Assembly (NCBI RefSeq): GCF_002959755.1
Contig: NZ_PPCW01000001.1
Location: 744,001-808,000 of the forward strand
Length of the DNA stretch: 64,000 nucleotides
Source: Veillonella sp. T11011-6
Lineage (GTDB): Bacteria > Bacillota > Negativicutes > Veillonellales > Veillonellaceae
Direction of reading: 5' to 3'
Position 1 is the first letter of the stretch. Every line of letters begins with the position of its first letter. Below the pieces are notes generated by a model, which had not been told where the DNA came from, searched no databases, and saw only the letters and a list, made by a program, of their open reading frames with translations. A program made the translations under genes and the position numbers. Positions 1 through 64,000 of this stretch are shown here, piece by piece.

Positions 1-518
1 GCATCAGCCATGATTTGTGTTGGATGGTCGATATCGCATTGTAAGTTTACAAGTGTAGGACGTTGTTCTAATACGCCATCTTCGTGACCTTCTTTTACTG
101 CATCGGATACTTGATGCATGTAAGCATTACCTTTGCCGATGTACATATCATCGCGGATACCGATTACATCAGCCATGAAGGAAATCATGTTAGCTGTTTC
201 ACGAACTGTTTCACCGTGAGCAATTTGGGATTTACCTTCATCCAAGTCTTGAACTTCTAAACCTAAAAGGTTACAAGCGGAGGCGAAGGAGAAGCGAGTT
301 CTTGTGGAGTTATCACGGAATAAGGAAATGCCAAGACCGCTGTCGAATACTTTAGTGGAAATATTGCGTTCTCTAAGAGCACGTAACGCATCAGCTACTG
401 CCCAAACACCTTTTAATTCATCTTCAGATTTTTCCCATGTAAGGAAGAAATCTTCGCCGTACATTTTGCTAACGTCTAAGTCTTTTAAAGTTTCAATACT
501 TTTATTGAAGTCTGTCAT
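1..518 (-). CDS. ygeW: Putative carbamoyltransferase YgeW, C-terminus outside window
   Basis: Partial gene; translation starts at the ATG at 518 behind GAGAGGA and runs off the left edge. The visible 172 residues contain the carbamoyl-phosphate loop of the ATCase/OTCase superfamily (DNSTRTR) and the HPTQ motif. The N-terminal sequence and the position directly after ygeX and ygeY fit YgeW, a carbamoyltransferase of the purine-degradation/selenium-linked cluster whose true substrate is unsettled. A 155-bp gap with a strong hairpin separates it from ygeY. It could be mistaken for ornithine carbamoyltransferase, but a bona fide argF is at 47660-48670, which supports a separate role. Confidence 0.85.
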   Translation of the reverse strand, partial: MTDFNKSIETLKDLDVSKMYGEDFFLTWEKSEDELKGVWAVADALRALRERNISTKVFDSGLGISLFRDNSTRTRFSFASACNLLGLEVQDLDEGKSQIAHGETVRETANMISFMADVIGIRDDMYIGKGNAYMHQVSDAVKEGHEDGVLEQRPTLVNLQCDIDHPTQIMAD

Positions 519-573
519 CTGTAAGTCCTCTCTTTCAATTCCCTAAAGGGCTACTTAGGATCTAACTTTATAC

Positions 574-599
574 GGTACCTCATCAAATGGTGAGGTACC
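574..599. other. Intercistronic hairpin between ygeY and ygeW
   Basis: GGTACCTCA and TGAGGTACC form a perfect 9-bp stem with an 8-nt loop. No U-tract follows on the minus strand, so it looks like an mRNA stability or processing hairpin and not an intrinsic terminator; it may set a different transcript level for ygeW. Confidence 0.6.
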
Positions 600-673
600 A
601 TATTAAATTTGTAGTTATGAACTATGTTCTAGTGATTTCCGTTTTAAAGAGATCTAATTCAATGTATATGATA

Positions 674-1984
674 TTAGTCTTTGCAGTATACGGATGGTAA
701 TAATGCATATACAGCTGCACATGTTACAAGGTCTTGTTTCCATGTGATTTCGTTAGGAGCATGTGCTTGTGCTTCTGCGCCAGGACCAAAGCCGATGCAA
801 GGGATACCATTACGGCCCATGATAGATACGCCGTTAGTGGAGAATGTCCATTTATCAGTCAATGGGCGAGCTTTACGCATTTCAACTGTGTCTTCAGCAC
901 CAATACGTTCGTTACCATACAAGCTAGTGTAGGCTTCTTCTAAAGCTTCTGTTACTTTGTGATCTTTAGGAATTACCCAAGTTGGGAAGTAACATTCGAT
1001 TGGATATGTCAAACCAGTCCAGGATGGACGAGCATATTCGTACATGGATACTTTCGCACCATATTCTTTAACATGTGGTAAAGCTTCGATTTCTGCCAAG
1101 CAGGATTGCCATGTTTCGCCAGCTGTCATACGACGGTCCAAGGAAACGGCGCAAGAGTCAGCTACTGCACAACGGCTTGGAGAAGTGTAGAAGATTTGGG
1201 AAGTAGTTACAGTACCGCGACCTAAGAAGCGAGCTTCTTCGTAGTGGTCTGGGTTGAATTTAGGGTCAAGCATTTTTACAAGGCCTTTAATTGCTGTGCT
1301 TTCATCAGCAGAGTTAGCATTCAAGTCACGGATATCTTGAAGAATATCTGCCATTTTGTAAATTGCGTTGTCACCGCGTTCTGGAGCAGAACCGTGGCAA
1401 GATACGCCTTGTACGTCTACGCGGATTTCCATACGACCACGTTGGCCACGGTAGATACCGCCGTCAGTTGGTTCAGTGGATACTACGAATTCAGGACGAA
1501 TATTGCGTTCTTTAATCATGTATTCCCAGCAAAGACCATCGCAGTCTTCTTCTTGTACTGTACCTACAACAAGTACGCGATATTTATCACTTAAAAGACC
1601 TAAGTCTTTCATGATTTTAGCGCCGTATACAGCGGATACGATACCACCTAATTGGTCAGATACACCACGACCACCGATTTTAGTTTCATCTTCGAAACCT
1701 TCATAAGGATCGAAATTCCAGTTATCGCGGTTGCCAATACCTACTGTATCGATATGAGCGTCGAAGGCAATAAGAGTTTTACCAGTACCCATGTAACCAA
1801 GAATGTTACCCATTGGATCTACTTCAACTTCGTCGAAGCCAAGATCTTTCATTTCTTTTTCAATGCGTTGAACGTGTTCTTTTTCTTCTGCACTTTCACC
1901 AGGGAATGCTACGATTTCACGTAAGAACTTGGTCATCGCTGGTCCATAAGTTGCTGCTGCTTGTTTAATTGCTTGTAAATCCAT
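674..1984 (-). CDS. ygeY: YgeY family M20 metallohydrolase
   Basis: 436-residue M20 peptidase-family hydrolase. Metal-site motifs are visible: AHID (H77, D79), D110, the general-base pair E145-E146, E171 and a late HAPNE histidine. M20 enzymes hydrolyse amide bonds of small acylated amino acids using two metal ions in the cytoplasm; the YgeY branch is repeatedly found with ygeX/ygeW in selenium-dependent or purine-fermenting clusters, and its substrate is not established. The start lies 12 nt after ygeX behind TAGGAGGC, so the two are one transcription unit. Family assignment is firm, precise reaction unknown. Confidence 0.9.
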
Positions 1985-1996
1985 AATTAATGCCTC

Positions 1997-3208
1997 CTAA
2001 CGATCTTCACCATACCACATAATGTTTTTATATCTTTCAGGGTCTGTATCACCTTCAGTGGAGAAGCAGAGCACCTTTGAAGACGCATCTAATTCTAATT
2101 CCTTGCGTAAGTCTTCATATTCTGGCATTGTCATAATTGCCGTTACAAGACCTAGTGGAACTGCACCAGATTCACCTGTAGTGATTGGTGTATCACCTTT
2201 AATCGGTGCACCACCAACGCGCATCCCAAGTCTTGCTACCCAATCAGGAGCAGATACGAATACATCCGCATGGTTTCTCAAAATATCCCATGAAACTGTA
2301 TTTGGTTCACCACATGCAAGTCCAGCCATGATTGTTTCTAAATCACCCTCAACGATACGAGGATTACCATCATCAGCTACAGCCCCTTTGTATAAGCAAG
2401 CTGCTGCTTCAGCTTCTACAACCACTAATTTAGGTTTCTTAGTTGCATTGCTGTATAAATTAGTGAAATAACCTACTACAGCACCTGCTAGGGAACCTAC
2501 ACCAGCTTGTACAAATACATGAGTTGGTACCTTACAGTTTTCAGATTCTAACTGATTTGCAGTTTCCATAGCCATTGTGCCATAGCCTTGCATGATCCAG
2601 TTTGGAATTTCTTCATAACCTTCCCATGCTGTATCTTGAACTACAACACCATTTGGAACTTCTTTAGATTTTTTAGTTGCTAACCGTACACATTCATCGT
2701 AGTTGAATTCTTCGATTGTTACGGTAGCACCTTCATTTTCAATTTGTTTCCTACGATATTCTGTAGAGCCTTTAGGCATGAACACTACTGCTTTTTGACC
2801 TAATTTATTAGCAGCCCAGGCTACGCCACGTCCGTGGTTACCATCAGTAGCTGTAAAGAATGTAGCTTGTCCGAATTCTTCTTTTAATTGTGGAGAAGTT
2901 AATACATCATATGGTACATCTTCAACATTTTTACCAGTTTGTTGAGCTACATATTTTGCCATTGCATAAGAGCCGCCTAATACCTTAAATGCATTTAAGC
3001 CAAAGCGGTAAGATTCATCTTTTACAAAGAGAGAATTAACACCGATATAATCTGCTAATTTTTCTAGCGATACTAGTGGAGTTACACTATACTGTGGAAA
3101 ACTTTCATGAAACGCTTTAGCTTTCTTAATTTCTCTAACATCCATAACGGACAAAAACTTGTCACTAGATGGTGCCATCGTATTACGTTTCCACTGAATT
3201 CGGTCCAT
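1997..3208 (-). CDS. ygeX: Diaminopropionate ammonia-lyase
   Basis: 403-residue fold-type II PLP enzyme. The PLP lysine is K75 in LNAFKVLGGSYA, the glycine-rich phosphate loop is the GVGSLAGAV segment, and NHGRG follows the FTATDG motif. The length and these motifs match DpaL/YgeX, which splits 2,3-diaminopropionate into pyruvate and two ammonia molecules; pyruvate could feed the fermentative pathways of this organism. It lies between the PAS/HTH regulator (9 nt upstream) and ygeY, with AGGAGG before the ATG. Threonine dehydratase is the nearest alternative, but the cluster context favours ygeX. Confidence 0.92.
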   Translation of the reverse strand: MDRIQWKRNTMAPSSDKFLSVMDVREIKKAKAFHESFPQYSVTPLVSLEKLADYIGVNSLFVKDESYRFGLNAFKVLGGSYAMAKYVAQQTGKNVEDVPYDVLTSPQLKEEFGQATFFTATDGNHGRGVAWAANKLGQKAVVFMPKGSTEYRRKQIENEGATVTIEEFNYDECVRLATKKSKEVPNGVVVQDTAWEGYEEIPNWIMQGYGTMAMETANQLESENCKVPTHVFVQAGVGSLAGAVVGYFTNLYSNATKKPKLVVVEAEAAACLYKGAVADDGNPRIVEGDLETIMAGLACGEPNTVSWDILRNHADVFVSAPDWVARLGMRVGGAPIKGDTPITTGESGAVPLGLVTAIMTMPEYEDLRKELELDASSKVLCFSTEGDTDPERYKNIMWYGEDR

Positions 3209-3217
3209 ATTTGCCTC

Positions 3218-3850
3218 CTAGGATTCTTCCTTTACAGTATTTAAATCACTATAAAGAGTAAACTTAGAAATATTGAAATACTCCGCAATCTTTTCTGAAG
3301 ATTTAGAGATAAGAAAAGCCCCTTTTTCATTTAAGTAGCTAATAGCTTTTAGTCGCTCTACTTTATTCATGAGTGGGCCAGGTTTGCCAACTAACCGTTC
3401 TGCTTCTAGTAGTAAATCATCTAATAGTTCCGATACACTTGTAGTAATTTTTTCAACAGTGCCAGTCTCTGCTTGGCCTATCCCTATAAGACTTTCAAGT
3501 GATCGATGCATCATAACAAACTCTGTAATATCCTGATTAATTCCTAATAGGTATTCAATATTGCCATTATCATCACGGATATACATGGTAGAGGATTTTA
3601 ATATCCGTCCAGCCTTAGTTTTTGTTAGATACCCAAATCTACCTTCACTACCATCATCATAGTTGAGTACATCTAAAACCACATGTGATGGACCATCACC
3701 AACATGACGATTCGTTATCGTACCATTTTCTATATATACAAGTGATGTATCGAGATCTCCTTGTAAGTCATGTATTAGTACTTCACAAGATGGTCCGAAT
3801 TGTATGGCCAATCCATGGGCTATTACTTTTAGCCGTTCCAATGTACTCAT
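3218..3850 (-). CDS. YheO/DauR-type PAS-HTH transcriptional regulator
   Basis: 210 residues: an N-terminal YheO-like PAS domain (about 5-115, with VLIHDLQG and GINQDIT) and a C-terminal DNA-binding helix-turn-helix (about 150-205, with SEKIAEYFNISKFTLYSDL). Relatives such as DauR control amino-acid catabolic genes in response to a small ligand. It is the first gene of the ygeX-ygeY-ygeW unit, starting behind GGAGG, so it probably regulates that operon and itself through the palindrome at 3957-3977. Ligand unknown; diaminopropionate or a purine breakdown product are reasonable guesses. Confidence 0.87.
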   Translation of the reverse strand: MSTLERLKVIAHGLAIQFGPSCEVLIHDLQGDLDTSLVYIENGTITNRHVGDGPSHVVLDVLNYDDGSEGRFGYLTKTKAGRILKSSTMYIRDDNGNIEYLLGINQDITEFVMMHRSLESLIGIGQAETGTVEKITTSVSELLDDLLLEAERLVGKPGPLMNKVERLKAISYLNEKGAFLISKSSEKIAEYFNISKFTLYSDLNTVKEES

Positions 3851-3956
3851 TGAGATAACCTCCCTCTCATCGGTATCGGTTAACTTTATGGTCTAAATAA
3901 CTTCAGTCCGCTTATATAGTCAGCATTATGAGAACAATTCTAACTATTTTTGTATC

Positions 3957-4016
3957 AACCTAATTTTTTGTTAGGTTCCTTACTTAAATTATAGGTCTAT
4001 GTATACAAAAATGCAA
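3957..4016 (-). promoter_or_regulatory. Promoter and candidate operator of the regulator-ygeXYW operon
   Basis: On the minus strand TTGCAT (4011-4016) and TATAAT (3988-3993) are separated by 17 bp, a good sigma-70 promoter. Just downstream, AACCTAA (3957-3963) and TTAGGTT (3971-3977) form an inverted repeat with a 7-bp centre, near the expected start site, a typical repressor position. Function is inferred from position. Confidence 0.6.
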
Positions 4017-4330
4017 TGCTATTATGCATTAAAGTTATTTATAAACATTCAAACATATACATCCATTGTTATAAACATATACATTCCCTTTGATTTCCAT
4101 CATATAAACCGGATGTTATAAAAATTTTTAATGACCTTTGTGCTATCGCATCTATATAATTAAATCTATTCAAACTCTATAAAAATCAATGTATATCTAT
4201 ATTTTTATATGTATTAATTCAATCTGCTATGTCATTATGCATATATATATTTTTTATAAATACTCCTACATTCATAACTACCAAAAAGTTACGTCTATAT
4301 ACATAGTAAGTATATATAATCTTCTTATTG
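4017..4330. other. AT-rich intergenic spacer
   Basis: About 310 bases of very AT-rich DNA between the ygeXYW promoter and the flavodoxin terminator. It contains a low-complexity plus-strand open frame from 4189 with no ribosome site; I see no credible gene. Confidence 0.5.
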
Positions 4331-4377
4331 CATACAAAAAAGGCTGTAATAACGACATATCGTTATTACAGCCTTTA
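4331..4377 (-). terminator. Terminator of the DUF3793-flavodoxin operon
   Basis: A perfect 14-bp stem (4342-4355 with 4360-4373, 4-nt loop) followed on the minus strand by six T residues. Confidence 0.9.
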
Positions 4378-4421
4378 TATACTGTTATCTGTTAGGATTT
4401 ATGTTAATGGTTAAGAGTAAA

Positions 4422-4841
4422 CTATGCGTTTGCTAATGTTTTACCCAATTCTTCACATTGTGCTTTACCATCATCATCAGGTTCACCCAAGATTGCCACG
4501 CCATCAGCTACTAATTCGCCACCAGCGTCTTTAATGCGAGTGCCCCAATCTTCTAACCAAGTGCCACCCCAACCATAGGAGCCAAAGATTGCTACTTTTT
4601 TACCACCCAATTTAGCTTCTAATTCTGTGTAGAATGGTTCAAATTCGCCTTCTTCTAATTGTTCTGCACCCATATCAGCACAGCCAAGAGCTAGTTTTTC
4701 GTAAGCTGCTGCGTCATCTACGGATACTTCAGAAACAGATTTCACTTCAACTTCTTGACCTGCAGCTTTGATACCTTCAGCTACTGCTTGAGCCATTTGT
4801 TCTGTATTGCCTGTACCGGACCAATAAATTACACCAATCAT
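4422..4841 (-). CDS. Short-chain flavodoxin
   Basis: 139 residues, the usual length of short-chain flavodoxins. The FMN phosphate loop SGTGNT is at residues 8-13, with SYGWGG and a GCADMGAEQLEE segment for isoalloxazine contacts. It carries electrons at low potential in the cytoplasm and often replaces ferredoxin under iron limitation. It starts 10 nt after the DUF3793 gene behind TAGGAGG and ends with a strong terminator, so the pair forms a two-gene operon. A Fur-like site at the operon promoter would fit iron control, but that is inference. Confidence 0.93.
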   Translation of the reverse strand: MIGVIYWSGTGNTEQMAQAVAEGIKAAGQEVEVKSVSEVSVDDAAAYEKLALGCADMGAEQLEEGEFEPFYTELEAKLGGKKVAIFGSYGWGGTWLEDWGTRIKDAGGELVADGVAILGEPDDDGKAQCEELGKTLANA

Positions 4842-4851
4842 CTTGTACCTC

Positions 4852-5418
4852 CTAGGCCGTTCTTGCGACCAATGAACTAAATGTTTTTCCCAACATCAAT
4901 TGAGTTTGACAAAATTCACGACATGCTTTGTAACATAAGAAAGAGCGTTTTGCATCTACCACATCATGGTAAACTTTCCACTCTCCACACATACGATATC
5001 CACTGCCACGACGAGAAATAAAATATTTCACATCTTTTAATGGATAACCTAGAAATACGCCGATTTCATGTGGAAAATCAACACTTGCTTCCATACGATA
5101 TCTTAGGTGCTCAAGCATCTCCATAATGCTCATGCGATCATGATAACCGTAGGCTTTCAAAAATGTCATTACTGCAGGTTGCCGTACATAGTCTCGTAAT
5201 TGTTTCTCACGGAATACCAATAATAGTCTACGCGCTTTACAGCGACATAATTCAAAGAAGAACAATCCTTTTTCATTGAACTCTTTATTATATTCTGTCA
5301 ATACAAATTGGATTTGTTCATTCATGTCCCGTGGAATAGAAACCAAGTTCGAAAGTTTGATACCTCGAATTGCCGGTGCACAATGATATCCAATGATATG
5401 GTCAATTGAATTCATCAT
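4852..5418 (-). CDS. DUF3793 family protein
   Basis: About 188 residues from the ATG at 5418; a GTG seven codons upstream is possible, but CAGGT lies at better spacing before the ATG. The protein resembles DUF3793: a cysteine/arginine-rich FELCRCKARRLLLVF stretch, GVFLGYPLKDV and GEWKVYHD. Members are usually encoded next to flavodoxin or iron-uptake genes in anaerobic Firmicutes; no function is established. Conserved cysteines suggest metal or haem handling, which is only a guess. Confidence 0.8.
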   Translation of the reverse strand: MMNSIDHIIGYHCAPAIRGIKLSNLVSIPRDMNEQIQFVLTEYNKEFNEKGLFFFELCRCKARRLLLVFREKQLRDYVRQPAVMTFLKAYGYHDRMSIMEMLEHLRYRMEASVDFPHEIGVFLGYPLKDVKYFISRRGSGYRMCGEWKVYHDVVDAKRSFLCYKACREFCQTQLMLGKTFSSLVARTA

Positions 5419-5459
5419 AATAGTACCTGCCTGTTGCACATCGTTAGAACTTTCTCTAA

Positions 5460-5510
5460 TGAGAATAATTCCTATATGCCAATAGTACTCTTGATGAGAA
5501 AAATTGTCAA
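5460..5510 (-). promoter_or_regulatory. Promoter of the DUF3793-flavodoxin operon with Fur-like box
   Basis: Minus strand: TTGACA (5505-5510), 17-bp spacer, TACTAT (5482-5487). At the predicted start site, TGAGAATAATTCCTA (5460-5474) matches about 11 of 15 positions of the 7-1-7 Fur consensus as I recall it, and AGAATAATT recurs at the -35 side. The promoter is strong; the Fur assignment is tentative. Confidence 0.6.
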
Positions 5511-5540
5511 GAATAATTGATATATATTTTCAATAATTAT

Positions 5541-6176
5541 TTATTTTTTAACCGTTAGCAAAGTCTTAACTTTAGGGAATATCGCAGCATCATCAGCTTC
5601 ATTTATAGCTATAAAACGTGCATTCGGACCAGTATACTTATCATCAAAAAGGCTAATATGTAAAACTTCATTATAAGAATTATTATTAGCTACACTTTTA
5701 TATTTTAATATTCCTTCGTATACATTACCTTGTTTAGCTAATGGCGTTACAACTGTGAAAGTACCAAGAATTGGACTATCCCCCTTATTAATAGCAGAAG
5801 CAAGTGCACCTAGTGAAGATGGATCTGCATTGACATGCTTAGTTTCACTCATGCGACCAGATAATTGCTTTCCTAATACTATATTACCATATACAGCATA
5901 GTTCATTTCATTTTCGTTTTTAATATTCAATGTATATACATTAGCAGAGGTAGCACCCGCTTCTATAAGCACAGATTTAATATCTTTTTTTGCATCGCCT
6001 GCAAAAAGTGCTTTAGGATTATTTTGATACATTGTAACACCTTCAGGTAATTTAACACCTTGATATGTTACAGTTTGACTTTTATTCAAAACGGACTTAA
6101 TGTTTGCTGCAGAACCTATTGCTGGAACAGATACTAATACAGCAGCTGCAGTAGCAAGTAATACTAATTTTTTCAT
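5541..6176 (-). CDS. Secreted hypothetical protein
   Basis: 211 residues with a clear signal peptide (MKKLVLLATAAAVLVSVPAIGSA, cleavage about residue 23-24) and no further membrane segment, so probably periplasmic. The mature part is mostly beta-type sequence with no motif I recognise and no cysteine. It starts behind GAGGAG and stands alone between glnS and the flavodoxin operon. No downstream U-rich hairpin was seen, so its transcript may run towards the DUF3793 promoter region. Confidence 0.7.
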   Translation of the reverse strand: MKKLVLLATAAAVLVSVPAIGSAANIKSVLNKSQTVTYQGVKLPEGVTMYQNNPKALFAGDAKKDIKSVLIEAGATSANVYTLNIKNENEMNYAVYGNIVLGKQLSGRMSETKHVNADPSSLGALASAINKGDSPILGTFTVVTPLAKQGNVYEGILKYKSVANNNSYNEVLHISLFDDKYTGPNARFIAINEADDAAIFPKVKTLLTVKK

Positions 6177-6240
6177 ATGTCTCCTCTAATGAAATGTTAA
6201 TGTCACAAACTCTCAACATTTATAGTAACAACACAGTAGT

Positions 6241-6270
6241 AAAGAACCGCCTTTAGTGGAGCGGTTCTTT
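6241..6270 (-). terminator. Terminator of glnS
   Basis: 10-bp perfect stem (AAAGAACCGC with GCGGTTCTTT) around a 10-nt loop, 35 bp after the glnS stop; U-tract weak. Confidence 0.7.
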
Positions 6271-6304
6271 ATCATTATCTTAGCAACGTATATGCCTGAC
6301 TAAA

Positions 6305-7993
6305 TTATTTTTTTTGTGCCTTAGCCCAGCTATCGCGTAAACCAACAATACGGTTCATTACGATATGATTTGGTGTACTATCTTTATCAGTTACAAAGTA
6401 ACCTTGGCGCAAGAATTGGAAATGGTCTCCTGGTACAGTATTAGCAAGACATGCTTCCCCTTTACTATGGAATACTTGTAAGGAGTCATGGTTGAAATCG
6501 CCCAAGAAGTCTTTACCATCGGAATCTTCTTTAAGTAAATAATCATATAAGCGAGATTCAATATCTACTGCAGTAGATGCTTCAACCCAGTGCAATGTAC
6601 CTTTTACCTTACGAGTGCAACCGCTGCCGCTCTTAGTTTCTGGATCATATGTACAGTGTATTTCTGTAATATTGCCATTTTCATCTTTGATAACATCAGT
6701 ACATGTAATGAAGTATGCACCTTTTAAGCGTACTTCTTTACCTGGTGCCAAGCGGAAGAATTTCTTAACTGGCTCTTCCATAAAGTCATTGCGTTCAATG
6801 TAGATTTCACGACCGAATACAACTTCACGATTACCCAACTCTTCATTTTCTGGATTATTTTCAACTGTGCATAGTTCAGTTTGACCTTCTGGATAGTTCG
6901 TAATAACAACTTTCACAGGATCAATAACTACCATAGGGCGTGTAGCTTTGAGTTTCAAATCTTCACGGATACAGAACTCAAGCAAAGCAATATCAACAAC
7001 GCTATCTGCTTTAGCGACGCCAATACGATCACAGAAATCACGAATCGCTTCTGGCGTGTAACCACGACGACGCAAGCCAGAAATAGTAGGCATACGAGGA
7101 TCATCCCAGCCAGCTACGAGACCAGCTTCCACAAGTGCACGTAATTTACGTTTGGACATAACCATTTTAGTTACATTTAAACGAGCAAATTCAATTTGTT
7201 GCGGAATTTCAGTATCATCCCAATCCTCAAGTACCCAATCATACAATGGACGATGAACTTCAAACTCTAAAGTACAGATAGAGTGTGTAACACGTTCGAT
7301 AGCATCTTCAATAGGATGAGCAAAGTCATACATAGGGTAAATCTTCCACTCATTGCCTGTGTTATGATGTTCTGCATTTACAATACGATAAAGAACAGGG
7401 TCACGCATAACGATATTAGGATGGCCCATGTCGATTTTTGCACGCAATACCTTTTCACCATCAGCGTATTGACCATCTTTCATTTCTTCGAAGAGTTTCA
7501 AGTTTTCTTCTACGCTACGATCGCGGTATGGGCTATTAACACCAGGTGTAGAGAAATCGCCACGGGTTTGTTTAATTTCATCAGCCGTTTGATCATCTAC
7601 ATACGCTTTGCCAAGAGTAATTAATTTCTTAGCATATTCGTACATTTGACCAAAATAGTCAGATGCATAACGTGGTTCATCAGCCCAATCAAAGCCGAGC
7701 CATTTTACATCTTCCATGATGGAGTTTACGTATTCAACATCTTCTTTTGCAGGATTCGTATCATCAAAACGAAGATTTGTTAAGCCATTGTACTGTTTGC
7801 CAATACCAAAGTTAAGACAAATAGATTTAGCATGACCAATATGTAAGTAACCATTTGGTTCTGGCGGGAAGCGAGTTAACACACGACCACCGTATTTGCC
7901 AGTTTCGTTATCTTTGTTGATGATAGCTTCGATAAAGTTAACAGACACAACTTCTTCAGGAGCTACAGTTTTTTCAATATCTTTATGTTCCAA
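6305..7993 (-). CDS. glnS: Glutamine-tRNA ligase
   Basis: Class I aminoacyl-tRNA synthetase of about 562 residues that charges tRNA-Gln. The HIGH motif ([12 protein letters not shown], about residues 43-54) and the KMSKS counterpart VMSKRKL (about residue 280) are present, followed by the GlnRS beta-barrel anticodon domain. Start choice: an ATG at 8008 has no ribosome site, while GGAGG sits 8 nt before an in-frame TTG at 7993, so the TTG is preferred. Presence of GlnRS means the indirect Glu-tRNA-Gln amidation route need not serve glutamine here. No T-box leader fits in the short upstream gap. Confidence 0.95.
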
Positions 7994-8075
7994 CGTTCTA
8001 ACCTCCATAGGATAAATATTCTTTTATTTTACCATATTTTGCATAATACCGCATATCTTTTGAGGTCTTGTGATA

Positions 8076-9125
8076 TTAGTCGAAATCAGCTAAGTCTATA
8101 CCAGCTTTTTTAAGCTCTTCTAAGGCAGACTCTACATCCATTTCTGGTTTCTTATAGTTAACTTCTTCATTAACACAGGTCTTTAATGGTTTCTTATGAA
8201 CGCCAGCAATAATATTGTCAGCCGTCAAAATAGACATATCATAACGCGTACGATCAGTATAAGAACCAATATGTGGTACGATAAGACAGTTCTCAACATC
8301 CAATAATGGATGATCTGCTGGCAATGGCTCTGGATCAGTTACGTCAAGTGCTGCGTAATCGATTTCACCTGTTTTTAGGGCATTAATCAAAGCATCTGTA
8401 TCAACGATAGGTCCACGGCCAACATTAACAAACAATGCAGTATTCTTCATTTTTTTGAAGAATGCTTCATCACACATGTGATATGTTTCATCTGTTAGTG
8501 GAGCCATCACACAAACTACATCACTAGTAGCTAACAAGTCATCTAATTCCATATACGTAGTTTTATGAATCTTGTCATCAATACGCTGATTACGATTATG
8601 GTATACCACAGTCATACCGAATGCACGGGCACGACGAGAAATAGATACACCAATAGCCCCCATCCCAATAATACCAAGGGTACGGCGACTCAAATCAAAA
8701 CCTTTAATATTAGATGGTCTTTGAGCCCAACGTCCTTCTTTTACGAAATTAGCATTTTCCAGAATACGACGACTAGCAGTGGCAATCAATGTAAAAGCAA
8801 GCTCTGCTACGGTTTCATTAAGAACACCTGGCGTATTGCCATAAGGAATACCTGCTGCCGTTAATTCATCAATTTTTACATTATCATAACCCACAGCTGC
8901 TTGAGCAATAACCTTTAAATTAGGTGCATTTTTTACAAGATCACCGTCTACATCTAAAGGGCGAACACACCACAAACCATCCGCATCAACGAGCCATTCC
9001 TTTAAGGTCTCACGAGGCATTACAGTCTTTTCAGTCCATTGGCGCACATCTACGTGCTCTTTTAAATAAGCAATTGCATCTTTACGGACTAAACCGTTTA
9101 CAACAACTAGAGGTTTTTTTTCCAT
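8076..9125 (-). CDS. D-isomer 2-hydroxyacid dehydrogenase
   Basis: 349 residues. The NAD-binding loop GMGAIG is at about 154-159 and the catalytic triad of the family is visible as R237 (VGRGP), E266 (DPEP) and H285 (PHIGS). Such enzymes interconvert 2-oxo acids and D-2-hydroxy acids (glycerate, phosphoglycerate, lactate); substrate cannot be read from the sequence. There is no ACT domain, so it is unlikely to be a full-length regulated SerA. It is monocistronic; GGAGG lies about 11 nt before the ATG. Confidence 0.85.
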   Translation of the reverse strand: MEKKPLVVVNGLVRKDAIAYLKEHVDVRQWTEKTVMPRETLKEWLVDADGLWCVRPLDVDGDLVKNAPNLKVIAQAAVGYDNVKIDELTAAGIPYGNTPGVLNETVAELAFTLIATASRRILENANFVKEGRWAQRPSNIKGFDLSRRTLGIIGMGAIGVSISRRARAFGMTVVYHNRNQRIDDKIHKTTYMELDDLLATSDVVCVMAPLTDETYHMCDEAFFKKMKNTALFVNVGRGPIVDTDALINALKTGEIDYAALDVTDPEPLPADHPLLDVENCLIVPHIGSYTDRTRYDMSILTADNIIAGVHKKPLKTCVNEEVNYKKPEMDVESALEELKKAGIDLADFD

Positions 9126-9245
9126 ATGTATAAGTCCTCCAAAAGCGTCTTATAATACACGCACAAGAATTTCGCGTTAAAGTTAATATTATATATTTCT
9201 ACTATATACTTATATTTTATACTAGAAAGCTGGCGTAATACAACA

Positions 9246-9273
9246 AAAAGGAGTAAGGCCTAGGCCTTACTCC
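9246..9273 (-). terminator. Terminator of mscL
   Basis: Perfect palindrome (GGAGTAAGGCC on each side of a TA centre, 9250-9273) followed on the minus strand by TTTTTG. Confidence 0.9.
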
Positions 9274-9296
9274 CTTTATGTAGCTTTAAATTTGAA

Positions 9297-9764
9297 TTAT
9301 TTCAAATCTGCTGTACAGTTAGGACATTTAACTGCATCAATGTGAATTTCTGTTTTACAGAATGGACATTCTTTAGTTGTAGGTGCTTCAGCAGCTTCTT
9401 CTTCTTTCGCGTTTTTCATCATTTTAGCTAATGCGCGAACCATCAAGAATACAACGAACGCCAAGATTAAGAATTGAATCAAATCAGTAATAAATGTACC
9501 GTATGGCAATACAGAACCAACTGCACGAGCTGTATTAATATCAGCACCAGACATAAATGCATCTTTAGATGCAGCATTTAATGGCAAGTACAAGTTACTG
9601 AAATCAATACCGCCTGTGAACAAGCTGATAATAGGCATGAACAAGTTGCTTACAACGGAGTTAACCAACGCTGTGAAAGCAGCCCCAATAATCATACCAA
9701 TAGCAAGGTCCATCATGTTACCTTTGAATGCAAAAGCTTTAAAATCGTTCAAAAAATCTTTCAT
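9297..9764 (-). CDS. mscL: Large-conductance mechanosensitive channel MscL with C-terminal zinc ribbon
   Basis: 155 residues. The N-terminal half is typical MscL: amphipathic MKDFLNDFKAFAFKGN, TM1 (about 17-46, with the AIGMIIGAAF pore stretch) and TM2 (about 88-112). It opens under membrane tension and relieves hypo-osmotic shock. The tail departs from the usual charged helix: after an acidic linker come CPFC (C133, C136) and CPNC (C147, C150), a rubredoxin/zinc-ribbon knuckle pair. Own promoter at 9818-9846 and own terminator. Confidence 0.95.
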   Translation of the reverse strand: MKDFLNDFKAFAFKGNMMDLAIGMIIGAAFTALVNSVVSNLFMPIISLFTGGIDFSNLYLPLNAASKDAFMSGADINTARAVGSVLPYGTFITDLIQFLILAFVVFLMVRALAKMMKNAKEEEAAEAPTTKECPFCKTEIHIDAVKCPNCTADLK

Positions 9765-9817
9765 GTTCTCACTACTCCTAGATACACTTAATTGAGAATG
9801 CGTTAATAACTGTACTA

Positions 9818-9846
9818 ATCATAAAGGAAAGATGAAGAGATGTCAA
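9818..9846 (-). promoter_or_regulatory. mscL promoter
   Basis: Minus strand TTGACA (9841-9846), 17-bp spacer, TATGAT (9818-9823), about 50 bp before the start codon. Confidence 0.7.
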
Positions 9847-10067
9847 GAATTTTCGATGTAGTCTTTCGAATTTATTTAATATAGTTTTTCATAATCCTAT
9901 CTATTATTGTAACAAACCAGTAATCATGCGTATTTTTCGCACCATATTGATATATGCTTCTTCAAAAATTCTATTTAAAATACGTAAAAAATAGAGCCTA
10001 ATCCTACATCGGTTAAACTCTATTAATTAGAAAAAATAATTTATAGTCCTATATATTATATATACTA
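9847..10067. other. Spacer between mscL promoter and the OLD-family gene
   Basis: AT-rich and without a gene; it holds only the OLD-gene terminator at 9985-10023. Confidence 0.6.
9985..10023 (-). terminator. Terminator of the OLD-family gene
   Basis: Interrupted stem (ATAGAG/CTCTAT and CCTAA/TTAGG-type pairs) followed by TTTTTT on the minus strand. Confidence 0.6.
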
Positions 10068-11738
10068 TTATATGTTTATACCTAAGGAAATAGCTTTAGC
10101 CCGTTCTATAACTGAAATAAATGCCGGCGGTATCATTTCGGCCTCTAAGAATTGACTAATACGACGCCCTACAATAACGCCTTTATTAGCATAGAACCAG
10201 GAGAAATAATAGACATGTAAATCATCTAATTTGCGATCTGAAATATTTGATAAACATCGTTGTCTAATTTGCTTTTTCGTAATTCCTAGCTTGGCATAAC
10301 CTCGTCGGGCCATATCCTTTGTCACCATTGGTCTAGCATCATCGATTATATCCTTGATAATAGCATCTATAATGGAACGTTTACGCAAGGATAATAGATG
10401 AGTAACAAAGTCCATTTCAAAACATATTTCATCCGTATAGAATATATTGCTATGTGCTTTAGAATATTTCCCTTCTACATCGCGATCATAGAGAGCGACT
10501 GTAGGTATGGCAAATCGATTAAACAGTTTTTGTAGTTTACTAATAGAGGACTCACCACGTGCATTGATAAGACATATGCCAAAGTAATCAAAATCTACAC
10601 CTAATTTTTTCCCAAAGCCAGCAAAACTGCCATACTCTGTTTCACCCTCTACAAGAATGATACACCGTGCATAGAGCGCCTGTTTAGCCTCAGGGAAATG
10701 CATAATCAAGTGCTTTTCTACTTCCTTAGGAAAATTAAAGGTCACTCCACAAGCTGTACAAACCATATTGTTCTCATCACGGTATAGACGAATTATATGA
10801 CGATAGTCGTCAACTAGCGCATCCGTACTATGAGTAACTACAAAGAGCTGCCCTAAAAGTCCATCAATGTTAAATATATCTCTTAGCAACGCCAAAAATT
10901 CTTCGTTTTCATTCGTTGCAATTTGGCGATAATAATTTAGCACGGCTCGTTGCAAGTACGGACTTAAGTGTAACTCTGGCTCATCGACACTAATAAAAAT
11001 AGGTAAATACTTACGACCTTTTTCATCATATACGAGAAGAGATTCTAAATTTGTTGTTGCACTATTAATCTTCATATAAATTTGCGCCAAAATCTTAAGA
11101 GCCACCGCCATAATTAAACGCACATTATCAGCAGAGTATTTATGTTCCATTGCGGATGAAGTGGATAACACTTCTATGAGGTGTTGAATATTGAGCATAC
11201 AATAGGGATCTAAATCCTTACGCAAACTGACGATTTTACGTTGTAAATCATCAGTTACCACTTCCAATCTAGACACATAGTCTTCTAATAGTTTTCCTAG
11301 CTCTACATAAACTGAGGATGGAATAGTAAACAACTCTTGTTCAGAAGTATCTCGATGACACATATATAAAGCATGACGAATCATAGAAAGCGCCATAGGC
11401 TCAATACCTTTATCAGTCATGCTATACAGGCGTGGATATACCTCTTGTACCACTTGTTCTAATCGTAACCGATAAATTGGCCCCTCATTAGGGGTAAACA
11501 TACTTTTATAATTTAATTCACCAAGTGATAGTTCAAAATCTATGCGAATCGGTTTATGTACATCTGTAAAATCATGTTCATTAAAACCGTGACACTCCAT
11601 GACAATTTCTAAGAGATCTAAAAAATTAGACTTACCTACTGCATTTTCACCAACGAAATAATTAATATCATTGTGAAAGCTCAAGGTCACATCAGCCAAG
11701 TTGCGATAGTTTTCAATATGCATCCATTTTATATACAT
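10068..11738 (-). CDS. OLD-family ATPase/TOPRIM nuclease
   Basis: 556 residues from the ATG at 11738; a longer frame to 11765 exists but AGGAGGAGG stands directly before the inner ATG. N-terminal SMC/ABC-like ATPase: Walker A GENAVGKS (30-37), Walker B/DE VDEPELHLSP (D252, E253) and switch histidine VTHS (H303). The C-terminal TOPRIM domain has EGETE (E365) and YDRDVEGK (D418, D420). OLD proteins are ATP-regulated nucleases used in phage defence or DNA processing. No UvrD-like helicase neighbours it, so it is not a Gabija-type pair and fits stand-alone class 1. A C2H2-like pattern (C327, C330, H343, H347) sits between the two domains. Confidence 0.85.
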   Translation of the reverse strand: MYIKWMHIENYRNLADVTLSFHNDINYFVGENAVGKSNFLDLLEIVMECHGFNEHDFTDVHKPIRIDFELSLGELNYKSMFTPNEGPIYRLRLEQVVQEVYPRLYSMTDKGIEPMALSMIRHALYMCHRDTSEQELFTIPSSVYVELGKLLEDYVSRLEVVTDDLQRKIVSLRKDLDPYCMLNIQHLIEVLSTSSAMEHKYSADNVRLIMAVALKILAQIYMKINSATTNLESLLVYDEKGRKYLPIFISVDEPELHLSPYLQRAVLNYYRQIATNENEEFLALLRDIFNIDGLLGQLFVVTHSTDALVDDYRHIIRLYRDENNMVCTACGVTFNFPKEVEKHLIMHFPEAKQALYARCIILVEGETEYGSFAGFGKKLGVDFDYFGICLINARGESSISKLQKLFNRFAIPTVALYDRDVEGKYSKAHSNIFYTDEICFEMDFVTHLLSLRKRSIIDAIIKDIIDDARPMVTKDMARRGYAKLGITKKQIRQRCLSNISDRKLDDLHVYYFSWFYANKGVIVGRRISQFLEAEMIPPAFISVIERAKAISLGINI

Positions 11739-11840
11739 AGCCCCTCCTCCTGTAGCTACTTTCAAAATGAAAGAGCCCTAGTATATTTTTAATAACAACC
11801 CGATACATCATTATCTTAGATATTTTTCGCACCTATATGT

Positions 11841-11873
11841 AAAAAGGTGCCAATCACGAATGTGATCAGCACC
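11841..11873 (-). terminator. Terminator of the EamA gene
   Basis: GGTGC/GCACC and ATCAC/GTGAT pair around a short loop, followed on the minus strand by TTTTT. Confidence 0.8.
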
Positions 11874-11914
11874 CCCACTGTCATACAACGTTTGATATTG
11901 TATATATTCGACAT

Positions 11915-12802
11915 TTATTTAATTTTATCCTCTATAACCTTGCCTTCACGCAAAGTACCACTTTGCTCTTTAAGGCGTGCTAGCATAACAGAGGACACAA
12001 ACATGGCAATACCAGCCCCAACGGTTTCAATGGATAAGGTTTCACCAAAGAACAGGAATCCATAGAAGGAACTAATGAATACGCCAACATATTGTAGAAA
12101 TTGAGCCACTACAGCGTTAGTTGTAACAAAGGCACCAGTCAAGAAGAACTGAGCCACTACACTAATACCACCAATCGCCAAGATGATAAGCCAATCTGTA
12201 CCTTGAGGCATAACGAGTTTGTCAGTTGTAACAAGCCCTGCAATCATACCAGTAATCATAAAATACGCCATAATTTCGAAATTACTATGTTTACCTCGCT
12301 TAGATATAAGGCGAATCGTTGTATACGCAGCCGCAGATAAAGCAGCCCCTAAAATAGCTACTAAGGCAAACCAAGTAAAGCCAGTAAAGCTAAATGGATT
12401 TACCATAACCATTACAGCTACAAAGATCAAAAGAAGCCATTTTCCAGCCCCTTTAGGTACCCGTTCTTTAAGAAATAAGGCGCTAAATATCAATACAAAT
12501 ATACCTGATGTTTGAAATAAAATCGTTGCATCAGATAACTTTAAATGCACTAAGGCAATAAAGTTACAAACCATTCCAAAGCCGCCGTATAAACCGCGCA
12601 TTAGTAGATGTCCTCTATCTTCTTTAGAGAATCGGATGCCTTGGGTATACATAACGATAAGAACCGCTACAGTACCAAATAAGCCACGGAAAAAGGCAAT
12701 TTCCCCAGAAGGAATATTAGAGCCAAGCATCTTTACGAATAAATTCATCGTACTCAACAAAAGAGCCGATAACAATGCGTACATAAGGCCTTTTTTAGCC
12801 AT
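11915..12802 (-). CDS. EamA/DMT family transporter
   Basis: 295 residues with ten predicted hydrophobic segments in two EamA repeats, ending in a charged cytoplasmic tail (LREGKVIEDKIK). Drug/metabolite transporters of this family export amino acids, nucleosides or other metabolites across the inner membrane; substrate is not predictable. It follows GGGAGG. It is a separate unit between thrC and the OLD gene with its own terminator. Confidence 0.88.
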   Translation of the reverse strand: MAKKGLMYALLSALLLSTMNLFVKMLGSNIPSGEIAFFRGLFGTVAVLIVMYTQGIRFSKEDRGHLLMRGLYGGFGMVCNFIALVHLKLSDATILFQTSGIFVLIFSALFLKERVPKGAGKWLLLIFVAVMVMVNPFSFTGFTWFALVAILGAALSAAAYTTIRLISKRGKHSNFEIMAYFMITGMIAGLVTTDKLVMPQGTDWLIILAIGGISVVAQFFLTGAFVTTNAVVAQFLQYVGVFISSFYGFLFFGETLSIETVGAGIAMFVSSVMLARLKEQSGTLREGKVIEDKIK

Positions 12803-12913
12803 ACTACCTCCCTATACACTTCTACTATAATGTTACTACATAGTTACTGTCCTGTATTATCTATATAAGCAATCCGATATACAGGAGATACATAGTTTAC
12901 AAAGCCAAAATAT

Positions 12914-12941
12914 ATGCCGCCCTTCTAATGAAAGGCGGCAT
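12914..12941 (-). terminator. Terminator of thrC
   Basis: 8-bp perfect stem ATGCCGCC/GGCGGCAT; a moderately T-rich tail follows on the minus strand. Confidence 0.75.
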
Positions 12942-12945
12942 CATA

Positions 12946-14445
12946 TTATTTAGAGAATGTATCTACAAAATCAAGAATTTCTTGTTTCATATCCTCTTTA
13001 TCGATTGCTTTTGTAAAACGCAATGGTTTAGATTTCAAAGCTTCCAATTGTTTAGGGAATGCTACACCCGTTACAGCAGAAATATTATCTAAGCTTTCAT
13101 ACGGTGTGTCACCCACTTTGATATCTAAAGCCTCGCAAATGGCTGTAGGGAATTTAAATGGATGTGCAGTAGACGCAATAATTGTATGGCGTGCACCATC
13201 TTCAGGATGTTTTTCTAATTCCTTCATGTATGCACCCATAGCTACCGCCGTATGAGGGTCCATTACATAACCATAGGAGTTGTACACTTGTTCAATGATG
13301 GCTTTTGTTTCTTCATCATCAACGTAGGCACCTGCGAAATTAGCTTTAACACGACAGAACTCTTCTTCGTTGACAGTCAATTTACCGGTTGCTTTAAGAT
13401 CTTTCATCCAACCAGCGGTACGTTCACTATCTTCACCAGAGATATAGTACAAGAAACGTTCAAAGTTGGAGGATTCAAGAATATCCATGGACGGAGAAAT
13501 CGTTGTATAGAATGGGCGGTTCATATCGTATGTGCCAGTTTCAAAGAAATCAGTAAGCACATTGTTTTGGTTGGATGCACAAATCAATTTACCAATAGGA
13601 ATACCCATTTTTTTAGCATAGTAAGCAGCCAAGATATTACCAAAGTTACCTGTTGGCACTACTACGTTGAAAGCTTCGTCTTCGTGAATAGCACCTTGTG
13701 CTACGAGCTCAGCATAGGCATTTACATAGTACACCACTTGAGGTGCTAAGCGGCCGATGTTAATGGAGTTCGCACTAGAGAACATAACACCTTTTGCAGC
13801 AACCTCTTCTGCTGTAACCTTATCAACGAATAAGCGTTTCAAGAATTGTTGAGCATCGTCAAAGTTACCATGAATAGCTGTTACATTAACGTTCTCCCCT
13901 TCTTGCTTCTGCATTTGTTCTGCTTGCATAGGACTTACCCCATCTGTTGGGTAGAATACTTGAATATGTGTACCAGGTACATCTTTAAAGCCTTCAAGGG
14001 CTGCTTTACCAGTATCACCAGATGTAGCCGTTAAGATAAGAACCTCTTTTTTCTCACCTTCTGCTTCTTTTGCCGCCACTAATAGATATGGGAATAAGGA
14101 CAATGCCATATCTTTGAAAGCTTGTGTACGGCCGTGGAATAATTCCAATACAGAAACCTTTTCTAATAAGGAATGTAACGGCGCAATATCACGAGTACTG
14201 AAATTAGCATCAGAGTATGCAGAATTGATCATTTCATTTAAATGAGCTTCAGAGAAGCATGGGAACAACTTAGATAATACAATAGCTGCTACCTCTTGAT
14301 AGTTTTTATCTTTCACATCATTGTAAGTTAAGCAGTTTGTAGGAAATAAAGATGGTACATATAGACCACCATCCTCTGCTAAGCCGTGCAATAATGCATA
14401 TGTTTCATTTACCGCAACGGTACCGCGGGTGCTAGTATAATTCAT
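12946..14445 (-). CDS. thrC: Threonine synthase
   Basis: 499 residues from the ATG at 14445, preferred over an ATG four codons upstream because GAGG precedes it at normal spacing. PLP enzyme making L-threonine from O-phosphohomoserine. N-terminal NYTSTRG, the PLP-lysine motif FHGRTQAFKDMAL, the TATSGDTGKAAL phosphate loop and PTGNFGNILAAYYAKKMG are all characteristic of the long (E. coli/yeast-like) class. It stands alone; no other threonine gene is adjacent and no leader peptide or T-box is evident upstream. Confidence 0.96.
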   Translation of the reverse strand: MNYTSTRGTVAVNETYALLHGLAEDGGLYVPSLFPTNCLTYNDVKDKNYQEVAAIVLSKLFPCFSEAHLNEMINSAYSDANFSTRDIAPLHSLLEKVSVLELFHGRTQAFKDMALSLFPYLLVAAKEAEGEKKEVLILTATSGDTGKAALEGFKDVPGTHIQVFYPTDGVSPMQAEQMQKQEGENVNVTAIHGNFDDAQQFLKRLFVDKVTAEEVAAKGVMFSSANSINIGRLAPQVVYYVNAYAELVAQGAIHEDEAFNVVVPTGNFGNILAAYYAKKMGIPIGKLICASNQNNVLTDFFETGTYDMNRPFYTTISPSMDILESSNFERFLYYISGEDSERTAGWMKDLKATGKLTVNEEEFCRVKANFAGAYVDDEETKAIIEQVYNSYGYVMDPHTAVAMGAYMKELEKHPEDGARHTIIASTAHPFKFPTAICEALDIKVGDTPYESLDNISAVTGVAFPKQLEALKSKPLRFTKAIDKEDMKQEILDFVDTFSK

Positions 14446-14502
14446 GGAATACCTCATTCATAACTACAATGGATTTTACGAGTTTAATAGATTTATTATA
14501 GC

Positions 14503-14529
14503 ATAAAAGCGCCCCTAAAAGGAGCGCTT
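14503..14529 (-). terminator. Terminator of the Dyp peroxidase gene
   Basis: AAGCGC/GCGCTT with an inner CCT/AGG pairing, followed on the minus strand by TTTTATG. Confidence 0.75.
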
Positions 14530-14626
14530 CTATAGAGTTTATATGATATTTTCACTCAAATTATATGCTGCTAACAAAACTGAGCATCACAAACCATATA
14601 AATCATGCATAAACTAGCTATGCGGA

Positions 14627-15568
14627 TTATAATTCGCCTTCTGCAATAGCATCCAATGTATCAAGGGATGGAATGAAGAAGAGCATGCCTGTAATAGGTT
14701 TGGAATAATCAAGCAATTTATCATTTTGCGTAAACATATTAGTAAGCATTGTTTTAGTTACATCCCAGTAACGAGCATAGCCAATAAAGTATGTACCACG
14801 TACACCTTGACCCGGTTGAGCAAACGGTACATTCATGCGCACGATTTTATGTTCTTTATCATCGCGATTATCTTGTGACACTACATTATGAGCTGCTGGA
14901 TCTTTTTCATCATCTTCTAACTCAATATCGCTGAATTTACGACGGCCAATGAACTTTTCTTGCATTTCTGTAGGAAGCGCACGCCACGCATCAAGATCGT
15001 GTTCATATTTTTGAGCAAATGCATAAGAACCATTAGTGAATTCAGGATCTTCATCACCAATAACGCCCCACTCTACAGCTTCTTGACCAACAGGGTTTTC
15101 AGTACCATCTACAAAATCAATGATGGCGCGACCTTGTTCATAATGGAAGCCATGAGTTTCATCTACTACAGATGTAATAGGACGTAAGAACTCCATAATT
15201 TGATCCACTACAGTATATTTAACGGACTCATCATTGGAACGTACATGCAAGAATAAATCAGCTGCTACAGCTGGTACATCTTGTTTATCACCTTTAATAC
15301 CTTGGAAGTCTTCTAACTCTTTTGGTACAGGTGCATTAGGGAATAAATAATCCCATGCTTTACGGCTGAAACCAAAAGCAATGCCCAAACCTTCACCATT
15401 TGCACGAATGCTAACAGAGCGTTTAATAGCTTGAATGCGGTCCGCCATATCTTGAATCACTTCGAGTTCAGCGTCACGATCTTTACGATTTAATAATAAT
15501 GTTGTAAAATTTACACTTTGTCCAGCATCTTTATACACATCTTGTGTTCTAGAAACATCTACTGCCAT
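14627..15568 (-). CDS. Dyp-type haem peroxidase
   Basis: 313 residues, close to the YfeX-like branch of dye-decolourising peroxidases. The GXXDG-type signature FVDGTENP with the distal aspartate is present; the proximal haem histidine is probably the one in KEHKIVRMNVPF, and TYFIGYARYW is the conserved late segment. No twin-arginine signal is visible, so it is cytoplasmic. It probably detoxifies peroxide or handles porphyrin in this anaerobe. TAGGAGG precedes the ATG; the minus-strand promoter is likely TAGACA-17-TATGAT just upstream. Confidence 0.9.
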   Translation of the reverse strand: MAVDVSRTQDVYKDAGQSVNFTTLLLNRKDRDAELEVIQDMADRIQAIKRSVSIRANGEGLGIAFGFSRKAWDYLFPNAPVPKELEDFQGIKGDKQDVPAVAADLFLHVRSNDESVKYTVVDQIMEFLRPITSVVDETHGFHYEQGRAIIDFVDGTENPVGQEAVEWGVIGDEDPEFTNGSYAFAQKYEHDLDAWRALPTEMQEKFIGRRKFSDIELEDDEKDPAAHNVVSQDNRDDKEHKIVRMNVPFAQPGQGVRGTYFIGYARYWDVTKTMLTNMFTQNDKLLDYSKPITGMLFFIPSLDTLDAIAEGEL

Positions 15569-15738
15569 TGGGTGCCTCCTAATGAGAAAAATTATTATAT
15601 AGTAATCATAAGCTATTAAGCCCGTATTGTCTATAAGATATAAAATATTCCAATAATTAATCCTGTTATCCTACAAACACAGTGTTTTATTCCATTTCAT
15701 ATTCTCTTACTCACCTATATTTCTATATATTTTTTTAT

Positions 15739-15760
15739 AAAATGATGTCAAAATGATGTC
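15739..15760. repeat. Tandem 11-bp repeat
   Basis: AAAATGATGTC occurs twice head to tail, 14 bp after the stop of the small HTH gene. Confidence 0.8.
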
Positions 15761-15773
15761 AAAAATATATACA

Positions 15774-15977
15774 TTATATGTGACGATCCATTTCTTCACC
15801 ATATAGTCTTTCCATTCCTTGACGAGTTACAAGCCAATTTTTGCCCGACTTTCTAGCTTCATCATCGGTAAATTGTTTATTTGCATATCTTTTTAAACAG
15901 CATTGCTTGATAGAATCAGCTGGTACATTCCATCTTTCACCAGCCTCTTGTGTAGTCATAACGTCATCTAGTTTCAT
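15774..15977 (-). CDS. Small helix-turn-helix protein (HTH_59-like)
   Basis: 67 residues. MTTQEAGERWNVPADSIKQC forms a probable helix-turn-helix, and RKSGKNWLVTRQGMERLYG is the tail typical of the small HTH family often linked to mobile elements or toxin-antitoxin loci. GGGAG precedes the ATG. No partner gene lies on either side (tRNA-Lys and the Dyp gene), so it may be an orphan of a lost mobile module. Function unknown beyond likely DNA binding. Confidence 0.7.
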   Translation of the reverse strand: MKLDDVMTTQEAGERWNVPADSIKQCCLKRYANKQFTDDEARKSGKNWLVTRQGMERLYGEEMDRHI

Positions 15978-16036
15978 TACAGTACTCCCAATATTACTAA
16001 TAGATTATAGACGGATAAAACAAAGGCAATAACAAG

Positions 16037-16062
16037 AAAAACCCGCACCAAAGTGCGGGTTT
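16037..16062 (-). terminator. Terminator of tRNA-Lys
   Basis: Stem AAACCCGCAC/GTGCGGGTTT with a 4-nt loop, then TTTTTC on the minus strand, directly after the tRNA. Confidence 0.85.
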
Positions 16063-16066
16063 ATTT

Positions 16067-16142
16067 TGGTGGACCACCAGGGGTTCGAACCCTGGACACC
16101 CTGATTAAGAGTCAGGTGCTCTGCCAGCTGAGCTAGTGGTCC
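16067..16142 (-). tRNA. tRNA-Lys (anticodon CTT)
   Basis: Folds as a standard cloverleaf of 76 nt: acceptor GGACCAC/GTGGTCC, D-arm GAGC-type, anticodon stem CCTGA/TCAGG with loop CTCTTAA, T-arm CAGGG TTCGAAC CCCTG, discriminator A and encoded CCA. It reads AAG codons. Confidence 0.97.
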
Positions 16143-16216
16143 ATGACACGACTAATTATATGCCTATTTTATAGGAATGTAAAGAATATTTATTACATTC
16201 CTATAAAACATATACA

Positions 16217-16519
16217 TCAATATCGTCCTAGCCAATCCTTCATCGTATTACAAGCCTCCGTAGGGAGAATATCACTAGTTCCTACGCAGTCAGTACCACT
16301 ATATAGTTGAAGAACACTATGCGTACGACTTACCTCTTTAATAATAATGTTTGTCACATCAGCCTTTGGCACATTAAATTGCAATCCATAACGTCCCTTG
16401 TAGGTAATGACAGCAGATTTTGTATCGTATTCTATATGGACTTGAAGCATCTTGCCACCAGGCCAACATTCTTCAATATGTTCCTTTGATCTTGGTTTTA
16501 GAAAATCAAAAAATCCCAT
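16217..16519 (-). CDS. Hypothetical protein translationally coupled to moaA
   Basis: 100 residues from the ATG at 16519, chosen because GGAGG (inside the moaA 3' end) precedes it; a start four codons upstream would lose that site. No signal peptide. It begins GFFDFLKPRS and is otherwise a small alpha/beta protein with a CWPGGKMLQV segment; I recognise no family. Its start is 2 nt from the moaA stop, which implies coupled translation and a possible molybdenum-cofactor link, but this is context only. Confidence 0.65.
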   Translation of the reverse strand: MGFFDFLKPRSKEHIEECWPGGKMLQVHIEYDTKSAVITYKGRYGLQFNVPKADVTNIIIKEVSRTHSVLQLYSGTDCVGTSDILPTEACNTMKDWLGRY

Positions 16520-16520
16520 A

Positions 16521-17486
16521 TTATCCTCCAATGCGCCACATAGGACGTTCTGGTTGTTCCATACCTACGCCATCATGACGTTCTTGCTTTCGTTGCAATG
16601 CACGTTCAATATGCAAAGCTAAATCTTCCTCGGTCGCACCATTGCGCACAAGAGATACAAGATCAGCCTCATCATCACGCAACAAGCATAAACGCATTTG
16701 CCCATCCGATGTAAGACGAACGCGATTACATGTATCGCAGTAGCTATGAGACATAGAAAAGATGAATCCTACAGCCTTTCCACTTGGTAGCGCTAAATAC
16801 GTAGCAGGGCCAAAGCCATAAACGGAATGTACTTCTGTAAGCGGACCTCCACTAACACGTTCTAATTGAGCCTTCCATTCATCAAAGGTTGGACCATGGA
16901 ACGCATCGCCTTGGAATGGCATATATTCAATAAAACGCCATACAACAGGCCACTTTTCTACATACTGTAATAAAGATTTAACTTCATCATCAGACCAATG
17001 GCGAGATAATACGGTATTAATCTTTACTGATTTAAAATTCTCGCTAATAGCACTGCGAATACCATCTAATACGGAATCTAGCTGCCCCTCTTTACCTACA
17101 CAAGTGGCAAAGGCATCACTTTCAAGAGAATCTAGACTGATATTCACTCGATTCAAACCAAGTTTTTTCAATCGTTGTGCTCGAGATGCAAGCAAGCTAC
17201 CATTAGTAGTCATAGATATATCTTCAAACCAACCAGTATCCTTGATACGAGTTAAAAGCTCTTCAATATGAGGATATAGTAATGGCTCGCCACCAGTTAA
17301 ACGTACCGCTTTCACGCCGATACGATGGAAGGCACCTAAAATAGTCATCCATTCATCAACTGATAATAATTGTGTCTGACTTTGAGGTGTAATTTCAGCA
17401 GGTCGACAATAGGGACAACAAAAATTACACGCATCTGTCAATGACAGACGTACATATTCAATTGTACGGCCCCATGCGTCTTTCAT
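16521..17486 (-). CDS. moaA: GTP 3',8-cyclase MoaA
   Basis: 321-residue radical SAM enzyme for the first step of molybdenum-cofactor synthesis (GTP to 3',8-cyclo-dihydro-GTP). The N-terminal cluster motif is CNFCCPYC (CX3CX2C), LTGGEPLL follows, the C-terminal substrate cluster is CDTCNRVRL then a third cysteine in RLCLL, and the protein ends in the essential GG. It lies 25 nt after the MOSC gene and just before a coupled small gene. Xanthine dehydrogenase and similar enzymes of purine fermentation would use the cofactor. Confidence 0.96.
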   Translation of the reverse strand: MKDAWGRTIEYVRLSLTDACNFCCPYCRPAEITPQSQTQLLSVDEWMTILGAFHRIGVKAVRLTGGEPLLYPHIEELLTRIKDTGWFEDISMTTNGSLLASRAQRLKKLGLNRVNISLDSLESDAFATCVGKEGQLDSVLDGIRSAISENFKSVKINTVLSRHWSDDEVKSLLQYVEKWPVVWRFIEYMPFQGDAFHGPTFDEWKAQLERVSGGPLTEVHSVYGFGPATYLALPSGKAVGFIFSMSHSYCDTCNRVRLTSDGQMRLCLLRDDEADLVSLVRNGATEEDLALHIERALQRKQERHDGVGMEQPERPMWRIGG

Positions 17487-17511
17487 AACACACCTCGTTT
17501 ATCCGACTAAG

Positions 17512-17952
17512 TTATTTGATAATAGATACTTCATCACCTACGTGAATCGTACCATTTTTAAGGACTTTGCCAAAGATGCCTTGTGTAGGCATGATACAAG
17601 ATCCTACTTGTTTCATGATTTCACAGCCATGATGACATTCCTTACCAATTTGAGTAATTTCAAGAATTACATCCTTACCAACTCGTAATTGTGTGCCTAC
17701 AGCCAATTCGTAAAGCACCATACCTTCAACAGTGATATTTTCTGCAAAATCACCAGGTTTTACATCCGCTCCTTGGGCACGCATATGATCGATGCTTGCA
17801 ATACCAAGCAAGCTGATTTGACGATGCCAATTGCCTGCGTGCGCATCACCTTCCATACCATGATCTACGATAAGATTAGCGGATTCAATATTATGTTTCT
17901 TTTGCCCTTTTCTCTCACTAATGGAGATAGCAATAATTTTTCCGTCTGCCAT
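17512..17952 (-). CDS. MOSC domain protein
   Basis: 146-residue stand-alone MOSC domain. VDHGMEGDAHAG and the conserved cysteine region IGKECHHGCEI are visible; MOSC domains act in sulfur transfer to, or carry, the molybdenum cofactor. It is first in a MOSC-moaA-hypothetical operon, behind AAGGG. A palindrome (ATTCACA at 18093-18099, TGTGAAT at 18109-18115) lies about 140 bp upstream near a TATAAT and may be its operator. Confidence 0.9.
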   Translation of the reverse strand: MADGKIIAISISERKGQKKHNIESANLIVDHGMEGDAHAGNWHRQISLLGIASIDHMRAQGADVKPGDFAENITVEGMVLYELAVGTQLRVGKDVILEITQIGKECHHGCEIMKQVGSCIMPTQGIFGKVLKNGTIHVGDEVSIIK

Positions 17953-18092
17953 GTAACCCTTCCCTTCTTATGGGAACATACCATATATACATAACTTTAT
18001 TTCAACATGTAATTGCAGTCATTTTTATAATTTTCATGTTACTGAAAGCATCACAAAATTATTCTACAATTATCTATCTATTATAGCATAGT

Positions 18093-18115
18093 ATTCACAC
18101 AAATTTCCTGTGAAT
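18093..18115. promoter_or_regulatory. Palindrome upstream of the MOSC-moaA operon
   Basis: 7-bp arms ATTCACA and TGTGAAT separated by 9 bp, close to a minus-strand TATAAT. The arm order is the reverse of a CRP/FNR site, so the regulator is unknown. Confidence 0.45.
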
Positions 18116-18124
18116 TTAATCACT

Positions 18125-18162
18125 AAAAAAGAACTCTGCTCCAAGGAACAGAGTTCTTTTTT
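18125..18162 (-). terminator. Terminator of the nucleobase permease gene
   Basis: 14-bp perfect stem (AAAAAAGAACTCTG with its complement) around a 10-nt loop; effective on either strand. Confidence 0.9.
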
Positions 18163-18170
18163 AGTAATTT

Positions 18171-19499
18171 TTATCGACGACCCATTTCTTTAATTTCGTC
18201 ACCACGATTAACACCATTAAGTAGTAAATTAAGCAATATTGCCATAATACTACCGAAAGTGATGCCAGATTTTAAAATAATTTGTGCCCACGCAGGGAAA
18301 TTAGCATAAAAGTTTGGCGCTGCAATTGGAATCATAGCTACACCAATACTGATAGCTACGAGCATTAAATTATGATTGCCTTCAAAGCTAACCTTGCCTA
18401 AGGAACGAATACCGCTAGCAACGATCATGCCGAACATGGCAATACCAGCACCACCCAACACGGCATTCGGAATGCTAGCTACGATAGCCGCTAATTTAGG
18501 GAATAACCCCAATAAAATCAAGATTACACCCGATGCAGCTACAACAAAGCGGCTCTTAACACCTGTTACGGCAATAAGACCAACGTTTTGAGCGAATGCT
18601 GTATAAGGGAAGCTATTAAGAATACCACCAATAATTGTAGATACCCCATCAGCACGAATAATAGAAGCAAGTTCTTTACGACCAATTGGCTTATCTACGA
18701 TTTCACCAATAGCGATACTATCACCAGTTGTTTCTACCATAACTACGAGCATTACGATAATCATGGAAAGTACAGACGCCCAATCAAAGGTTGGTAACCC
18801 GAAATAGAAAGGCTCAATAAACGCAATCCAGTGGGAATGACCAACTTCATCAAAGTTTGTAACACCCATGGCAAACGCAATCGCTGTACCTGCAATCAAA
18901 CCAATTAGTACAGAAAGATTACTAAAGAATCCTTTGGCAAATTTATAAACAAATACGACGATTAAGAAGGTAAGAAATCCTAGTCCAATATTGGTAAAAC
19001 TACCAAATTGAGGATTACCTACACCGCCACCCATCCAATTAATAGCAACTGGCATCAAGTTAATACCGATAATGGTAATAATTGTACCTGTAACTACAGG
19101 TGGGAATAAGCGAATAAGACGACTGAAGAATGGCGCTATCAAAAAGGTAAATAAACCGGCTACGATAATAGCACCATAAATAGCAGTCATACCATGCTGA
19201 GCGCCAATCATGGCCATAGGTCCAACAGAAGCAAAGGTAACACCTTGGATCATCGGAATACGTCCACCAATTTTACCAAAACCTAATGTTTGGATTAATG
19301 TGGCAATACCGCAGGTAAATAAGTCCGCCGTAATTAATCGAATCAAATCTTCCATAGGTAAGTTCATGGCCTGTGCCACAATAATAGGTACAGCAACGGC
19401 ACCTGCATACATGGCCAGTACGTGTTGTAAACCAAAGGCAAAGAGCTGTGGTATTGGCAACATACTATCGACCGTATTCATTTGTTTTTGATCTGTCAT
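18171..19499 (-). CDS. NCS2 xanthine/uracil-type permease
   Basis: 442 residues from the ATG at 19499, chosen because GTAGGAG lies before it and not before the upstream frame opening. About 12-14 membrane segments. NCS2 signatures are visible: FGLQHVLAMYAGAV at the N-terminus, PMIQGVTFASVGPM, and the ETTGD motif of TM8. It imports a nucleobase by ion symport; xanthine/urate is favoured over uracil by the purine-degradation neighbours, but residue-level proof is lacking. Confidence 0.87.
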   Translation of the reverse strand: MTDQKQMNTVDSMLPIPQLFAFGLQHVLAMYAGAVAVPIIVAQAMNLPMEDLIRLITADLFTCGIATLIQTLGFGKIGGRIPMIQGVTFASVGPMAMIGAQHGMTAIYGAIIVAGLFTFLIAPFFSRLIRLFPPVVTGTIITIIGINLMPVAINWMGGGVGNPQFGSFTNIGLGFLTFLIVVFVYKFAKGFFSNLSVLIGLIAGTAIAFAMGVTNFDEVGHSHWIAFIEPFYFGLPTFDWASVLSMIIVMLVVMVETTGDSIAIGEIVDKPIGRKELASIIRADGVSTIIGGILNSFPYTAFAQNVGLIAVTGVKSRFVVAASGVILILLGLFPKLAAIVASIPNAVLGGAGIAMFGMIVASGIRSLGKVSFEGNHNLMLVAISIGVAMIPIAAPNFYANFPAWAQIILKSGITFGSIMAILLNLLLNGVNRGDEIKEMGRR

Positions 19500-19569
19500 A
19501 ATGTCTCCTACATCAAACCTCGAAATAACACCCATTCATTTTACACTATCGTTCGGATTTTAACAATAG

Positions 19570-19616
19570 AAAAAAGAGAACTCATTATTTTTAAAAGAAA
19601 TAATAAGTTCTCTTTT
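19570..19616 (-). terminator. Strong hairpin terminator between fchA and the permease gene
   Basis: AAAAGAGAACT pairs with AGTTCTCTTTT, extended by ATTATTT/AAATAAT, and is followed by a T-run on the minus strand. It is 144 bp after the fchA stop yet only 70 bp before the permease start, so it can be the fchA terminator or a leader attenuator for the permease. Confidence 0.8.
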
Positions 19617-19720
19617 AAATTTTTCCGAACATTAGGTTTTTAAAATCCTCAATAGTTCGAATTCACTTAAAGTATTATTTAAAAGTATTATTTATTAGTA
19701 TATACAGTCGTATATCTTGT

Positions 19721-19759
19721 TATTTTAATCTGCTATTTTAATCTGCTATTTTGAGCTGG
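19721..19759. repeat. Tandem 13-bp repeats abutting the fchA stop
   Basis: TATTTTAATCTGC occurs twice exactly, and a third diverged copy TATTTTGAGCTGG ends beside the fchA stop codon. Confidence 0.85.
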
Positions 19760-20377
19760 CTATACATATAACGCTATAATTGCCGCTTCTTTATCATCTA
19801 AACCTGTTTCAATAGCCTTCATTTTTGTGGTTATATCAGCTACAAATGCTTCGTCTTTAATACCGGATAAATTAATACGTACGTTTAGGAATGCCGCCTT
19901 TACTGCAGCACGAGCATTGATTGCAGCAATAATACCATCAGTAATAAGATTTTGATTACCTTTTTTAGATGCTAACGCTGCTAAATCAAAGATTTGATAA
20001 GCTAACTCGCCGATTTCAAAGGGAACCATCGCAGCATCTTTATAAGCTTGTTGAATAGCGGCAATACGTTTAGACTTTTCTTCATCTGTATTCTTTGGCA
20101 AACCTAAGGCATTCATAAAGATATTAAATACATCTGCATCAGCTTGAGATAATTCGAGCATGCGATTACGAATAGATTCCGCTTTAGCTTGAAGATCTTT
20201 CATTTCAGATTGAACATCTTCATATCCCTTTTTACTAAAGGTTAAATTCGCCACCATTTCAGCTAATGCTGCACCAGTTGCAGCCGTTAAGGCCGCAATG
20301 GCCCCACCACCTGGAGTTGGTTCTTTAGATGCAGTAGCTGCTACAAAATCTACAACACGTTGTTCTACTAAATTCAT
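19760..20377 (-). CDS. fchA: Cyclodeaminase/methenyl-THF cyclohydrolase FchA
   Basis: 205 residues of the FTCD_C/FchA fold. The glycine-rich PTPGGGAIAALTAATGAAL loop and helical bundle match folate cyclodeaminase or cyclohydrolase. These enzymes convert formimino- or methenyl-THF and link to formyl-THF. It lies downstream of fhs (150-bp gap), as in purine- and glycine-fermenting anaerobes where the two regenerate THF and form ATP. The exact reaction (ammonia release or ring opening) cannot be separated from sequence. Confidence 0.88.
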   Translation of the reverse strand: MNLVEQRVVDFVAATASKEPTPGGGAIAALTAATGAALAEMVANLTFSKKGYEDVQSEMKDLQAKAESIRNRMLELSQADADVFNIFMNALGLPKNTDEEKSKRIAAIQQAYKDAAMVPFEIGELAYQIFDLAALASKKGNQNLITDGIIAAINARAAVKAAFLNVRINLSGIKDEAFVADITTKMKAIETGLDDKEAAIIALYV

Positions 20378-20527
20378 AACAAGACCTCATGTAAAAGCGA
20401 TAACAAGCTATCCTTGTTATCGCTTTGTCATTTCTATAAAAATATACAGGTAACACAATATATAAACTAGTGAAAGTAGACACTACCAATCGGCAGTAAA
20501 AAAATTGTCTACTACAAGGAATTTATA

Positions 20528-22198
20528 TTAGAATAAACCTTTAATCGTACCATCTGCTTCGATATCCATATTAAGAGCGGCAGGACGTTTAGGAAGACCA
20601 GGCATAACCATTACATCGCCCGTACGGCATACGATAAAGCCTGCTCCATTAGCAACACGAATATCGGATACGGTGATAGTAAATCCTTTTGGCGCACCTA
20701 ATAAAGCTGGATTATCAGATAAGGAGTATTGTGTTTTTGCCATACATACAGGTAAACGATCAAGGCCCCAATCAGCTAATTGTTTAATTTGCTTTTTAGC
20801 TTTATCTGTAAAGATAACGCCATCGCCACCATAAATGGTTTTAACGATTTTATTTACCTTTTCTTCTAAGCTATCTTCTAAAGCATATACAAATTTAGGT
20901 GTTGGTTTAGAACCTTCAAGCAATTCAACGACTTTTTTAGCCATATCAATGCCGCCTTCGCCGCCTTTTTCCCAACATTCATTGAGCTCTACAGGTACAC
21001 CAAAGTCATCACAGAGACGAGTCAATTCAGCAATCTCTGCATCGGTATCGGTAGCAAATTTATTAATTGCTACCAATACAGGCACATTGAAGTAACGCAT
21101 GTTTTCAATAGCTTTTTGCAAATTGCTGAAACCTTTCGTAACGGCCTCAACATTTTCAGTGCTAAGTTCTTGTTTAGGCACACCACCATGCATTTTAAGA
21201 GCACGCAATGTAGCTACGATTACAATTGTATCAGGGAAAATTTCACCGTAACGACATTTAATGTCGAGGAACTTTTCAGCCCCTAAGTCAGCACCGAAAC
21301 CAGCTTCAGTAACTACGATATCGCCTAATTTAAGGCCAAGCTTTGTAGCTACGATGGAGTTACAACCATGAGCGATGTTAGCAAATGGACCACCGTGAAC
21401 GATAGCTGGTGTATGTTCTAATGTTTGTACTAAATTCGGCTTTATGGCATCTTTCATAAGAAGGGCCATCGCACCTTGGCAACCAAGTTGATGAACATAA
21501 ACAGGCTCACCTGCTAAATTACAGCCGATAACGATACGACCAAAGCGTTCTTTTAAATCTTCTAGATCTTTAGCCAAGCAAAGAATAGCCATGATTTCAG
21601 AAGCAACAGTAATCATGAAGTGATCTTCTCGTGGGAAACCGCACACTTTGCCACCAAGTGCTACAGTTACGTTGCGAAGTGCACGGTCATTCATATCTAA
21701 AACACGAGTCCAAGAAAGTTGACGCAAATCGATTTGCAATTCATTACCTTGATGGATGTGATTGTCGATCATCGCGGACAATAAATTATTAGCTGCTGTA
21801 ATAGCGTGCATATCACCTGTAAAATGAAGATTAATATCATCCATCGGTACAACTTGAGCGTAACCGCCACCTGCTGCACCACCCTTAATGCCAAATACAG
21901 GACCTAAGGATGGCTCACGCAATGTGGCAATCGCATTTTTGCCAATTTTTTGTAAGCCTTGTACAAGACCAATGCTCGTTGTAGACTTCCCTTCACCTGC
22001 TGGCGTCGGTGTAATAGCCGTAACGAGCACTAATTTACCATCAGCTTTAGATTCTAAGCGACGAATAGCATCAAAAGAAATCTTCGCTTTATAATGACCA
22101 TATTGTTCAATATCATCAGGTGTTAAACCACATTTATCGGCAATAACCTGAATCTTCTCCATCTCATTCTGTTGGGCAATCTCAATATCGCTTAACAT
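20528..22198 (-). CDS. fhs: Formate-tetrahydrofolate ligase
   Basis: 556 residues, the standard length. The ATP-binding loop is [36 protein letters not shown]-type sequence follows, and the C-terminus [10 protein letters not shown] is conserved. It interconverts formate + THF + ATP with 10-formyl-THF; in purine fermenters it runs backwards to yield ATP. GAGGAGG precedes the ATG. The 376-bp upstream region carries degenerate repeats. Confidence 0.97.
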
Positions 22199-22516
22199 AA
22201 AGCCTCCTCGGCACCATGGCCATCTATCAACTATATAACAACTATAAACATATTATCTAATATTTACTATTTAATGTTAATTGTCTACTGCAGATGTATA
22301 TTTGTACAACTACAGTAATCTATTATATATGAAAGTATTACGTATGTCTAATATTAATCCTTAACAATTTTAGCAATATATCTAATAGATCTAAGATGCC
22401 TAAGACGTATAGAAAATCTAATACGTCAAATACGTATAATACGTATAATACATCTAAAACATCTAATAGCTAAATTATATTATCTAATACGTTTATCACT
22501 ACCTATTGCACATATG
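22199..22516. repeat. Degenerate short-repeat region upstream of fhs
   Basis: No gene in this stretch. Between about 22337 and 22495 the words TCTAATA, ATACGT and ATACGTATAATACGTATA recur in imperfect register. This could be slippage-grown DNA or a regulatory array. Confidence 0.5.
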
Positions 22517-22560
22517 AGAAAGAGCCCTAATGCAGCATACATTAGAGCTCTTTCTAAAAA
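22517..22560 (-). terminator. Terminator of the SLC13 carrier gene
   Basis: 16-bp stem with a single U-G wobble when read on the minus strand (22517-22532 with 22540-22555). Confidence 0.85.
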
Positions 22561-22575
22561 ACTTATATTATCTCA

Positions 22576-23844
22576 TTAAAATGGGAATAAGATTGGTAAT
22601 AATACGAGTGCTACTATACTAGATACAACAATAAGTGGTAAACCAGCTTTCACATAATCCATGAAGCTATAACCAGCAATGTTGTATACCATAGTATTCG
22701 CAGGCATACCAATTGGGGTAGCATACGCTAAGGAGCTAGCAATTACGATAGCTGCAAGCACCGCTTTTGGATCGAATCCCAATTGAGATGCTAAGCTAAG
22801 ACCGATTGGTACCAATAATGCACAGGTAGCAGTATTAGACATGAAGTTCGTCATGAATACACCAAGCACAAAGATTACTACTAGAACAACAATTGGAGAT
22901 GGACTAGCACCAAGGCTGTTTACGATAAGATCTGCAATTACAGAACCAGTACCTGTTTTAACCATTGCGTCCCCAAGGGCCATAGAGCCAGCGAAGAGCA
23001 TGATTGTTTTCATATCTATAGATCTAACAGCTGCACTTTCACTAATAACATTAGTAGCAACTAATACAAGAGCACCTATCCAGGCACTTACATAAAGTTT
23101 TACACCTAATTGTTTTTCAAAGATCATAGCAACAACTGTCAAAATTAATACAATTGCAGCAGTCCATTTTTTCCAAGACGGTACATGGCTATAATCGTCA
23201 TTGCCTTCAAAGGCTCCATCTGGTTGATGACTTGGAGCATCTGGTAAGAAACGTTTACCAATTGTAGCATAGAATATAGTACCTACGATAAGGATTGGTA
23301 AGCCTACTAGACCATAATCAAAGAAACCAAAGGAGCCTAAGCCTGCCTGTTGTAAACCTGCTTGCGCAATCATATTACCAGGCGCACCGATAAGAGAAAT
23401 ATTACCACCCATAGCTGCAGCAAATACAAGAGGCATCAATAATTTAGTTTGTTTAAAACCACTCTTTTTACAAATACCGATAATTACAGGAATCAGTACA
23501 GCAGCTGTACCAGTATTAGATAAGAAACCAGATAAAATACCTGTAATCATCATAACTGCAACAAGTAAAGATGTTTCAGTTTTAGCAAACTTATGAACTA
23601 CATTACCTACACCTACAGCAACACCTGTTGCAAAGAAGGCTTCACCAATAACAAACATGCCCATAAATAGTAAAACGTTTGGATCTACAAAACCGGCAAA
23701 TGCTTCTTTAGCAGATAAAACTCCACTTAGATGCAAGCCTACAGCTACGATCATAGCGGTAATAGACAATGGAATTTTCTCCCACGCAAACATGACGATG
23801 GCAAATACCAAGAAGCCAAGAGTTATCATTACACTCGTATCCAT
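22576..23844 (-). CDS. SLC13 family anion carrier
   Basis: 422 residues, about 11-12 membrane segments, with the paired SNT motifs of divalent-anion/sodium symporters (FLSNTGTAAVLIPV and FMSNTATCALLVPI). It moves di- or tricarboxylates. It lies 3' of ttdA-ttdB, recalling the ttdA-ttdB-ttdT arrangement of E. coli, so tartrate/succinate exchange is a good guess. A terminator hairpin lies between ttdB and this gene only about 40 bp before the ATG, so its expression may depend on read-through. Confidence 0.85.
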   Translation of the reverse strand: MDTSVMITLGFLVFAIVMFAWEKIPLSITAMIVAVGLHLSGVLSAKEAFAGFVDPNVLLFMGMFVIGEAFFATGVAVGVGNVVHKFAKTETSLLVAVMMITGILSGFLSNTGTAAVLIPVIIGICKKSGFKQTKLLMPLVFAAAMGGNISLIGAPGNMIAQAGLQQAGLGSFGFFDYGLVGLPILIVGTIFYATIGKRFLPDAPSHQPDGAFEGNDDYSHVPSWKKWTAAIVLILTVVAMIFEKQLGVKLYVSAWIGALVLVATNVISESAAVRSIDMKTIMLFAGSMALGDAMVKTGTGSVIADLIVNSLGASPSPIVVLVVIFVLGVFMTNFMSNTATCALLVPIGLSLASQLGFDPKAVLAAIVIASSLAYATPIGMPANTMVYNIAGYSFMDYVKAGLPLIVVSSIVALVLLPILFPF

Positions 23845-23884
23845 ATATACCTCCTAATACGTGTAATATACCTAAAAAAGGGTG

Positions 23885-23923
23885 CAAAAAAGGAGGATTG
23901 TACAAAATCCGTATAATCCTCCT
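23885..23923 (-). terminator. Terminator after ttdB
   Basis: AGGAGGATT pairs with AATCCTCCT (9 bp, 15-nt loop) and is followed by TTTTTT on the minus strand. Confidence 0.8.
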
Positions 23924-23947
23924 ATTTAGTTACATTTCACAATGCAA

Positions 23948-24559
23948 TTATTTAATGAAGCCTACGTGTTTATAGAGTTCTTCTAACACCTCTTCTTTTT
24001 TCGCATTGTATTCTACTTTTTTATTTTCAAAGTAGTTATTGCCATCTGCATCAATAGATACGATAAGCGGACCAAATTCTTTTACCTTAAAAGTCCACAA
24101 AGTCTCACACATACCTAATTCACGCCAATTAGCAGATTCTACTTTTTCGACTTCTGTAGCAGCAAGAACTGCATTGCCTGCAGGGAATACACAGTGTAGT
24201 GCGCCAAAGTCTTTACATGCACGTGCTGTTTCAGGGCCCATCCCACCTTTACCTACAATGAGACGGACACCGGTCTTCTTAACAAAGTCATATTCGAATT
24301 TTTCCATTCTCATAGATGTAGTAGGTCCTACAGATACTACTTCAAATTCATTATCGCTTATAGTACGAATAATTGGGCCCGCGTGAAGGATAGCACCATC
24401 TTTAACGTCAACTGGTAACGTTTGACCTTCTTCCACCACACGACGATGCCCCATATCACGACAAGTTGTAATATGCCCAGTCAAATAAATCACATCGCCG
24501 GGCTTAATGCCTGCTAAATCAGATTGTTGAATAGGTGTAGTTAATATTTTCTTAGCCAT
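23948..24559 (-). CDS. ttdB: L(+)-tartrate dehydratase beta subunit (fumarase-type)
   Basis: 203 residues, the swivelling beta subunit of two-subunit [4Fe-4S] hydro-lyases. MAKKILTTPI, TTCRDMGHRR, SVGPTTSMRM, VGKGGMGP and WKEFGPLIVSID-like sequence match TtdB as I remember it more closely than class I fumarase beta domains. Its ATG overlaps the ttdA stop by one base, so the two are translationally coupled. Fumarate hydratase remains the alternative activity. Confidence 0.85.
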   Translation of the reverse strand: MAKKILTTPIQQSDLAGIKPGDVIYLTGHITTCRDMGHRRVVEEGQTLPVDVKDGAILHAGPIIRTISDNEFEVVSVGPTTSMRMEKFEYDFVKKTGVRLIVGKGGMGPETARACKDFGALHCVFPAGNAVLAATEVEKVESANWRELGMCETLWTFKVKEFGPLIVSIDADGNNYFENKKVEYNAKKEEVLEELYKHVGFIK

Positions 24560-25461
24560 TATAATGTCACTCCTTTATGAGATTTAACTGTGCAATTACC
24601 ATCCTTGTCAAATACGAGATCGCCGCGACGATGATTCCAACAACCTACACTGACAGCACAAGAAATAACAGATGGATGACGTGTACCATGTTCAATGTTA
24701 ACACCTAATACAGTTTTATCCCCACCCATACCTTGAGGTCCAATACCAATCTTATTAATTCCATCCTCTAACAATTGTTCCATATAAGCCGCTTTTTCAT
24801 TAGGTGCTTTTGAAGATACAGGACGCATTAATGCTTTTTTAGATAAATCAGCCGCAGTATCAATAGTTGTAGCAATACCTACACCTACCAATAGTGGAGG
24901 ACACGCATTCAATCCATAGCTTGTCATCAAATCAAGAACAAACTTAGCAACACCTTCATAGCCTTCGCCTGGCATCAATGTTTTACCTGACCCTGGCAAG
25001 GAGCAACCGCCGCCAGCCATGTAAGGGAAGATTTCTACATCATCGCGATCAGGAATGATATCCCAGTGAATATAAGGTGCAGTGAGGCCAATATTTTTAC
25101 CAGTATTAAATTCATCAAAGGTTTCTACACAATTCAATCGTAATGGAGCTTCTTGTGTAGCCTTATAGGTTGCTTCTCTTAGAATATCTTCTAATTCTCC
25201 TAGTAATGGATAATTAGATCCAACCTTTACCCAAAATTGTAAGACCCCTGTATCCTGACAAGAAGGACGATTAAGCTGAGCTGCTAAATCCATATTATGT
25301 TGCATTGTCTCATAAATAGATTTGGCCATAGGATTTTTTTCATCCTGCGCCAATTCATGAATTTTTTCTTGTACATCATCAGGCAATACCTTTGCCATAT
25401 AAGAAATGAAATTAGCTATCTTATTAGTCATTTCTTGTACTTGTTGTTCCTTCGTACTCAT
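24559..25461 (-). CDS. ttdA: L(+)-tartrate dehydratase alpha subunit (fumarase-type)
   Basis: 300 residues from the ATG at 25461 behind GGAGG; an upstream frame opening lacks a site. The alpha subunit holds the [4Fe-4S] cluster: cysteines in LNRPSCQDTG, AGGGCSLPG and SVGCWNHRRG. The length and motif run resemble TtdA (oxaloacetate from L-tartrate); class I fumarase alpha is the alternative, equally useful in a fermenter that reduces fumarate. The downstream SLC13 carrier strengthens the tartrate reading. Confidence 0.85.
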   Translation of the reverse strand: MSTKEQQVQEMTNKIANFISYMAKVLPDDVQEKIHELAQDEKNPMAKSIYETMQHNMDLAAQLNRPSCQDTGVLQFWVKVGSNYPLLGELEDILREATYKATQEAPLRLNCVETFDEFNTGKNIGLTAPYIHWDIIPDRDDVEIFPYMAGGGCSLPGSGKTLMPGEGYEGVAKFVLDLMTSYGLNACPPLLVGVGIATTIDTAADLSKKALMRPVSSKAPNEKAAYMEQLLEDGINKIGIGPQGMGGDKTVLGVNIEHGTRHPSVISCAVSVGCWNHRRGDLVFDKDGNCTVKSHKGVTL

Positions 25462-25846
25462 CGCAAACCTCCAAAAGGACTTCATTATTTAAGACTCAAT
25501 AACTTCTATTTCGGAACCTTAGTTCCTTTCGATGATTTCATTGTACTCTTTTTTCAGAATATAACTATCCAATTTACAAGTTGTTTTTGCTTGTAAAAAA
25601 ACAGTAATTTCATACAAAACCATCTATATGATTATATTTTCACCCCTCTAAAATATACAATTACACCTATCTAGAAATACAAAAAAGAGCACTACCTATC
25701 AAAAGGAAGTGCTCTTTCATCATTTATTTTTATATGCTTATCAAATATACAAAATCACCTATACCTAATGATTGTATATCTACCTTAATTTTAATTTTCA
25801 AAATCATAAAATTATAACTAACTACAAAGTATTATAACAATGAAAA
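25462..25846. other. Intergenic region ttdA to AraC-1
   Basis: AT-rich; it contains the ttdAB promoter area and, at 25680-25718, the terminator of the AraC-1 gene. No gene seen. Confidence 0.6.
25680..25718 (-). terminator. Terminator of AraC-1
   Basis: AAAGAGCACT pairs with AGTGCTCTTT; TTTTTT follows on the minus strand. Confidence 0.85.
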
Positions 25847-26875
25847 TTATGATTGTAAATTTCTTATAACCAGCTCAAGTTGTTCTCTAACAGCCTTTAA
25901 CTTTTGATTAGCCTCCTCTAATCTATCCTTATTGATAGATTCATCTTGGTAGGGTAAACAAGTTTGTAAAATATCTATAATATCTTCTTCCTTTGTAGAA
26001 ATAATTTCCTTCCAATCATGTAATTTTGTCTTACGTCCCATCTCTTTTGCTTGCTTTCTATATTCAGATGGTGTTGTATGGAAATGTTTCTTGAAAGCTA
26101 CATTAAAGGCTTTAATATCTGCGAAACCACAGCTACTTGCAATATGTGCCACTCCATCTTCAGAGTTAACCAAACGAACTGTAGCCTCTCGTAATCTCAA
26201 CCGCAATAAATACTCTAAAAAGGAAACCCCTAATTGGCGTTTAAAAAACTGAGATGTATAGTTCACATTATAACCGCCAATTTTAGCAATATCTTCTAAC
26301 TCAATCTTTTGCTGATAGTTTTCATCAATATAAGCAATCATTTTATCAAAGGTAGCTACAGTCATATCAACAGGCTTTGTATGTACAGGGGTAGTCTTAA
26401 CCGTATCAATTTCACGATATATATCACTAATCAAGGCTAAATAGTGACTCTCCAACCGTAATTGACAATCAGGCCTTTCACCATTCACCATTAGTAACAT
26501 CATTTGCGCTGCATGATGACGTAAGGACGTAAATAATTGATTATACCGATTAGTTTTATCTGAGCGCAATACAAATTGGTACATTCCAAAGTTAGGATCA
26601 AAATATTGGAAAAACTCCTTACTTACATGAATAACAAGAGCAGTCGTATCCTCCTCTAAGGCCAACGTAGCATGACCTACTTGAGGAGAAATAATAATTG
26701 TATCAAGAGGCTCCATAGTAAAAACCTCACTATTACAACTCATATCAATTCTACCCTTTAACAAAATTAGGATTTCCACACCACTGTGCCAGTTGTAATG
26801 ATATGTACTAACCTTATATATATCACTATTAAAATCTATATGATTATGTTTATAGGTATAGTGAAAGTAATCCAT
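25847..26875 (-). CDS. AraC-family regulator, copy 1
   Basis: 342 residues: N-terminal cupin-like ligand domain (about 1-150, HYNWHSGVEILILLKG and EPLDTIIISPQVGH), two C-terminal helix-turn-helix units (about 180-285, KIELEDIAKIGGYNVNYTS and GVAHIASSCGFADIKAFNV) and an unusual 50-60-residue helical tail rich in E/K/L, probably a coiled coil. It is a close paralogue of the gene at 27710-28732. The SemiSWEET gene lies just upstream on the same strand and may be a target. Ligand unknown. Confidence 0.9.
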   Translation of the reverse strand: MDYFHYTYKHNHIDFNSDIYKVSTYHYNWHSGVEILILLKGRIDMSCNSEVFTMEPLDTIIISPQVGHATLALEEDTTALVIHVSKEFFQYFDPNFGMYQFVLRSDKTNRYNQLFTSLRHHAAQMMLLMVNGERPDCQLRLESHYLALISDIYREIDTVKTTPVHTKPVDMTVATFDKMIAYIDENYQQKIELEDIAKIGGYNVNYTSQFFKRQLGVSFLEYLLRLRLREATVRLVNSEDGVAHIASSCGFADIKAFNVAFKKHFHTTPSEYRKQAKEMGRKTKLHDWKEIISTKEEDIIDILQTCLPYQDESINKDRLEEANQKLKAVREQLELVIRNLQS

Positions 26876-26927
26876 AACAACGTAACACCCCTTATAAAGT
26901 CAAACAAGTACCTATCAATTATTTACA

Positions 26928-26965
26928 TAAAAAATGCATCCCTTAGAAATTCAAGGGATGCATTT
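26928..26965 (-). terminator. Terminator after SemiSWEET, duplicated at 29838
   Basis: AAATGCATCCCTT pairs with AAGGGATGCATTT, then TTTATG on the minus strand. The same hairpin with flanks recurs after moeA. Confidence 0.85.
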
Positions 26966-27074
26966 ATTATGATATATATATTTAACTAAGGTCAACAGTA
27001 ACTTAATTTTTATCTATTAAGCCTGCTAAAATGTTGATATACACATTACTGTTACTATTACACTTAATTAAAAA

Positions 27075-27341
27075 TTACATAAGAGCTGTAATTGCTGCTG
27101 CTAAACCGAAGAAGATACCTGGTGCATTGGCTAATGCTACTGGAATATCTCTATGTTCTTTAAACAAACCATATAACACCCATAATGTACAGTTGATAGC
27201 TGCTACTAAAGGTTGGATCCAATCACCAGTACCTGGATGTGCTAAGTTGTTCATAATTTGTGGGAAGTAAGATACATACATAGCTACAGCTGTAACTGTT
27301 GCAACTTTACCTACGTTTTCCATAAATTTTACTTGATTCAT
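27075..27341 (-). CDS. SemiSWEET sugar transporter
   Basis: 88 residues from the ATG at 27341 behind GGAGG. One triple-helix MtN3 unit with the PQ-loop motif YVSYFPQIMNNL and the WVLYG turn in TM2; SemiSWEETs work as dimers and move small sugars by facilitated diffusion. It has its own terminator and sits between two AraC paralogues. A sugar carrier is notable in a genus usually described as unable to ferment sugars, so its true substrate may differ. Confidence 0.9.
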   Translation of the reverse strand: MNQVKFMENVGKVATVTAVAMYVSYFPQIMNNLAHPGTGDWIQPLVAAINCTLWVLYGLFKEHRDIPVALANAPGIFFGLAAAITALM

Positions 27342-27709
27342 TATATCCTCCAAAATGATTAATTTACGATTGTTTGTAATACCTGATGAAGTATATTCTA
27401 CTCATTTTAAGGAATCTAACTATCCAAATTAAAAGATAATTTTTCTAGTAAACCTTACATAAAACGATGATTTTCTTTTGATTTATTATATTTTGATTTC
27501 ACGACAATCTATAAATCCGCCCCCATAAAAGGTACAAAAAAAGCACTACTTATCAACAGTAGTGCTTTTTAGGTAACTATTTGATGATTTTTTATATAGA
27601 AAATCACCCAATTCTAACGTTTATATATGTATCAAAAATATTTGCTAATATTTTGCTAATGCGCCCTAGGCTATGAAGATATATATTCTATCAAAATATA
27701 CGGAATTAA
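27342..27709. other. Intergenic region SemiSWEET to AraC-2
   Basis: AT-rich, no gene. It contains the SemiSWEET promoter area and the AraC-2 terminator at 27536-27570. Confidence 0.6.
27536..27570 (-). terminator. Terminator of the zeta-AraC-2 operon
   Basis: 13-bp perfect stem AAAAAGCACTACT with its complement, 7-nt loop. Confidence 0.85.
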
Positions 27710-28732
27710 TTATAAGTCTTTTACAACATCAGCTAACTTCTCTTTCAAATATTCTAACTTTTTACTCATGAATTCTAACTCATCCTTCGCTCGTGAATCA
27801 TCTTCATAGGATAAGAATGAGTGCAGTAGATTTAGAACATCTTGATTTTCTACAGAAATAATTTCCTTCCAGTCTTGCAATGTCGTTTTACGCCCAATAT
27901 TCTTTACTTGTTTGCGATACTCTGTTGGTGTTATGCGGAAATGCTTTTTAAAAGCCACATTAAAAGCTTTAACATCGGCAAAGCCACAATCACTCGCAAT
28001 TCGTGCCACAGCCGTATCGGTGTTAATTAAACAAAGGGTAGCCTCTCGAAGTCTCAAACGCAAAACATATTCAACAAAAGAAATACCCATTTGCTTTTTA
28101 AAGAACTGAGATGTATAGGCAACATTATAGCCCCCAATTTTTGCAATATCTTCCAACTCTATTTTCTGCTCATAATGCTCATCAATATAGGCAATCATTT
28201 TATCGAACGTTGCTGGTTTCATATCACCAGGTCTAGCATTTTCATGAATCTTTTTAATGGGATCAAACTCTCTAAATACATCCCCAGCCAATGCTAAGTA
28301 ATGATGCTCTATCCACATTCGATGTACCGGGCTTTCACCTTTAGTCATCAACAACATCGTCATAGCTGCATGATGCCGTAAGGTTGTAAAGAATTGATTA
28401 TGACGAGTACTATTATCTGAACGCAATACAAATTGATAGGCACCAAAATCTGGATCATACTGTTGGTAAAATTCATTTCCTACATGCATGACAAAGGCAA
28501 TGACATCCTCTTCCAAAGCTAATGTGGCATGTCCCACTTGAGGAGAGATAATGACCACATCAAGTGGTTCCATCGTAAATGCCTCACCATTACAACTCAT
28601 TTCCATTTGGCCTTTTAATAAAATAAGAATCTCCGTCTCACTATGCCAGTTGTAATGATATGTGCCAACTCTATATATGTTACTGCTAAACTCTATGTAA
28701 TTATGTTTATATGAATAGTCGAAATAATCCAT
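27710..28732 (-). CDS. AraC-family regulator, copy 2
   Basis: 340 residues with the same layout as copy 1: cupin domain (HYNWHSETEILILLKG), double helix-turn-helix (KIELEDIAKIGGYNVAYTS and AVARIASDCGFADVKAFNV) and the same helical tail. Large parts are identical by eye, so the two arose by duplication. It begins 15 nt after the epsilon/zeta-like gene and is probably co-transcribed with it, which would tie a toxin-type kinase to a metabolite-sensing regulator. Confidence 0.9.
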   Translation of the reverse strand: MDYFDYSYKHNYIEFSSNIYRVGTYHYNWHSETEILILLKGQMEMSCNGEAFTMEPLDVVIISPQVGHATLALEEDVIAFVMHVGNEFYQQYDPDFGAYQFVLRSDNSTRHNQFFTTLRHHAAMTMLLMTKGESPVHRMWIEHHYLALAGDVFREFDPIKKIHENARPGDMKPATFDKMIAYIDEHYEQKIELEDIAKIGGYNVAYTSQFFKKQMGISFVEYVLRLRLREATLCLINTDTAVARIASDCGFADVKAFNVAFKKHFRITPTEYRKQVKNIGRKTTLQDWKEIISVENQDVLNLLHSFLSYEDDSRAKDELEFMSKKLEYLKEKLADVVKDL

Positions 28733-28747
28733 AATTTCTGAAGTCCT

Positions 28748-29815
28748 TTAATATAACTGCTTTTGCAGCTTTTGTTCTTGTGCTCTACCTACCGCCAACA
28801 AATCCTTTTCTGCTGAAGTCCAATCACCAAATAAAATTTTATCTACCACAGTTCCAATTGATTCAGTACACAGTTTTGAGTTATATACTTGTTCTAAATC
28901 ACGTTTATACACTTGAATACTTTCAAAGACTCCACTCTGTTCTAGTTCAGTAATATTAGCGACCAAGGATTTTACAATTCCATCATGATGCTCTTTAGGT
29001 GTCGCTCTAGCTTGCAACGGATCTACTAGAAGCATTTCTAGATAACGTAATTGTGTCGTCAAATAAGATAACTCTGGCTTGGTGGCAATCAAACAAAAGT
29101 CGACGGTATAGCCTTTAGATTTTAATAATGTAGCTGTATTAATTGGTACTGCAGCTGAACGTAATGTGCCTTCAATAATTAAATTGTATTTTAAAGAGCT
29201 TAATTTATCAATTACAGCCTCTACCATCTTACCTGCAAACATTTTTGTGTAATCTACACTATCAACACCATATTTTTCTTGAAGTGCTCTAAAATGTGGG
29301 TGCTGCGCACGATAAGTGTCGCCATCTATAACAATATAGTCGCCCTTCGACTCCACCATTTTCACACGATGAATAGTTGTTTTTCCTGCCCCACTTTGAC
29401 CACCTAAGATGACAGCATGAGGTGCACTAGATATATTCTTATTAAACATTAACAAATCAATGGTACGTTCTAAGGCCTTATCAAAATCGTCAGAGCTATA
29501 GGCCTCAATATCGAGTACATCACTATTCTCCTTAAAACATTTTTCATCACTTACTCCGTGAGAGATTTGTGCTAATGACTCTTTAATATTGCTTTCAAGT
29601 TCTGCCATATCTGACTTTAGAGCTTCTAACTCATTGATAGATGTAGCTAAATATAACTCTGTATTTACGATATGAGAATATGCCTTTATTACCTCTATGC
29701 AGTCACTAGTACCACTTCTGTCTACTAACTTACAAAGACGAGCTAGTGTTTCTGCACTTTGTTCTTTTAGAACCTCTATTTTTAACGTTAAATTATACTG
29801 TTCAACGACGTTCAT
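28748..29815 (-). CDS. Zeta-toxin kinase with N-terminal epsilon-like domain
   Basis: 355 residues. The C-terminal part (about 130-330) is zeta/PezT-like: Walker A GGQSGAGKTT (138-147), IDGDTYRAQHP (D164, D166, R169, H172) and IEGTLR (E215, R219), the set used to phosphorylate UDP-N-acetylglucosamine and block peptidoglycan synthesis. Residues about 5-85 form a three-helix stretch whose pattern (LTLKIEVLKEQSAETLARL, INELEALKSDM) resembles the epsilon antitoxin as I recall it, so toxin and antitoxin appear fused in one chain. No separate antitoxin gene is adjacent. GAGAGG precedes the ATG. Confidence 0.8.
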   Translation of the reverse strand: MNVVEQYNLTLKIEVLKEQSAETLARLCKLVDRSGTSDCIEVIKAYSHIVNTELYLATSINELEALKSDMAELESNIKESLAQISHGVSDEKCFKENSDVLDIEAYSSDDFDKALERTIDLLMFNKNISSAPHAVILGGQSGAGKTTIHRVKMVESKGDYIVIDGDTYRAQHPHFRALQEKYGVDSVDYTKMFAGKMVEAVIDKLSSLKYNLIIEGTLRSAAVPINTATLLKSKGYTVDFCLIATKPELSYLTTQLRYLEMLLVDPLQARATPKEHHDGIVKSLVANITELEQSGVFESIQVYKRDLEQVYNSKLCTESIGTVVDKILFGDWTSAEKDLLAVGRAQEQKLQKQLY

Positions 29816-29837
29816 ACATTAGACCTCTCTCAACGCA

Positions 29838-29874
29838 TAAAAAATGCATCCCTTATAATCCAAGGGATGCATTT
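29838..29874 (-). terminator. Terminator of moeA, duplicate of 26928
   Basis: AAATGCATCCCTT/AAGGGATGCATTT stem; the flanking TATTATGATATAT and GGTCAACAG sequence is also shared with the copy at 26928-26999. Confidence 0.85.
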
Positions 29875-29947
29875 ATTATGATATATTTATTTAACTACGG
29901 TCAACAGCATCTTGAAGTTTTCTCGAGCATCTAAACTATGCGGCACT

Positions 29948-31183
29948 TCAGATGGCAGGTAGTAATCCTAATAGATACACATCAAAGGTATCGCCCGGAT
30001 GTACTTCATGTACCCCACGAGGAATACATGCGAGGGCGTTCACAGTATATAAACCTAGCATACTACTACTGTTAAAATGACGATTTGCCACAAAACGTGG
30101 TGCACCACCGCCAAAGATTACTTTGCCTTGTACATACCGATCAAAAGCATTGCGTTTAAAGATTTCTGAATCCATTACGCAGGCTACTACTGGTGTGGTC
30201 CAGTTTTTTAAGCCTTTATATCGTTTCAATGTTGGCGCTACGATTAGATGCCATCCATTGAATGCAGCCCCTGGATTACCAGATAGACCAAAGATGATTT
30301 GACCTTTCGGCGTTACTGCACCATAGGATGCAGCACCTGGACGCATTTGAATGCGTGCATAAATGGATTTAGCTCCTAGTTTTTCATAAATAAGAGGCAT
30401 TGTATCAAACAGCCCTACTGATACACCGCCAGAGCTAATGATAATATCGGCATCTTCACTGAGCTGTAACACATGATTAATTTCAGACTCTAATTCCTCT
30501 GGAGCATCACTGACATGATAGTGCGTAATCTTATGAAAGCCTAAATCTTCCAAGAGTCCACAAATCATAGCTCGATTAGAGTTGTAAATCTTGCCAGGTG
30601 TTAAACTTTCACCAGGTTCAATCACCTCATGTCCTGATGTAAGAACTAACACGCGAGGCATCGCATTTACAGTTATTTCAGTAAACCCTAGACCAGTCAA
30701 AATAGTTTGTACTGTAGAGGTTACCTCTGTACCACGTGGAATCACAGTAGTTCCAGCACTACATTCCTCGCCTTGTGGAATAATATGATCGCCACATGTA
30801 TATTTACCTTGAATGGTAATTGTTGTGCCTGGTTCTCCGGAACCAACCACCTGTTCTTGCATAATAACGGTATCACATGTATCTGGTACGGGCGCACCAG
30901 TCATTATGCGTACCGCATGGCCAGTTTCGACAGAATGTTCCCATACGACCCCGGCACCTATAATACCGTCAACAATATACTCATTACAATCTGCTTTGTA
31001 GGTAATGGCATACCCATCCATGGCAGATTTAGGAAAGGCTGGTACATCTGTAGGGGCAATAATATCCTCTGCCAACACATATCCTTTAGCAGCCTTAACA
31101 TCAATGGTTTCTACTTTATGAACTTGCGTATCTAAGGCTTTCTCCCATAATTGAAGGGCCTCCTCAACAGTAACGACGGCCAT
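29948..31183 (-). CDS. moeA: Molybdopterin molybdenumtransferase MoeA
   Basis: 411 residues. Motifs VPAFPKSAMDGYA, MTGAPVPDTCDTVIMQE, TSGHEV and GGVSVGLFDTM with FGLSGNPGAAF are typical. It inserts molybdenum into adenylylated molybdopterin. Its start overlaps the mobAB end by 20 bp with GAGGTG inside the upstream gene, so it is translationally coupled. Together with moaA and MOSC in the same window it supplies cofactor for molybdoenzymes not encoded here. Confidence 0.95.
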   Translation of the reverse strand: MAVVTVEEALQLWEKALDTQVHKVETIDVKAAKGYVLAEDIIAPTDVPAFPKSAMDGYAITYKADCNEYIVDGIIGAGVVWEHSVETGHAVRIMTGAPVPDTCDTVIMQEQVVGSGEPGTTITIQGKYTCGDHIIPQGEECSAGTTVIPRGTEVTSTVQTILTGLGFTEITVNAMPRVLVLTSGHEVIEPGESLTPGKIYNSNRAMICGLLEDLGFHKITHYHVSDAPEELESEINHVLQLSEDADIIISSGGVSVGLFDTMPLIYEKLGAKSIYARIQMRPGAASYGAVTPKGQIIFGLSGNPGAAFNGWHLIVAPTLKRYKGLKNWTTPVVACVMDSEIFKRNAFDRYVQGKVIFGGGAPRFVANRHFNSSSMLGLYTVNALACIPRGVHEVHPGDTFDVYLLGLLPAI

Positions 31184-32288
31184 TTAAACACCTCATCATT
31201 TCCTGTATGTGACGTACTAATCCTGGTACGTCTTGGTCTAACTTGCTAATTTCGATTATAGCTACTCGATCGATAGAATCTGAGATAAGCTCTTCTGTAT
31301 GGCCTTCTTGCGTAACCTCTATAATAGGGGCAATGCCTTGGGACCTTGTTTCTAGTATAACTATATCCACAGGCATAAACTGTGATATTTCATACAGATT
31401 TGATTGTTCTTTAGTGCGTATACGAATCGCTGTTTCATTAGGACCTGCAATAGCCACCGCATCAGCACCAGCTTTATAAGAAAGGTCTGTATCGGTTCCT
31501 TCATGATCCATTTGAAAGCCATGTTTATCACTCTTTACAACGCCTACAGAAAATCCCGCTCGTTGTAACTCATCTACAAGACGGGTTACTACCGTAGTCT
31601 TACCTGTTTTACGTTTTGATGCTACTACACTAATAAGCGGCACACGACGGAACTCATTTTCTGCTAATGCACGAGCCCATTGGTAGTCATCATAATGATT
31701 TACATTACTTAGCTCCCAATCATAATCACTGGCATCAATAGATTCAACATGACCAATCGTATCAAGGGCATGCTGCAACGATACGTCTTTACCGGCTAGA
31801 ATAGATGGAAGTAATGATACAATATGAAGTCTATAAATTCCCGCCATAGGTTCTGGCTTACCTCTAGAACCAGTAGGAACTATAACATTCCAATTGTTAT
31901 GATTCACTTGATATAACCAATCATAATATAAATCCATAGGCATAAATGGCATATCTACAGCCATCACCGCATAGGCAGGACTCATTCCAACAGCTAGAGC
32001 ACTATAAAGTCCCCCTAGAGGACCACGTCGCTCAATAGAATCCCGAACAATAGAAACTTTTTTCTTCTCATCGTTCGATAACGTATCAATGATATGAGTC
32101 TGAATGGCATGTCCTAACTGATCATCATCACCAATGGAGATGATAATATCATCCACATCCGCTTCTAATCCCTTACGAAGTGCATGAGATATGAGGCTTT
32201 CACCATTAACCCAAGGTAATAATGCCTTAGGTTGCCCCATGCGAGAACTCAAACCACCAGCCAAAATTATTAAACCTAATTTATCCAC
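31164..32288 (-). CDS. MobA-MobB fusion protein
   Basis: 374 residues. The N-terminal half (1-190) is a MobA-type nucleotidyltransferase (LAGGLSSRMGQPKALLPW; VDMPFMP). The C-terminal half (about 210-374) is a MobB-type P-loop GTPase (VASKRKTGKTTVVTRLVD; KSDKHGFQMDHEGTDT). MobA adds GMP to the molybdenum cofactor; MobB assists. The GTG start at 32288 overlaps the thiT-like stop by 8 bp. MobA could also act as MocA (CMP), which the sequence does not settle. Confidence 0.9.
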   Translation of the reverse strand: MDKLGLIILAGGLSSRMGQPKALLPWVNGESLISHALRKGLEADVDDIIISIGDDDQLGHAIQTHIIDTLSNDEKKKVSIVRDSIERRGPLGGLYSALAVGMSPAYAVMAVDMPFMPMDLYYDWLYQVNHNNWNVIVPTGSRGKPEPMAGIYRLHIVSLLPSILAGKDVSLQHALDTIGHVESIDASDYDWELSNVNHYDDYQWARALAENEFRRVPLISVVASKRKTGKTTVVTRLVDELQRAGFSVGVVKSDKHGFQMDHEGTDTDLSYKAGADAVAIAGPNETAIRIRTKEQSNLYEISQFMPVDIVILETRSQGIAPIIEVTQEGHTEELISDSIDRVAIIEISKLDQDVPGLVRHIQEMMRCLNGRRYC

Positions 32289-32811
32289 GACGTCCTAAAC
32301 CTCGTTTAACACCTTGGTAGATGAATAGTAAAACAACAATATTTAAAATCCCATCTGGCACCATATAAGAGGCATTATAAATCATGGAGTAAATCCATGG
32401 ATTTTGACCTTGCGGAGCATAACTAGCAAAGACAACTGCACCACTCGTAACAGAAGCAGCCCAGCGGAATACAATGGCCACAATGGATCCAGAGATAAGT
32501 CCAGACATAGAATCCTTGAAGTAACCACAAACACCGATAGCACCATATGCTACCAAGTAATCTAAAATAATACTTAAATAGTGAATCGATGATTTAAAAC
32601 CTAAGATAAAATGTAAAATACCATATACAACACCTGCAAAGATACCTCTTGTTCCGCCCCAGCGATACGCATAAATCATGAGCGGTACTAAAGCTGCTGC
32701 TTTAATAGAGCCACCTTGTGGCATGTGGAAAATCGTGATAAATGACAATACTTGTGCAATAGCAATTGCTACGCCAGCTTCAGCAAGCATGCGTGTTTTT
32801 GACTGGTCCAT
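32281..32811 (-). CDS. thiT: ThiT-like energy-coupled thiamine transporter S component
   Basis: 176 residues from the ATG at 32811 behind GAGGAGG; the open frame continues upstream without a site. Six membrane segments with [33 protein letters not shown] and a final [11 protein letters not shown], matching the thiamine-binding ECF subunit ThiT. It needs a shared ECF energising module elsewhere. No TPP riboswitch is visible upstream, and it forms an operon with mobAB-moeA, which is unusual and leaves the substrate open. Confidence 0.8.
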
Positions 32812-32845
32812 TTCAATCGACCTCCTCTTTAGTATAACTTTTAAA

Positions 32846-32888
32846 ACTGTAGTTTTATTTATACATCCTACTTGTATTGTACTACAGT
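32846..32888. promoter_or_regulatory. Inverted repeat in the thiT/guaC divergent region
   Basis: ACTGTAGT (32846-32853) and ACTACAGT (32881-32888) flank 27 bp of AT-rich DNA just upstream of thiT, a possible operator of the thiT-mobAB-moeA operon. Confidence 0.4.
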
Positions 32889-32923
32889 TCTCACATGACA
32901 CCAAACAAAATATTCGGAACGTA

Positions 32924-32952
32924 TTGAAAATTTTACGAGTCTCTTGTATAAT
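32924..32952 (+). promoter_or_regulatory. guaC promoter
   Basis: TTGAAA (32924-32929), 17-bp spacer, TATAAT (32947-32952), ending 43 bp before the start codon. Confidence 0.8.
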
Positions 32953-32995
32953 GGTACAGGTTCATTATGTAATACTCGAAGGAGATATAGAAACT

Positions 32996-33982
32996 ATGAT
33001 TAATACAACGAACATCTTTGATTACGAAGACGTGCAATTGATTCCTAATAAATGTATCGTCACTAGCCGTAGCGAATGTGATACACATGTAAAATTAGGT
33101 AAACGCACATTCCGTTTACCAGTGGTTCCTGCAAACATGCAAACTATCATTGACGAAGAGTTGGCTGAAAAATTAGCACGTGAAGGCTATTTCTATATCA
33201 TGCATCGTTTCCAACCTGAACGTCGTATGGACTTTGTAAAACGCATGCACGACCTTAACTTATATTCTTCTATTTCTATCGGTGTAAAAGCTGAAGAATT
33301 TGCTTTAGTTGATGAATTCAAAAAAGCAAACTTAACACCAGAATATATCACAATCGATATTGCACATGGTCACTCCAATGCAGTAATCGAAATGATTCAA
33401 TACATTAAAAAGAATTTACCTGAAACTTTCATTATCGCAGGTAATGTGGGTACGCCTGAAGCAGTTCGTGAACTTGAAAATGCTGGTGCTGACGCTACTA
33501 AAGTAGGTATCGGTCCTGGTAAAGTTTGTATTACTAAATTAAAAACTGGCTTCGGTACTGGTGGTTGGCAATTAGCTGCTGTACGCTGGTGTGCAAAAGC
33601 AGCTACTAAACCTATCATCGCTGACGGCGGTATTCGCGACCACGGCGACATTGCTAAATCCATTCGCTTTGGCGCTACTATGGTTATGATTGGTTCCCTC
33701 TTTGCAGGTCACGAAGAATCCCCAGGGGAAGAAAAAATCGTTGACGGTAAAGCAGTAAAAGAATACTTTGGTTCCGCATCTGAGTTCCAAAAAGGGGAAC
33801 GCAAAAACGTAGAAGGTAAAAAAATCTTCATCGACTCCAAAGGTTCTATCTTTGATACATTAGTTGAAATGGAACAAGATTTACAATCTGCTATCTCTTA
33901 TGCTGGTGGTACTACTTTACAAGCAATTCGCAAAGTAGACTACGTACTTGTTAAAAACTCCATCTTCAACGGCGATCGCTAA
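32996..33982 (+). CDS. guaC: GMP reductase
   Basis: 328 residues of the short IMPDH/GMPR family without CBS domains. Start at 32996 behind [22 protein letters not shown] opens the barrel, [15 protein letters not shown] and the catalytic-cysteine loop [11 protein letters not shown] are present, and [11 protein letters not shown] binds the phosphate. It converts GMP to IMP with NADPH and release of ammonia, feeding guanine nucleotides to inosine. IMP dehydrogenase is excluded by the length and the loop type. It is a lone plus-strand gene. Confidence 0.92.
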
Positions 33983-33991
33983 TATAATAGG

Positions 33992-34025
33992 TAAAAGCCA
34001 CAGGATTTATCCTGTGGCTTTTTTG
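33992..34025 (+). terminator. Terminator of guaC
   Basis: 14-bp perfect stem AAAAGCCACAGGAT with its complement followed by TTTT. Confidence 0.9.
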
Positions 34026-34087
34026 TATCCCCTCTACATCCACTATAAGGAATGACATATGTTTAATTGAGTATTACTATGTTAAGA

Positions 34088-34120
34088 AATAAGCCCCAAA
34101 GACAGATTGTCTCTGAGGCT
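34088..34120 (-). terminator. Terminator of the MFS gene
   Basis: Imperfect stem GCCCCAAAGACA/TGTCTCTGAGGC with a TTATTTC tail on the minus strand. Confidence 0.7.
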
Positions 34121-34131
34121 ATTATTTAAAT

Positions 34132-35316
34132 TTATGCTTCAGCTTCTTTTGATTTGTCCATTAACATATAAGCGTATTTACTAATACCTGCACTCACTAC
34201 AAGTAATGCTGTTAATACGATAAATGCAACAGTAAGACTTGTGCCATGAGCAATGAAACCAATCAATGCTGGTCCCATCAAAATTCCCATATAACCAAGC
34301 ATAGTAGACGTTGCCACAGCTTGTGTCATAGGAATAACATTTTGTTCCCCCATAGCAGAGAATAGATTTGGTACTACCATAGCTAAAGAAATACCAAGTA
34401 ATAAATAAGTATACATGGAGCCATATCCTGGTAAAAATACGATAAGCCCCATTGCAATAGCACCTAACAAATAACCACCAACAACAACTTGTTTAGATGT
34501 CAAATGTTTACCAATTGTATTCCCAAGCAAACGGCCAATACACATGGTACCATTAAATAACATAACGCCCATAACGGCTTCTTCGATAACGATACCTTTA
34601 TCTTCGAATAAGTATAATGCACTCCAATCCCCTACTGCACCTTCAACTAAGTAAGATACAAAGGACAAGAGACCAAAGATAATAGCAATTGGATGGAAAG
34701 ATAATGGACTTTTCGATTTCTTAGTAACCTTTGCATTTGGATCACTACCAAAGGTTAGCATAAATTGACTGACTATAACCATGGCAATGAACAATACGAT
34801 GAGAAGTCCCCAAATACTTTCATTAACAGGTAGGGACAATATTTTTAAAAGAATAAGCAAAACGCCAGCACCGGCAAAGCCACCTAAGCTCCACCCACCA
34901 TGATAGGCACCCATTAAGTGCTTTTTACTCACCTTTTCAGTTAGGATAGCTTGTAAATTAGCAGAAGCACCACTAAGGCCGACGCCTATGCCAAAGAAGA
35001 ATAAAGCCGCTGTGGTCGTAGCAATAGTAGAGCACATGGTGACAATGGCAAGAGATAACATACCAATAAAACTAGCCAATAAAACGACTTTTTTGCATCC
35101 AAAGGTCTCTACAAGCTTACCTGCTATAGCCATGGACAAACAAGAACCTAAACCAAGCACTAAAATCATAGAACCTAATACATCTTCACCAATACTAAGC
35201 TTCGCTTTTAAATATGGTACAAAACCAGCCCATAAAGCTGTATACATACCGGGGATAAAAAATGCCCCAAAGGCACCACGAATATTTGCTGTTGAAATAG
35301 AAACTTGATTGTTCAT
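34132..35316 (-). CDS. MFS transporter
   Basis: 394 residues from the ATG at 35316 behind AAAGGATG; the 30-codon upstream extension is not membrane-like. Twelve hydrophobic segments, a loop 2-3 motif AGKLVETFGCKKV and a second half starting near the KKSKSPLSFHP loop. Substrate unknown; overall it resembles YbjJ/fucose-type exporters. It is a single-gene unit between guaC (convergent) and the DcuC gene. Confidence 0.85.
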   Translation of the reverse strand: MNNQVSISTANIRGAFGAFFIPGMYTALWAGFVPYLKAKLSIGEDVLGSMILVLGLGSCLSMAIAGKLVETFGCKKVVLLASFIGMLSLAIVTMCSTIATTTAALFFFGIGVGLSGASANLQAILTEKVSKKHLMGAYHGGWSLGGFAGAGVLLILLKILSLPVNESIWGLLIVLFIAMVIVSQFMLTFGSDPNAKVTKKSKSPLSFHPIAIIFGLLSFVSYLVEGAVGDWSALYLFEDKGIVIEEAVMGVMLFNGTMCIGRLLGNTIGKHLTSKQVVVGGYLLGAIAMGLIVFLPGYGSMYTYLLLGISLAMVVPNLFSAMGEQNVIPMTQAVATSTMLGYMGILMGPALIGFIAHGTSLTVAFIVLTALLVVSAGISKYAYMLMDKSKEAEA

Positions 35317-35440
35317 TACATCCTTTCTGGCTTCTAGAACCGTCCGGCGAAGAAAGGCCCTTTTTATCCGCAATCCGCTAAAACTTGCACCATTGCAGGA
35401 AACCATTTTAATTACATATGATTTAATCTTGGAATATAAT

Positions 35441-35475
35441 AACCCTCTTTACGTTACATGTAAAGAGGGTTTTCT
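35441..35475 (-). terminator. Terminator of the DcuC-type gene
   Basis: 12-bp perfect stem AACCCTCTTTAC with its complement, 7-nt loop; T-tract modest on the minus strand, better on the plus strand. Confidence 0.75.
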
Positions 35476-35550
35476 AAATTTAAACTAAACTTAAAAAGCG
35501 ATACAAAATATATCTGGTTAAATATAACTAATTAGTCTTTTAAATGACAT

Positions 35551-36906
35551 TTAGTAAAGGATCCATATTCCCACACAGCTAGTAAGCAAGGCCACAAGAA
35601 CAGGTACAGCTGTGCGTTTAAGTAAGTCTACTGACTTAATATGCGCCACGCCTGCTACACCGACCATTACTGGACTAATAGGGCTAAGGAATAAGCCTAG
35701 ACTCGCACCGTTTTGCATACCAAGCATAGTAGTAATTGGATCAAGGCCTAGATGAGCTACGATATTGGGTACTAGTGGAACTAATGTAAATAATGGTGCC
35801 ACATTGCTGCCGGTCACCATGCTAAGACCCAACATACCGCCCCCTAGAACAGAGGTAAGTCCAATGGAGTTAAGAGATAGTGTTTGAAGGGCACTAACTA
35901 AGGATTCAATAATTCCTAAGCTCACTAAGCCTAGTGCAAAAATCTGTCCCCCTATAATTAGTGTTACAGCATAGGAAAATTGATTTCCCATCCCCTCAAA
36001 GAATATAGTCGTACTCTTAAGGACTGTCCGTAAATTACGGTGTCGAATCAGTTCCGCTAACAAGGCAATACCAAACGCAAGCATCATAGCCAACGTTACA
36101 TTCATCTTCACCCCAGGTAAACCATATTGACTAAATCCCAAGATAAAACACAATGGTAATAATGGGAATAGCATATACGGCTTAGGGCCTATTGGCGCCT
36201 CTGGAATACTTTCACAAGCATCTATAGCCTTAGGTTCCTCCACCCGATCACGATATTTCTGCCAGAAAAAGTGTGCTATAGCTGTCACAATAGCGACTAA
36301 GAAATACAGACGCAACTGGTAGCCTACAAAATAGTTTGGCACAGGCATATTCAAGGTCTTTGCAATGAGTAAGGTAGATACCGCACCAGGTCCTACGTCC
36401 ATAAGATGACCCGTAGCAATAACCGCTGCAGCCCCCACGGGACTCACGCCAAGGCGAAGCAATACGGGATACATAGTAACCATCATAAGAAGGGCAAGAC
36501 TCAATGGATTAGGTACACAAATAGACAGTCCCATATTAAGAAGAAACATTAGGGCCAGTACAATATATGGGCGATTCACACGATATAGGGGTCGGATAAA
36601 TGTATGTGCCAATCTTGTCCCTGCCCCTATGTACTCCATATATTTTGCATAACCAGCACAGGTCATAATCATGAGACCTAAATTCACGATATTCTCGGAC
36701 GTAGTAATTCGCACAATATCCATCGCATCAAATACCAAGACACCAGTAGATTGAGACCCAACGAGTATAGCATCAATCCAATTTGCTTCATACGCAATAA
36801 ACATCATGAGGATTCCCATACCAATTAAAATAGGCTGTGGTTGATAGCGCTTCATTAACAATATACCTGTAATAGCAATAATAGTGATACATATAACTAT
36901 ATTCAT
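35551..36906 (-). CDS. DcuC-family C4-dicarboxylate transporter
   Basis: 451 residues, about 12 membrane segments. FLLNMGLSICVPNPLSLALLM-type and GHLMDVGPGAVSTLLIAK segments and the C-terminal GMQNGASLGLFLSPISPVMVG match anaerobic C4-dicarboxylate carriers (DcuC). It could exchange malate or fumarate for succinate, central to this metabolism. GAGAGG precedes the ATG. The upstream spacer has degenerate TATATTAGACT-like repeats. Confidence 0.87.
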   Translation of the reverse strand: MNIVICITIIAITGILLMKRYQPQPILIGMGILMMFIAYEANWIDAILVGSQSTGVLVFDAMDIVRITTSENIVNLGLMIMTCAGYAKYMEYIGAGTRLAHTFIRPLYRVNRPYIVLALMFLLNMGLSICVPNPLSLALLMMVTMYPVLLRLGVSPVGAAAVIATGHLMDVGPGAVSTLLIAKTLNMPVPNYFVGYQLRLYFLVAIVTAIAHFFWQKYRDRVEEPKAIDACESIPEAPIGPKPYMLFPLLPLCFILGFSQYGLPGVKMNVTLAMMLAFGIALLAELIRHRNLRTVLKSTTIFFEGMGNQFSYAVTLIIGGQIFALGLVSLGIIESLVSALQTLSLNSIGLTSVLGGGMLGLSMVTGSNVAPLFTLVPLVPNIVAHLGLDPITTMLGMQNGASLGLFLSPISPVMVGVAGVAHIKSVDLLKRTAVPVLVALLTSCVGIWILY

Positions 36907-36919
36907 AAATAAGCACCTC

Positions 36920-37015
36920 TCAACTAGAGAATATATATTAGATTTATATTAGACTTATATCAGACTTACATTACACTTCTATTATAGCTATATTATACCT
37001 ATATCATACACCAAA
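36920..37015. repeat. Degenerate repeats upstream of the DcuC-type gene
   Basis: Words such as TTATATTAGAC, TTATATCAGAC and TTACATTACAC follow each other in roughly 12-bp register. Confidence 0.55.
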
Positions 37016-37029
37016 TATAAATAAAAATA

Positions 37030-37775
37030 CAAAATCATAACCAACCGTAGAACGGGTGGTTTGCTCTGACCCTATAAGGGTCTTTCTTTAGTGGTGGCCC
37101 TCTAAAGAGGGCATTGAATGATCTGATAACCACTCTATTACCACTGGCTGCCCCCTACTTTGGGGCTTTTATTTTACCTATTTTACTGGCTCACCCATAA
37201 ACGGGTCGGTATATTCTTTAAAGTTTAATATATCTTGCGCTATATCCTCTTGTAGTTGATTGCGAATGTACTCTTTTATCGCTCCATCATATCGTCCTAC
37301 CGTATCCACATAATATCCTCTACACCAGAAATGTCTATTTCTATACTTATATTTTAAATTTTCGTGTTTATCGAATATCATGAGGCTACTTTTTTAATAG
37401 CCCATAAAACTTGATACGCTTAAATGTGGTAGTATAGTTACTAGCATATGAATATGATCCGGACAGCATTCCGCTTCTATAATCTCTACATTTTTTCTCT
37501 TACATAAATCTCTTAAAATTTTACCTACATCAGCTTTTATCCGACCATAAATTATTTGTCTTCTATACTTTGGAGCAAAACAATATGATATTTACATCTC
37601 CATTTACTATGTGATAAACTCTTTACGTCATTCATTGACATTGAACCTCCTATATTAAAATATTGTGGTTGCCAGACCAACTTCATTTTATCACTAGGAG
37701 GTTCTTTCCTTTTCTCTAAGAATTTTTACTGACCCCCAGTTTAACTGGGGGTTTAGTCATGCCTATTCGGCGTAC
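37030..37775. mobile_element. Decayed IS200/IS605-type element
   Basis: A tnpA pseudogene (37178-37641) is flanked by subterminal hairpins: AACCACCC-type pairing near 37040-37065 and the perfect palindrome of CCCCCAGT and ACTGGGGG (37733-37751). No tnpB follows, so it is IS200-like. Exact ends are not proven because this family leaves no target duplication. Confidence 0.7.
37178..37641 (-). pseudogene. IS200/IS605 TnpA transposase, frameshifted
   Basis: Start ATG at 37641 behind GGAGG gives MSMNDVKSLSHSKWRCKYHI, then the frame breaks within a T-run. In the next frame APKYRRQIIYGRIK and the HUH motif CCPDHIHM appear, then a TAA after SSFMGY with a small deletion. The last 67 codons (HFWCRGYYVDTVG, catalytic Tyr in AIKEYIRNQ, GEPVK end) are intact. 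At least two disabling changes make it inactive. Confidence 0.85.
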
Positions 37776-37811
37776 AATAAAAAAAAGGGTGTAACGATAA
37801 TTGAATAAATA

Positions 37812-37853
37812 ATAAAGAGCCTGTAACGATGTAAAACAATCATTATAGGCTCT
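37812..37853 (-). terminator. Terminator of the ubiD operon
   Basis: AGAGCCT/AGGCTCT with inner TAACGAT/ATCATTA pairing, shortly after the lpdD stop; short T-rich tail on the minus strand. Confidence 0.75.
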
Positions 37854-37883
37854 AATTTTATCAAGCGAATTAATAGCTACTAT

Positions 37884-38270
37884 TTAGTTTTGTATAATCT
37901 GTTCGACCAACAGTTTACTATTTTCAAGTAACTTTTCAATATCTAATATATCAGCATCATCTACATGAACACCAACACTTACAGTTACAGTAGTATTAAA
38001 ATGCCTTGATAGTTTTATCGCAGCGTCCTTGGCTAATACATCATCTTTATGTCCTAATACAGCCATGACAGATGTGGTAATTGTAGTCTTTCCTGGATTA
38101 ATGATACTTTCAGACGGAGTAGCAATAGCTACTGCACCTATATGATATCTATTACCACCACCAATCGTAACAGATATATCCTGCCCAACAAATGTGACTA
38201 TAGCTTGAATACAATATGGTGTAACCCCATAAGTATATCGTTTTACTTTCATCTCATCATAACTATTCAT
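37884..38270 (-). CDS. lpdD: LpdD-like prenylated-flavin chaperone
   Basis: 128 residues resembling the small gallate-decarboxylase subunit LpdD. Conserved KRYTYGVTPYCIQAIVTFVG, GGGNRYHIGAVAIATP and a central conserved ATTSVMAVLGHKDD-like run are present. The protein is thought to help load or maintain prenylated FMN in the UbiD partner. It is last in the ubiD-carrier-ubiX-lpdD operon, 8 nt after ubiX, behind GAGGAG. Confidence 0.85.
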   Translation of the reverse strand: MNSYDEMKVKRYTYGVTPYCIQAIVTFVGQDISVTIGGGNRYHIGAVAIATPSESIINPGKTTITTSVMAVLGHKDDVLAKDAAIKLSRHFNTTVTVSVGVHVDDADILDIEKLLENSKLLVEQIIQN

Positions 38271-38278
38271 AATACTCC

Positions 38279-38854
38279 TCAGCTTTTTATCATATTACGC
38301 CCAGTCCAAGAAACAAAATCTTTTGTCTCGAACCCAAACTGCATTAAAATTTTTCCAACAATATGATTGATTTGTTTTTCAACCGAATTAGAATCATTAT
38401 AAAAAGTTAATAATGGAGGAATAATTGAGCATCCGTATTCAGATAGTGTAGTTAAATTACGCAAATGAATACGACTAAACGGCATTTCTCTCGGTACAAG
38501 CACAATCTTTCTATTCTCTTTTAAGCAAACATCTGCAGCTCTCAATAATAGATTATCTGCAAATCCACAAGCCATTCCAGCAATACTTTTCATACTGCAA
38601 GGAACTACAATCATCCCATCGGTCTTATACGATCCGCTAGAAATAGTGGCAGCCATATTTTTATTATCATGAACTACATCTGCCAATGCCTCCATTTCTT
38701 CTACGGTAATAGAACTCTCATATTGCAAAGTGATCTTTGCACCCTCAGTCATGACCAAATGAATTTCCATTCCAGATATTTGACGCAACGCTTTAAGTAC
38801 ATAATAGCCAAGTATTACGCCACTCGCACCTGATACACCAACTATTAAACGCAT
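38279..38854 (-). CDS. ubiX: UbiX-type flavin prenyltransferase
   Basis: 191 residues of the UbiX/Pad1 flavoprotein family. VGVSGASGVILGYYVLKAL binds FMN, PCSMKSIAGMACGFADNL and RKIVLVPREMPFS are hallmark segments. It attaches a dimethylallyl unit to FMN, making the cofactor for UbiD decarboxylases. It is operonic with the UbiD-type gene at 40286-41764 and is probably its dedicated partner (LpdB analogue). Confidence 0.93.
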   Translation of the reverse strand: MRLIVGVSGASGVILGYYVLKALRQISGMEIHLVMTEGAKITLQYESSITVEEMEALADVVHDNKNMAATISSGSYKTDGMIVVPCSMKSIAGMACGFADNLLLRAADVCLKENRKIVLVPREMPFSRIHLRNLTTLSEYGCSIIPPLLTFYNDSNSVEKQINHIVGKILMQFGFETKDFVSWTGRNMIKS

Positions 38855-38882
38855 ACAATCACCTCATAGCACTAACCCTTAC

Positions 38883-40268
38883 TTACCAAAGGCCAATAAA
38901 TTTCCACCATGGTAATTGAATTGCACAAGTAATAACAAATAATACTAACGTATATGGTAAACCAAATCGTATGGTTTCTTTTTCACTATACATACCATTA
39001 TCTTCACCTTCACCCACTAATATTGCTAAATTATGGAATGGTAAAATAAAGTGAGCATTAATGGCTGTATATGCAATCATTACCGGAATAATTGGAGAAA
39101 TTCCAAGTGTTTCCGTGAAAGCAAGCATTGCTGGAATAACAATTCCCATAACTGCAACTACACTACCAAAGCACATATGAATAGCAATAGAGATAACAGT
39201 TATAAATGCACCGAGAATGAACATATTTTCAGGAACGGCAGATGGCAACAATGTTTGTGCTAACCATGTGTTCATCCCAGTTTGGCCCCCAACACGACCA
39301 ATTGCAACAGCAGCTGTTAAGAATAGTAATGTTTGTACAGGCACAGCAGACCAACTAGCAGGTGTTAAAATATCACCAATCTTTGGCATAGCCATCATTA
39401 CAGCGATAAACAATGTTACCCAACCAATATCAATTCCATGAATACTATCAGTCATCCATAAAATAATTGCTAAGATAACCCAAAATGCAGTACGAATTTC
39501 TTTACCTGTCATCGCACCTAATGATTCGCGCTTTTCCAAAATAGCTTGTTGATTAATAGAAACCTCTTTTGTAGGTTTAAACATCGTCATAAGCATAAAC
39601 ATAGTTATGATACTAGTTAGAATCATTGGGATACCCATTACTTTAAACCACTCAATCCAACCCACCTCTGTTGGTAGGCAGTACTGTGCAGCCAATGGAT
39701 TAATAGACGCATCCCCAGTTAAAAAAATCATTGAAACCGGAATAGATGCCGTAAACACTGTAAATCCAATTTTCACAGCATCATCTCTAGGCATATCAGC
39801 ACTTTTAATAACCACAGCCATAACAGACATAATTAAAAATGCCCGTGGCCAAGGATGTGGAATTAGTAACGACAATATAAAAGTTAATGCAAATATAGAA
39901 ATAATAATACTGTTGTAATTAGTTACATATTTAGAGATATACCAATAGGCGATTCTTTCCCCTAGCCCTGACTCACGTACTGCTGTAGCAATGAGATATG
40001 CACCAATAATAAGATACATCATTGATGTAGTCCAAGTAGAAAAAATCAACGTTTTAGGTGCTACATCAAACACTGCTAAACCTAATAGGTATAGCCCAGA
40101 AACATAACCTGGTTGAGCAACACCAAACGCCCAAAATATAACGGTTCCCAAAGATAATGCCAAACAAGCATGACCTTGTGGACTTAATCCGGCTAATGGT
40201 ACAAACCAAATTAAAAGCCCTAATAAAATCCCTAAACAGAATCCTATAATCCGTTTATATTTCCCCAT
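38883..40268 (-). CDS. DASS/SLC13-type carrier of the decarboxylase operon
   Basis: 461 residues, 12 or so membrane segments (LLIWFVPLAGLSPQGHACLA, TGDASINPLAAQY, FILPFHNLAILVGEG). The family exchanges or co-transports organic anions. Placed between ubiD and ubiX, it probably imports the aromatic acid or swaps it for the decarboxylated phenol, comparable to gallate carriers of lactobacilli. Substrate is inferred from context only. Confidence 0.82.
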   Translation of the reverse strand: MGKYKRIIGFCLGILLGLLIWFVPLAGLSPQGHACLALSLGTVIFWAFGVAQPGYVSGLYLLGLAVFDVAPKTLIFSTWTTSMMYLIIGAYLIATAVRESGLGERIAYWYISKYVTNYNSIIISIFALTFILSLLIPHPWPRAFLIMSVMAVVIKSADMPRDDAVKIGFTVFTASIPVSMIFLTGDASINPLAAQYCLPTEVGWIEWFKVMGIPMILTSIITMFMLMTMFKPTKEVSINQQAILEKRESLGAMTGKEIRTAFWVILAIILWMTDSIHGIDIGWVTLFIAVMMAMPKIGDILTPASWSAVPVQTLLFLTAAVAIGRVGGQTGMNTWLAQTLLPSAVPENMFILGAFITVISIAIHMCFGSVVAVMGIVIPAMLAFTETLGISPIIPVMIAYTAINAHFILPFHNLAILVGEGEDNGMYSEKETIRFGLPYTLVLFVITCAIQLPWWKFIGLW

Positions 40269-40285
40269 ATAATCACCTTCTTAAC

Positions 40286-41764
40286 TTATCCTTTATGATT
40301 AGGAACCCAATGTGTGGGATCTACATCCATAAATTTAGCACGTTGGAATCGTTTCTTTTCACTATATGGCACAGTAGCATCAAAAATTGTTTTGCATGCA
40401 ATACCATGATCACGAATAGTATAACTACAAGATGGATCATTAGACGGGTCTAATGGATGACAACGAACGCCTGGGATATTTATAATATCAATGTCCCCTT
40501 GCATTCTAGTAATCATAGCCCACATAACATCATTCATATCAAAGATATCAACATCTTCATCGACAAGAATAACTTGTTTTAATTCAGAAAATGCAGAAAA
40601 TGCTAGCAAAGCCGCTTGCCTTTGGCGACCTTCATCAGATGGTACCGATTTTTTAAACTGCATTACTGCCAAGAACTTTCCACCGCCAGGGCTTGCAGCA
40701 TAAACATTTAATAATCGACCAGGCATAGCGCGTTCAACCATATCCATAATAGAAGCTTCTGTTGGAATCCCCGCCATATTAACGTGTTCTTCAGATGGGC
40801 CAATACAAGTTTGCATTATTGGATTTTTACGTGTTGTAACAGCTTTTACTTTGATAATAGGAACCTCCGGATTTGCAGGTCCTGTATAACCAGGGAACTC
40901 TGGCATTGCTTTTCCTGTATTAGTATTAATATCTTCACGTAACCGTTTTCCTACCAAGAGTTCACCTTCAATAACATACTCAGCATTCGCTATACAATTC
41001 TCTTTAATTGTTAAGCATGGTGTTAGTTCAACAGCCTTTCCTCGAATGGCACCCGCAACAGCTAATTCATTATATCCAATAGGTGTTGTAGGTGGTTCAA
41101 AGCACGCACCTATTTCAATTGCAGGGTCTACACCAATACTAATAGAAATTGGTAGTGGCTTACCGAGAGCTTCCGCTTTTTCTCTAAAAGCACCTAGATG
41201 ACGTGCACCTGGAGTAAAGAACATTGTGATTTCATCTTTCGACTGTAAACAAAGTCTGTGAATCGTCACATCAGAGTCACCATTTTCCGTATCTGATGCA
41301 TAACACATCCCTAACGTAATATAAGGGCCCGCATCTTCTGGTGTATTAGTAGGTGCTGGTAATATTTTTCTAATATCAAAATCTGGATCTGTTGCCAAAT
41401 GAACAACCTCTTGGCATTGAGCTTTTGAAGAATCAATTACAATTGGTTGTATTGGATTTTTTACAGAATCTCGAAGTAGTTGACCTAGTTTATCTGGTGT
41501 TGTACCAAGTAGTAATGCTACGCGAGCACGGTCAGATAACATACCAATTACAACTTTAGAATTAGGGTGACCCTTTACATTGTTAAACATCATGGCTGGA
41601 CCTAATTTTGTTGGCCGTGCTACAGTACCACCGACACCAATATGGCGATAAACCCCCGCTAACTCAGCTGAAGGGTCAACCTCTACATCTGTACTAATTA
41701 ATTGTCCAGGTGTGTTTTCCAATAACTTTAGTGCAGAACGTAAATCAATAACAGAGTTTCCCAT
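40286..41764 (-). CDS. lpdC: UbiD-family aromatic acid decarboxylase (LpdC-like)
   Basis: 492 residues, the length of the gallate/protocatechuate decarboxylase LpdC. DVTIHRLCLQSKDEITMFF, PISISIGVDPAIEIGACFE, the acid-arginine region VIEGELLVGKRLRED, PEFPGYTGPANPE and LVDEDVDIFDMNDVMWAM are UbiD signatures. It decarboxylates hydroxybenzoate-type acids without oxygen by means of prenylated FMN. The lpdD and ubiX partners support gallate, protocatechuate or 4-hydroxybenzoate; menaquinone-pathway UbiD is less likely. Its promoter is MerR-controlled (41830-41860). Confidence 0.88.
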   Translation of the reverse strand: MGNSVIDLRSALKLLENTPGQLISTDVEVDPSAELAGVYRHIGVGGTVARPTKLGPAMMFNNVKGHPNSKVVIGMLSDRARVALLLGTTPDKLGQLLRDSVKNPIQPIVIDSSKAQCQEVVHLATDPDFDIRKILPAPTNTPEDAGPYITLGMCYASDTENGDSDVTIHRLCLQSKDEITMFFTPGARHLGAFREKAEALGKPLPISISIGVDPAIEIGACFEPPTTPIGYNELAVAGAIRGKAVELTPCLTIKENCIANAEYVIEGELLVGKRLREDINTNTGKAMPEFPGYTGPANPEVPIIKVKAVTTRKNPIMQTCIGPSEEHVNMAGIPTEASIMDMVERAMPGRLLNVYAASPGGGKFLAVMQFKKSVPSDEGRQRQAALLAFSAFSELKQVILVDEDVDIFDMNDVMWAMITRMQGDIDIINIPGVRCHPLDPSNDPSCSYTIRDHGIACKTIFDATVPYSEKKRFQRAKFMDVDPTHWVPNHKG

Positions 41765-41829
41765 AAAAAATAACCTCCTAACATACTGAAATAATTCATA
41801 TTCATAACAGCTATTTATTGCTTGCCATA

Positions 41830-41860
41830 AGAATACGCTTTATAGTTGCTATACAGTCAA
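41830..41860 (-). promoter_or_regulatory. MerR-type promoter of the ubiD operon
   Basis: Minus strand TTGACT (41855-41860) and TATTCT (41830-41835) are 19 bp apart, the overlong spacer typical of MerR promoters. Inside it lies the dyad TATAG-TTG-CTATA (41841-41853). Confidence 0.75.
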
Positions 41861-41880
41861 GAGGCTATTTATACAATTTT

Positions 41881-42741
41881 TTATTTTCTTTTAAATGGGG
41901 CCTGTAAAAGGCAAAAATCTTCTGTTCTATCTTGCTGATAAAATGTTGTATCTAACAAACATACATCAATAATATTTCCTGTCAATTCATAGTTGTTATC
42001 ATTCATCCATTGAAGCAAATATTGTGCATCTGAAATATCATATGGCATACCAAATTTATAAAGACAAATATACTCCCCTGCAGGAATTGTAATTAAATTA
42101 TCTAAATTTTCCGTATTCACGGGAACAAATATACAACTACCACTCTTAAATCGACCATCAGATTCACATGCTGTATCACTCGATTCACAGCCTAAACACT
42201 CCTTAGTTTCAAGTGTCAAAATAGTTCCAAACCCTGCAGCTGGTCTAATTCGTAGAGGCTCTAATTGTCTCCATAAATTCATCAATGTAAGATGTAATTT
42301 TTCTTTTGTCACATTTTCAGGAAATTCCTGATAAATCACTTTTCTCAATGGATAATATTTTATAAATGGTTCTGTTAAATTCATTTCATAGCCATCAACC
42401 GCATCATTAAGTATAGCTATTTGCTGATTTAGCGCTTCTCTAATATCATTCAACTCTGCAATCTGTTGATTAACCTTAGTTTTATATGCTGAATAAAACT
42501 CAAGAACTTTTTTAGGATTTGTATTTAGTAATACTTCTTTTATACTATCTAAACTTAAACCTAAAGATTTTAGAAAAACAATTTTTCGCAAAAAAGGAAT
42601 TTGAGCTCTACTATAATAGCGATACCCCTTTTCATCAACTTCAACAGGTTTAAAAAGATCAATATGGTCATAATGTATTAATGTCTGTCGACTCAAACTA
42701 TGGAGTCTGGCCATAGAACTAATTGATATTAAAGAATCCAT
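41881..42741 (-). CDS. MerR-family activator of the ubiD operon
   Basis: 286 residues. N-terminal winged helix (about 5-75: ISSMARLHSLSRQTLIHYDHIDLFKP, GYRYYSRAQIPFL), a coiled-coil dimer helix (about 80-115) and a C-terminal GyrI/BmrR-like ligand pocket (about 130-286) containing a cysteine-rich insert (CLGCESSDTACE). It directly precedes the ubiD operon on the same strand. It probably senses the aromatic acid and untwists the 19-bp promoter. Confidence 0.9.
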   Translation of the reverse strand: MDSLISISSMARLHSLSRQTLIHYDHIDLFKPVEVDEKGYRYYSRAQIPFLRKIVFLKSLGLSLDSIKEVLLNTNPKKVLEFYSAYKTKVNQQIAELNDIREALNQQIAILNDAVDGYEMNLTEPFIKYYPLRKVIYQEFPENVTKEKLHLTLMNLWRQLEPLRIRPAAGFGTILTLETKECLGCESSDTACESDGRFKSGSCIFVPVNTENLDNLITIPAGEYICLYKFGMPYDISDAQYLLQWMNDNNYELTGNIIDVCLLDTTFYQQDRTEDFCLLQAPFKRK

Positions 42742-42787
42742 AATAGTCTACCTCGCTAGAATAACTATAACACATCCCTATCTATAG

Positions 42788-42828
42788 ATTAATATAACCT
42801 GTATAGTTACTATACAGGCTATATTAAT
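42788..42828. promoter_or_regulatory. 41-bp palindrome upstream of merR
   Basis: 19-bp arms with one mismatch around TTA (42807-42809); the inner part repeats the TATAG-N3-CTATA dyad of the ubiD promoter, so it is a likely autoregulatory MerR operator. It could also act as a hairpin after the upstream M20 gene. Confidence 0.65.
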
Positions 42829-42857
42829 ACTTCATTTCTCTCAATAAAGCTATAATT

Positions 42858-44036
42858 CTACTTATTTTCCTTCAACCATGCAATGGCATATTCTGCATAT
42901 ACGGCTGATGCAGCAGATAGTACAGAATCATCCATATTAAATCTGTTATTATGATGATCGTAGGTAGCCTCTACATCAGGATTTTGAATGCCAATAAAGG
43001 CAAAGCATCCTGGTTTATCTTGTAAATACCATGCAAAATCTTCTCCTGGCATTACTTTACGCATTTTGGAAAGCTTGTCTTTACCTAATGTATCAATAAC
43101 GACACGTTCCGCCAATTCACTGGATGCAGGATCATTAATAGTAGGTGGTACTTTTTTTACATACTCCAATGTAGCAGTAGCACCATAGGCCTCTGCCGTA
43201 TGTTCTACTACACGGCGAATAGAGTCTACATAATATTCTTCTTGATCAGGATCAAAGAATCGAATGGTACCACCCATTTTAGCTTCCCCAGGAATAACAT
43301 TCCATTCCGAACCGGAGTGAATATTCCCAATAGTGAGCACTAAAGAATCTAATGCACTAACATTGCGAGACACTACGGTTTGCAAATTCATAACGATGGC
43401 ACTAGCTACCACAATGGCATCAATCGCTTGATGCGGCTGTGCACCATGGCCTTGCTTACCTTTTACATTGATAGTAATTTGGCTACTTGCAGCCATCCGC
43501 GGCCCTTCTTCAACAGATACGAGACCTGCTGGCAAATCGATCCACACATGACCGCCAAAGATGGCATCCACCTTATCGTACCAGTCACCAAATTTAATGA
43601 AATCTGGTGCCCCTGCCCCTGTCTCCTCAGCAGGTTGGAATGCTAAATACACATCGCCTTCGATGCGGTCTTTCATAGACATTAACATCTTTGCAGCACC
43701 CAGCAAAATAGCCATATGACCATCATGACCACAGGCGTGCATTTTGCCTTCAGTTTCTGATTTATAGTCAACTGTATTATGTTCGTGAACAGGTAAAGCA
43801 TCGATATCGGCGCGCAACGCGATAGCCTTGCCAGGTTTATCACCGTGGATGATACCAACTAAGCCGATGCCACGCTCTGTATCAACATGAACCTCTACGC
43901 CTATAGATTCTAATTCTTTAGCCAGTGTCTTAGTTGTTTCAAACTCTTCATTACTGAGCTCTGGATGTTTATGGAAATATCTACGCCAATCTTGAACGTA
44001 GCCTTTATATTGTTCGATTAAATCGCGACTATGCAT
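42858..44036 (-). CDS. M20D amidohydrolase
   Basis: 392 residues. Metal ligands: RADIDALPVHE, MHACGHDGHMA, PAEETGAG, and a late HHNNRFNMDD stretch. The M20D family (hippurate hydrolase, N-acyl-amino-acid amidohydrolase, IAA-amino acid hydrolase) removes acyl groups from amino acids. It is next to, but separated by a terminator from, the arginine genes. Deacylation of N-acetyl or aromatic N-acyl amino acids is plausible; the substrate is not known. Confidence 0.88.
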   Translation of the reverse strand: MHSRDLIEQYKGYVQDWRRYFHKHPELSNEEFETTKTLAKELESIGVEVHVDTERGIGLVGIIHGDKPGKAIALRADIDALPVHEHNTVDYKSETEGKMHACGHDGHMAILLGAAKMLMSMKDRIEGDVYLAFQPAEETGAGAPDFIKFGDWYDKVDAIFGGHVWIDLPAGLVSVEEGPRMAASSQITINVKGKQGHGAQPHQAIDAIVVASAIVMNLQTVVSRNVSALDSLVLTIGNIHSGSEWNVIPGEAKMGGTIRFFDPDQEEYYVDSIRRVVEHTAEAYGATATLEYVKKVPPTINDPASSELAERVVIDTLGKDKLSKMRKVMPGEDFAWYLQDKPGCFAFIGIQNPDVEATYDHHNNRFNMDDSVLSAASAVYAEYAIAWLKENK

Positions 44037-44088
44037 GGTATCGCCTCCTTATAAAATCCCATAATCAAGGGGAATAACAGGGTAAAAG

Positions 44089-44124
44089 TAAAAGAAAACG
44101 ACAGGCATAGCCATGTCGTTTTCT
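44089..44124 (-). terminator. Terminator after the 60-residue gene
   Basis: AGAAAACGACA/TGTCGTTTTCT stem with a TTTTAC tail on the minus strand; it closes the arginine gene run. Confidence 0.85.
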
Positions 44125-44131
44125 TTATGTC

Positions 44132-44314
44132 TTATCGGTTGCGTAATACTGCTTGTACCGCTAAGGATACAACAGCTGTTGCAACTGCCACAGCAGCAGT
44201 AATTTTTGCTGTTGTGAAAAGTTCTTCTTTTGTAGGTTTTGCTTTACCGGCAATATCCAAAGTTTTTGCTACAGCAGGAACCAATACTTCGTTACGTAAG
44301 GATTCTGTATTCAT
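44132..44314 (-). CDS. Small single-pass membrane protein
   Basis: 60 residues: a soluble helix (NTESLRNEVLVPAVAKTLDI) followed by a hydrophobic helix (TAAVAVATAVVSLAVQAVL) and a basic end. GGAGGAG precedes the ATG, and a terminator follows, so it is a real gene. It lies 138 bp after argD and may be part of the arginine transcript. No family recognised. Confidence 0.7.
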   Translation of the reverse strand: MNTESLRNEVLVPAVAKTLDIAGKAKPTKEELFTTAKITAAVAVATAVVSLAVQAVLRNR

Positions 44315-44452
44315 ATTTACTCCTCCAATATAAACTGTTTCTTCTAGGGTAACACGAATGAGAACTAAAGTCTATATATTCATCGACTTATTTCAATGAT
44401 TATACGGTTACGCAACTATTTTAAATGATATTTATGAAAGTTATCCTTAAAA

Positions 44453-45640
44453 TTATTTTGCTGCTAACTCTTCAATAGCTTCAGCTACAATAGTGATGGC
44501 TTTTTCCAATTGGTCTTGAGGAATATTAAGAGCTGGTAAAAGACGTACTTTATTTTTAGCAGACAAGCATACAACACCCTTTTCAAGACATTTTGCAATG
44601 ACTGCTTTTGGATCTACTGTAGTTTCAATACCAAGCATAAGGCCCATGCCGCTCACACCTAGAATACCAGGTTTGCCTGCTAAGGTAGCTTTTACATACT
44701 CCCCTTTTGCTTTTACAGAATCTAAGAATTCTGGTGTTAAACGATTAATGATAGTAATGCCTGCTGCCGCACAGATTGGATTGCCACCAAAGGTTGTAGC
44801 ATGGGCACCAGCATTTAACACATATTGCATCTTTTCATTGAATAGTGTAGCCCCCATAGGAAGGCCACCTGCTAAACCTTTTGCAGTAGATACTACATCT
44901 GGCTCGATGCCAAATTGTTGATATGCATACAAACTACCAGTACGGCCATTACCAGTTTGTACTTCATCGATTAACACGAGTTGATCGTGTTCATGAGCAT
45001 ATTTTGTTACTGCTTGTACGAACTCTTTATCTAGTGGCATAACACCACCTTCACCTTGAATAGGTTCCATCATAATGGCACAAACTGCAGGATTATCAAG
45101 AGCTTTTAAGGCCGCATCAATATCGTTGGCTGGTGTATGAATAAAGCCTTCTGTAAACGGGAAGAAATGTTGATGGAATACATCTTGCCCCGTAGCAGAT
45201 AAGGTAGTGATGGTACGACCATGGAAGCTATTCACTAAGGTAACGATGACATGACGACCTTCGCCATACTTATCATGACTATATTTACGAGCTGCTTTGA
45301 TGGCACATTCATTGGACTCTGCACCAGAGTTGGAGAAGAATACCTTCTTCATACCCGTTTTAGCGCACAATTGTTTTGCCAATTCAATTTGTGGTAAAGA
45401 ATAGTACAAATTTGAAATGTGGTTCAACGCATGAGATTGTTTTGTCACAGCCTCTGTCCATTCATCGTCATCGACACCAAAAGCTGTTACGCCGATACCA
45501 GATCCAAGATCGATGTATTCTTTACCATTTACATCCCATAAAAGGGAACCTTTACCTTTTTCAAAACATACATTGAACCGGCCATACGTATTGGCTATAT
45601 ATTCTTTATCTTGTTGTTCAAAATCGATTGTATTACTCAT
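44453..45640 (-). CDS. argD: Acetylornithine aminotransferase
   Basis: 395-residue class III PLP aminotransferase. FFSNSGAESNECAIKAAR, LIDEVQTGNGRTG and the PLP lysine in STAKGLAGGLPMGA are visible. It converts N-acetylglutamate semialdehyde to N-acetylornithine and may also serve lysine synthesis. It is separated from argB by a hairpin (45689-45719) and its RBS GGAGG is followed by a short spacer. Confidence 0.93.
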   Translation of the reverse strand: MSNTIDFEQQDKEYIANTYGRFNVCFEKGKGSLLWDVNGKEYIDLGSGIGVTAFGVDDDEWTEAVTKQSHALNHISNLYYSLPQIELAKQLCAKTGMKKVFFSNSGAESNECAIKAARKYSHDKYGEGRHVIVTLVNSFHGRTITTLSATGQDVFHQHFFPFTEGFIHTPANDIDAALKALDNPAVCAIMMEPIQGEGGVMPLDKEFVQAVTKYAHEHDQLVLIDEVQTGNGRTGSLYAYQQFGIEPDVVSTAKGLAGGLPMGATLFNEKMQYVLNAGAHATTFGGNPICAAAGITIINRLTPEFLDSVKAKGEYVKATLAGKPGILGVSGMGLMLGIETTVDPKAVIAKCLEKGVVCLSAKNKVRLLPALNIPQDQLEKAITIVAEAIEELAAK

Positions 45641-45688
45641 TACATCCTCCGAACGTACGGCCTAGCCGTCGTCTATCTATGTGAAAGG

Positions 45689-45719
45689 TAGCGATAGTAA
45701 TAAACAATTACCATCGCTA
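45689..45719. other. Intercistronic hairpin between argB and argD
   Basis: TAGCGATAGTAAT pairs with ATTACCATCGCTA with one mismatch and a 5-nt loop; no U-tract, so possibly an mRNA processing or partial attenuation site. Confidence 0.6.
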
Positions 45720-45730
45720 TACCTACTATA

Positions 45731-46588
45731 TTACTTTACAAACATGGTGCCAAGACCTTCATCAGTCAATAGCTCAATAAGAATAGCATGTGGGATTTCA
45801 CCATTGATGATAAATACCTTTTGAGCTCCTGATTTAATGGCCTCTAAACAGCAATCCACTTTTGGGATCATACCGCCAGCAATAATACCCTCTGCTTTTA
45901 ATTGATCCGCCTCTGCCATTGTAATCTTTGAAATTAAAGATTCCGGATCATGCACATCTTTTAGTACACCATCAATGTTAGTCATGGCCACCATTGTTTC
46001 CGCCTTAAGGGCACCGGCAATTTTTGCGGCTACCGTATCAGCATTAATATTATATGTCTTGCCATCAGACCCCATACCAATGGAAGAAATGACAGGAATA
46101 TAACCTCTACTGATAACGTCATCGATAATACTTGTATCAATCGTATCGATAGAACCTACATAACCAAGCTCATCATTTTGTTTATGAACTTGAATCATAT
46201 TACCATCCACACCACAGAGGCCAACAGCCTTACCACCAAGGTCTGTTAAATCTGCTACGAGACCTTTATTAACCTTACCGGCTAATACCATTTGTACTAC
46301 ATCCATTGTCGCTTCATCTGTGACACGCAAGCCATTTGCAAAATGAGATTCAATTTTCATAGCATCTAGTGTGCTATTAATAGCTGGACCACCGCCATGA
46401 ACGAGCACAACTTTTACCCCTACCAATTGAAGTAGCATTAAATCCTTCATAACGGATTTTTTTAATTCTTCATCAATCATAGCATTGCCGCCATATTTAA
46501 CGACAACATATTGATCTGTATATTGTTTAATATATGGAACGGCCGCAGTTAAGATATGCGCCCGCATTGCATTTGTTACGTCCTTCAT
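45731..46588 (-). CDS. argB: Acetylglutamate kinase
   Basis: 285-residue amino-acid kinase: VVKYGGNAMID, VLVHGGGPAINS and the NINADTVAAKIAGAL region are diagnostic. It phosphorylates N-acetylglutamate in arginine synthesis and is often feedback-inhibited by arginine. It follows argC by 10 nt with GAGAGG before the ATG. Confidence 0.96.
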   Translation of the reverse strand: MKDVTNAMRAHILTAAVPYIKQYTDQYVVVKYGGNAMIDEELKKSVMKDLMLLQLVGVKVVLVHGGGPAINSTLDAMKIESHFANGLRVTDEATMDVVQMVLAGKVNKGLVADLTDLGGKAVGLCGVDGNMIQVHKQNDELGYVGSIDTIDTSIIDDVISRGYIPVISSIGMGSDGKTYNINADTVAAKIAGALKAETMVAMTNIDGVLKDVHDPESLISKITMAEADQLKAEGIIAGGMIPKVDCCLEAIKSGAQKVFIINGEIPHAILIELLTDEGLGTMFVK

Positions 46589-46598
46589 AATTTCCTCT

Positions 46599-47549
46599 CT
46601 AACCTAGTGCTAGACCTGTATCCTCAGGCAAACCTAAAGCAATGTTCATACATTGAACGGCAGCACCAGATGCACCTTTGCCTAAATTATCGAAAATAGC
46701 ATGAACCATAATGCGTTCATCGTTGCCAGTCACATAGATTTTCATGCTATCTGTGTTACTCAATTGATTGGCATTTAACATGCCTGTATTACTGTTCTCA
46801 GTAAATGGTACGACAGTAATAATCGGGCTACCTTTATAAAAGTTTTCCAATGCCTGTTGCACTTTATCAATGCTTATTGGCTTTTGACATAAACGACTGT
46901 GAATGCCTACCGTTACTTCCATGCCGGAATAATAATCATCCACGATAGGAATAAAAATAGGCGCTTCACTTAGGTCACAAACATGTTGTACCTCCGGCAG
47001 ATGCTTATGTTTTTGACCAAGCCCATATTGACGTGGGGCGTAAAGGAAATAATCTTTAGGTTCACTTTCATATTGGCCAATCATCTTTTTACCACCACCG
47101 CTATAGCCTGTTAAGGATGTGATAGTGAAAGGATACTCTGTTGGTACAAGACCAGCTTTTACAAGAGGTGCAATACAAGCAATCATACCGCTCGCATGAC
47201 AGCCAGGGTTAGCAATATGTTTTTCAGTAGCAATGGCTGTTTTATAATCCGCACCGAGCTCTGGGAACCCATAGGCCCAATCATCAGCCGTTCTAAAGGC
47301 AGTCGATGTATCAATGACCTTACATGGTAATTCACCGATAGCGGCCATGATTTCTTTAGATGCCGCATCAGGCAAGCAGAGAAATACAATATCGGCCTCT
47401 TTAACGACCTCTTTTATAGCCTCTACGTTTTTACGATCCTCATCAGCTGTAGCCAATAATTCTATATCTTTTCTATCAGATAACCGTTCATGAATTCTTA
47501 AACCTGTTGTACCTTCATGACCAACAATAAATACTTTATAGGGTGCCAT
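46599..47549 (-). CDS. argC: N-acetyl-gamma-glutamyl-phosphate reductase, type 2
   Basis: 316 residues from the ATG at 47549 behind GAGG. The short (type 2) form of ArgC: VFIVGHEGTTGLRIHERL for NADP, catalytic cysteine in IANPGCHASG, LTGYSGGGKKM and KHLPEVQHV. It reduces acetylglutamyl phosphate to the semialdehyde. A hairpin (CTATTTATA at 47586, TATAAATAG at 47610) lies in the gap after argF. Confidence 0.92.
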   Translation of the reverse strand: MAPYKVFIVGHEGTTGLRIHERLSDRKDIELLATADEDRKNVEAIKEVVKEADIVFLCLPDAASKEIMAAIGELPCKVIDTSTAFRTADDWAYGFPELGADYKTAIATEKHIANPGCHASGMIACIAPLVKAGLVPTEYPFTITSLTGYSGGGKKMIGQYESEPKDYFLYAPRQYGLGQKHKHLPEVQHVCDLSEAPIFIPIVDDYYSGMEVTVGIHSRLCQKPISIDKVQQALENFYKGSPIITVVPFTENSNTGMLNANQLSNTDSMKIYVTGNDERIMVHAIFDNLGKGASGAAVQCMNIALGLPEDTGLALG

Positions 47550-47659
47550 AGTAAACCTCAATTCTCACCTATTGGTGACTCATATCTATTTATATAGCCT
47601 CACAGCCGCTATAAATAGGAAACAAACTATACGATTCATCACCTTCTAGGGAGATGAAA

Positions 47660-48670
47660 TTATTTTAATGGATAATCGCTAAAGGTAGCAACCATAACTG
47701 CTTTAATGGTATGAAGACGATTTTCTGCTTCTTGGAATGCTAAGGAGTTTGGACCTTCGAATACCTCTTCCGTTACCTCGATACCATTCATGCCGAACCG
47801 TTCAAAGATATCTTTACCTACTTGTGTTTCTGTATTATGGAACGCTGGCAAGCAGTGACAGAATTTAGTATTTGGATTACCTGTTAATGCCATCATTTCT
47901 GCATTAACTTGGAATGGTTTAAAGGTATTGATACGTTCTTCCCACATATCGTATGTATCCCCCATGGTTACCCATACGCCTGTGTAAATAACATCTAAAC
48001 CTTTAACACCTTCAGCTACATCGTCTGTACATGTAATAGTAGCTCCTGTTTCTTTCGCCACTTTTAAACATTCTTCATAAAATGGACCTGCTGGCCAATA
48101 TTGTTTAGGACCGATAAGTCTAAAATCCATCCCCATTTTAACGGCACCACTCATCAATGCGTTACACATATTAGATTGACCATGACCCACATAAGCGAAG
48201 GAAATTTCATTTAATGGTTTGTTGATATTCTCTTGTAAGGTTAAGAAATTAGCTAATGTTTGTGTAGGGTGATCCATATCGGTAAGACCATTCCAAATTG
48301 GCACGCCAGAGTATTCTGCCAATGTATCGACGTCTTCTTGGTCAAAGCCTCTAAACTCGATAGCATCATACATTGAGCCAAGCACACGAGCCGTATCCTT
48401 CAAGGATTCTTTCTTATTCATTTGAGAACCTGTAGGTCCAAGATATGTGGTATGAGCACCTTGGTCAGCGGCGCCTACTTCAAAGGCACAACGTGTCCGT
48501 GTGGAATCCTTTTCGAAGATAAGGACAAAATTTTTGCCTTCTAGTGTTTTAATTTCTTTTCCCGCTTTTTTATCTGCTTTCAATTTTGCCGCTAAGTCCA
48601 AGAAATATTTAATTTCTTCTGGCGTGTATTGAAGCATTGTTTTAAATGATGTATGTTGTAAACTTTTCAT
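47660..48670 (-). CDS. argF: Ornithine carbamoyltransferase
   Basis: 336 residues. Carbamoyl-phosphate loop [18 protein letters not shown], and the ornithine-loop [10 protein letters not shown] are all present. It makes citrulline; anabolic direction is implied by the arginine genes. It follows an M20 amidohydrolase by 19 nt behind AGAGG. Confidence 0.96.
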
Positions 48671-48689
48671 GATAACCTCTTATTTCAAA

Positions 48690-49877
48690 CTACTTTTTTT
48701 CTTGCAAAAATTCGGCGGCAATAGCAGCCATCATTGTTATACCAGGTTCCAGAATGCTTTCATCAATGGTGAAAGCCTCATTATGCAAGGCCGGATTACC
48801 TTCAAATCCAGTACCTAACCATAGGAAAGCACCTTTTATTTTATGAAGATACGCAGAGAAGTCCTCTGCTGCCATAGAAGGAAATTCAGGATGAACCACC
48901 GCTTGTTTGCCAAGATATTTTTCTACAATAGATGTGGCATAATCGATGGCATCTGGATCATTGATAGTTGCGCCATGACCGCGTTTATAATCTAGAACAC
49001 TTTCCGTTTTAAACATCATGTCGATAGCTTGTAAACTTTCACCAAGACGTCGTTCTATATAATCCCGTTTTGCTGGTTCATAAGTACGACAAGTACCTTC
49101 TAGATATACATCGCCACAGCCTACATTGTATCTGTCGCCCCCCTTGATAACACCGATGGTACATACTAGATTTTCCATTGGATTCGTTTCACGAGCCACA
49201 ATAGATTCTACGTTTACAATCCAGTTTGCGGCTGCTACGATGGCATCTACCCCATTATGAGGCTCCGCTCCATGGGTCGATTTCCCTTTAATATGGACGA
49301 GGAAGTGATCCGATGCAGCCATCAAATTACCTTTTTTTAGACCTACCGTACCAACCGGTAATTGTGGCCATACATGAAGGCCATATATTTCATCTACATC
49401 ATCAAGAATGCCGCTATCTACAATACCTTGTGCACCTGGGAATAATGCTTCCTCTTCGGAAGGCTGGAATACGAGCTTTACGGTGCCATGCAATTGGTCT
49501 TTAATAGACTGTAAAATGGCTGCTGCACCAAGCAAAATCGCTATGTGGCTATCGTGTCCACAAGCGTGCATAACACCTTTATTTTGGGAGGCAAATGGTA
49601 AACCTGTTTCCTCATGAATGGGTAATGCATCTATATCGGCACGCAATGCAATAACAGGACCTGTATGAGCTCCTTCGATCTTGCCGATTACCGCATAATC
49701 AGAAATATCATTTACAAAAGGAATCCCTAGTTCGTTGAGAACCTTTTGAATAAATAAAGACGTATTTTGCTCTTCACCAGATAACTCTGGATGACTATGA
49801 ATATGTCGACGCCATTCTACAACTTGTTCTTTATATTGTGCGGCATATTTCTTGATCAAATCTTGTAATGTATTCAT
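48690..49877 (-). CDS. M20D amidohydrolase leading the arginine operon
   Basis: 395 residues from the ATG at 49877 behind AAGGAG. Metal motifs RADIDALPIHE, MHACGHDSHIA and QPSEEEALFPGAQG; family as the gene at 42858 but diverged. As the first gene before argF it might supply deacetylated ornithine (an ArgE-like role), because no argE or argJ is visible in the window. This is inference from context. Confidence 0.87.
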   Translation of the reverse strand: MNTLQDLIKKYAAQYKEQVVEWRRHIHSHPELSGEEQNTSLFIQKVLNELGIPFVNDISDYAVIGKIEGAHTGPVIALRADIDALPIHEETGLPFASQNKGVMHACGHDSHIAILLGAAAILQSIKDQLHGTVKLVFQPSEEEALFPGAQGIVDSGILDDVDEIYGLHVWPQLPVGTVGLKKGNLMAASDHFLVHIKGKSTHGAEPHNGVDAIVAAANWIVNVESIVARETNPMENLVCTIGVIKGGDRYNVGCGDVYLEGTCRTYEPAKRDYIERRLGESLQAIDMMFKTESVLDYKRGHGATINDPDAIDYATSIVEKYLGKQAVVHPEFPSMAAEDFSAYLHKIKGAFLWLGTGFEGNPALHNEAFTIDESILEPGITMMAAIAAEFLQEKK

Positions 49878-49902
49878 TACTCTATCTCCTTTATACACTA
49901 TA

Positions 49903-49977
49903 TGTATATTTTATACATTATTATCGTATTTTTATAACTTATGTACGTATTATAATACTATCAGTCGTTTTATTCAA
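49903..49977 (-). promoter_or_regulatory. Promoter and palindrome of the arginine operon
   Basis: Minus strand TTGAAT (49972-49977), 17-bp spacer, TATAAT (49949-49954). In the leader TGTATA-TTT-TATACA (49903-49917) is a perfect palindrome of arginine-repressor-box size, a candidate operator. Confidence 0.6.
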
Positions 49978-50161
49978 GTTTTATACAAATTTTCTGTATT
50001 TTTATTTGTTATGCTATGAATTAATTTTTATCATAGTCCTTAGAACTGTAATTTACATGAACTTAATTTAGCATATAAAATATCTAATAAATATATAATT
50101 ATCATTTATATGTTTACCTATTTAAACTATAAATGAGAGAAAACTATTTGTATAAACACAC
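49978..50161. other. Intergenic spacer upstream of the arginine promoter
   Basis: AT-rich, with an ATACA-N7-TGTAT dyad near 49982-49998; no gene seen. Confidence 0.5.
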
Positions 50162-50193
50162 AAAAAAGACACCTTCCAAGGAAGGTGTCTTTT
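50162..50193 (-). terminator. Terminator of the phosphatase gene
   Basis: AAAAGACACCTTCC pairs with GGAAGGTGTCTTTT around a tiny loop; strong on both strands. Confidence 0.9.
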
Positions 50194-50221
50194 GCTTATA
50201 TATTCTTATATTCTTGTGCTT

Positions 50222-51544
50222 CTATTTCTCTATAACCGACTCATCTAGCTGTGTACCGTCTGATAAGAAAGCTTTTACTATTAATTTATTCGGTATAACA
50301 GTCATCGTCATATAGTTATTCTTATCTCGATCTGGTGCCACATATACATCTAAAGGATGTTCTTTCCACTTAGGGCGACGAGCATCTCCGGCAATACCAG
50401 TCAGAATATATAATGGTCCCGAAGCATCTCGATCAAAGTTACGTACATGCCCTCTATTACGATAAGAATGTAAATGAGCTGACAACACTAAATCTACATT
50501 AAACTCATCAAAGATAGGCATAAACAATACGCCCTCTTCGTTGAATCCTACATCACGACTTGCGCCAGGGCGGTCAAAGGCATATTGGAATGGATCCCGA
50601 TGCATGAGAACCACGGTCCACTTTTTAGTATTAGCTGCTAAATCTTGGCGTAGCCACTGAATCTGTACATCGTATAAATCAGGATGATGCGTATCATGGT
50701 TATCCTCATGATTGCTTTCATATAACATTGTATCTAATACAACGTAATGAACATCACCGAAGTCATAGGAATAATAACGACGATTAAAAATTTCATTTCC
50801 ATTAGGCGGTACTGCGAAGTAATTCAAATACGCATAAGGCTCACGCATTTTCCAATCTAATGTATACATCTCATGGTTGCCTAAGGTCGTTGCTAACGGC
50901 ACATTAGCACTCAACGGTCTAATAGAATTTAACCAAGTACGCCATTGATAGTCTTGTTCCCCATTATCTACAAGGTCACCCATACTAATATACAGGACTG
51001 TCCTTGGATTGCGATGTGCTGAGTCCTTTACAATCTCTTCCCATTGAGAATAATCCCCCGACTGAGAGTCTGGATATATGAGCACATCATAGACACTAGC
51101 ACCAGCCGTTTCCAGGGAGTACCAATCACTACGGCGATCACTGCCATACCCAACGCGATATTCATATTTAGTATTAGGTGTTAACCCTGTCAAAGTGCCC
51201 TCATGAATATAGGTGGTACTGCCGTCATCAGTAAAAACTTTATCCGTTGCCCCTATCGATTGAGTATTTTCAGAACCTGTAAAACGATACTCTATTACCG
51301 CATCAGCTTCGCTGCTATCTGATTGCCACATAATAGTACGACTCGTGCTGTTATCTTGAGCTACAATTTGTCGAATGTAACGGCCTTCAGAATTAAGGAG
51401 CGGTTTTATCTCTTGACCACTCACAACAGCTGCAGTCCGAGCAATTCGACTGTATATAGTATCCCTATATACATAGCTACCTACAGTAGCACCAACCACG
51501 GTAATAATAGCTAGTAAGGAAATAATTAATCTTTTTTTGTTCAT
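50222..51544 (-). CDS. Membrane-anchored purple-acid-phosphatase-like metallophosphoesterase
   Basis: 440 residues. N-terminal signal anchor (LIISLLAIITVVGATVGSYV), a fibronectin-like purple acid phosphatase N-domain (about 55-150, with SRTIMWQSDSSEADAVIEY), then a calcineurin-like phosphatase domain: MGDLVDNG, LGNHEMY, VVLMHRDPF and SAHLHSYRNRG. The first metal motif is IYPDSQSGDY where a GD-type motif is usual. It acts outside the inner membrane on phosphomonoesters. It lies 3' of a small hypothetical gene and carbonic anhydrase. Confidence 0.87.
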   Translation of the reverse strand: MNKKRLIISLLAIITVVGATVGSYVYRDTIYSRIARTAAVVSGQEIKPLLNSEGRYIRQIVAQDNSTSRTIMWQSDSSEADAVIEYRFTGSENTQSIGATDKVFTDDGSTTYIHEGTLTGLTPNTKYEYRVGYGSDRRSDWYSLETAGASVYDVLIYPDSQSGDYSQWEEIVKDSAHRNPRTVLYISMGDLVDNGEQDYQWRTWLNSIRPLSANVPLATTLGNHEMYTLDWKMREPYAYLNYFAVPPNGNEIFNRRYYSYDFGDVHYVVLDTMLYESNHEDNHDTHHPDLYDVQIQWLRQDLAANTKKWTVVLMHRDPFQYAFDRPGASRDVGFNEEGVLFMPIFDEFNVDLVLSAHLHSYRNRGHVRNFDRDASGPLYILTGIAGDARRPKWKEHPLDVYVAPDRDKNNYMTMTVIPNKLIVKAFLSDGTQLDESVIEK

Positions 51545-51580
51545 ATAATTCCTTTATTAACTAAACTATTTGACTAATAT

Positions 51581-51865
51581 TTAATAAGTAGTAGCACCCC
51601 AAAATCGACTAAATTCCGTCCAAATAATTTCCGTATCAACTTGAGATAATTCAACCTGTAGTCTGTATGTTATGCCAACTTTGCAGCGTTTTTTTAACCC
51701 CTTTTCATCAGCACTACAAACCTTAGTGGAGCCTTTATCAAAAGACCATTCTAGGTCATCTAACGATTGAACTTGGGTAGAAATAAGATTTTTAAAATTT
51801 GAAAAGTCCTCAAGAAAATGCTTACACGCTACCTCGAATATATCCAATCTATCTACATTGCTCAA
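51581..51865 (-). CDS. Hypothetical 94-residue protein
   Basis: The only in-frame start is a TTG at 51865 with GAGG 9 nt before it. Soluble, mixed alpha/beta sequence with two cysteines in VCSADEKGLKKRCKVGITYR and a WTEFSRFWGA end. No family recognised. It lies 31 bp after the carbonic anhydrase gene and 36 bp before the phosphatase gene, so it is probably in one transcript with both. Confidence 0.6.
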   Translation of the reverse strand: MSNVDRLDIFEVACKHFLEDFSNFKNLISTQVQSLDDLEWSFDKGSTKVCSADEKGLKKRCKVGITYRLQVELSQVDTEIIWTEFSRFWGATTY

Positions 51866-51896
51866 TTCACAATACCTCTATCAAAAGATTTATCTA

Positions 51897-52484
51897 TTAT
51901 TTTTCGTAATATTGTTTCATTTGTGTATAGCCATTAACGATGACTTCAATTTCACCTGTTCTAGGATGGAAGATAAGACCGTGAATAGGTACGTCTTTCG
52001 GAATCAAAGGATTCATACGCAATTCGTCTACTGTGTCTTCTACATTTTCAGCAGGGTGTGTAAATCCATCTGCCCAGCGTTCCATTTCTTTACGGACCAT
52101 ATGAATCGCTTCTGGTGCAATACCACGAGCCAACATTTTTTCTGTTAAATCTTTTGCCGTAGTTTTTGCCATACCACATTCGTGGTGACCAATGATAAAG
52201 ATTTCGTTAACGCCTAGCTCATAAATACAAACAAGTAAACTACGTACAACGCCATCAAAGGGACCTGTAATACAGTTCCCTGCAGTCTTTACAATTTTCG
52301 CTTCACCGCGGCCAATATCCATGGAATCTTCTAAGAAGTTAACAAGACGTGTATCCATGCATGTAACGATTGCCATTTCACGACTAGGCATCTTACTGCA
52401 TTTAGTATCTGTTTCTACATAACCTGTATTTTGATCTTCTACATATTCTCTATTATGGGCTAAAATATCATCTAATAAACTCAT
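51897..52484 (-). CDS. Beta-class carbonic anhydrase
   Basis: 195 residues from the ATG at 52484 behind GGAGG. Zinc motifs CMDTR (C42, D44, R46) and GHHECGM (H and C near 100-103) are intact. It interconverts CO2 and bicarbonate, useful for carboxylation reactions in this CO2-requiring metabolism. The ilvBN terminator ends about 12 bp before its ribosome site, leaving almost no room for a promoter. Confidence 0.92.
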   Translation of the reverse strand: MSLLDDILAHNREYVEDQNTGYVETDTKCSKMPSREMAIVTCMDTRLVNFLEDSMDIGRGEAKIVKTAGNCITGPFDGVVRSLLVCIYELGVNEIFIIGHHECGMAKTTAKDLTEKMLARGIAPEAIHMVRKEMERWADGFTHPAENVEDTVDELRMNPLIPKDVPIHGLIFHPRTGEIEVIVNGYTQMKQYYEK

Positions 52485-52498
52485 AGTACCTCCTATAT

Positions 52499-52525
52499 AA
52501 AAAAACCTTGGCATACAACCAAGGT
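52499..52525 (-). terminator. Terminator of ilvBN overlapping the carbonic anhydrase leader
   Basis: ACCTTGG/CCAAGGT 7-bp stem, 7-nt loop, then seven T on the minus strand, immediately before the next ribosome site. Confidence 0.85.
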
Positions 52526-52646
52526 CTCTATATCAATAATGGTCGATATAAATATTATATCATATTCAGTTGTACCCATTCTAAATCACTACCAGTTTTA
52601 GATCATTATCCTCCAAAAATAGATTTAGAATAATTAGAGTTAAAAC

Positions 52647-53159
52647 TTATTTATCAGGTGTAGATAGTGCTTCGATAGCAACGCTACCACCGCGTACAAC
52701 TTCAATACGATTAACAAACATATCTTTAAATAGAGCAATCATGTCGTTATTTTTAGATACTGTTTTTACACATTGTACGAGAACAGATTTGCGGTTATAA
52801 TCGACTACTAACAAGTCAAAGGTTTGAGCAATGCGGAAGATTTCTTGTTTATCTGCTTCTTTGCAGCTGTTGACCTTAATAAACAATAGTTCTTTCTTTG
52901 TAATCGGCATATCCGTAAAGTCGATAACCTTAATTACCTCTACACTACGATTAAGCTGTTTAATGATTTGTTCGTATGTCAAATCGTCGCATGTGAGCTC
53001 AATGGTCATACGAGACATGGTATGATCTTCTGTCTCCCCTACAGTCAATGTATCTAGGTTATAATTTTTACCTGCGAAGAGGCCTGAAATTTTAGCCAAT
53101 ACGCCGATTTGGTTTTCTACATACGCTGAAATACAGCGTTTTTCCATATGTAATTCCAT
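52647..53159 (-). CDS. ilvN: Acetolactate synthase small subunit
   Basis: 170 residues with an N-terminal ACT domain (YVENQIGVLAKISGLFAGKNYNL-like) and C-terminal ALS_ss_C domain. It regulates IlvB by branched-chain amino-acid binding. TAGGAGG precedes the ATG; gap to ilvB is 8 nt. Confidence 0.95.
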   Translation of the reverse strand: MELHMEKRCISAYVENQIGVLAKISGLFAGKNYNLDTLTVGETEDHTMSRMTIELTCDDLTYEQIIKQLNRSVEVIKVIDFTDMPITKKELLFIKVNSCKEADKQEIFRIAQTFDLLVVDYNRKSVLVQCVKTVSKNNDMIALFKDMFVNRIEVVRGGSVAIEALSTPDK

Positions 53160-53167
53160 AGCCCCTC

Positions 53168-54895
53168 CTATTTTTTATCCTTTAATAACATATCGCTTAA
53201 AGACTTGCCCGCTGGTACCATTGGCAAAACATTAAGTTCTGTAGGAATGATAAATTCAAGTAAGGTTGGTCCATCTTTGAAAGTATCTGCCAATTGGAAC
53301 CCTTTTTCGATATCCTCTACCTTCGTGATACGCATAGCTTTAGCACCATAAGCTTCTGCCAATTGTACAAAGTTTGGAACGTATTCAAACTCATCATTAT
53401 CGATCATATCACGTGTCACAATAGAGCTTTCATCCATCAACAAATTAGTACAAGCATATCGTTTGTCGTAGAACAATTGTTGCCATTGGCGTACATTACC
53501 AAGGAAGCCATTATTCAAAATGATGAGAGTTACTGGTAAACGGTAATGCATAGCTGTGGCAAATTCCTGGATATTCATTTGTACGCCACCATCACCACAG
53601 ATAGCAAATACTCGTTTATCAGGGTTGCCAATTTGAGCCCCTAACGCAGCTGGGAACCCATAGCCCATCGTTCCAAGGCCACCAGATGTCAACATTTGGT
53701 GTTGTCCTTTAATTTCGAGGAACTGAGTAGTCCACAATTGATTTTGTCCTACATCAGTAGCAACAATAGGTCGTGCATAGTGGTTATTAATATAATCAAT
53801 AACAATTTGAGGTGTTAAGCCCTCTTCACCAGCTTGTGTAACAGGGCGCTCAGCCTTAAGTTGTTGTAATTGCGCAGACCATTCACCAAGATCATGAGGT
53901 TCAATATATTCCAATAATTTTTCAATAGCTAATTTAGCATCTGCTACGATTGGAATATCTACCTTAATATTTTTAGAAATAGATGCTGCATCCACATCAA
54001 TATGGATAATCTTACAATTTTGTGCAAAGGTACTTAATTTGCCTGTAATACGATCGTTAAAGCGTGTACCAATAGAAATCATTACATCACAATCAGTGAG
54101 TGCCACATTCGGTGCATAGCCACCATGAATACCAATATTGCCGAGATATAAAGGATGTCGACTATCGATAGCACCTTTACCCATCAATGTAGTTACAACA
54201 GGAATGCCTGTTTTTTCTACTAGCTTCATCATGAGATCGTTAGCACCACTAATGCTAACGCCACCGCCTAATAAGAATAGTGGTCGTTTAGCCTTGCTGA
54301 TAATAGAGCATGCTTTTTTTACTTGTCCTACGTGAACTGTTGTATTTGGTTTATAGCCACGAATATTAACCTCTGTTGGATACTCATCAGAGCCCATAGC
54401 CTTTTGAATGTTTTTAGGAACATCCACCACTACAGGACCAGGACGACCAGTACGGGCAATATAAAAGGCTTCTTTCAAAATACGCCCTAGCTCTTTACGA
54501 TCACGAACGGTAACAGCATATTTACAGATATTACGCACAATACCAACCGTATCCACCTCTTGGAATGCGTCATTGCCCATGAGGCCCAAGTCTACTTGAC
54601 CTGTAATACAAACAAGGGGCACACTATCAGCGTATGCTGTAGCAATACCTGTCACAAGGTTTGTCGCACCTGGTCCAGAGGTTACCATGCACACCCCTAC
54701 TTTACCTGTACTGCGAGCATAACCATCTGCTGCATGAGCCAATGCTTGCTCATGACGTGGCAAAATTACTTTTACCTTATCTTGTTTATATAATTCATCC
54801 ATGATATCGATGGTTGCTGCCCCAGGATAGTTGAATAGTATATCTACCTGCTCCTCTTGAAGGGCCTTAACCACATATGCTGCGCCTGAAATCAT
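53168..54895 (-). CDS. ilvB: Acetolactate synthase large subunit
   Basis: 575 residues from the ATG at 54895 behind AAGGAGG; a 65-codon upstream extension has no support. TPP enzyme: NYPGAATIDIMDEL, catalytic glutamate in LPRHEQALAHAADGYAR, FAD-binding middle domain and TPP motif CGDGGVQMNIQEFATAM with NNGFLGNVRQ. It makes acetolactate from pyruvate for valine and leucine. No T-box or leader peptide was seen upstream. Confidence 0.96.
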   Translation of the reverse strand: MISGAAYVVKALQEEQVDILFNYPGAATIDIMDELYKQDKVKVILPRHEQALAHAADGYARSTGKVGVCMVTSGPGATNLVTGIATAYADSVPLVCITGQVDLGLMGNDAFQEVDTVGIVRNICKYAVTVRDRKELGRILKEAFYIARTGRPGPVVVDVPKNIQKAMGSDEYPTEVNIRGYKPNTTVHVGQVKKACSIISKAKRPLFLLGGGVSISGANDLMMKLVEKTGIPVVTTLMGKGAIDSRHPLYLGNIGIHGGYAPNVALTDCDVMISIGTRFNDRITGKLSTFAQNCKIIHIDVDAASISKNIKVDIPIVADAKLAIEKLLEYIEPHDLGEWSAQLQQLKAERPVTQAGEEGLTPQIVIDYINNHYARPIVATDVGQNQLWTTQFLEIKGQHQMLTSGGLGTMGYGFPAALGAQIGNPDKRVFAICGDGGVQMNIQEFATAMHYRLPVTLIILNNGFLGNVRQWQQLFYDKRYACTNLLMDESSIVTRDMIDNDEFEYVPNFVQLAEAYGAKAMRITKVEDIEKGFQLADTFKDGPTLLEFIIPTELNVLPMVPAGKSLSDMLLKDKK

Positions 54896-54965
54896 AGGTG
54901 CCTCCTTAACTATGTAAAAAATGCATATCGCATTCTCAATATTCTCATTCGATATATCCAAAAAA

Positions 54966-55028
54966 TTGAATATCTTATATAGATGTGTTATACTCAGTAG
55001 TGTACCACATGTTGTGGTACATGAGTAT
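54966..55028 (+). promoter_or_regulatory. Promoter and 39-bp operator palindrome of the CPYC gene
   Basis: TTGAAT (54966-54971), 17-bp spacer, TATACT (54989-54994). A nested palindrome runs from 54990 to 55028: outer arms ATACTCA/TGAGTAT, inner arms TGTACCAC/GTGGTACA, overlapping the -10 element. Confidence 0.65.
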
Positions 55029-55088
55029 GTAATAAATCTCAAATTATAGAAATATATATTAATTTTGTCTGGAAAGGACTGTAAAACC

Positions 55089-55367
55089 ATGAAAGAAATC
55101 TTAGGTTTCCACTTAAACGGTTGCCCTTATTGTGCAAATGCATTCCGTGCTATCGATGAACTTGTTGCAGAAAACCCTGCATATGCAGACATTCATATCA
55201 ACTGGGTTGAAGATCAAGACGCTCATGAGCTCTTCAAAACTCACCCTTATGAGTACTATCCAAACTTATGGTTCGACCTCGACAAACAATATGAGGCTCA
55301 ACCTGGTGAAAGCTATGACCAAACAAAAGCATTAATCAAAGCTGTATTGGACAAAGCAATCGCATAA
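55089..55367 (+). CDS. Thioredoxin/glutaredoxin-like CPYC protein
   Basis: 92 residues from the ATG at 55089 behind GGAAAGGA. The redox motif GCPYCANAFRAIDEL sits at the N-terminus of a glutaredoxin-like fold, with a YYPNLWFDLDKQ segment where a cis-proline loop would be. It may be a disulfide reductase or electron carrier. It has its own tightly palindromic promoter and terminator, suggesting stress-type regulation. Confidence 0.82.
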   Translation: MKEILGFHLNGCPYCANAFRAIDELVAENPAYADIHINWVEDQDAHELFKTHPYEYYPNLWFDLDKQYEAQPGESYDQTKALIKAVLDKAIA

Positions 55368-55399
55368 GATTATTACATGAAAACGTGATAAAACCATTA

Positions 55400-55431
55400 A
55401 AAAGAGGCTAGCATGGCTAGCCTCTTTTTTT
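55400..55431. terminator. Bidirectional terminator
   Basis: 13-bp perfect stem of AAAAGAGGCTAGC with its complement (short loop), followed by a T-run; shared by the plus-strand CPYC gene and the converging YgbA-like gene. Confidence 0.9.
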
Positions 55432-55746
55432 GTCTTTCCATTCAAGATACATATGTCTAATGACTTGGATCGGCGATACCAGTAACATCCTTGGTCCACC
55501 ATAACGCATAATTTCACGGATTTTTTCACGATAATTAGGTGCATAGCAATGGGTTTTACATACACTACAGAATGTTTTAGTTTCCATATGAGGACATGCA
55601 TCAATGCGATGCTCCGCATATTCCCAAACCTTTTCGCAATCCTCACATAGCTGCCCCTTAGGAGTATGGTGCTTATTATGACAATAGATGCCAATAATTT
55701 GGTACATAGTTTTTAGTTCTAACTTACGTTTTTCATCAACTGTCAT
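55417..55746 (-). CDS. YgbA-like nitrous-oxide-stimulated-promoter family protein
   Basis: 109 residues with a cysteine/histidine-rich core: IGIYCHNKHH, LCEDCEKVWEYAEHRIDACPH, FCSVCKTHCYAPNYREKIR. It resembles YgbA_NO, a family linked to nitrosative stress and probably metal-binding. It is 9 nt after the methyltransferase gene, which it may serve. The last codons overlap the shared terminator. Confidence 0.85.
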   Translation of the reverse strand: MTVDEKRKLELKTMYQIIGIYCHNKHHTPKGQLCEDCEKVWEYAEHRIDACPHMETKTFCSVCKTHCYAPNYREKIREIMRYGGPRMLLVSPIQVIRHMYLEWKDKKRG

Positions 55747-55755
55747 ACGGCTCTC

Positions 55756-56571
55756 CTATTTCACAGACCATAATACCCAAGCCACTTTATCAACCGTTTT
55801 ATTATGGATTTCTCCATTAATGGCTAATTGTTCAATGAGATTTCTAATTTCTACTTTCATATCTTCAATATCGCCCCATGTATTATTATGAAGTCGCATA
55901 GCAAAGTAATTAACCGCTTTATCAAGACTCATAACCTCTGTTTCAGGCACTGTTTTATAAATCACTTTTACATTATGCCCTATTTCATGAATAACATCTA
56001 AACATGCTTTCATCTTACCATCCCATGGGAATGAATCGCGACCAAAGAAATGTTCAGATAACATATCTACCGTTTCATCGCTGCGTTCACTAAAAGCGAT
56101 CCACAAGCATTTATCCTTACTTGATTCATGCATGGCGCGAATGTTTTCTACATCAAACATGATCGGACAGAAAATACTATATGTTAAATCAAAGGTTTTA
56201 TCCCATTTTAGTTCACGGCGAGTTTCATCGGACCAAGGCGCAATATACAAGCTAAGATCTAAACCTTCTGACTCTGCTAATTGTTTAGCACCACGAATCA
56301 TACCATCAGATAAATCTATACCTGTTGCCTTATAGCCTTCACGAGCCAATCCTAATGCATAGTCACATACACCACAGCCAATATCAAGGGTACAACCGTC
56401 TTTAGGGGGCAAAAGATTTTCATTCTTCAAGAAGGATAAAAACTCTGTAACCTGCGCCTTACGATCGTCCCGATTGTGCATTTCTACAAAGTAATTAGAT
56501 CGATTATTCCACGCATCTTGCTCATCACGCCAAGTTTTGTCGACGGTGAGTTCTTGTATTCTATTTGTCAT
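55756..56571 (-). CDS. Class I SAM-dependent methyltransferase
   Basis: 271 residues. SAM motif I LDIGCGVCDYALGLA, acidic motif II TGIDLSDGMI, and a C-terminal extension (NTWGDIEDMKVEIRNLIEQL). Methyl acceptor unknown. GAGGAG precedes the ATG. Co-transcribed with the YgbA-like gene. Confidence 0.85.
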   Translation of the reverse strand: MTNRIQELTVDKTWRDEQDAWNNRSNYFVEMHNRDDRKAQVTEFLSFLKNENLLPPKDGCTLDIGCGVCDYALGLAREGYKATGIDLSDGMIRGAKQLAESEGLDLSLYIAPWSDETRRELKWDKTFDLTYSIFCPIMFDVENIRAMHESSKDKCLWIAFSERSDETVDMLSEHFFGRDSFPWDGKMKACLDVIHEIGHNVKVIYKTVPETEVMSLDKAVNYFAMRLHNNTWGDIEDMKVEIRNLIEQLAINGEIHNKTVDKVAWVLWSVK

Positions 56572-56844
56572 TCTATCTCCTCTGTATCACTACATCAAAA
56601 CTATGCAATGATACAATTTAGTACTTTATTAATCTTAATTAGATAATCTATATGTTATTCATCACGTCCTATATGCCTAGTGTTCCAGCTAGGATGTTCA
56701 GATTTTCACAAGGACATTTTTATTGTACATCATTCTCAAAATAAAATGTGTTACTCAAATCACATTTACACGCTATTTCAATACTATCAAATATAAAATC
56801 CTATATGGAGCTTTTAGCTGTACCACATCCCCTATATATCATCA
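56572..56844. other. Intergenic spacer upstream of the methyltransferase gene
   Basis: AT-rich DNA of about 270 bases with the promoter area of the methyltransferase operon; an unsupported plus-strand open frame from 56723 lacks a ribosome site. Confidence 0.5.
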
Positions 56845-56879
56845 TAAAAAAACCTCCACTCATTGGAGTAGAGGTTTTC
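56845..56879 (-). terminator. Terminator of the 43-residue gene
   Basis: AAAACCTC/GAGGTTTT with inner ACTC/GAGT pairing and seven T on the minus strand. Nothing else upstream on that strand explains it except the small frame at 56944-57075. Confidence 0.8.
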
Positions 56880-56943
56880 TAAATCATTTATATCAACAAT
56901 ATGCTCATTACTTCGTAGCTGTTCAGATCCAGTAATGAAAGCT

Positions 56944-57075
56944 TCACGTAGACCCTAATTTCTTCTCTAATAATTTTCTTGTTTCCCTCTTGAGTAAAGG
57001 CTTTTTAATGCCGAAAAATACGGCAATGGTGGGAATCAACATATACACCCTTACTCCATTTAGTAGTTCGTGCAT
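56944..57075 (-). CDS. Candidate 43-residue small protein
   Basis: Open frame MHELLNGVRVYMLIPTIAVF followed by a basic tail (KKPLLKRETRKLLEKK), a short hydrophobic helix plus positively charged end. The nearest Shine-Dalgarno, AGGAGAG, is unusually far (about 16 nt). A strong minus-strand terminator about 65 bp downstream shows that something is transcribed here. It could be a small membrane peptide or a degraded gene end. Confidence 0.45.
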   Translation of the reverse strand: MHELLNGVRVYMLIPTIAVFFGIKKPLLKRETRKLLEKKLGST

Positions 57076-57172
57076 GTATTTCTATTCGTTTCTCTCCTAT
57101 TACTAGAGTTAATATAGCTGTTTCATATATTATTTATATTTATTATAATAAAGAAAAGGAGGCTTTGAAAGT

Positions 57173-57592
57173 ATGGGAAAATATATGATAATCCTTATGT
57201 TTCTATTGGTCGCTATTGCTGTAGTTTTTGCTACTTATAACTTATCTATAATTAGATCTATGCCTCCTGAAGAGCGTTATAAACTTCTTTACTTTAAGGA
57301 TGATCAAGTCTCTATAGGCATTGGCTTAGCAAGAAGAACATTTAAATTAAGCGATATTCGTGAGGTACGTTTTTCTAAAGGAAAACAATTCCGTAGTATG
57401 GGTAGCTGGGCCGGCAGAATGCAAATTTGTAAACTAAATGGTAAAACAAGCCGTTGGATAGAATTTGATGGTACTGTCTATTACAAAAAGATGGTATATA
57501 TAACTAATGAAGAAATCATTGATAAATCAATAGACTTACTGATGAATGAATTTCAAGCACGAGGAATTCGTTGTACTAAATATAGATGCTAA
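57173..57592 (+). CDS. Membrane-anchored hypothetical protein
   Basis: 139 residues behind AAAGGAGG. One N-terminal membrane segment (MIILMFLLVAIAVVFATYNL) then a basic, beta-rich cytoplasmic-type domain (about 40-139; VSIGIGLARRTFKLSDIREV and SRWIEFDGTVYYKKMVY) resembling PH-like folds, not firmly. No family named. It is a lone plus-strand gene with its own terminator. Confidence 0.7.
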   Translation: MGKYMIILMFLLVAIAVVFATYNLSIIRSMPPEERYKLLYFKDDQVSIGIGLARRTFKLSDIREVRFSKGKQFRSMGSWAGRMQICKLNGKTSRWIEFDGTVYYKKMVYITNEEIIDKSIDLLMNEFQARGIRCTKYRC

Positions 57593-57640
57593 CATATAAT
57601 TTTCTGAACTATACATCAACCTAAAGAATAAAGACACATA

Positions 57641-57675
57641 AAAAGGCTTCTCGAAATTTCGAGAAGCCTTTTATT
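57641..57675. terminator. Bidirectional terminator
   Basis: 32-bp perfect palindrome from AAAAGGCTTCTCGAAA and its complement, serving the plus-strand hypothetical and the minus-strand tRNA-Arg. Confidence 0.9.
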
Positions 57676-57750
57676 TGGTGCGCCTAGCAGGAATCGAACC
57701 TGCGCACCCGGTTCCGGAGACCGGCGCTCTATCCCCTGAGCTATAGGCGC
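57676..57750 (-). tRNA. tRNA-Arg (anticodon CCG)
   Basis: 75-nt cloverleaf with encoded CCA: acceptor GCGCCTA/TAGGCGC, anticodon stem CCGGT/ACCGG with loop CTCCGGA, T-arm GCAGG TTCGATT CCTGC. It reads CGG codons. Confidence 0.97.
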
Positions 57751-57827
57751 ATGAATACCTAAAAATTATATCATATAACGCTATGGTTCGGTAGTATAAA
57801 GTATATACAAGCACTAGGTACGTATCG

Positions 57828-57872
57828 AAAAACCCCTAATATTAAGTTGTCCGTCAACTAATATTAGAGGTT
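57828..57872 (-). terminator. Terminator of the tyrosine phosphatase gene
   Basis: Long stem (CTAATATTA and its complement plus GTTG/CAAC) with AACC/GGTT base and T-tail on the minus strand. Confidence 0.8.
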
Positions 57873-57879
57873 ACGTTTA

Positions 57880-58338
57880 TTACATATTCACTTTAATTAG
57901 TTCTAGCAACGCATCACAGCTACGACTTACATCGTCATAGGTTTCATCAAAATTCCGAGTATACCAAGGATCCTTTACATCACGGCTTTCACCAACAAAA
58001 GACATAGCCTTGAATACCTTAGAATCTAAATCATCGCCAATAATTTGTTTTAAATTACGTCCATTATTTTCATCCATGATAATGAGGTAATCGAAGTTGT
58101 GATAGTCATCAACAGTTACTTGGCGAGCCTTACGACAAGTATAAGGAATACCCATTTCATCTAGCTTTTGCTTAGTCCCATAATGAGTATCGTTGCCTAT
58201 CTCCTCACGAGATGTAGCGGCAGACTCAACGTAAATAGAATCGCTAAGTCCAGCTTTCGCAACGATATGCCTCATATAAAATTCTGCCATCGTTGAACGA
58301 CAAATATTACCGTGACATATGAATAAAACCTTAACCAT
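57880..58338 (-). CDS. Low-molecular-weight protein-tyrosine phosphatase
   Basis: 152 residues, start taken at the second of two adjacent ATGs because AGGAG is then at proper spacing. P-loop CHGNICRSTMAEF near the N-terminus and the acid DPWYTRNFDETY near the C-terminus. These phosphatases act on tyrosine-phosphorylated proteins or, in some bacteria, on arginine phosphate. It lies 34 bp after a FMN-reductase gene, perhaps one operon. Confidence 0.92.
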   Translation of the reverse strand: MVKVLFICHGNICRSTMAEFYMRHIVAKAGLSDSIYVESAATSREEIGNDTHYGTKQKLDEMGIPYTCRKARQVTVDDYHNFDYLIIMDENNGRNLKQIIGDDLDSKVFKAMSFVGESRDVKDPWYTRNFDETYDDVSRSCDALLELIKVNM

Positions 58339-58374
58339 CATAACTCCTCTAGTAACTCAACAATCGATAAGTTA

Positions 58375-59016
58375 TTAACGCACAAAGTTCGTAGATACTT
58401 TTTTCTCTTTATCTGTATCTGGATATGGCACACCTTGCTCCTTAGCTACAGCAAAGCTACGCATCATCCAAATCATATTTCTCGCCAAGTTGCGCATTGT
58501 TTGCATACCTTCTTCATCTTGCTTAGCATCTTCTGCTACTAGACCATGGCTAATATTCCAATATGTAGAGCCTGCAATTGGCATTTGAGAAATACCAAAG
58601 TATTTATTGAGTACATCAAAGGAAGCCGTTGTACCACCGCGACGAGCCACGGCGATAGATGCACCTGGCTTAAAGGCAAATGGATTTGGCTTTACACTTT
58701 CTGCACTAAAGAACACGCGATCTAAGAAGGATAAAATACGGCCACTCGGATGAGCATAATATACAGGTGTTGCAAAGATAAAGCCATCTGCATCCTTCGC
58801 TTTTTCTACAAAGGCATTTACATCATCATCCTTGAATACACATTCTCCATGTTCAAAACAATAACCGCATTGAATACAATCGCGAATAGGTTTATTGCCT
58901 AGCTGAATGACCTCTGTATCTACATTGGCTTCACTAAATACCTTTTGTACCTCTTGTATAGCTTGCATTGTTGTGCCATTTACATGGCTACTACCATTTA
59001 CGATTAGAACTTTCAT
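58375..59016 (-). CDS. NADPH-dependent FMN reductase / flavodoxin-fold oxidoreductase
   Basis: 213 residues. FMN loop NGSSHVNGTT, a CIQCGYCFEHGECVFKDD cysteine set (ferredoxin-like CX2CX2C pattern), and FATPVYYAHPSG. Such iron-sulfur flavoproteins reduce quinones or FMN under anaerobic conditions. GGAGG precedes the ATG. Confidence 0.88.
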   Translation of the reverse strand: MKVLIVNGSSHVNGTTMQAIQEVQKVFSEANVDTEVIQLGNKPIRDCIQCGYCFEHGECVFKDDDVNAFVEKAKDADGFIFATPVYYAHPSGRILSFLDRVFFSAESVKPNPFAFKPGASIAVARRGGTTASFDVLNKYFGISQMPIAGSTYWNISHGLVAEDAKQDEEGMQTMRNLARNMIWMMRSFAVAKEQGVPYPDTDKEKKVSTNFVR

Positions 59017-59171
59017 ATTATATCCTCCAAACTCTTACTTAAGAAGTTACATATTAACTAGCCTTTATATACTATCACAGAAATACAAAATTGTTAAAGT
59101 CTGTCCATCACAGCAAGCCAGTTAATGTTTGCCTATTTGCCGATAAAGAATAATTCACATAGACACTTTTA

Positions 59172-59220
59172 TATAAAAAACTCTGTAGCACCTTACCCAC
59201 AAGCAACTACAGAGTTTTTA
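59172..59220 (-). terminator. Terminator of the autotransporter gene
   Basis: 13-bp stem AAAAACTCTGTAG with its complement around an 18-nt loop. Confidence 0.8.
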
Positions 59221-59229
59221 TCTATTTAA

Positions 59230-61476
59230 TTAAAAGTTATGTCTAACGCCTGCATCGATACGCCATGTATTATCTATGGTAGCACCAAAGTTTTTAGTGA
59301 GTGTGCCATATAGATATGTACTAGGACGAACGTTCCAAGAACCGCCGATTTCCGCATCAAGCCAAGTATCCTTCAAGTCAACTGTGGTTTGAACTGTTGG
59401 GTTACCTGGTGCAGAATATGTAGTATTTACCTTACCAGAGAATTCATGAGCTAGTGCTAATTTAGCAAAGATATTGGATTTTTCTGTTTCTTTACCAATA
59501 CCAATGCCGATTCTACCTACAGCAGAGTTCACAGCATCAGATTTAACATGCATAGATCCGCCGCCTACAATAGTTGCATCATAGGATACACCATTTAAAT
59601 GACCTAGAATAAATTCTACACTAGGGTCGATATAGAAACCATTTTGTTTTTTAATGCGTTTGCCATATTCAGCACTCAAGGATGTACCAAATGTATGGTA
59701 GTTACCATTCAAACGTTGACCACTCATAGAGTTAAGGCTATAGTCGTTGGATAATCTATTACCACGAGCAATGATATCTATATACCGACCATCATCATGT
59801 TGCTTTGTACCATATAAGGCTATACCGCCAAGCTTACCGTCGCCACTGCCGTTGGCATAAGAGTTACTAGATGTACTGTAATCTAGGGCACCGCCGAAAA
59901 TCCAGCCATTGGAGGCTTTATGATCATATCCAATTTGTACGCCATTGTACGTCATATGTGCATCAGCACCATCTGTAATCTTAGATTTACCACCTATATA
60001 TTTAGCCCATACTCCTTTATCTGTATTAGCTAGACGAAGATCACCTAAACGGCGTTGTAAATCATTAGTATTATTTTTCCACGCCATAACTGTTGAAGTA
60101 AGGGCAGATTTTGTGCCACCTACGAGCGACGATTCACTAGCACGAACAACTTTTGTTGTATCATCTACAACGAGATGACCTTGAGAATCAAAATGATCTG
60201 CCCCTAGGTCTGCAACAGCACCAGGTGTAGTAACGCCTTCATTAATTTGAACTGTTGTGCTAAGTTTCTTATCATTGCCTGTGTATTGTAATTTCTTAGC
60301 TAATGCTTGAATATCCTTTTTGTAGCTTGCATCGTCGATGGTATTACCGGAATGGTCGCCTAACATTGTAATATGGCTATTATCCGCCGCATGTTCAACG
60401 ACGATTTGGCCTTTTTCAGCTTCGCTTGCTGGTACGCCAGATTTATAAATGGCATTCACATAGCCGCTATAATTTTGAATCGTAATAGGACGAGCATCGA
60501 TAGGATGAATATTCCCTGCTGCAGTTGGATTAACACCACCTACAAGATTGCGAACCTTACTCCCCTTATATAAGTACGCTGCATTATCACCAGATTTACG
60601 TTCTTTCTTAGGTGTAGGACGCTCTATACCAATCCACTCATTATTCCAAGTTGCGCCATTTTGTAGGTAAATATCGGCACCAGAGTTATGAGGATTTTTA
60701 TTGCTTTCTGCATATTCATTTAATACAGCACCTGTGAGACTAGAATTTGGTGTTGTGAAAGCTAGACCTACATTCGTCGGCTCTTCATTATGGTTTGGAT
60801 CACGTCCATAATCCTTGTCGATTAAGCCCACATTGCCAACAGCAACTAATTCTTTAGAGCCTGGGTGTTTACCATCGGAACCAGCATTTACGTACACATC
60901 GCCTTCTTCCGCTACTACAGAATAGGTATCAGATGTTTCTAACGGATGTGTAATGATACGACCCCCACCATCAACGATAATATGGCCTCGTTGATTAGCT
61001 TGTAAGCCTACACCGATAGCATCAATATCTACATTACCTTTAACGTGAATATTGGTATCCCCAAAATCTCGGTCCGGATTATCCTTGCTGAGACGTGGCA
61101 CCTTCCCACCGTAACCAGCATAAACAGCACTCATATAATAATGACCTAATTCTCGCTTCGATGCTGGTGCATCATTCTTTAATCGTACAATAAGGTCTTT
61201 ATCTACCGTTAGTTGTGAACCAAAGCCATTATAGATGCCTGTAACGTTCTTACTTTTACCGGCCTCTGTTAAACTTTTACCATGTACATTAACTGTTAAT
61301 GTATCCTCTATGTGTTTAACCTCAGGTTGCGTTTGTACTGGTGACCCCATTGTTAACCCCAGTAACTCCTCTGCTTTATCGCTAGAAACATTAATTTCTG
61401 TAGCCATTGCAGAATAAGATATACCTGTTAATACTAGTGCAGTCATCACGGCTGATACATGACGTCTAATCTTCAT
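59230..61476 (-). CDS. Type V autotransporter protein
   Basis: 748 residues. Signal peptide (about 1-26, ending YSAMA), a passenger of about 450 residues with beta-helix-like sequence (repeated NVDIDAIGVGLQANQRGHIIVDGG-type strands), and a C-terminal 12-strand barrel (about 480-748) ending in RIDAGVRHNF with the final phenylalanine used by BAM. It displays an adhesin-like passenger on the outer membrane. It proves a diderm envelope for the source organism. AAGGAGAG precedes the ATG. Confidence 0.92.
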   Translation of the reverse strand: MKIRRHVSAVMTALVLTGISYSAMATEINVSSDKAEELLGLTMGSPVQTQPEVKHIEDTLTVNVHGKSLTEAGKSKNVTGIYNGFGSQLTVDKDLIVRLKNDAPASKRELGHYYMSAVYAGYGGKVPRLSKDNPDRDFGDTNIHVKGNVDIDAIGVGLQANQRGHIIVDGGGRIITHPLETSDTYSVVAEEGDVYVNAGSDGKHPGSKELVAVGNVGLIDKDYGRDPNHNEEPTNVGLAFTTPNSSLTGAVLNEYAESNKNPHNSGADIYLQNGATWNNEWIGIERPTPKKERKSGDNAAYLYKGSKVRNLVGGVNPTAAGNIHPIDARPITIQNYSGYVNAIYKSGVPASEAEKGQIVVEHAADNSHITMLGDHSGNTIDDASYKKDIQALAKKLQYTGNDKKLSTTVQINEGVTTPGAVADLGADHFDSQGHLVVDDTTKVVRASESSLVGGTKSALTSTVMAWKNNTNDLQRRLGDLRLANTDKGVWAKYIGGKSKITDGADAHMTYNGVQIGYDHKASNGWIFGGALDYSTSSNSYANGSGDGKLGGIALYGTKQHDDGRYIDIIARGNRLSNDYSLNSMSGQRLNGNYHTFGTSLSAEYGKRIKKQNGFYIDPSVEFILGHLNGVSYDATIVGGGSMHVKSDAVNSAVGRIGIGIGKETEKSNIFAKLALAHEFSGKVNTTYSAPGNPTVQTTVDLKDTWLDAEIGGSWNVRPSTYLYGTLTKNFGATIDNTWRIDAGVRHNF

Positions 61477-61550
61477 AATTCTCTCCTTCTTATATCATGC
61501 TTATAATACTCTCACTAAATCACATAAAATTTATAACACCTAAAAAGCAC

Positions 61551-61585
61551 AAAAAGACCCCCTTAGTCCAACTAAGGAGGTCTTC
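61551..61585 (-). terminator. Terminator of the DUF4198 gene
   Basis: AAGACC/GGTCTT and CCTTAGT/ACTAAGG stems; T-run on the minus strand. Confidence 0.85.
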
Positions 61586-61626
61586 TATTAACTCACACAC
61601 TCGGTAAGTACTAAAATTACTAATTA

Positions 61627-62349
61627 TTATTCTTCAGGAGAAATAAGGAAGGACAATGCACTAAAGTATTTATTTTGTTCCCCTTTATTTTGTGTAGGGA
61701 ATGCAACTTCAACACCTACTACATTTAAGCCATCTGCTGTAACAGCTACAGTAGCTTTACCATTTTCATCTGCTTTAGCTTCACCAGTTAAATCATTTAC
61801 TAAATCTTTGATAAGAGGTGCATTCGCATATGGTTTACCATCTTTAAACACTTGGATTTCATATGTATCACCTTTTCTTAATGTCAATGGATTAACAGAA
61901 GGTACAATTTGAATAAATGCATTCTTATCTACAAATGGTTTTGCTTGTGCATTCCAGTAATGAACATCATATTTGATAGCATGTGTACTCTTAACCGCAC
62001 CAGGAACTTCGGTGATTGGTTTATGAATTGTTTTACCATCTTTAGTCTTAGTCCAGTAGCCATAATCAAAATTAGTTACAGTTACACCAAGGTCTGCTGG
62101 TGGAATAATAGCTACATTTTTTTCATGCTTCACAACTTGTACAGGAATTTGTTTGCCTTGTACATCATATCCAGTAATATTTTTTACCATATCTGCACTA
62201 TAAGCATTATCTACAGGACCCTCACCTAATACAAGTACTTTTTCATCTGTACGGTTAGCGAAGAACACACCATGTGCATCAACAGAAGAGCATACACTAC
62301 CTGCAGCTAAACCTACAGCAAATAAAGAAGCTAGAATTTTCTTATTCAT
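61627..62349 (-). CDS. DUF4198 periplasmic protein
   Basis: 240 residues from the ATG at 62349 behind GGAGG. Signal peptide (about 1-25, ...SSVDA) with cleavage that would leave an N-terminal histidine (HGVFFANR), a feature of copper/nickel-binding periplasmic proteins. The rest is beta-sandwich sequence with a KPYANAPLIKDLVNDLTGEA-type Ig-like domain, as in DUF4198. A role in metal uptake is known for the family; not shown here. Confidence 0.82.
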   Translation of the reverse strand: MNKKILASLFAVGLAAGSVCSSVDAHGVFFANRTDEKVLVLGEGPVDNAYSADMVKNITGYDVQGKQIPVQVVKHEKNVAIIPPADLGVTVTNFDYGYWTKTKDGKTIHKPITEVPGAVKSTHAIKYDVHYWNAQAKPFVDKNAFIQIVPSVNPLTLRKGDTYEIQVFKDGKPYANAPLIKDLVNDLTGEAKADENGKATVAVTADGLNVVGVEVAFPTQNKGEQNKYFSALSFLISPEE

Positions 62350-62563
62350 AAGAACCTCCATAATCAATAACTAATTTCAACAAACTTGATATTATTATAC
62401 ATCGTCATGGATATTCCGTATATACCGATACCCCTATCAGCAAGACTTTATGCAAAGTAAGTATATACAAGGTTCTATATAGCAATTAATCATAAATGAT
62501 AAAATTATCATCTATTTTTCATATGAATATAATAAATAGGAATATCCTCTTTGTTATATGTAA

Positions 62564-62596
62564 TAAAAACGACGCCCCCATAGGAGCGTCGTTTTA
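62564..62596 (-). terminator. Terminator of typA
   Basis: 10-bp perfect stem AAAACGACGC/GCGTCGTTTT, T-tail on the minus strand. Confidence 0.85.
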
Positions 62597-62610
62597 TATC
62601 ACTAAGGATA

Positions 62611-64000
62611 TTATTTTTTGTTTTTAGCAGCTTTCGCACGTGCGTTACGATCAAGGATTGTTTTACGCATACGAATGCTTTCAGGTGTTACTTCAACAAG
62701 TTCATCATCGTTAATCCATTCAAGAGCTTGTTCCAAGGAGAAGATGCGAGGTGGAGTCAAGCGTACTGCTTCGTCAGAGGAGCTGGAACGCATGTTAGTA
62801 ACGTGTTTTTTCTTACATGGGTTAACATCCATATCAAGTTCACGAGTATTTTCACCGATAACTTGGCCTGCGTACACGTCTTGGTTAGGACCAACGAACA
62901 ATGTACCGCGATCTTGAACAGAGTTCAAGCCATATGGAGTAGTTTCGCCATTTTCAAATGCTACCAAGGCACCGCGTGTACGGGAAGGAATTTCGCCTTT
63001 GTATGGTGCATAACCATGGAATACATGGTTCATGATACCATTACCTTTTGTAGCTGTTAAGAATTGTGCACGGAAACCGATCAAACCACGTGCAGGAATT
63101 ACGAATTCCATACGAAGGTAACCAGCTAACTCAACCATGTTAGTCAATTCAGCTTTACGTTGACCAAGATTTTCCATTACAGTACCCATGAATTCTTGAG
63201 GTACGTCGATAGTCAATGCTTCTAATGGTTCGCACAATTTGTCGTTAATAGTTTTGAAAATTACGCGAGGTTTACCTACTTGTAATTCATAGCCTTCACG
63301 ACGCATAGTTTCGATCAATACAGCCAAATGCAATTCGCCACGGCCAGATACTTTGAAAGCATCTGCAGAATCAGTTTCTTCTACCTTCATAGAAACGTTA
63401 GTTTCTACTTCGCGGAACAAACGATCGCGCAAGTGACGGGATGTAACGAATTCACCTTCACGGCCTGCGAATGGAGAGTTGTTTACAGAGAATACCATGG
63501 ACAATGTTGGTTCGTCGATGGAGATGGATGGCAATGCTTCAGGATTTTCAGCATCTGCTACTGTTTCGCCGATATTGATATCGTCGATACCAGCGAACGC
63601 AATGATATCACCCATTTCAGCTTCGTCAGTTTCAACACGGTTCAAGCCATTGTATGTATATACACGACCGATTTTCGCTTTACGAGTGCTTTCACCAGTC
63701 ATGATAGCTACTTGTTGGTTAGGTTTCATTTTACCGCGAACGATACGGCCTACTGCGATTTTACCGATGAAGTTATCGTAATCAAGTGTAGTAACCATGA
63801 ATTGAAGAGGACCTTCCAAATCACCTTGTGGTGCAGGAATTTCTTCGATCAATGTTTCAAACAATGGTTCCATATTTACAGCTTCGTCATCCCAGTTAGT
63901 TTTAGCCACACCAGCACGAGCAGATGCGTATACTACAGGGAAATCTAGTTGGTCATCATCAGCTTCAAGTTCCATGAACAATTCAAGAACTTCATCTTCA
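62611..64000 (-). CDS. typA: Ribosome-associated GTPase TypA/BipA, N-terminus outside window
   Basis: Partial: the last 463 residues or so are visible and the frame is open to the right edge, so the GTPase domain is mostly missing. Visible are the end of the G domain (EVLELFMELEADDDQ, YASARAG), the EF-G-like beta-barrel (GKIAVGRIVRGKMK), domain V (KPRVIFKTI) and the TypA-specific C-terminal domain (RTRGALVAFENG, HVTNMRSSSSDEAV). TypA binds ribosomes and supports assembly and growth under stress or cold. Confidence 0.95.
   Translation of the reverse strand, partial: EDEVLELFMELEADDDQLDFPVVYASARAGVAKTNWDDEAVNMEPLFETLIEEIPAPQGDLEGPLQFMVTTLDYDNFIGKIAVGRIVRGKMKPNQQVAIMTGESTRKAKIGRVYTYNGLNRVETDEAEMGDIIAFAGIDDINIGETVADAENPEALPSISIDEPTLSMVFSVNNSPFAGREGEFVTSRHLRDRLFREVETNVSMKVEETDSADAFKVSGRGELHLAVLIETMRREGYELQVGKPRVIFKTINDKLCEPLEALTIDVPQEFMGTVMENLGQRKAELTNMVELAGYLRMEFVIPARGLIGFRAQFLTATKGNGIMNHVFHGYAPYKGEIPSRTRGALVAFENGETTPYGLNSVQDRGTLFVGPNQDVYAGQVIGENTRELDMDVNPCKKKHVTNMRSSSSDEAVRLTPPRIFSLEQALEWINDDELVEVTPESIRMRKTILDRNARAKAAKNKK

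Follow-up and report, generated by a model that had tools for sequence, protein, structure and literature searches.

The closest described relatives of the locus reported here are AroY, a 3,4-dihydroxybenzoate decarboxylase (PDB 5ny5, 5o3n, and 5o3m, which we take to come from Enterobacter cloacae and Klebsiella), and the gallate system of Lactiplantibacillus plantarum. For its regulator the nearest match is BmrR, a MerR-family protein that controls a drug pump. AroY prefers catechols, accepts both protocatechuate and gallate, and loses its activity when R188, E289, H327, K363, or H436 is exchanged (PMC5656893, excerpted text). The L. plantarum system is substrate induced, has a measured proton motive force, and comprises UbiX, an LpdC-type UbiD, and LpdD (LpdB/LpdC/LpdD), with a transporter gene (lp_2943, described as IT superfamily) beside the decarboxylase gene (PMC4600210, excerpted text). 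LpdC turned over gallate only, in one whole-cell test (PMC10865409, excerpted text). In DASS exchangers, Na+ is replaced by two residues, Arg159 and His392 of LaINDY (PMC7553777, excerpted text).

Here, we describe a five-gene operon in the window (64,000 nucleotides of contig NZ_PPCW01000001.1 of Veillonella sp. T11011-6, the whole stretch analyzed) that probably is a laterally acquired, self-contained unit for decarboxylating hydroxybenzoic acids of the catechol type non-oxidatively, turning protocatechuate into catechol and/or gallate into pyrogallol. Five intact open reading frames on the minus strand (42741-37884) carry merR, ubiD, a carrier gene, ubiX, and lpdD (Table 1), with gaps of 17, 28, and 8 bp between the last four and a ribosome-binding-like stretch ahead of every operon start. 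This is the arrangement that the first-pass annotation had read from the window (four consecutive minus-strand genes with a MerR gene upstream), and it held, with all five frames intact and Pfam cut-offs passed. The hairpin after lpdD was missing from a simple terminator scan, which took loops of 3-8 only. The operon is a compact natural cassette of sensor, carrier, cofactor synthase, chaperone, and enzyme; such an operon was not described by title or abstract in the literature searched.

Table 1. Features of the inserted block, in window positions
Feature	Position	Strand	Basis
MerR-family regulator, BmrR-type architecture (helix-turn-helix, coiled coil, GyrI-like effector domain)	41881..42741	-	286 aa; PF13411; model matches BmrR
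AroY/LpdC-type UbiD decarboxylase	40286..41764	-	492 aa; 62.5% identity to EcAroY
DASS-fold carrier, UbiD-linked subfamily	38883..40268	-	461 aa; PF00939; model; subfamily alignment
UbiX flavin prenyltransferase	38279..38854	-	191 aa; TIGR00421
LpdD, putative prFMNH2-binding chaperone	37884..38270	-	128 aa; PF21758; PDB LpdD
Terminator-like hairpin (37853-37816) and T-rich tail, 3' of lpdD	37804..37853	-	Fold of downstream stretch
MerR-type ubiD promoter: TTGACT (41860-41855), 19-bp spacer, TATTCT (41835-41830)	41830..41860	-	Sequence
MerR-box palindrome CTGTATAG-TAA-CTATACAG, upstream of merR	42799..42817	unstranded	0 mismatches
IS200-type element, broken transposase, left edge of inserted block	37033..37776, right end approximate	-	4 near-identical genome copies including its own
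Whole inserted block	37033..42850	unstranded	dcuC and amidohydrolase adjacent here in five relatives

A further suggestion, that this is the gallate/protocatechuate kit of lactobacilli, does not quite fit: in regulator, carrier, and gene order the window differs from L. plantarum (PMC4600210, excerpted text) and from the Ligilactobacillus salivarius plasmid cluster. In L. plantarum, lpdC (lp_2945) lies apart from lpdB-lpdD (lp_0271-0272), whereas in the window all genes stand in one operon with MerR, and lp_2943 can be likened to the window carrier by description only (PMC4600210, excerpted text). Other Negativicutes provide closer matches that share the gene order; six other regions of the class, Propionispora among them, have the identical five-gene order. 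The merR-ubiD-dass-ubiX-lpdD operons of Propionispora sp. 2/2-37 and of regions L002 (the same as L167), L165, L166, L168, L169, and L170 also share the promoter geometry; their carriers are 73 to 81% and their UbiD proteins up to 84% identical to those of the window.

The case for a decarboxylase operon is strong. The N-terminal, middle, and C-terminal domains of UbiD score 50.8, 174.5, and 101.7 bits, above curated cut-offs (Pfam), and in a ranking of PDB sequences AroY scores 695 bits, against about 93 for Escherichia coli UbiD and about 70 for Fdc1. The NCBIfam menaquinone model gives 144 bits (cut-off, 495.9) and the VdcC-type hydroxyarylic acid decarboxylase model NF041204 gives 472.3 bits, below its curated cut-off of 650. 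Clustering with menaquinone or ferulate-type enzymes, a check put forward in the first-pass annotation, did not occur, and the NCBIfam scores and the PDB ranking led us to reject menaquinone, ubiquinone, or ferulate enzyme identities for UbiD. The reaction itself would be that of the characterized relatives.

Cofactor supply would rest with the two genes that close the operon. UbiX scores 139.7 bits with the Pfam Flavoprotein model, above the curated cut-off, and 216.4 bits with TIGR00421 (NCBIfam; cut-off, 108.9), the sole match above cut-off in the genome. Homology of the last gene product to LpdD was confirmed (PF21758 [PAC_bac], 112.8 bits; gathering score, 27; PDB LpdD, E value of 5e-6); in a pairwise alignment H43, H74, and D76 fall on the metal ligands H35, H61, and D63 of PDB LpdD (chain index and paper numbering are offset by 2). 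The His pair is present in 42/43 and 43/43 rows, and the Asp column is not among the columns at 75%. By analogy with characterized relatives, LpdD probably acts as a chaperone. Since oxidative maturation of prFMN for AroY required oxygen in vitro (PMC5656893, excerpted text), the operon raises the question of prFMN oxidation without oxygen in an anaerobe.

The regulator scores 46.2 bits with MerR_1 (PF13411), above the curated cut-off (Pfam), and the PDB entries that its model (pLDDT, 84.8) matches best are complexes of BmrR with DNA and ligands (Foldseek E value, 5.5e-15). The likeness lies in domain architecture and model match; the two proteins are 22% identical, and the window protein adjoins a decarboxylase operon instead of a drug pump. 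Both marks of a MerR activator were found, a MerR helix-turn-helix and a dyad (41856-41838) that covers the end of the -35 element and most of the 19-bp spacer of the ubiD promoter. TTGAC[TC]-N19 was present in 16/16 MerR-linked ubiD loci examined, 15 of them with a TANNNW -10 element (that of L007 is CATAGT), and in 1/70 other UbiD loci. A loose promoter pattern gave further matches in the MerR-linked set at 22 bp (four loci) and 21 bp (one locus); in the remaining 70 its matches were one at 19 bp, two at 15 bp, and one at 21 bp. Left out of the 16 were L056, L171 (contig without ubiD), and L167 (same genome as L002). L056, where a 32% identical MerR-like gene lies downstream of ubiD, was counted among the 70. 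That set was drawn without L080, which begins where its contig ends, and without L001/L082, which represent the window. A sigma-70 scan returned 34 sites against 29.2 expected and took 16- to 18-bp spacers only, so a promoter with a 19-bp spacer could not be listed. At two mismatches or fewer, the MerR box occurs at two places in the whole genome, the ubiD site and the site upstream of merR; the reversed control pattern gave one genome match at 2 mismatches, so rarity of the box alone proves little. The palindrome upstream of merR suggests that MerR may also regulate its own gene.

In the mechanism that we propose, an aromatic acid or related compound would bind the GyrI-like domain of the BmrR-type regulator, which would then untwist the 19-bp-spacer promoter and switch on ubiD-dass-ubiX-lpdD. 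That the effector is an aromatic acid is proposed more cautiously. The monoanionic acid would be imported by the DASS-type carrier, prFMNH2 would be made by UbiX, held in reduced form by LpdD, and passed to UbiD, and UbiD would decarboxylate the acid with uptake of one proton. The neutral phenol would exit, most likely via the same carrier in exchange, bringing net negative charge in and generating proton motive force; this acid/phenol exchange is modeled on L. plantarum and is likewise advanced with more reserve.

The carrier scores 128.3 bits with Na_sulph_symp (PF00939; Pfam cut-off, 27), lies below the cut-off of the NCBIfam DASS model (TIGR00785, 120.5 versus 198.6), and has a model of moderate confidence (pLDDT, 69.9) that matches DASS structures with Z scores up to 29.6. 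By its sequence it is a distinct DASS subfamily, with the two dicarboxylate SNT motifs replaced by IPHPWPRAF and HMCFGSVVAV. It adjoins ubiX in 19/19 class regions fetched (19 of the 20 places at ≥46% in other class genomes, G120:C140 at 49% being left out; at most four candidates were scored per genome), with either an AroY-type or a VdcC-type UbiD (the latter six, four of which were scanned). At L178 the carrier is split in two frames. A plasmid search with the carrier gave only matches below 60% identity, at 23 to 26% among the matches listed (15 of 97 records).

LaINDY shares the carrier's fold (Z score, 24.4), and its R159 and H392, the residues that stand in for Na+, line up with R142 and H364 of the carrier; the subfamily alignment has R142 in 18/19 rows (Lys in the other) and H364 in 19/19. 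The two proteins are 22% identical, and since the carrier has lost both SNT motifs as well as the counterparts of LaINDY Glu146 and His401, substrate and coupling are not readable from LaINDY. This leaves room for the same decarboxylase operon to serve detoxification, with the carrier working by uniport, symport, or export, the phenol diffusing out, and little or no energy conserved, which we hold to be a lesser yet appreciable possibility. In six other MerR-UbiD loci (three scanned) DUF554 fills the carrier slot, and at L050 no carrier stands ahead of lpdD, so an exchanger is not obligatory. Against the exchange proposed above, a neutral phenol would break the charge-compensation rule put forward for DASS exchangers. 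Against detoxification, both Na+-surrogate positions of the exchangers are kept, and the best PDB sequence match of the carrier is a chloroplast dicarboxylate transporter, presumably an exchanger. The proton motive force measured in L. plantarum (PMC4600210, excerpted text) likewise speaks for energy-conserving exchange. Tentatively, with the odds somewhat against it, the carrier may found a DASS subfamily dedicated to hydroxybenzoic acids (signature IPHP[WF]P[RK]xF and HxxxGSxxAV) that swaps an aromatic monoanion for the neutral phenol from its UbiD partner and so yields proton motive force in obligate anaerobes, while UbiX and LpdD supply prFMN in a genus otherwise without it and LpdD may permit anaerobic cofactor maturation. 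A likely substrate class would thereby be assigned to an uncharacterized DASS subfamily. DUF554 proteins become candidate aromatic-acid or phenol transporters; DUF554 together with UbiD was not found in the literature searched.

With 62.5% identity to AroY and the catalytic residues of that enzyme retained, UbiD is likely to act on protocatechuate or gallate: R188, E289, H327, K363, and H436 are conserved in 85/85 UbiD rows, 3 of which are copies of the window's own protein. Arg181 of PMC5656893 (excerpted text) aligns to a Ser of EcAroY, and that position could not be placed. The first-pass annotation had proposed decarboxylation of hydroxybenzoic acids, 4-hydroxybenzoate included; the gallate/protocatechuate part is favored by the sequence, and 4-hydroxybenzoate is a poor candidate given the substrate ranges of AroY and LpdC (PMC5656893 and PMC10865409, excerpted text). 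UbiD enzymes can run in either direction, and an identity of 62.5% leaves specificity unfixed, as the narrower range of LpdC beside that of AroY illustrates, so the enzyme might have moved to another catechol acid or to the carboxylating direction, with gallate and protocatechuate not its physiological substrates. We consider such a shift improbable, as all five active-site residues tested in AroY recur unchanged in the window's UbiD and the pairing of the carrier subfamily with VdcC-type hydroxyarylic acid decarboxylases argues that hydroxybenzoates are the shared substrate class. If UbiD decarboxylates protocatechuate or gallate, the operon would illustrate a route by which some anaerobes convert plant phenolic acids to catechol or pyrogallol.

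UbiD was found in 1/14 genus, 1/28 family, and 2/61 order genomes, and UbiX (above cut-off) and LpdD each in 1/14 genus genomes, in the comparison across the genus that had been called for at the outset. The site is empty in five relatives, with dcuC next to the amidohydrolase gene. Lateral acquisition of the operon is supported by this empty site and by the distribution, and not by the IS element. An ancestral genus trait lost elsewhere was thought less likely, with 27/28 family genomes lacking UbiD and the flanking genes adjacent in five relatives. GC3 of the five genes (18.5 to 27.1, against 27.8 to 36.9 in three neighbors) gives no clean base-composition signal, and the 13-kb Propionispora locus has 46.7% GC; a donor is therefore not named. 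In a host without other UbiD or UbiX, gain or loss of the block offers a clean test of function.

An IS200 relic beside the operon had been read as a hint of acquisition. The relic is real, positions 37178-37381 encoding the C-terminal portion of a Y1 transposase with a frameshift (Pfam, 32.9 bits, cut-off 23; NCBIfam, 35.7 bits, below the cut-off of 55), and acquisition is supported on the other grounds, but as one of four near-identical copies the element was rejected as proof of mobility. That it brought the operon in is very doubtful: in comparison with G011 and G005 its left end falls on the left break of the inserted block, but three near-identical copies lie elsewhere in the genome, away from the sole UbiD gene, no second copy stands at the right edge of the block, later IS insertion or recombination fits equally well, and IS200 transposition is not known to carry such cargo. 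The three other copies have an open 171-aa frame.

The five genes that the first-pass annotation had placed at 37884-42741 are all present, intact and on the minus strand, and the proteins of the block score above their Pfam cut-offs. Spacers of 17, 28 and 8 bp separate ubiD, carrier, ubiX and lpdD. Each of these genes is preceded by a stretch resembling a ribosome-binding site, and 3' of lpdD lies a hairpin followed by a T-rich tail. The arrangement looks like a single operon with its regulator directly upstream, and its reading as a catechol-acid decarboxylase operon is well supported.

Features of the decarboxylase block and of DUF554-bearing loci in other genomes (L numbers, fetched loci)
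Feature	Position	Strand	Remark
merR	41881-42741	-	intact ORF
ubiD promoter	41860-41830	-	TTGACT-GTATAGCAACTATAAAGCG-TATTCT, 19-bp spacer
ubiD	40286-41764	-	intact ORF
carrier	38883-40268	-	intact ORF
ubiX	38279-38854	-	intact ORF
lpdD	37884-38270	-	intact ORF
IS200-type element	37033-37776		
DUF554 membrane protein	L003:7524-8264		
DUF554 membrane protein	L007:7559-8287		
DUF554 membrane protein	L008:6844-7590		
DUF554 membrane protein	L011:7495-8226		
DUF554 membrane protein	L014:7487-8284		
DUF554 membrane protein	L054:3526-4245		

The proposed LpdC-like character of UbiD was borne out by solved structures: AroY-type enzymes lead the ranking (5ny5 and 5o3n, 3,4-dihydroxybenzoate decarboxylase, ranks 1 and 2, 695 bits; 5o3m, protocatechuate decarboxylase, rank 3, 663 bits), after which scores fall to 210 bits or less, with E. 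coli UbiD (~93 bits) and Fdc1 (~70 bits) far below. The NCBIfam VdcC model was not passed (472 vs cut-off 650). Identity to EcAroY was 62.5% (multiple alignment), and R188, E289, H327, K363 and H436, numbered alike in both proteins, are kept in 85/85 aligned rows (three being copies of the window's own protein); exchange of any of them abolished AroY activity according to PMC5656893. No counterpart was placed for the Arg181 of that paper, the printed chain having Ser at 181. The substrate is likely to be a catechol acid, because AroY accepts both protocatechuate and gallate and fails to carboxylate simple phenols (PMC5656893), and LpdC turned over gallate and not 4-hydroxybenzoate (PMC10865409).

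Between dcuC and the amidohydrolase gene, five relatives have an empty site. Homology to G011 ends at 37032 and restarts at 42851, and only 46 bp stand there where the window has 5.8 kb. For G005, G006, G002 and G012 the limits of homology are 37032/42856, 37009/42858, 36922/42859 and 36908/42851, with different short stretches between. UbiD was found in 1/14 genus, 1/28 family and 2/61 order genomes. In a tree built by a quick method, the window protein groups with MerR-linked rows, most of the named ones being from Negativicutes, with clades of 7 rows (support 97) and 10 rows (support 100, one row from a contig labelled Accumulibacter); its nearest relatives, including Propionispora, reach 84% identity. 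Six other regions (L165-L170) carry the five genes in identical order, L167 being judged the Propionispora contig of L002. Transfer within Negativicutes is the best-fitting explanation for the gain of the operon. The UbiD of the Accumulibacter-titled contig (L004) lies inside the mostly Negativicutes MerR-linked clade, and misbinning is possible. Two phage-filed records (MT836983 and OR848109) encode AroY-type UbiD at 66% and 60% identity, as contamination or cargo, and window positions 16080-16139 (60 bp) are 90% identical to 'Bacteriophage sp.' MT836887 from human faeces. At the left edge of the block, the IS200-type element belongs to a set of four near-identical copies in the genome; its transposase is frameshifted here, and the other three keep an open 171-aa frame. 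At least five more distant copies exist in the genome, and two copies lie at contig ends.

UbiX passes TIGR00421 (216.4 vs 108.9). The claimed LpdD homology held: PF21758 was passed (112.8 vs 27) and solved LpdD matched (E 5e-6), with H43 and H74 (in 42/43 and 43/43 alignment rows) aligning with its His35 and His61. Of the 14 genus genomes, only the window's own has a UbiX above cut-off, and the same is true of LpdD and of UbiD, so that, judged from gene content, the inserted block supplies the entire prFMN machinery. Other genus genomes gave weak UbiX-model matches (20-32 bits) in frames of ~400 codons, presumably CoaBC. LpdD reportedly binds reduced prFMN only and aids activation of UbiD enzymes (PMC10865409).

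MerR promoters are marked by a long spacer, which the bound regulator untwists. Here a dyad (41856-41838) overlaps the -35 end and most of the ubiD promoter spacer, and a palindrome, CTGTATAG-TAA-CTATACAG, lies upstream of merR. At ≤2 mismatches the MerR box has no site in the 2.05-Mb genome other than these two; the control, its reversed pattern, likewise had one genome match, and 100 shuffles of the window gave 0 matches to the box. TTGAC[TC] with a -10-like hexamer 19 bp on was found in 16/16 MerR-linked ubiD loci examined, window included (TANNNW in 15, 14 by script and L170 checked separately; CATAGT in L007), and in 1/70 other UbiD loci. In L011 and L014, merR lies downstream of ubiX. 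The MerR structure model (pLDDT 84.8) matches DNA-bound BmrR (Foldseek E 5.5e-15), whose solved ligands include aromatic ones; we infer that the effector is the substrate acid.

The proposed organic-anion carrier is assigned to DASS by sequence (Pfam, 128.3 bits) and modelled fold (Z up to 29.6; LaINDY 24.4 across 438 residues; moderate model confidence, pLDDT 69.9); it scores below the NCBIfam DASS cut-off. According to PMC7553777, LaINDY Arg159 and His392 fill Na+ sites and are conserved among exchangers, and VcINDY binds dicarboxylate by SNT motifs. R142 and H364 of the carrier align with these LaINDY residues (chain index and paper numbering offset by 3, counted by hand); IPHPWPRAF and HMCFGSVVAV replace the SNT stretches, and T129 and V373 replace LaINDY Glu146 and His401. 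H364, P137, H138, P139, G368, S369 and D186 are invariant in 19 subfamily members; R142 is Arg in 18 and Lys in one. In L. plantarum the gallate system was shown to generate a proton motive force (PMC4600210), and by analogy this logic might carry over to the present operon. Against it speaks the charge-compensation model of DASS exchangers (PMC7553777), under which a neutral phenol would be barred from passage. Acid/phenol exchange with energy conservation is a tentative reading, somewhat short of an even chance.

The novelty lies in the arrangement: MerR control with a promoter conserved across several Bacillota families, a DASS subfamily of its own, DUF554 as an alternative, and entry into a genus that has no other prFMN genes; no description of such an operon was found in open-access titles, abstracts and a few passages. 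DUF554 lies between ubiD and ubiX in six other MerR-UbiD loci (three scanned for identity, PF04474 209-219 bits), DUF554-like frames above 60 bits occur in 19/80 UbiD loci, and the protein could be a transporter of phenols or of aromatic acids.

Carriers of at least 46% identity occurred in 16/380 class genomes (up to four candidates scored per genome), with nothing between there and 30%. Of 20 other such places, 19 were fetched (15 genomes): ubiX lies within 232 bp of the carrier in all, lpdD adjoins ubiX in 17, and a UbiD gene is present in 17; in the remaining two the carrier runs to the end of its contig. Seven regions (L165-L170, L178) pair the carrier with an AroY-type UbiD and MerR. An AroY-type UbiD without MerR stands next to the carrier in three (L181-L183) and on the opposite strand, 2.6 kb away, in L174, and six regions (L172, L173, L175, L176, L179, L180) have a more distantly related UbiD. 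Four of these six were scanned and all pass the VdcC model (722-740 bits); one, searched against the PDB, best matched 7ae4, phenolic acid decarboxylase. Hydroxybenzoates are the likely cargo, since the carrier accompanies hydroxybenzoate decarboxylases of two types. Carrier, UbiX and LpdD make up a module pairing with two decarboxylase types (VdcC-type in the four scanned). In G092, a second, partial ubiD-carrier copy (L169:28-1868) lies upstream of the complete five-gene operon.
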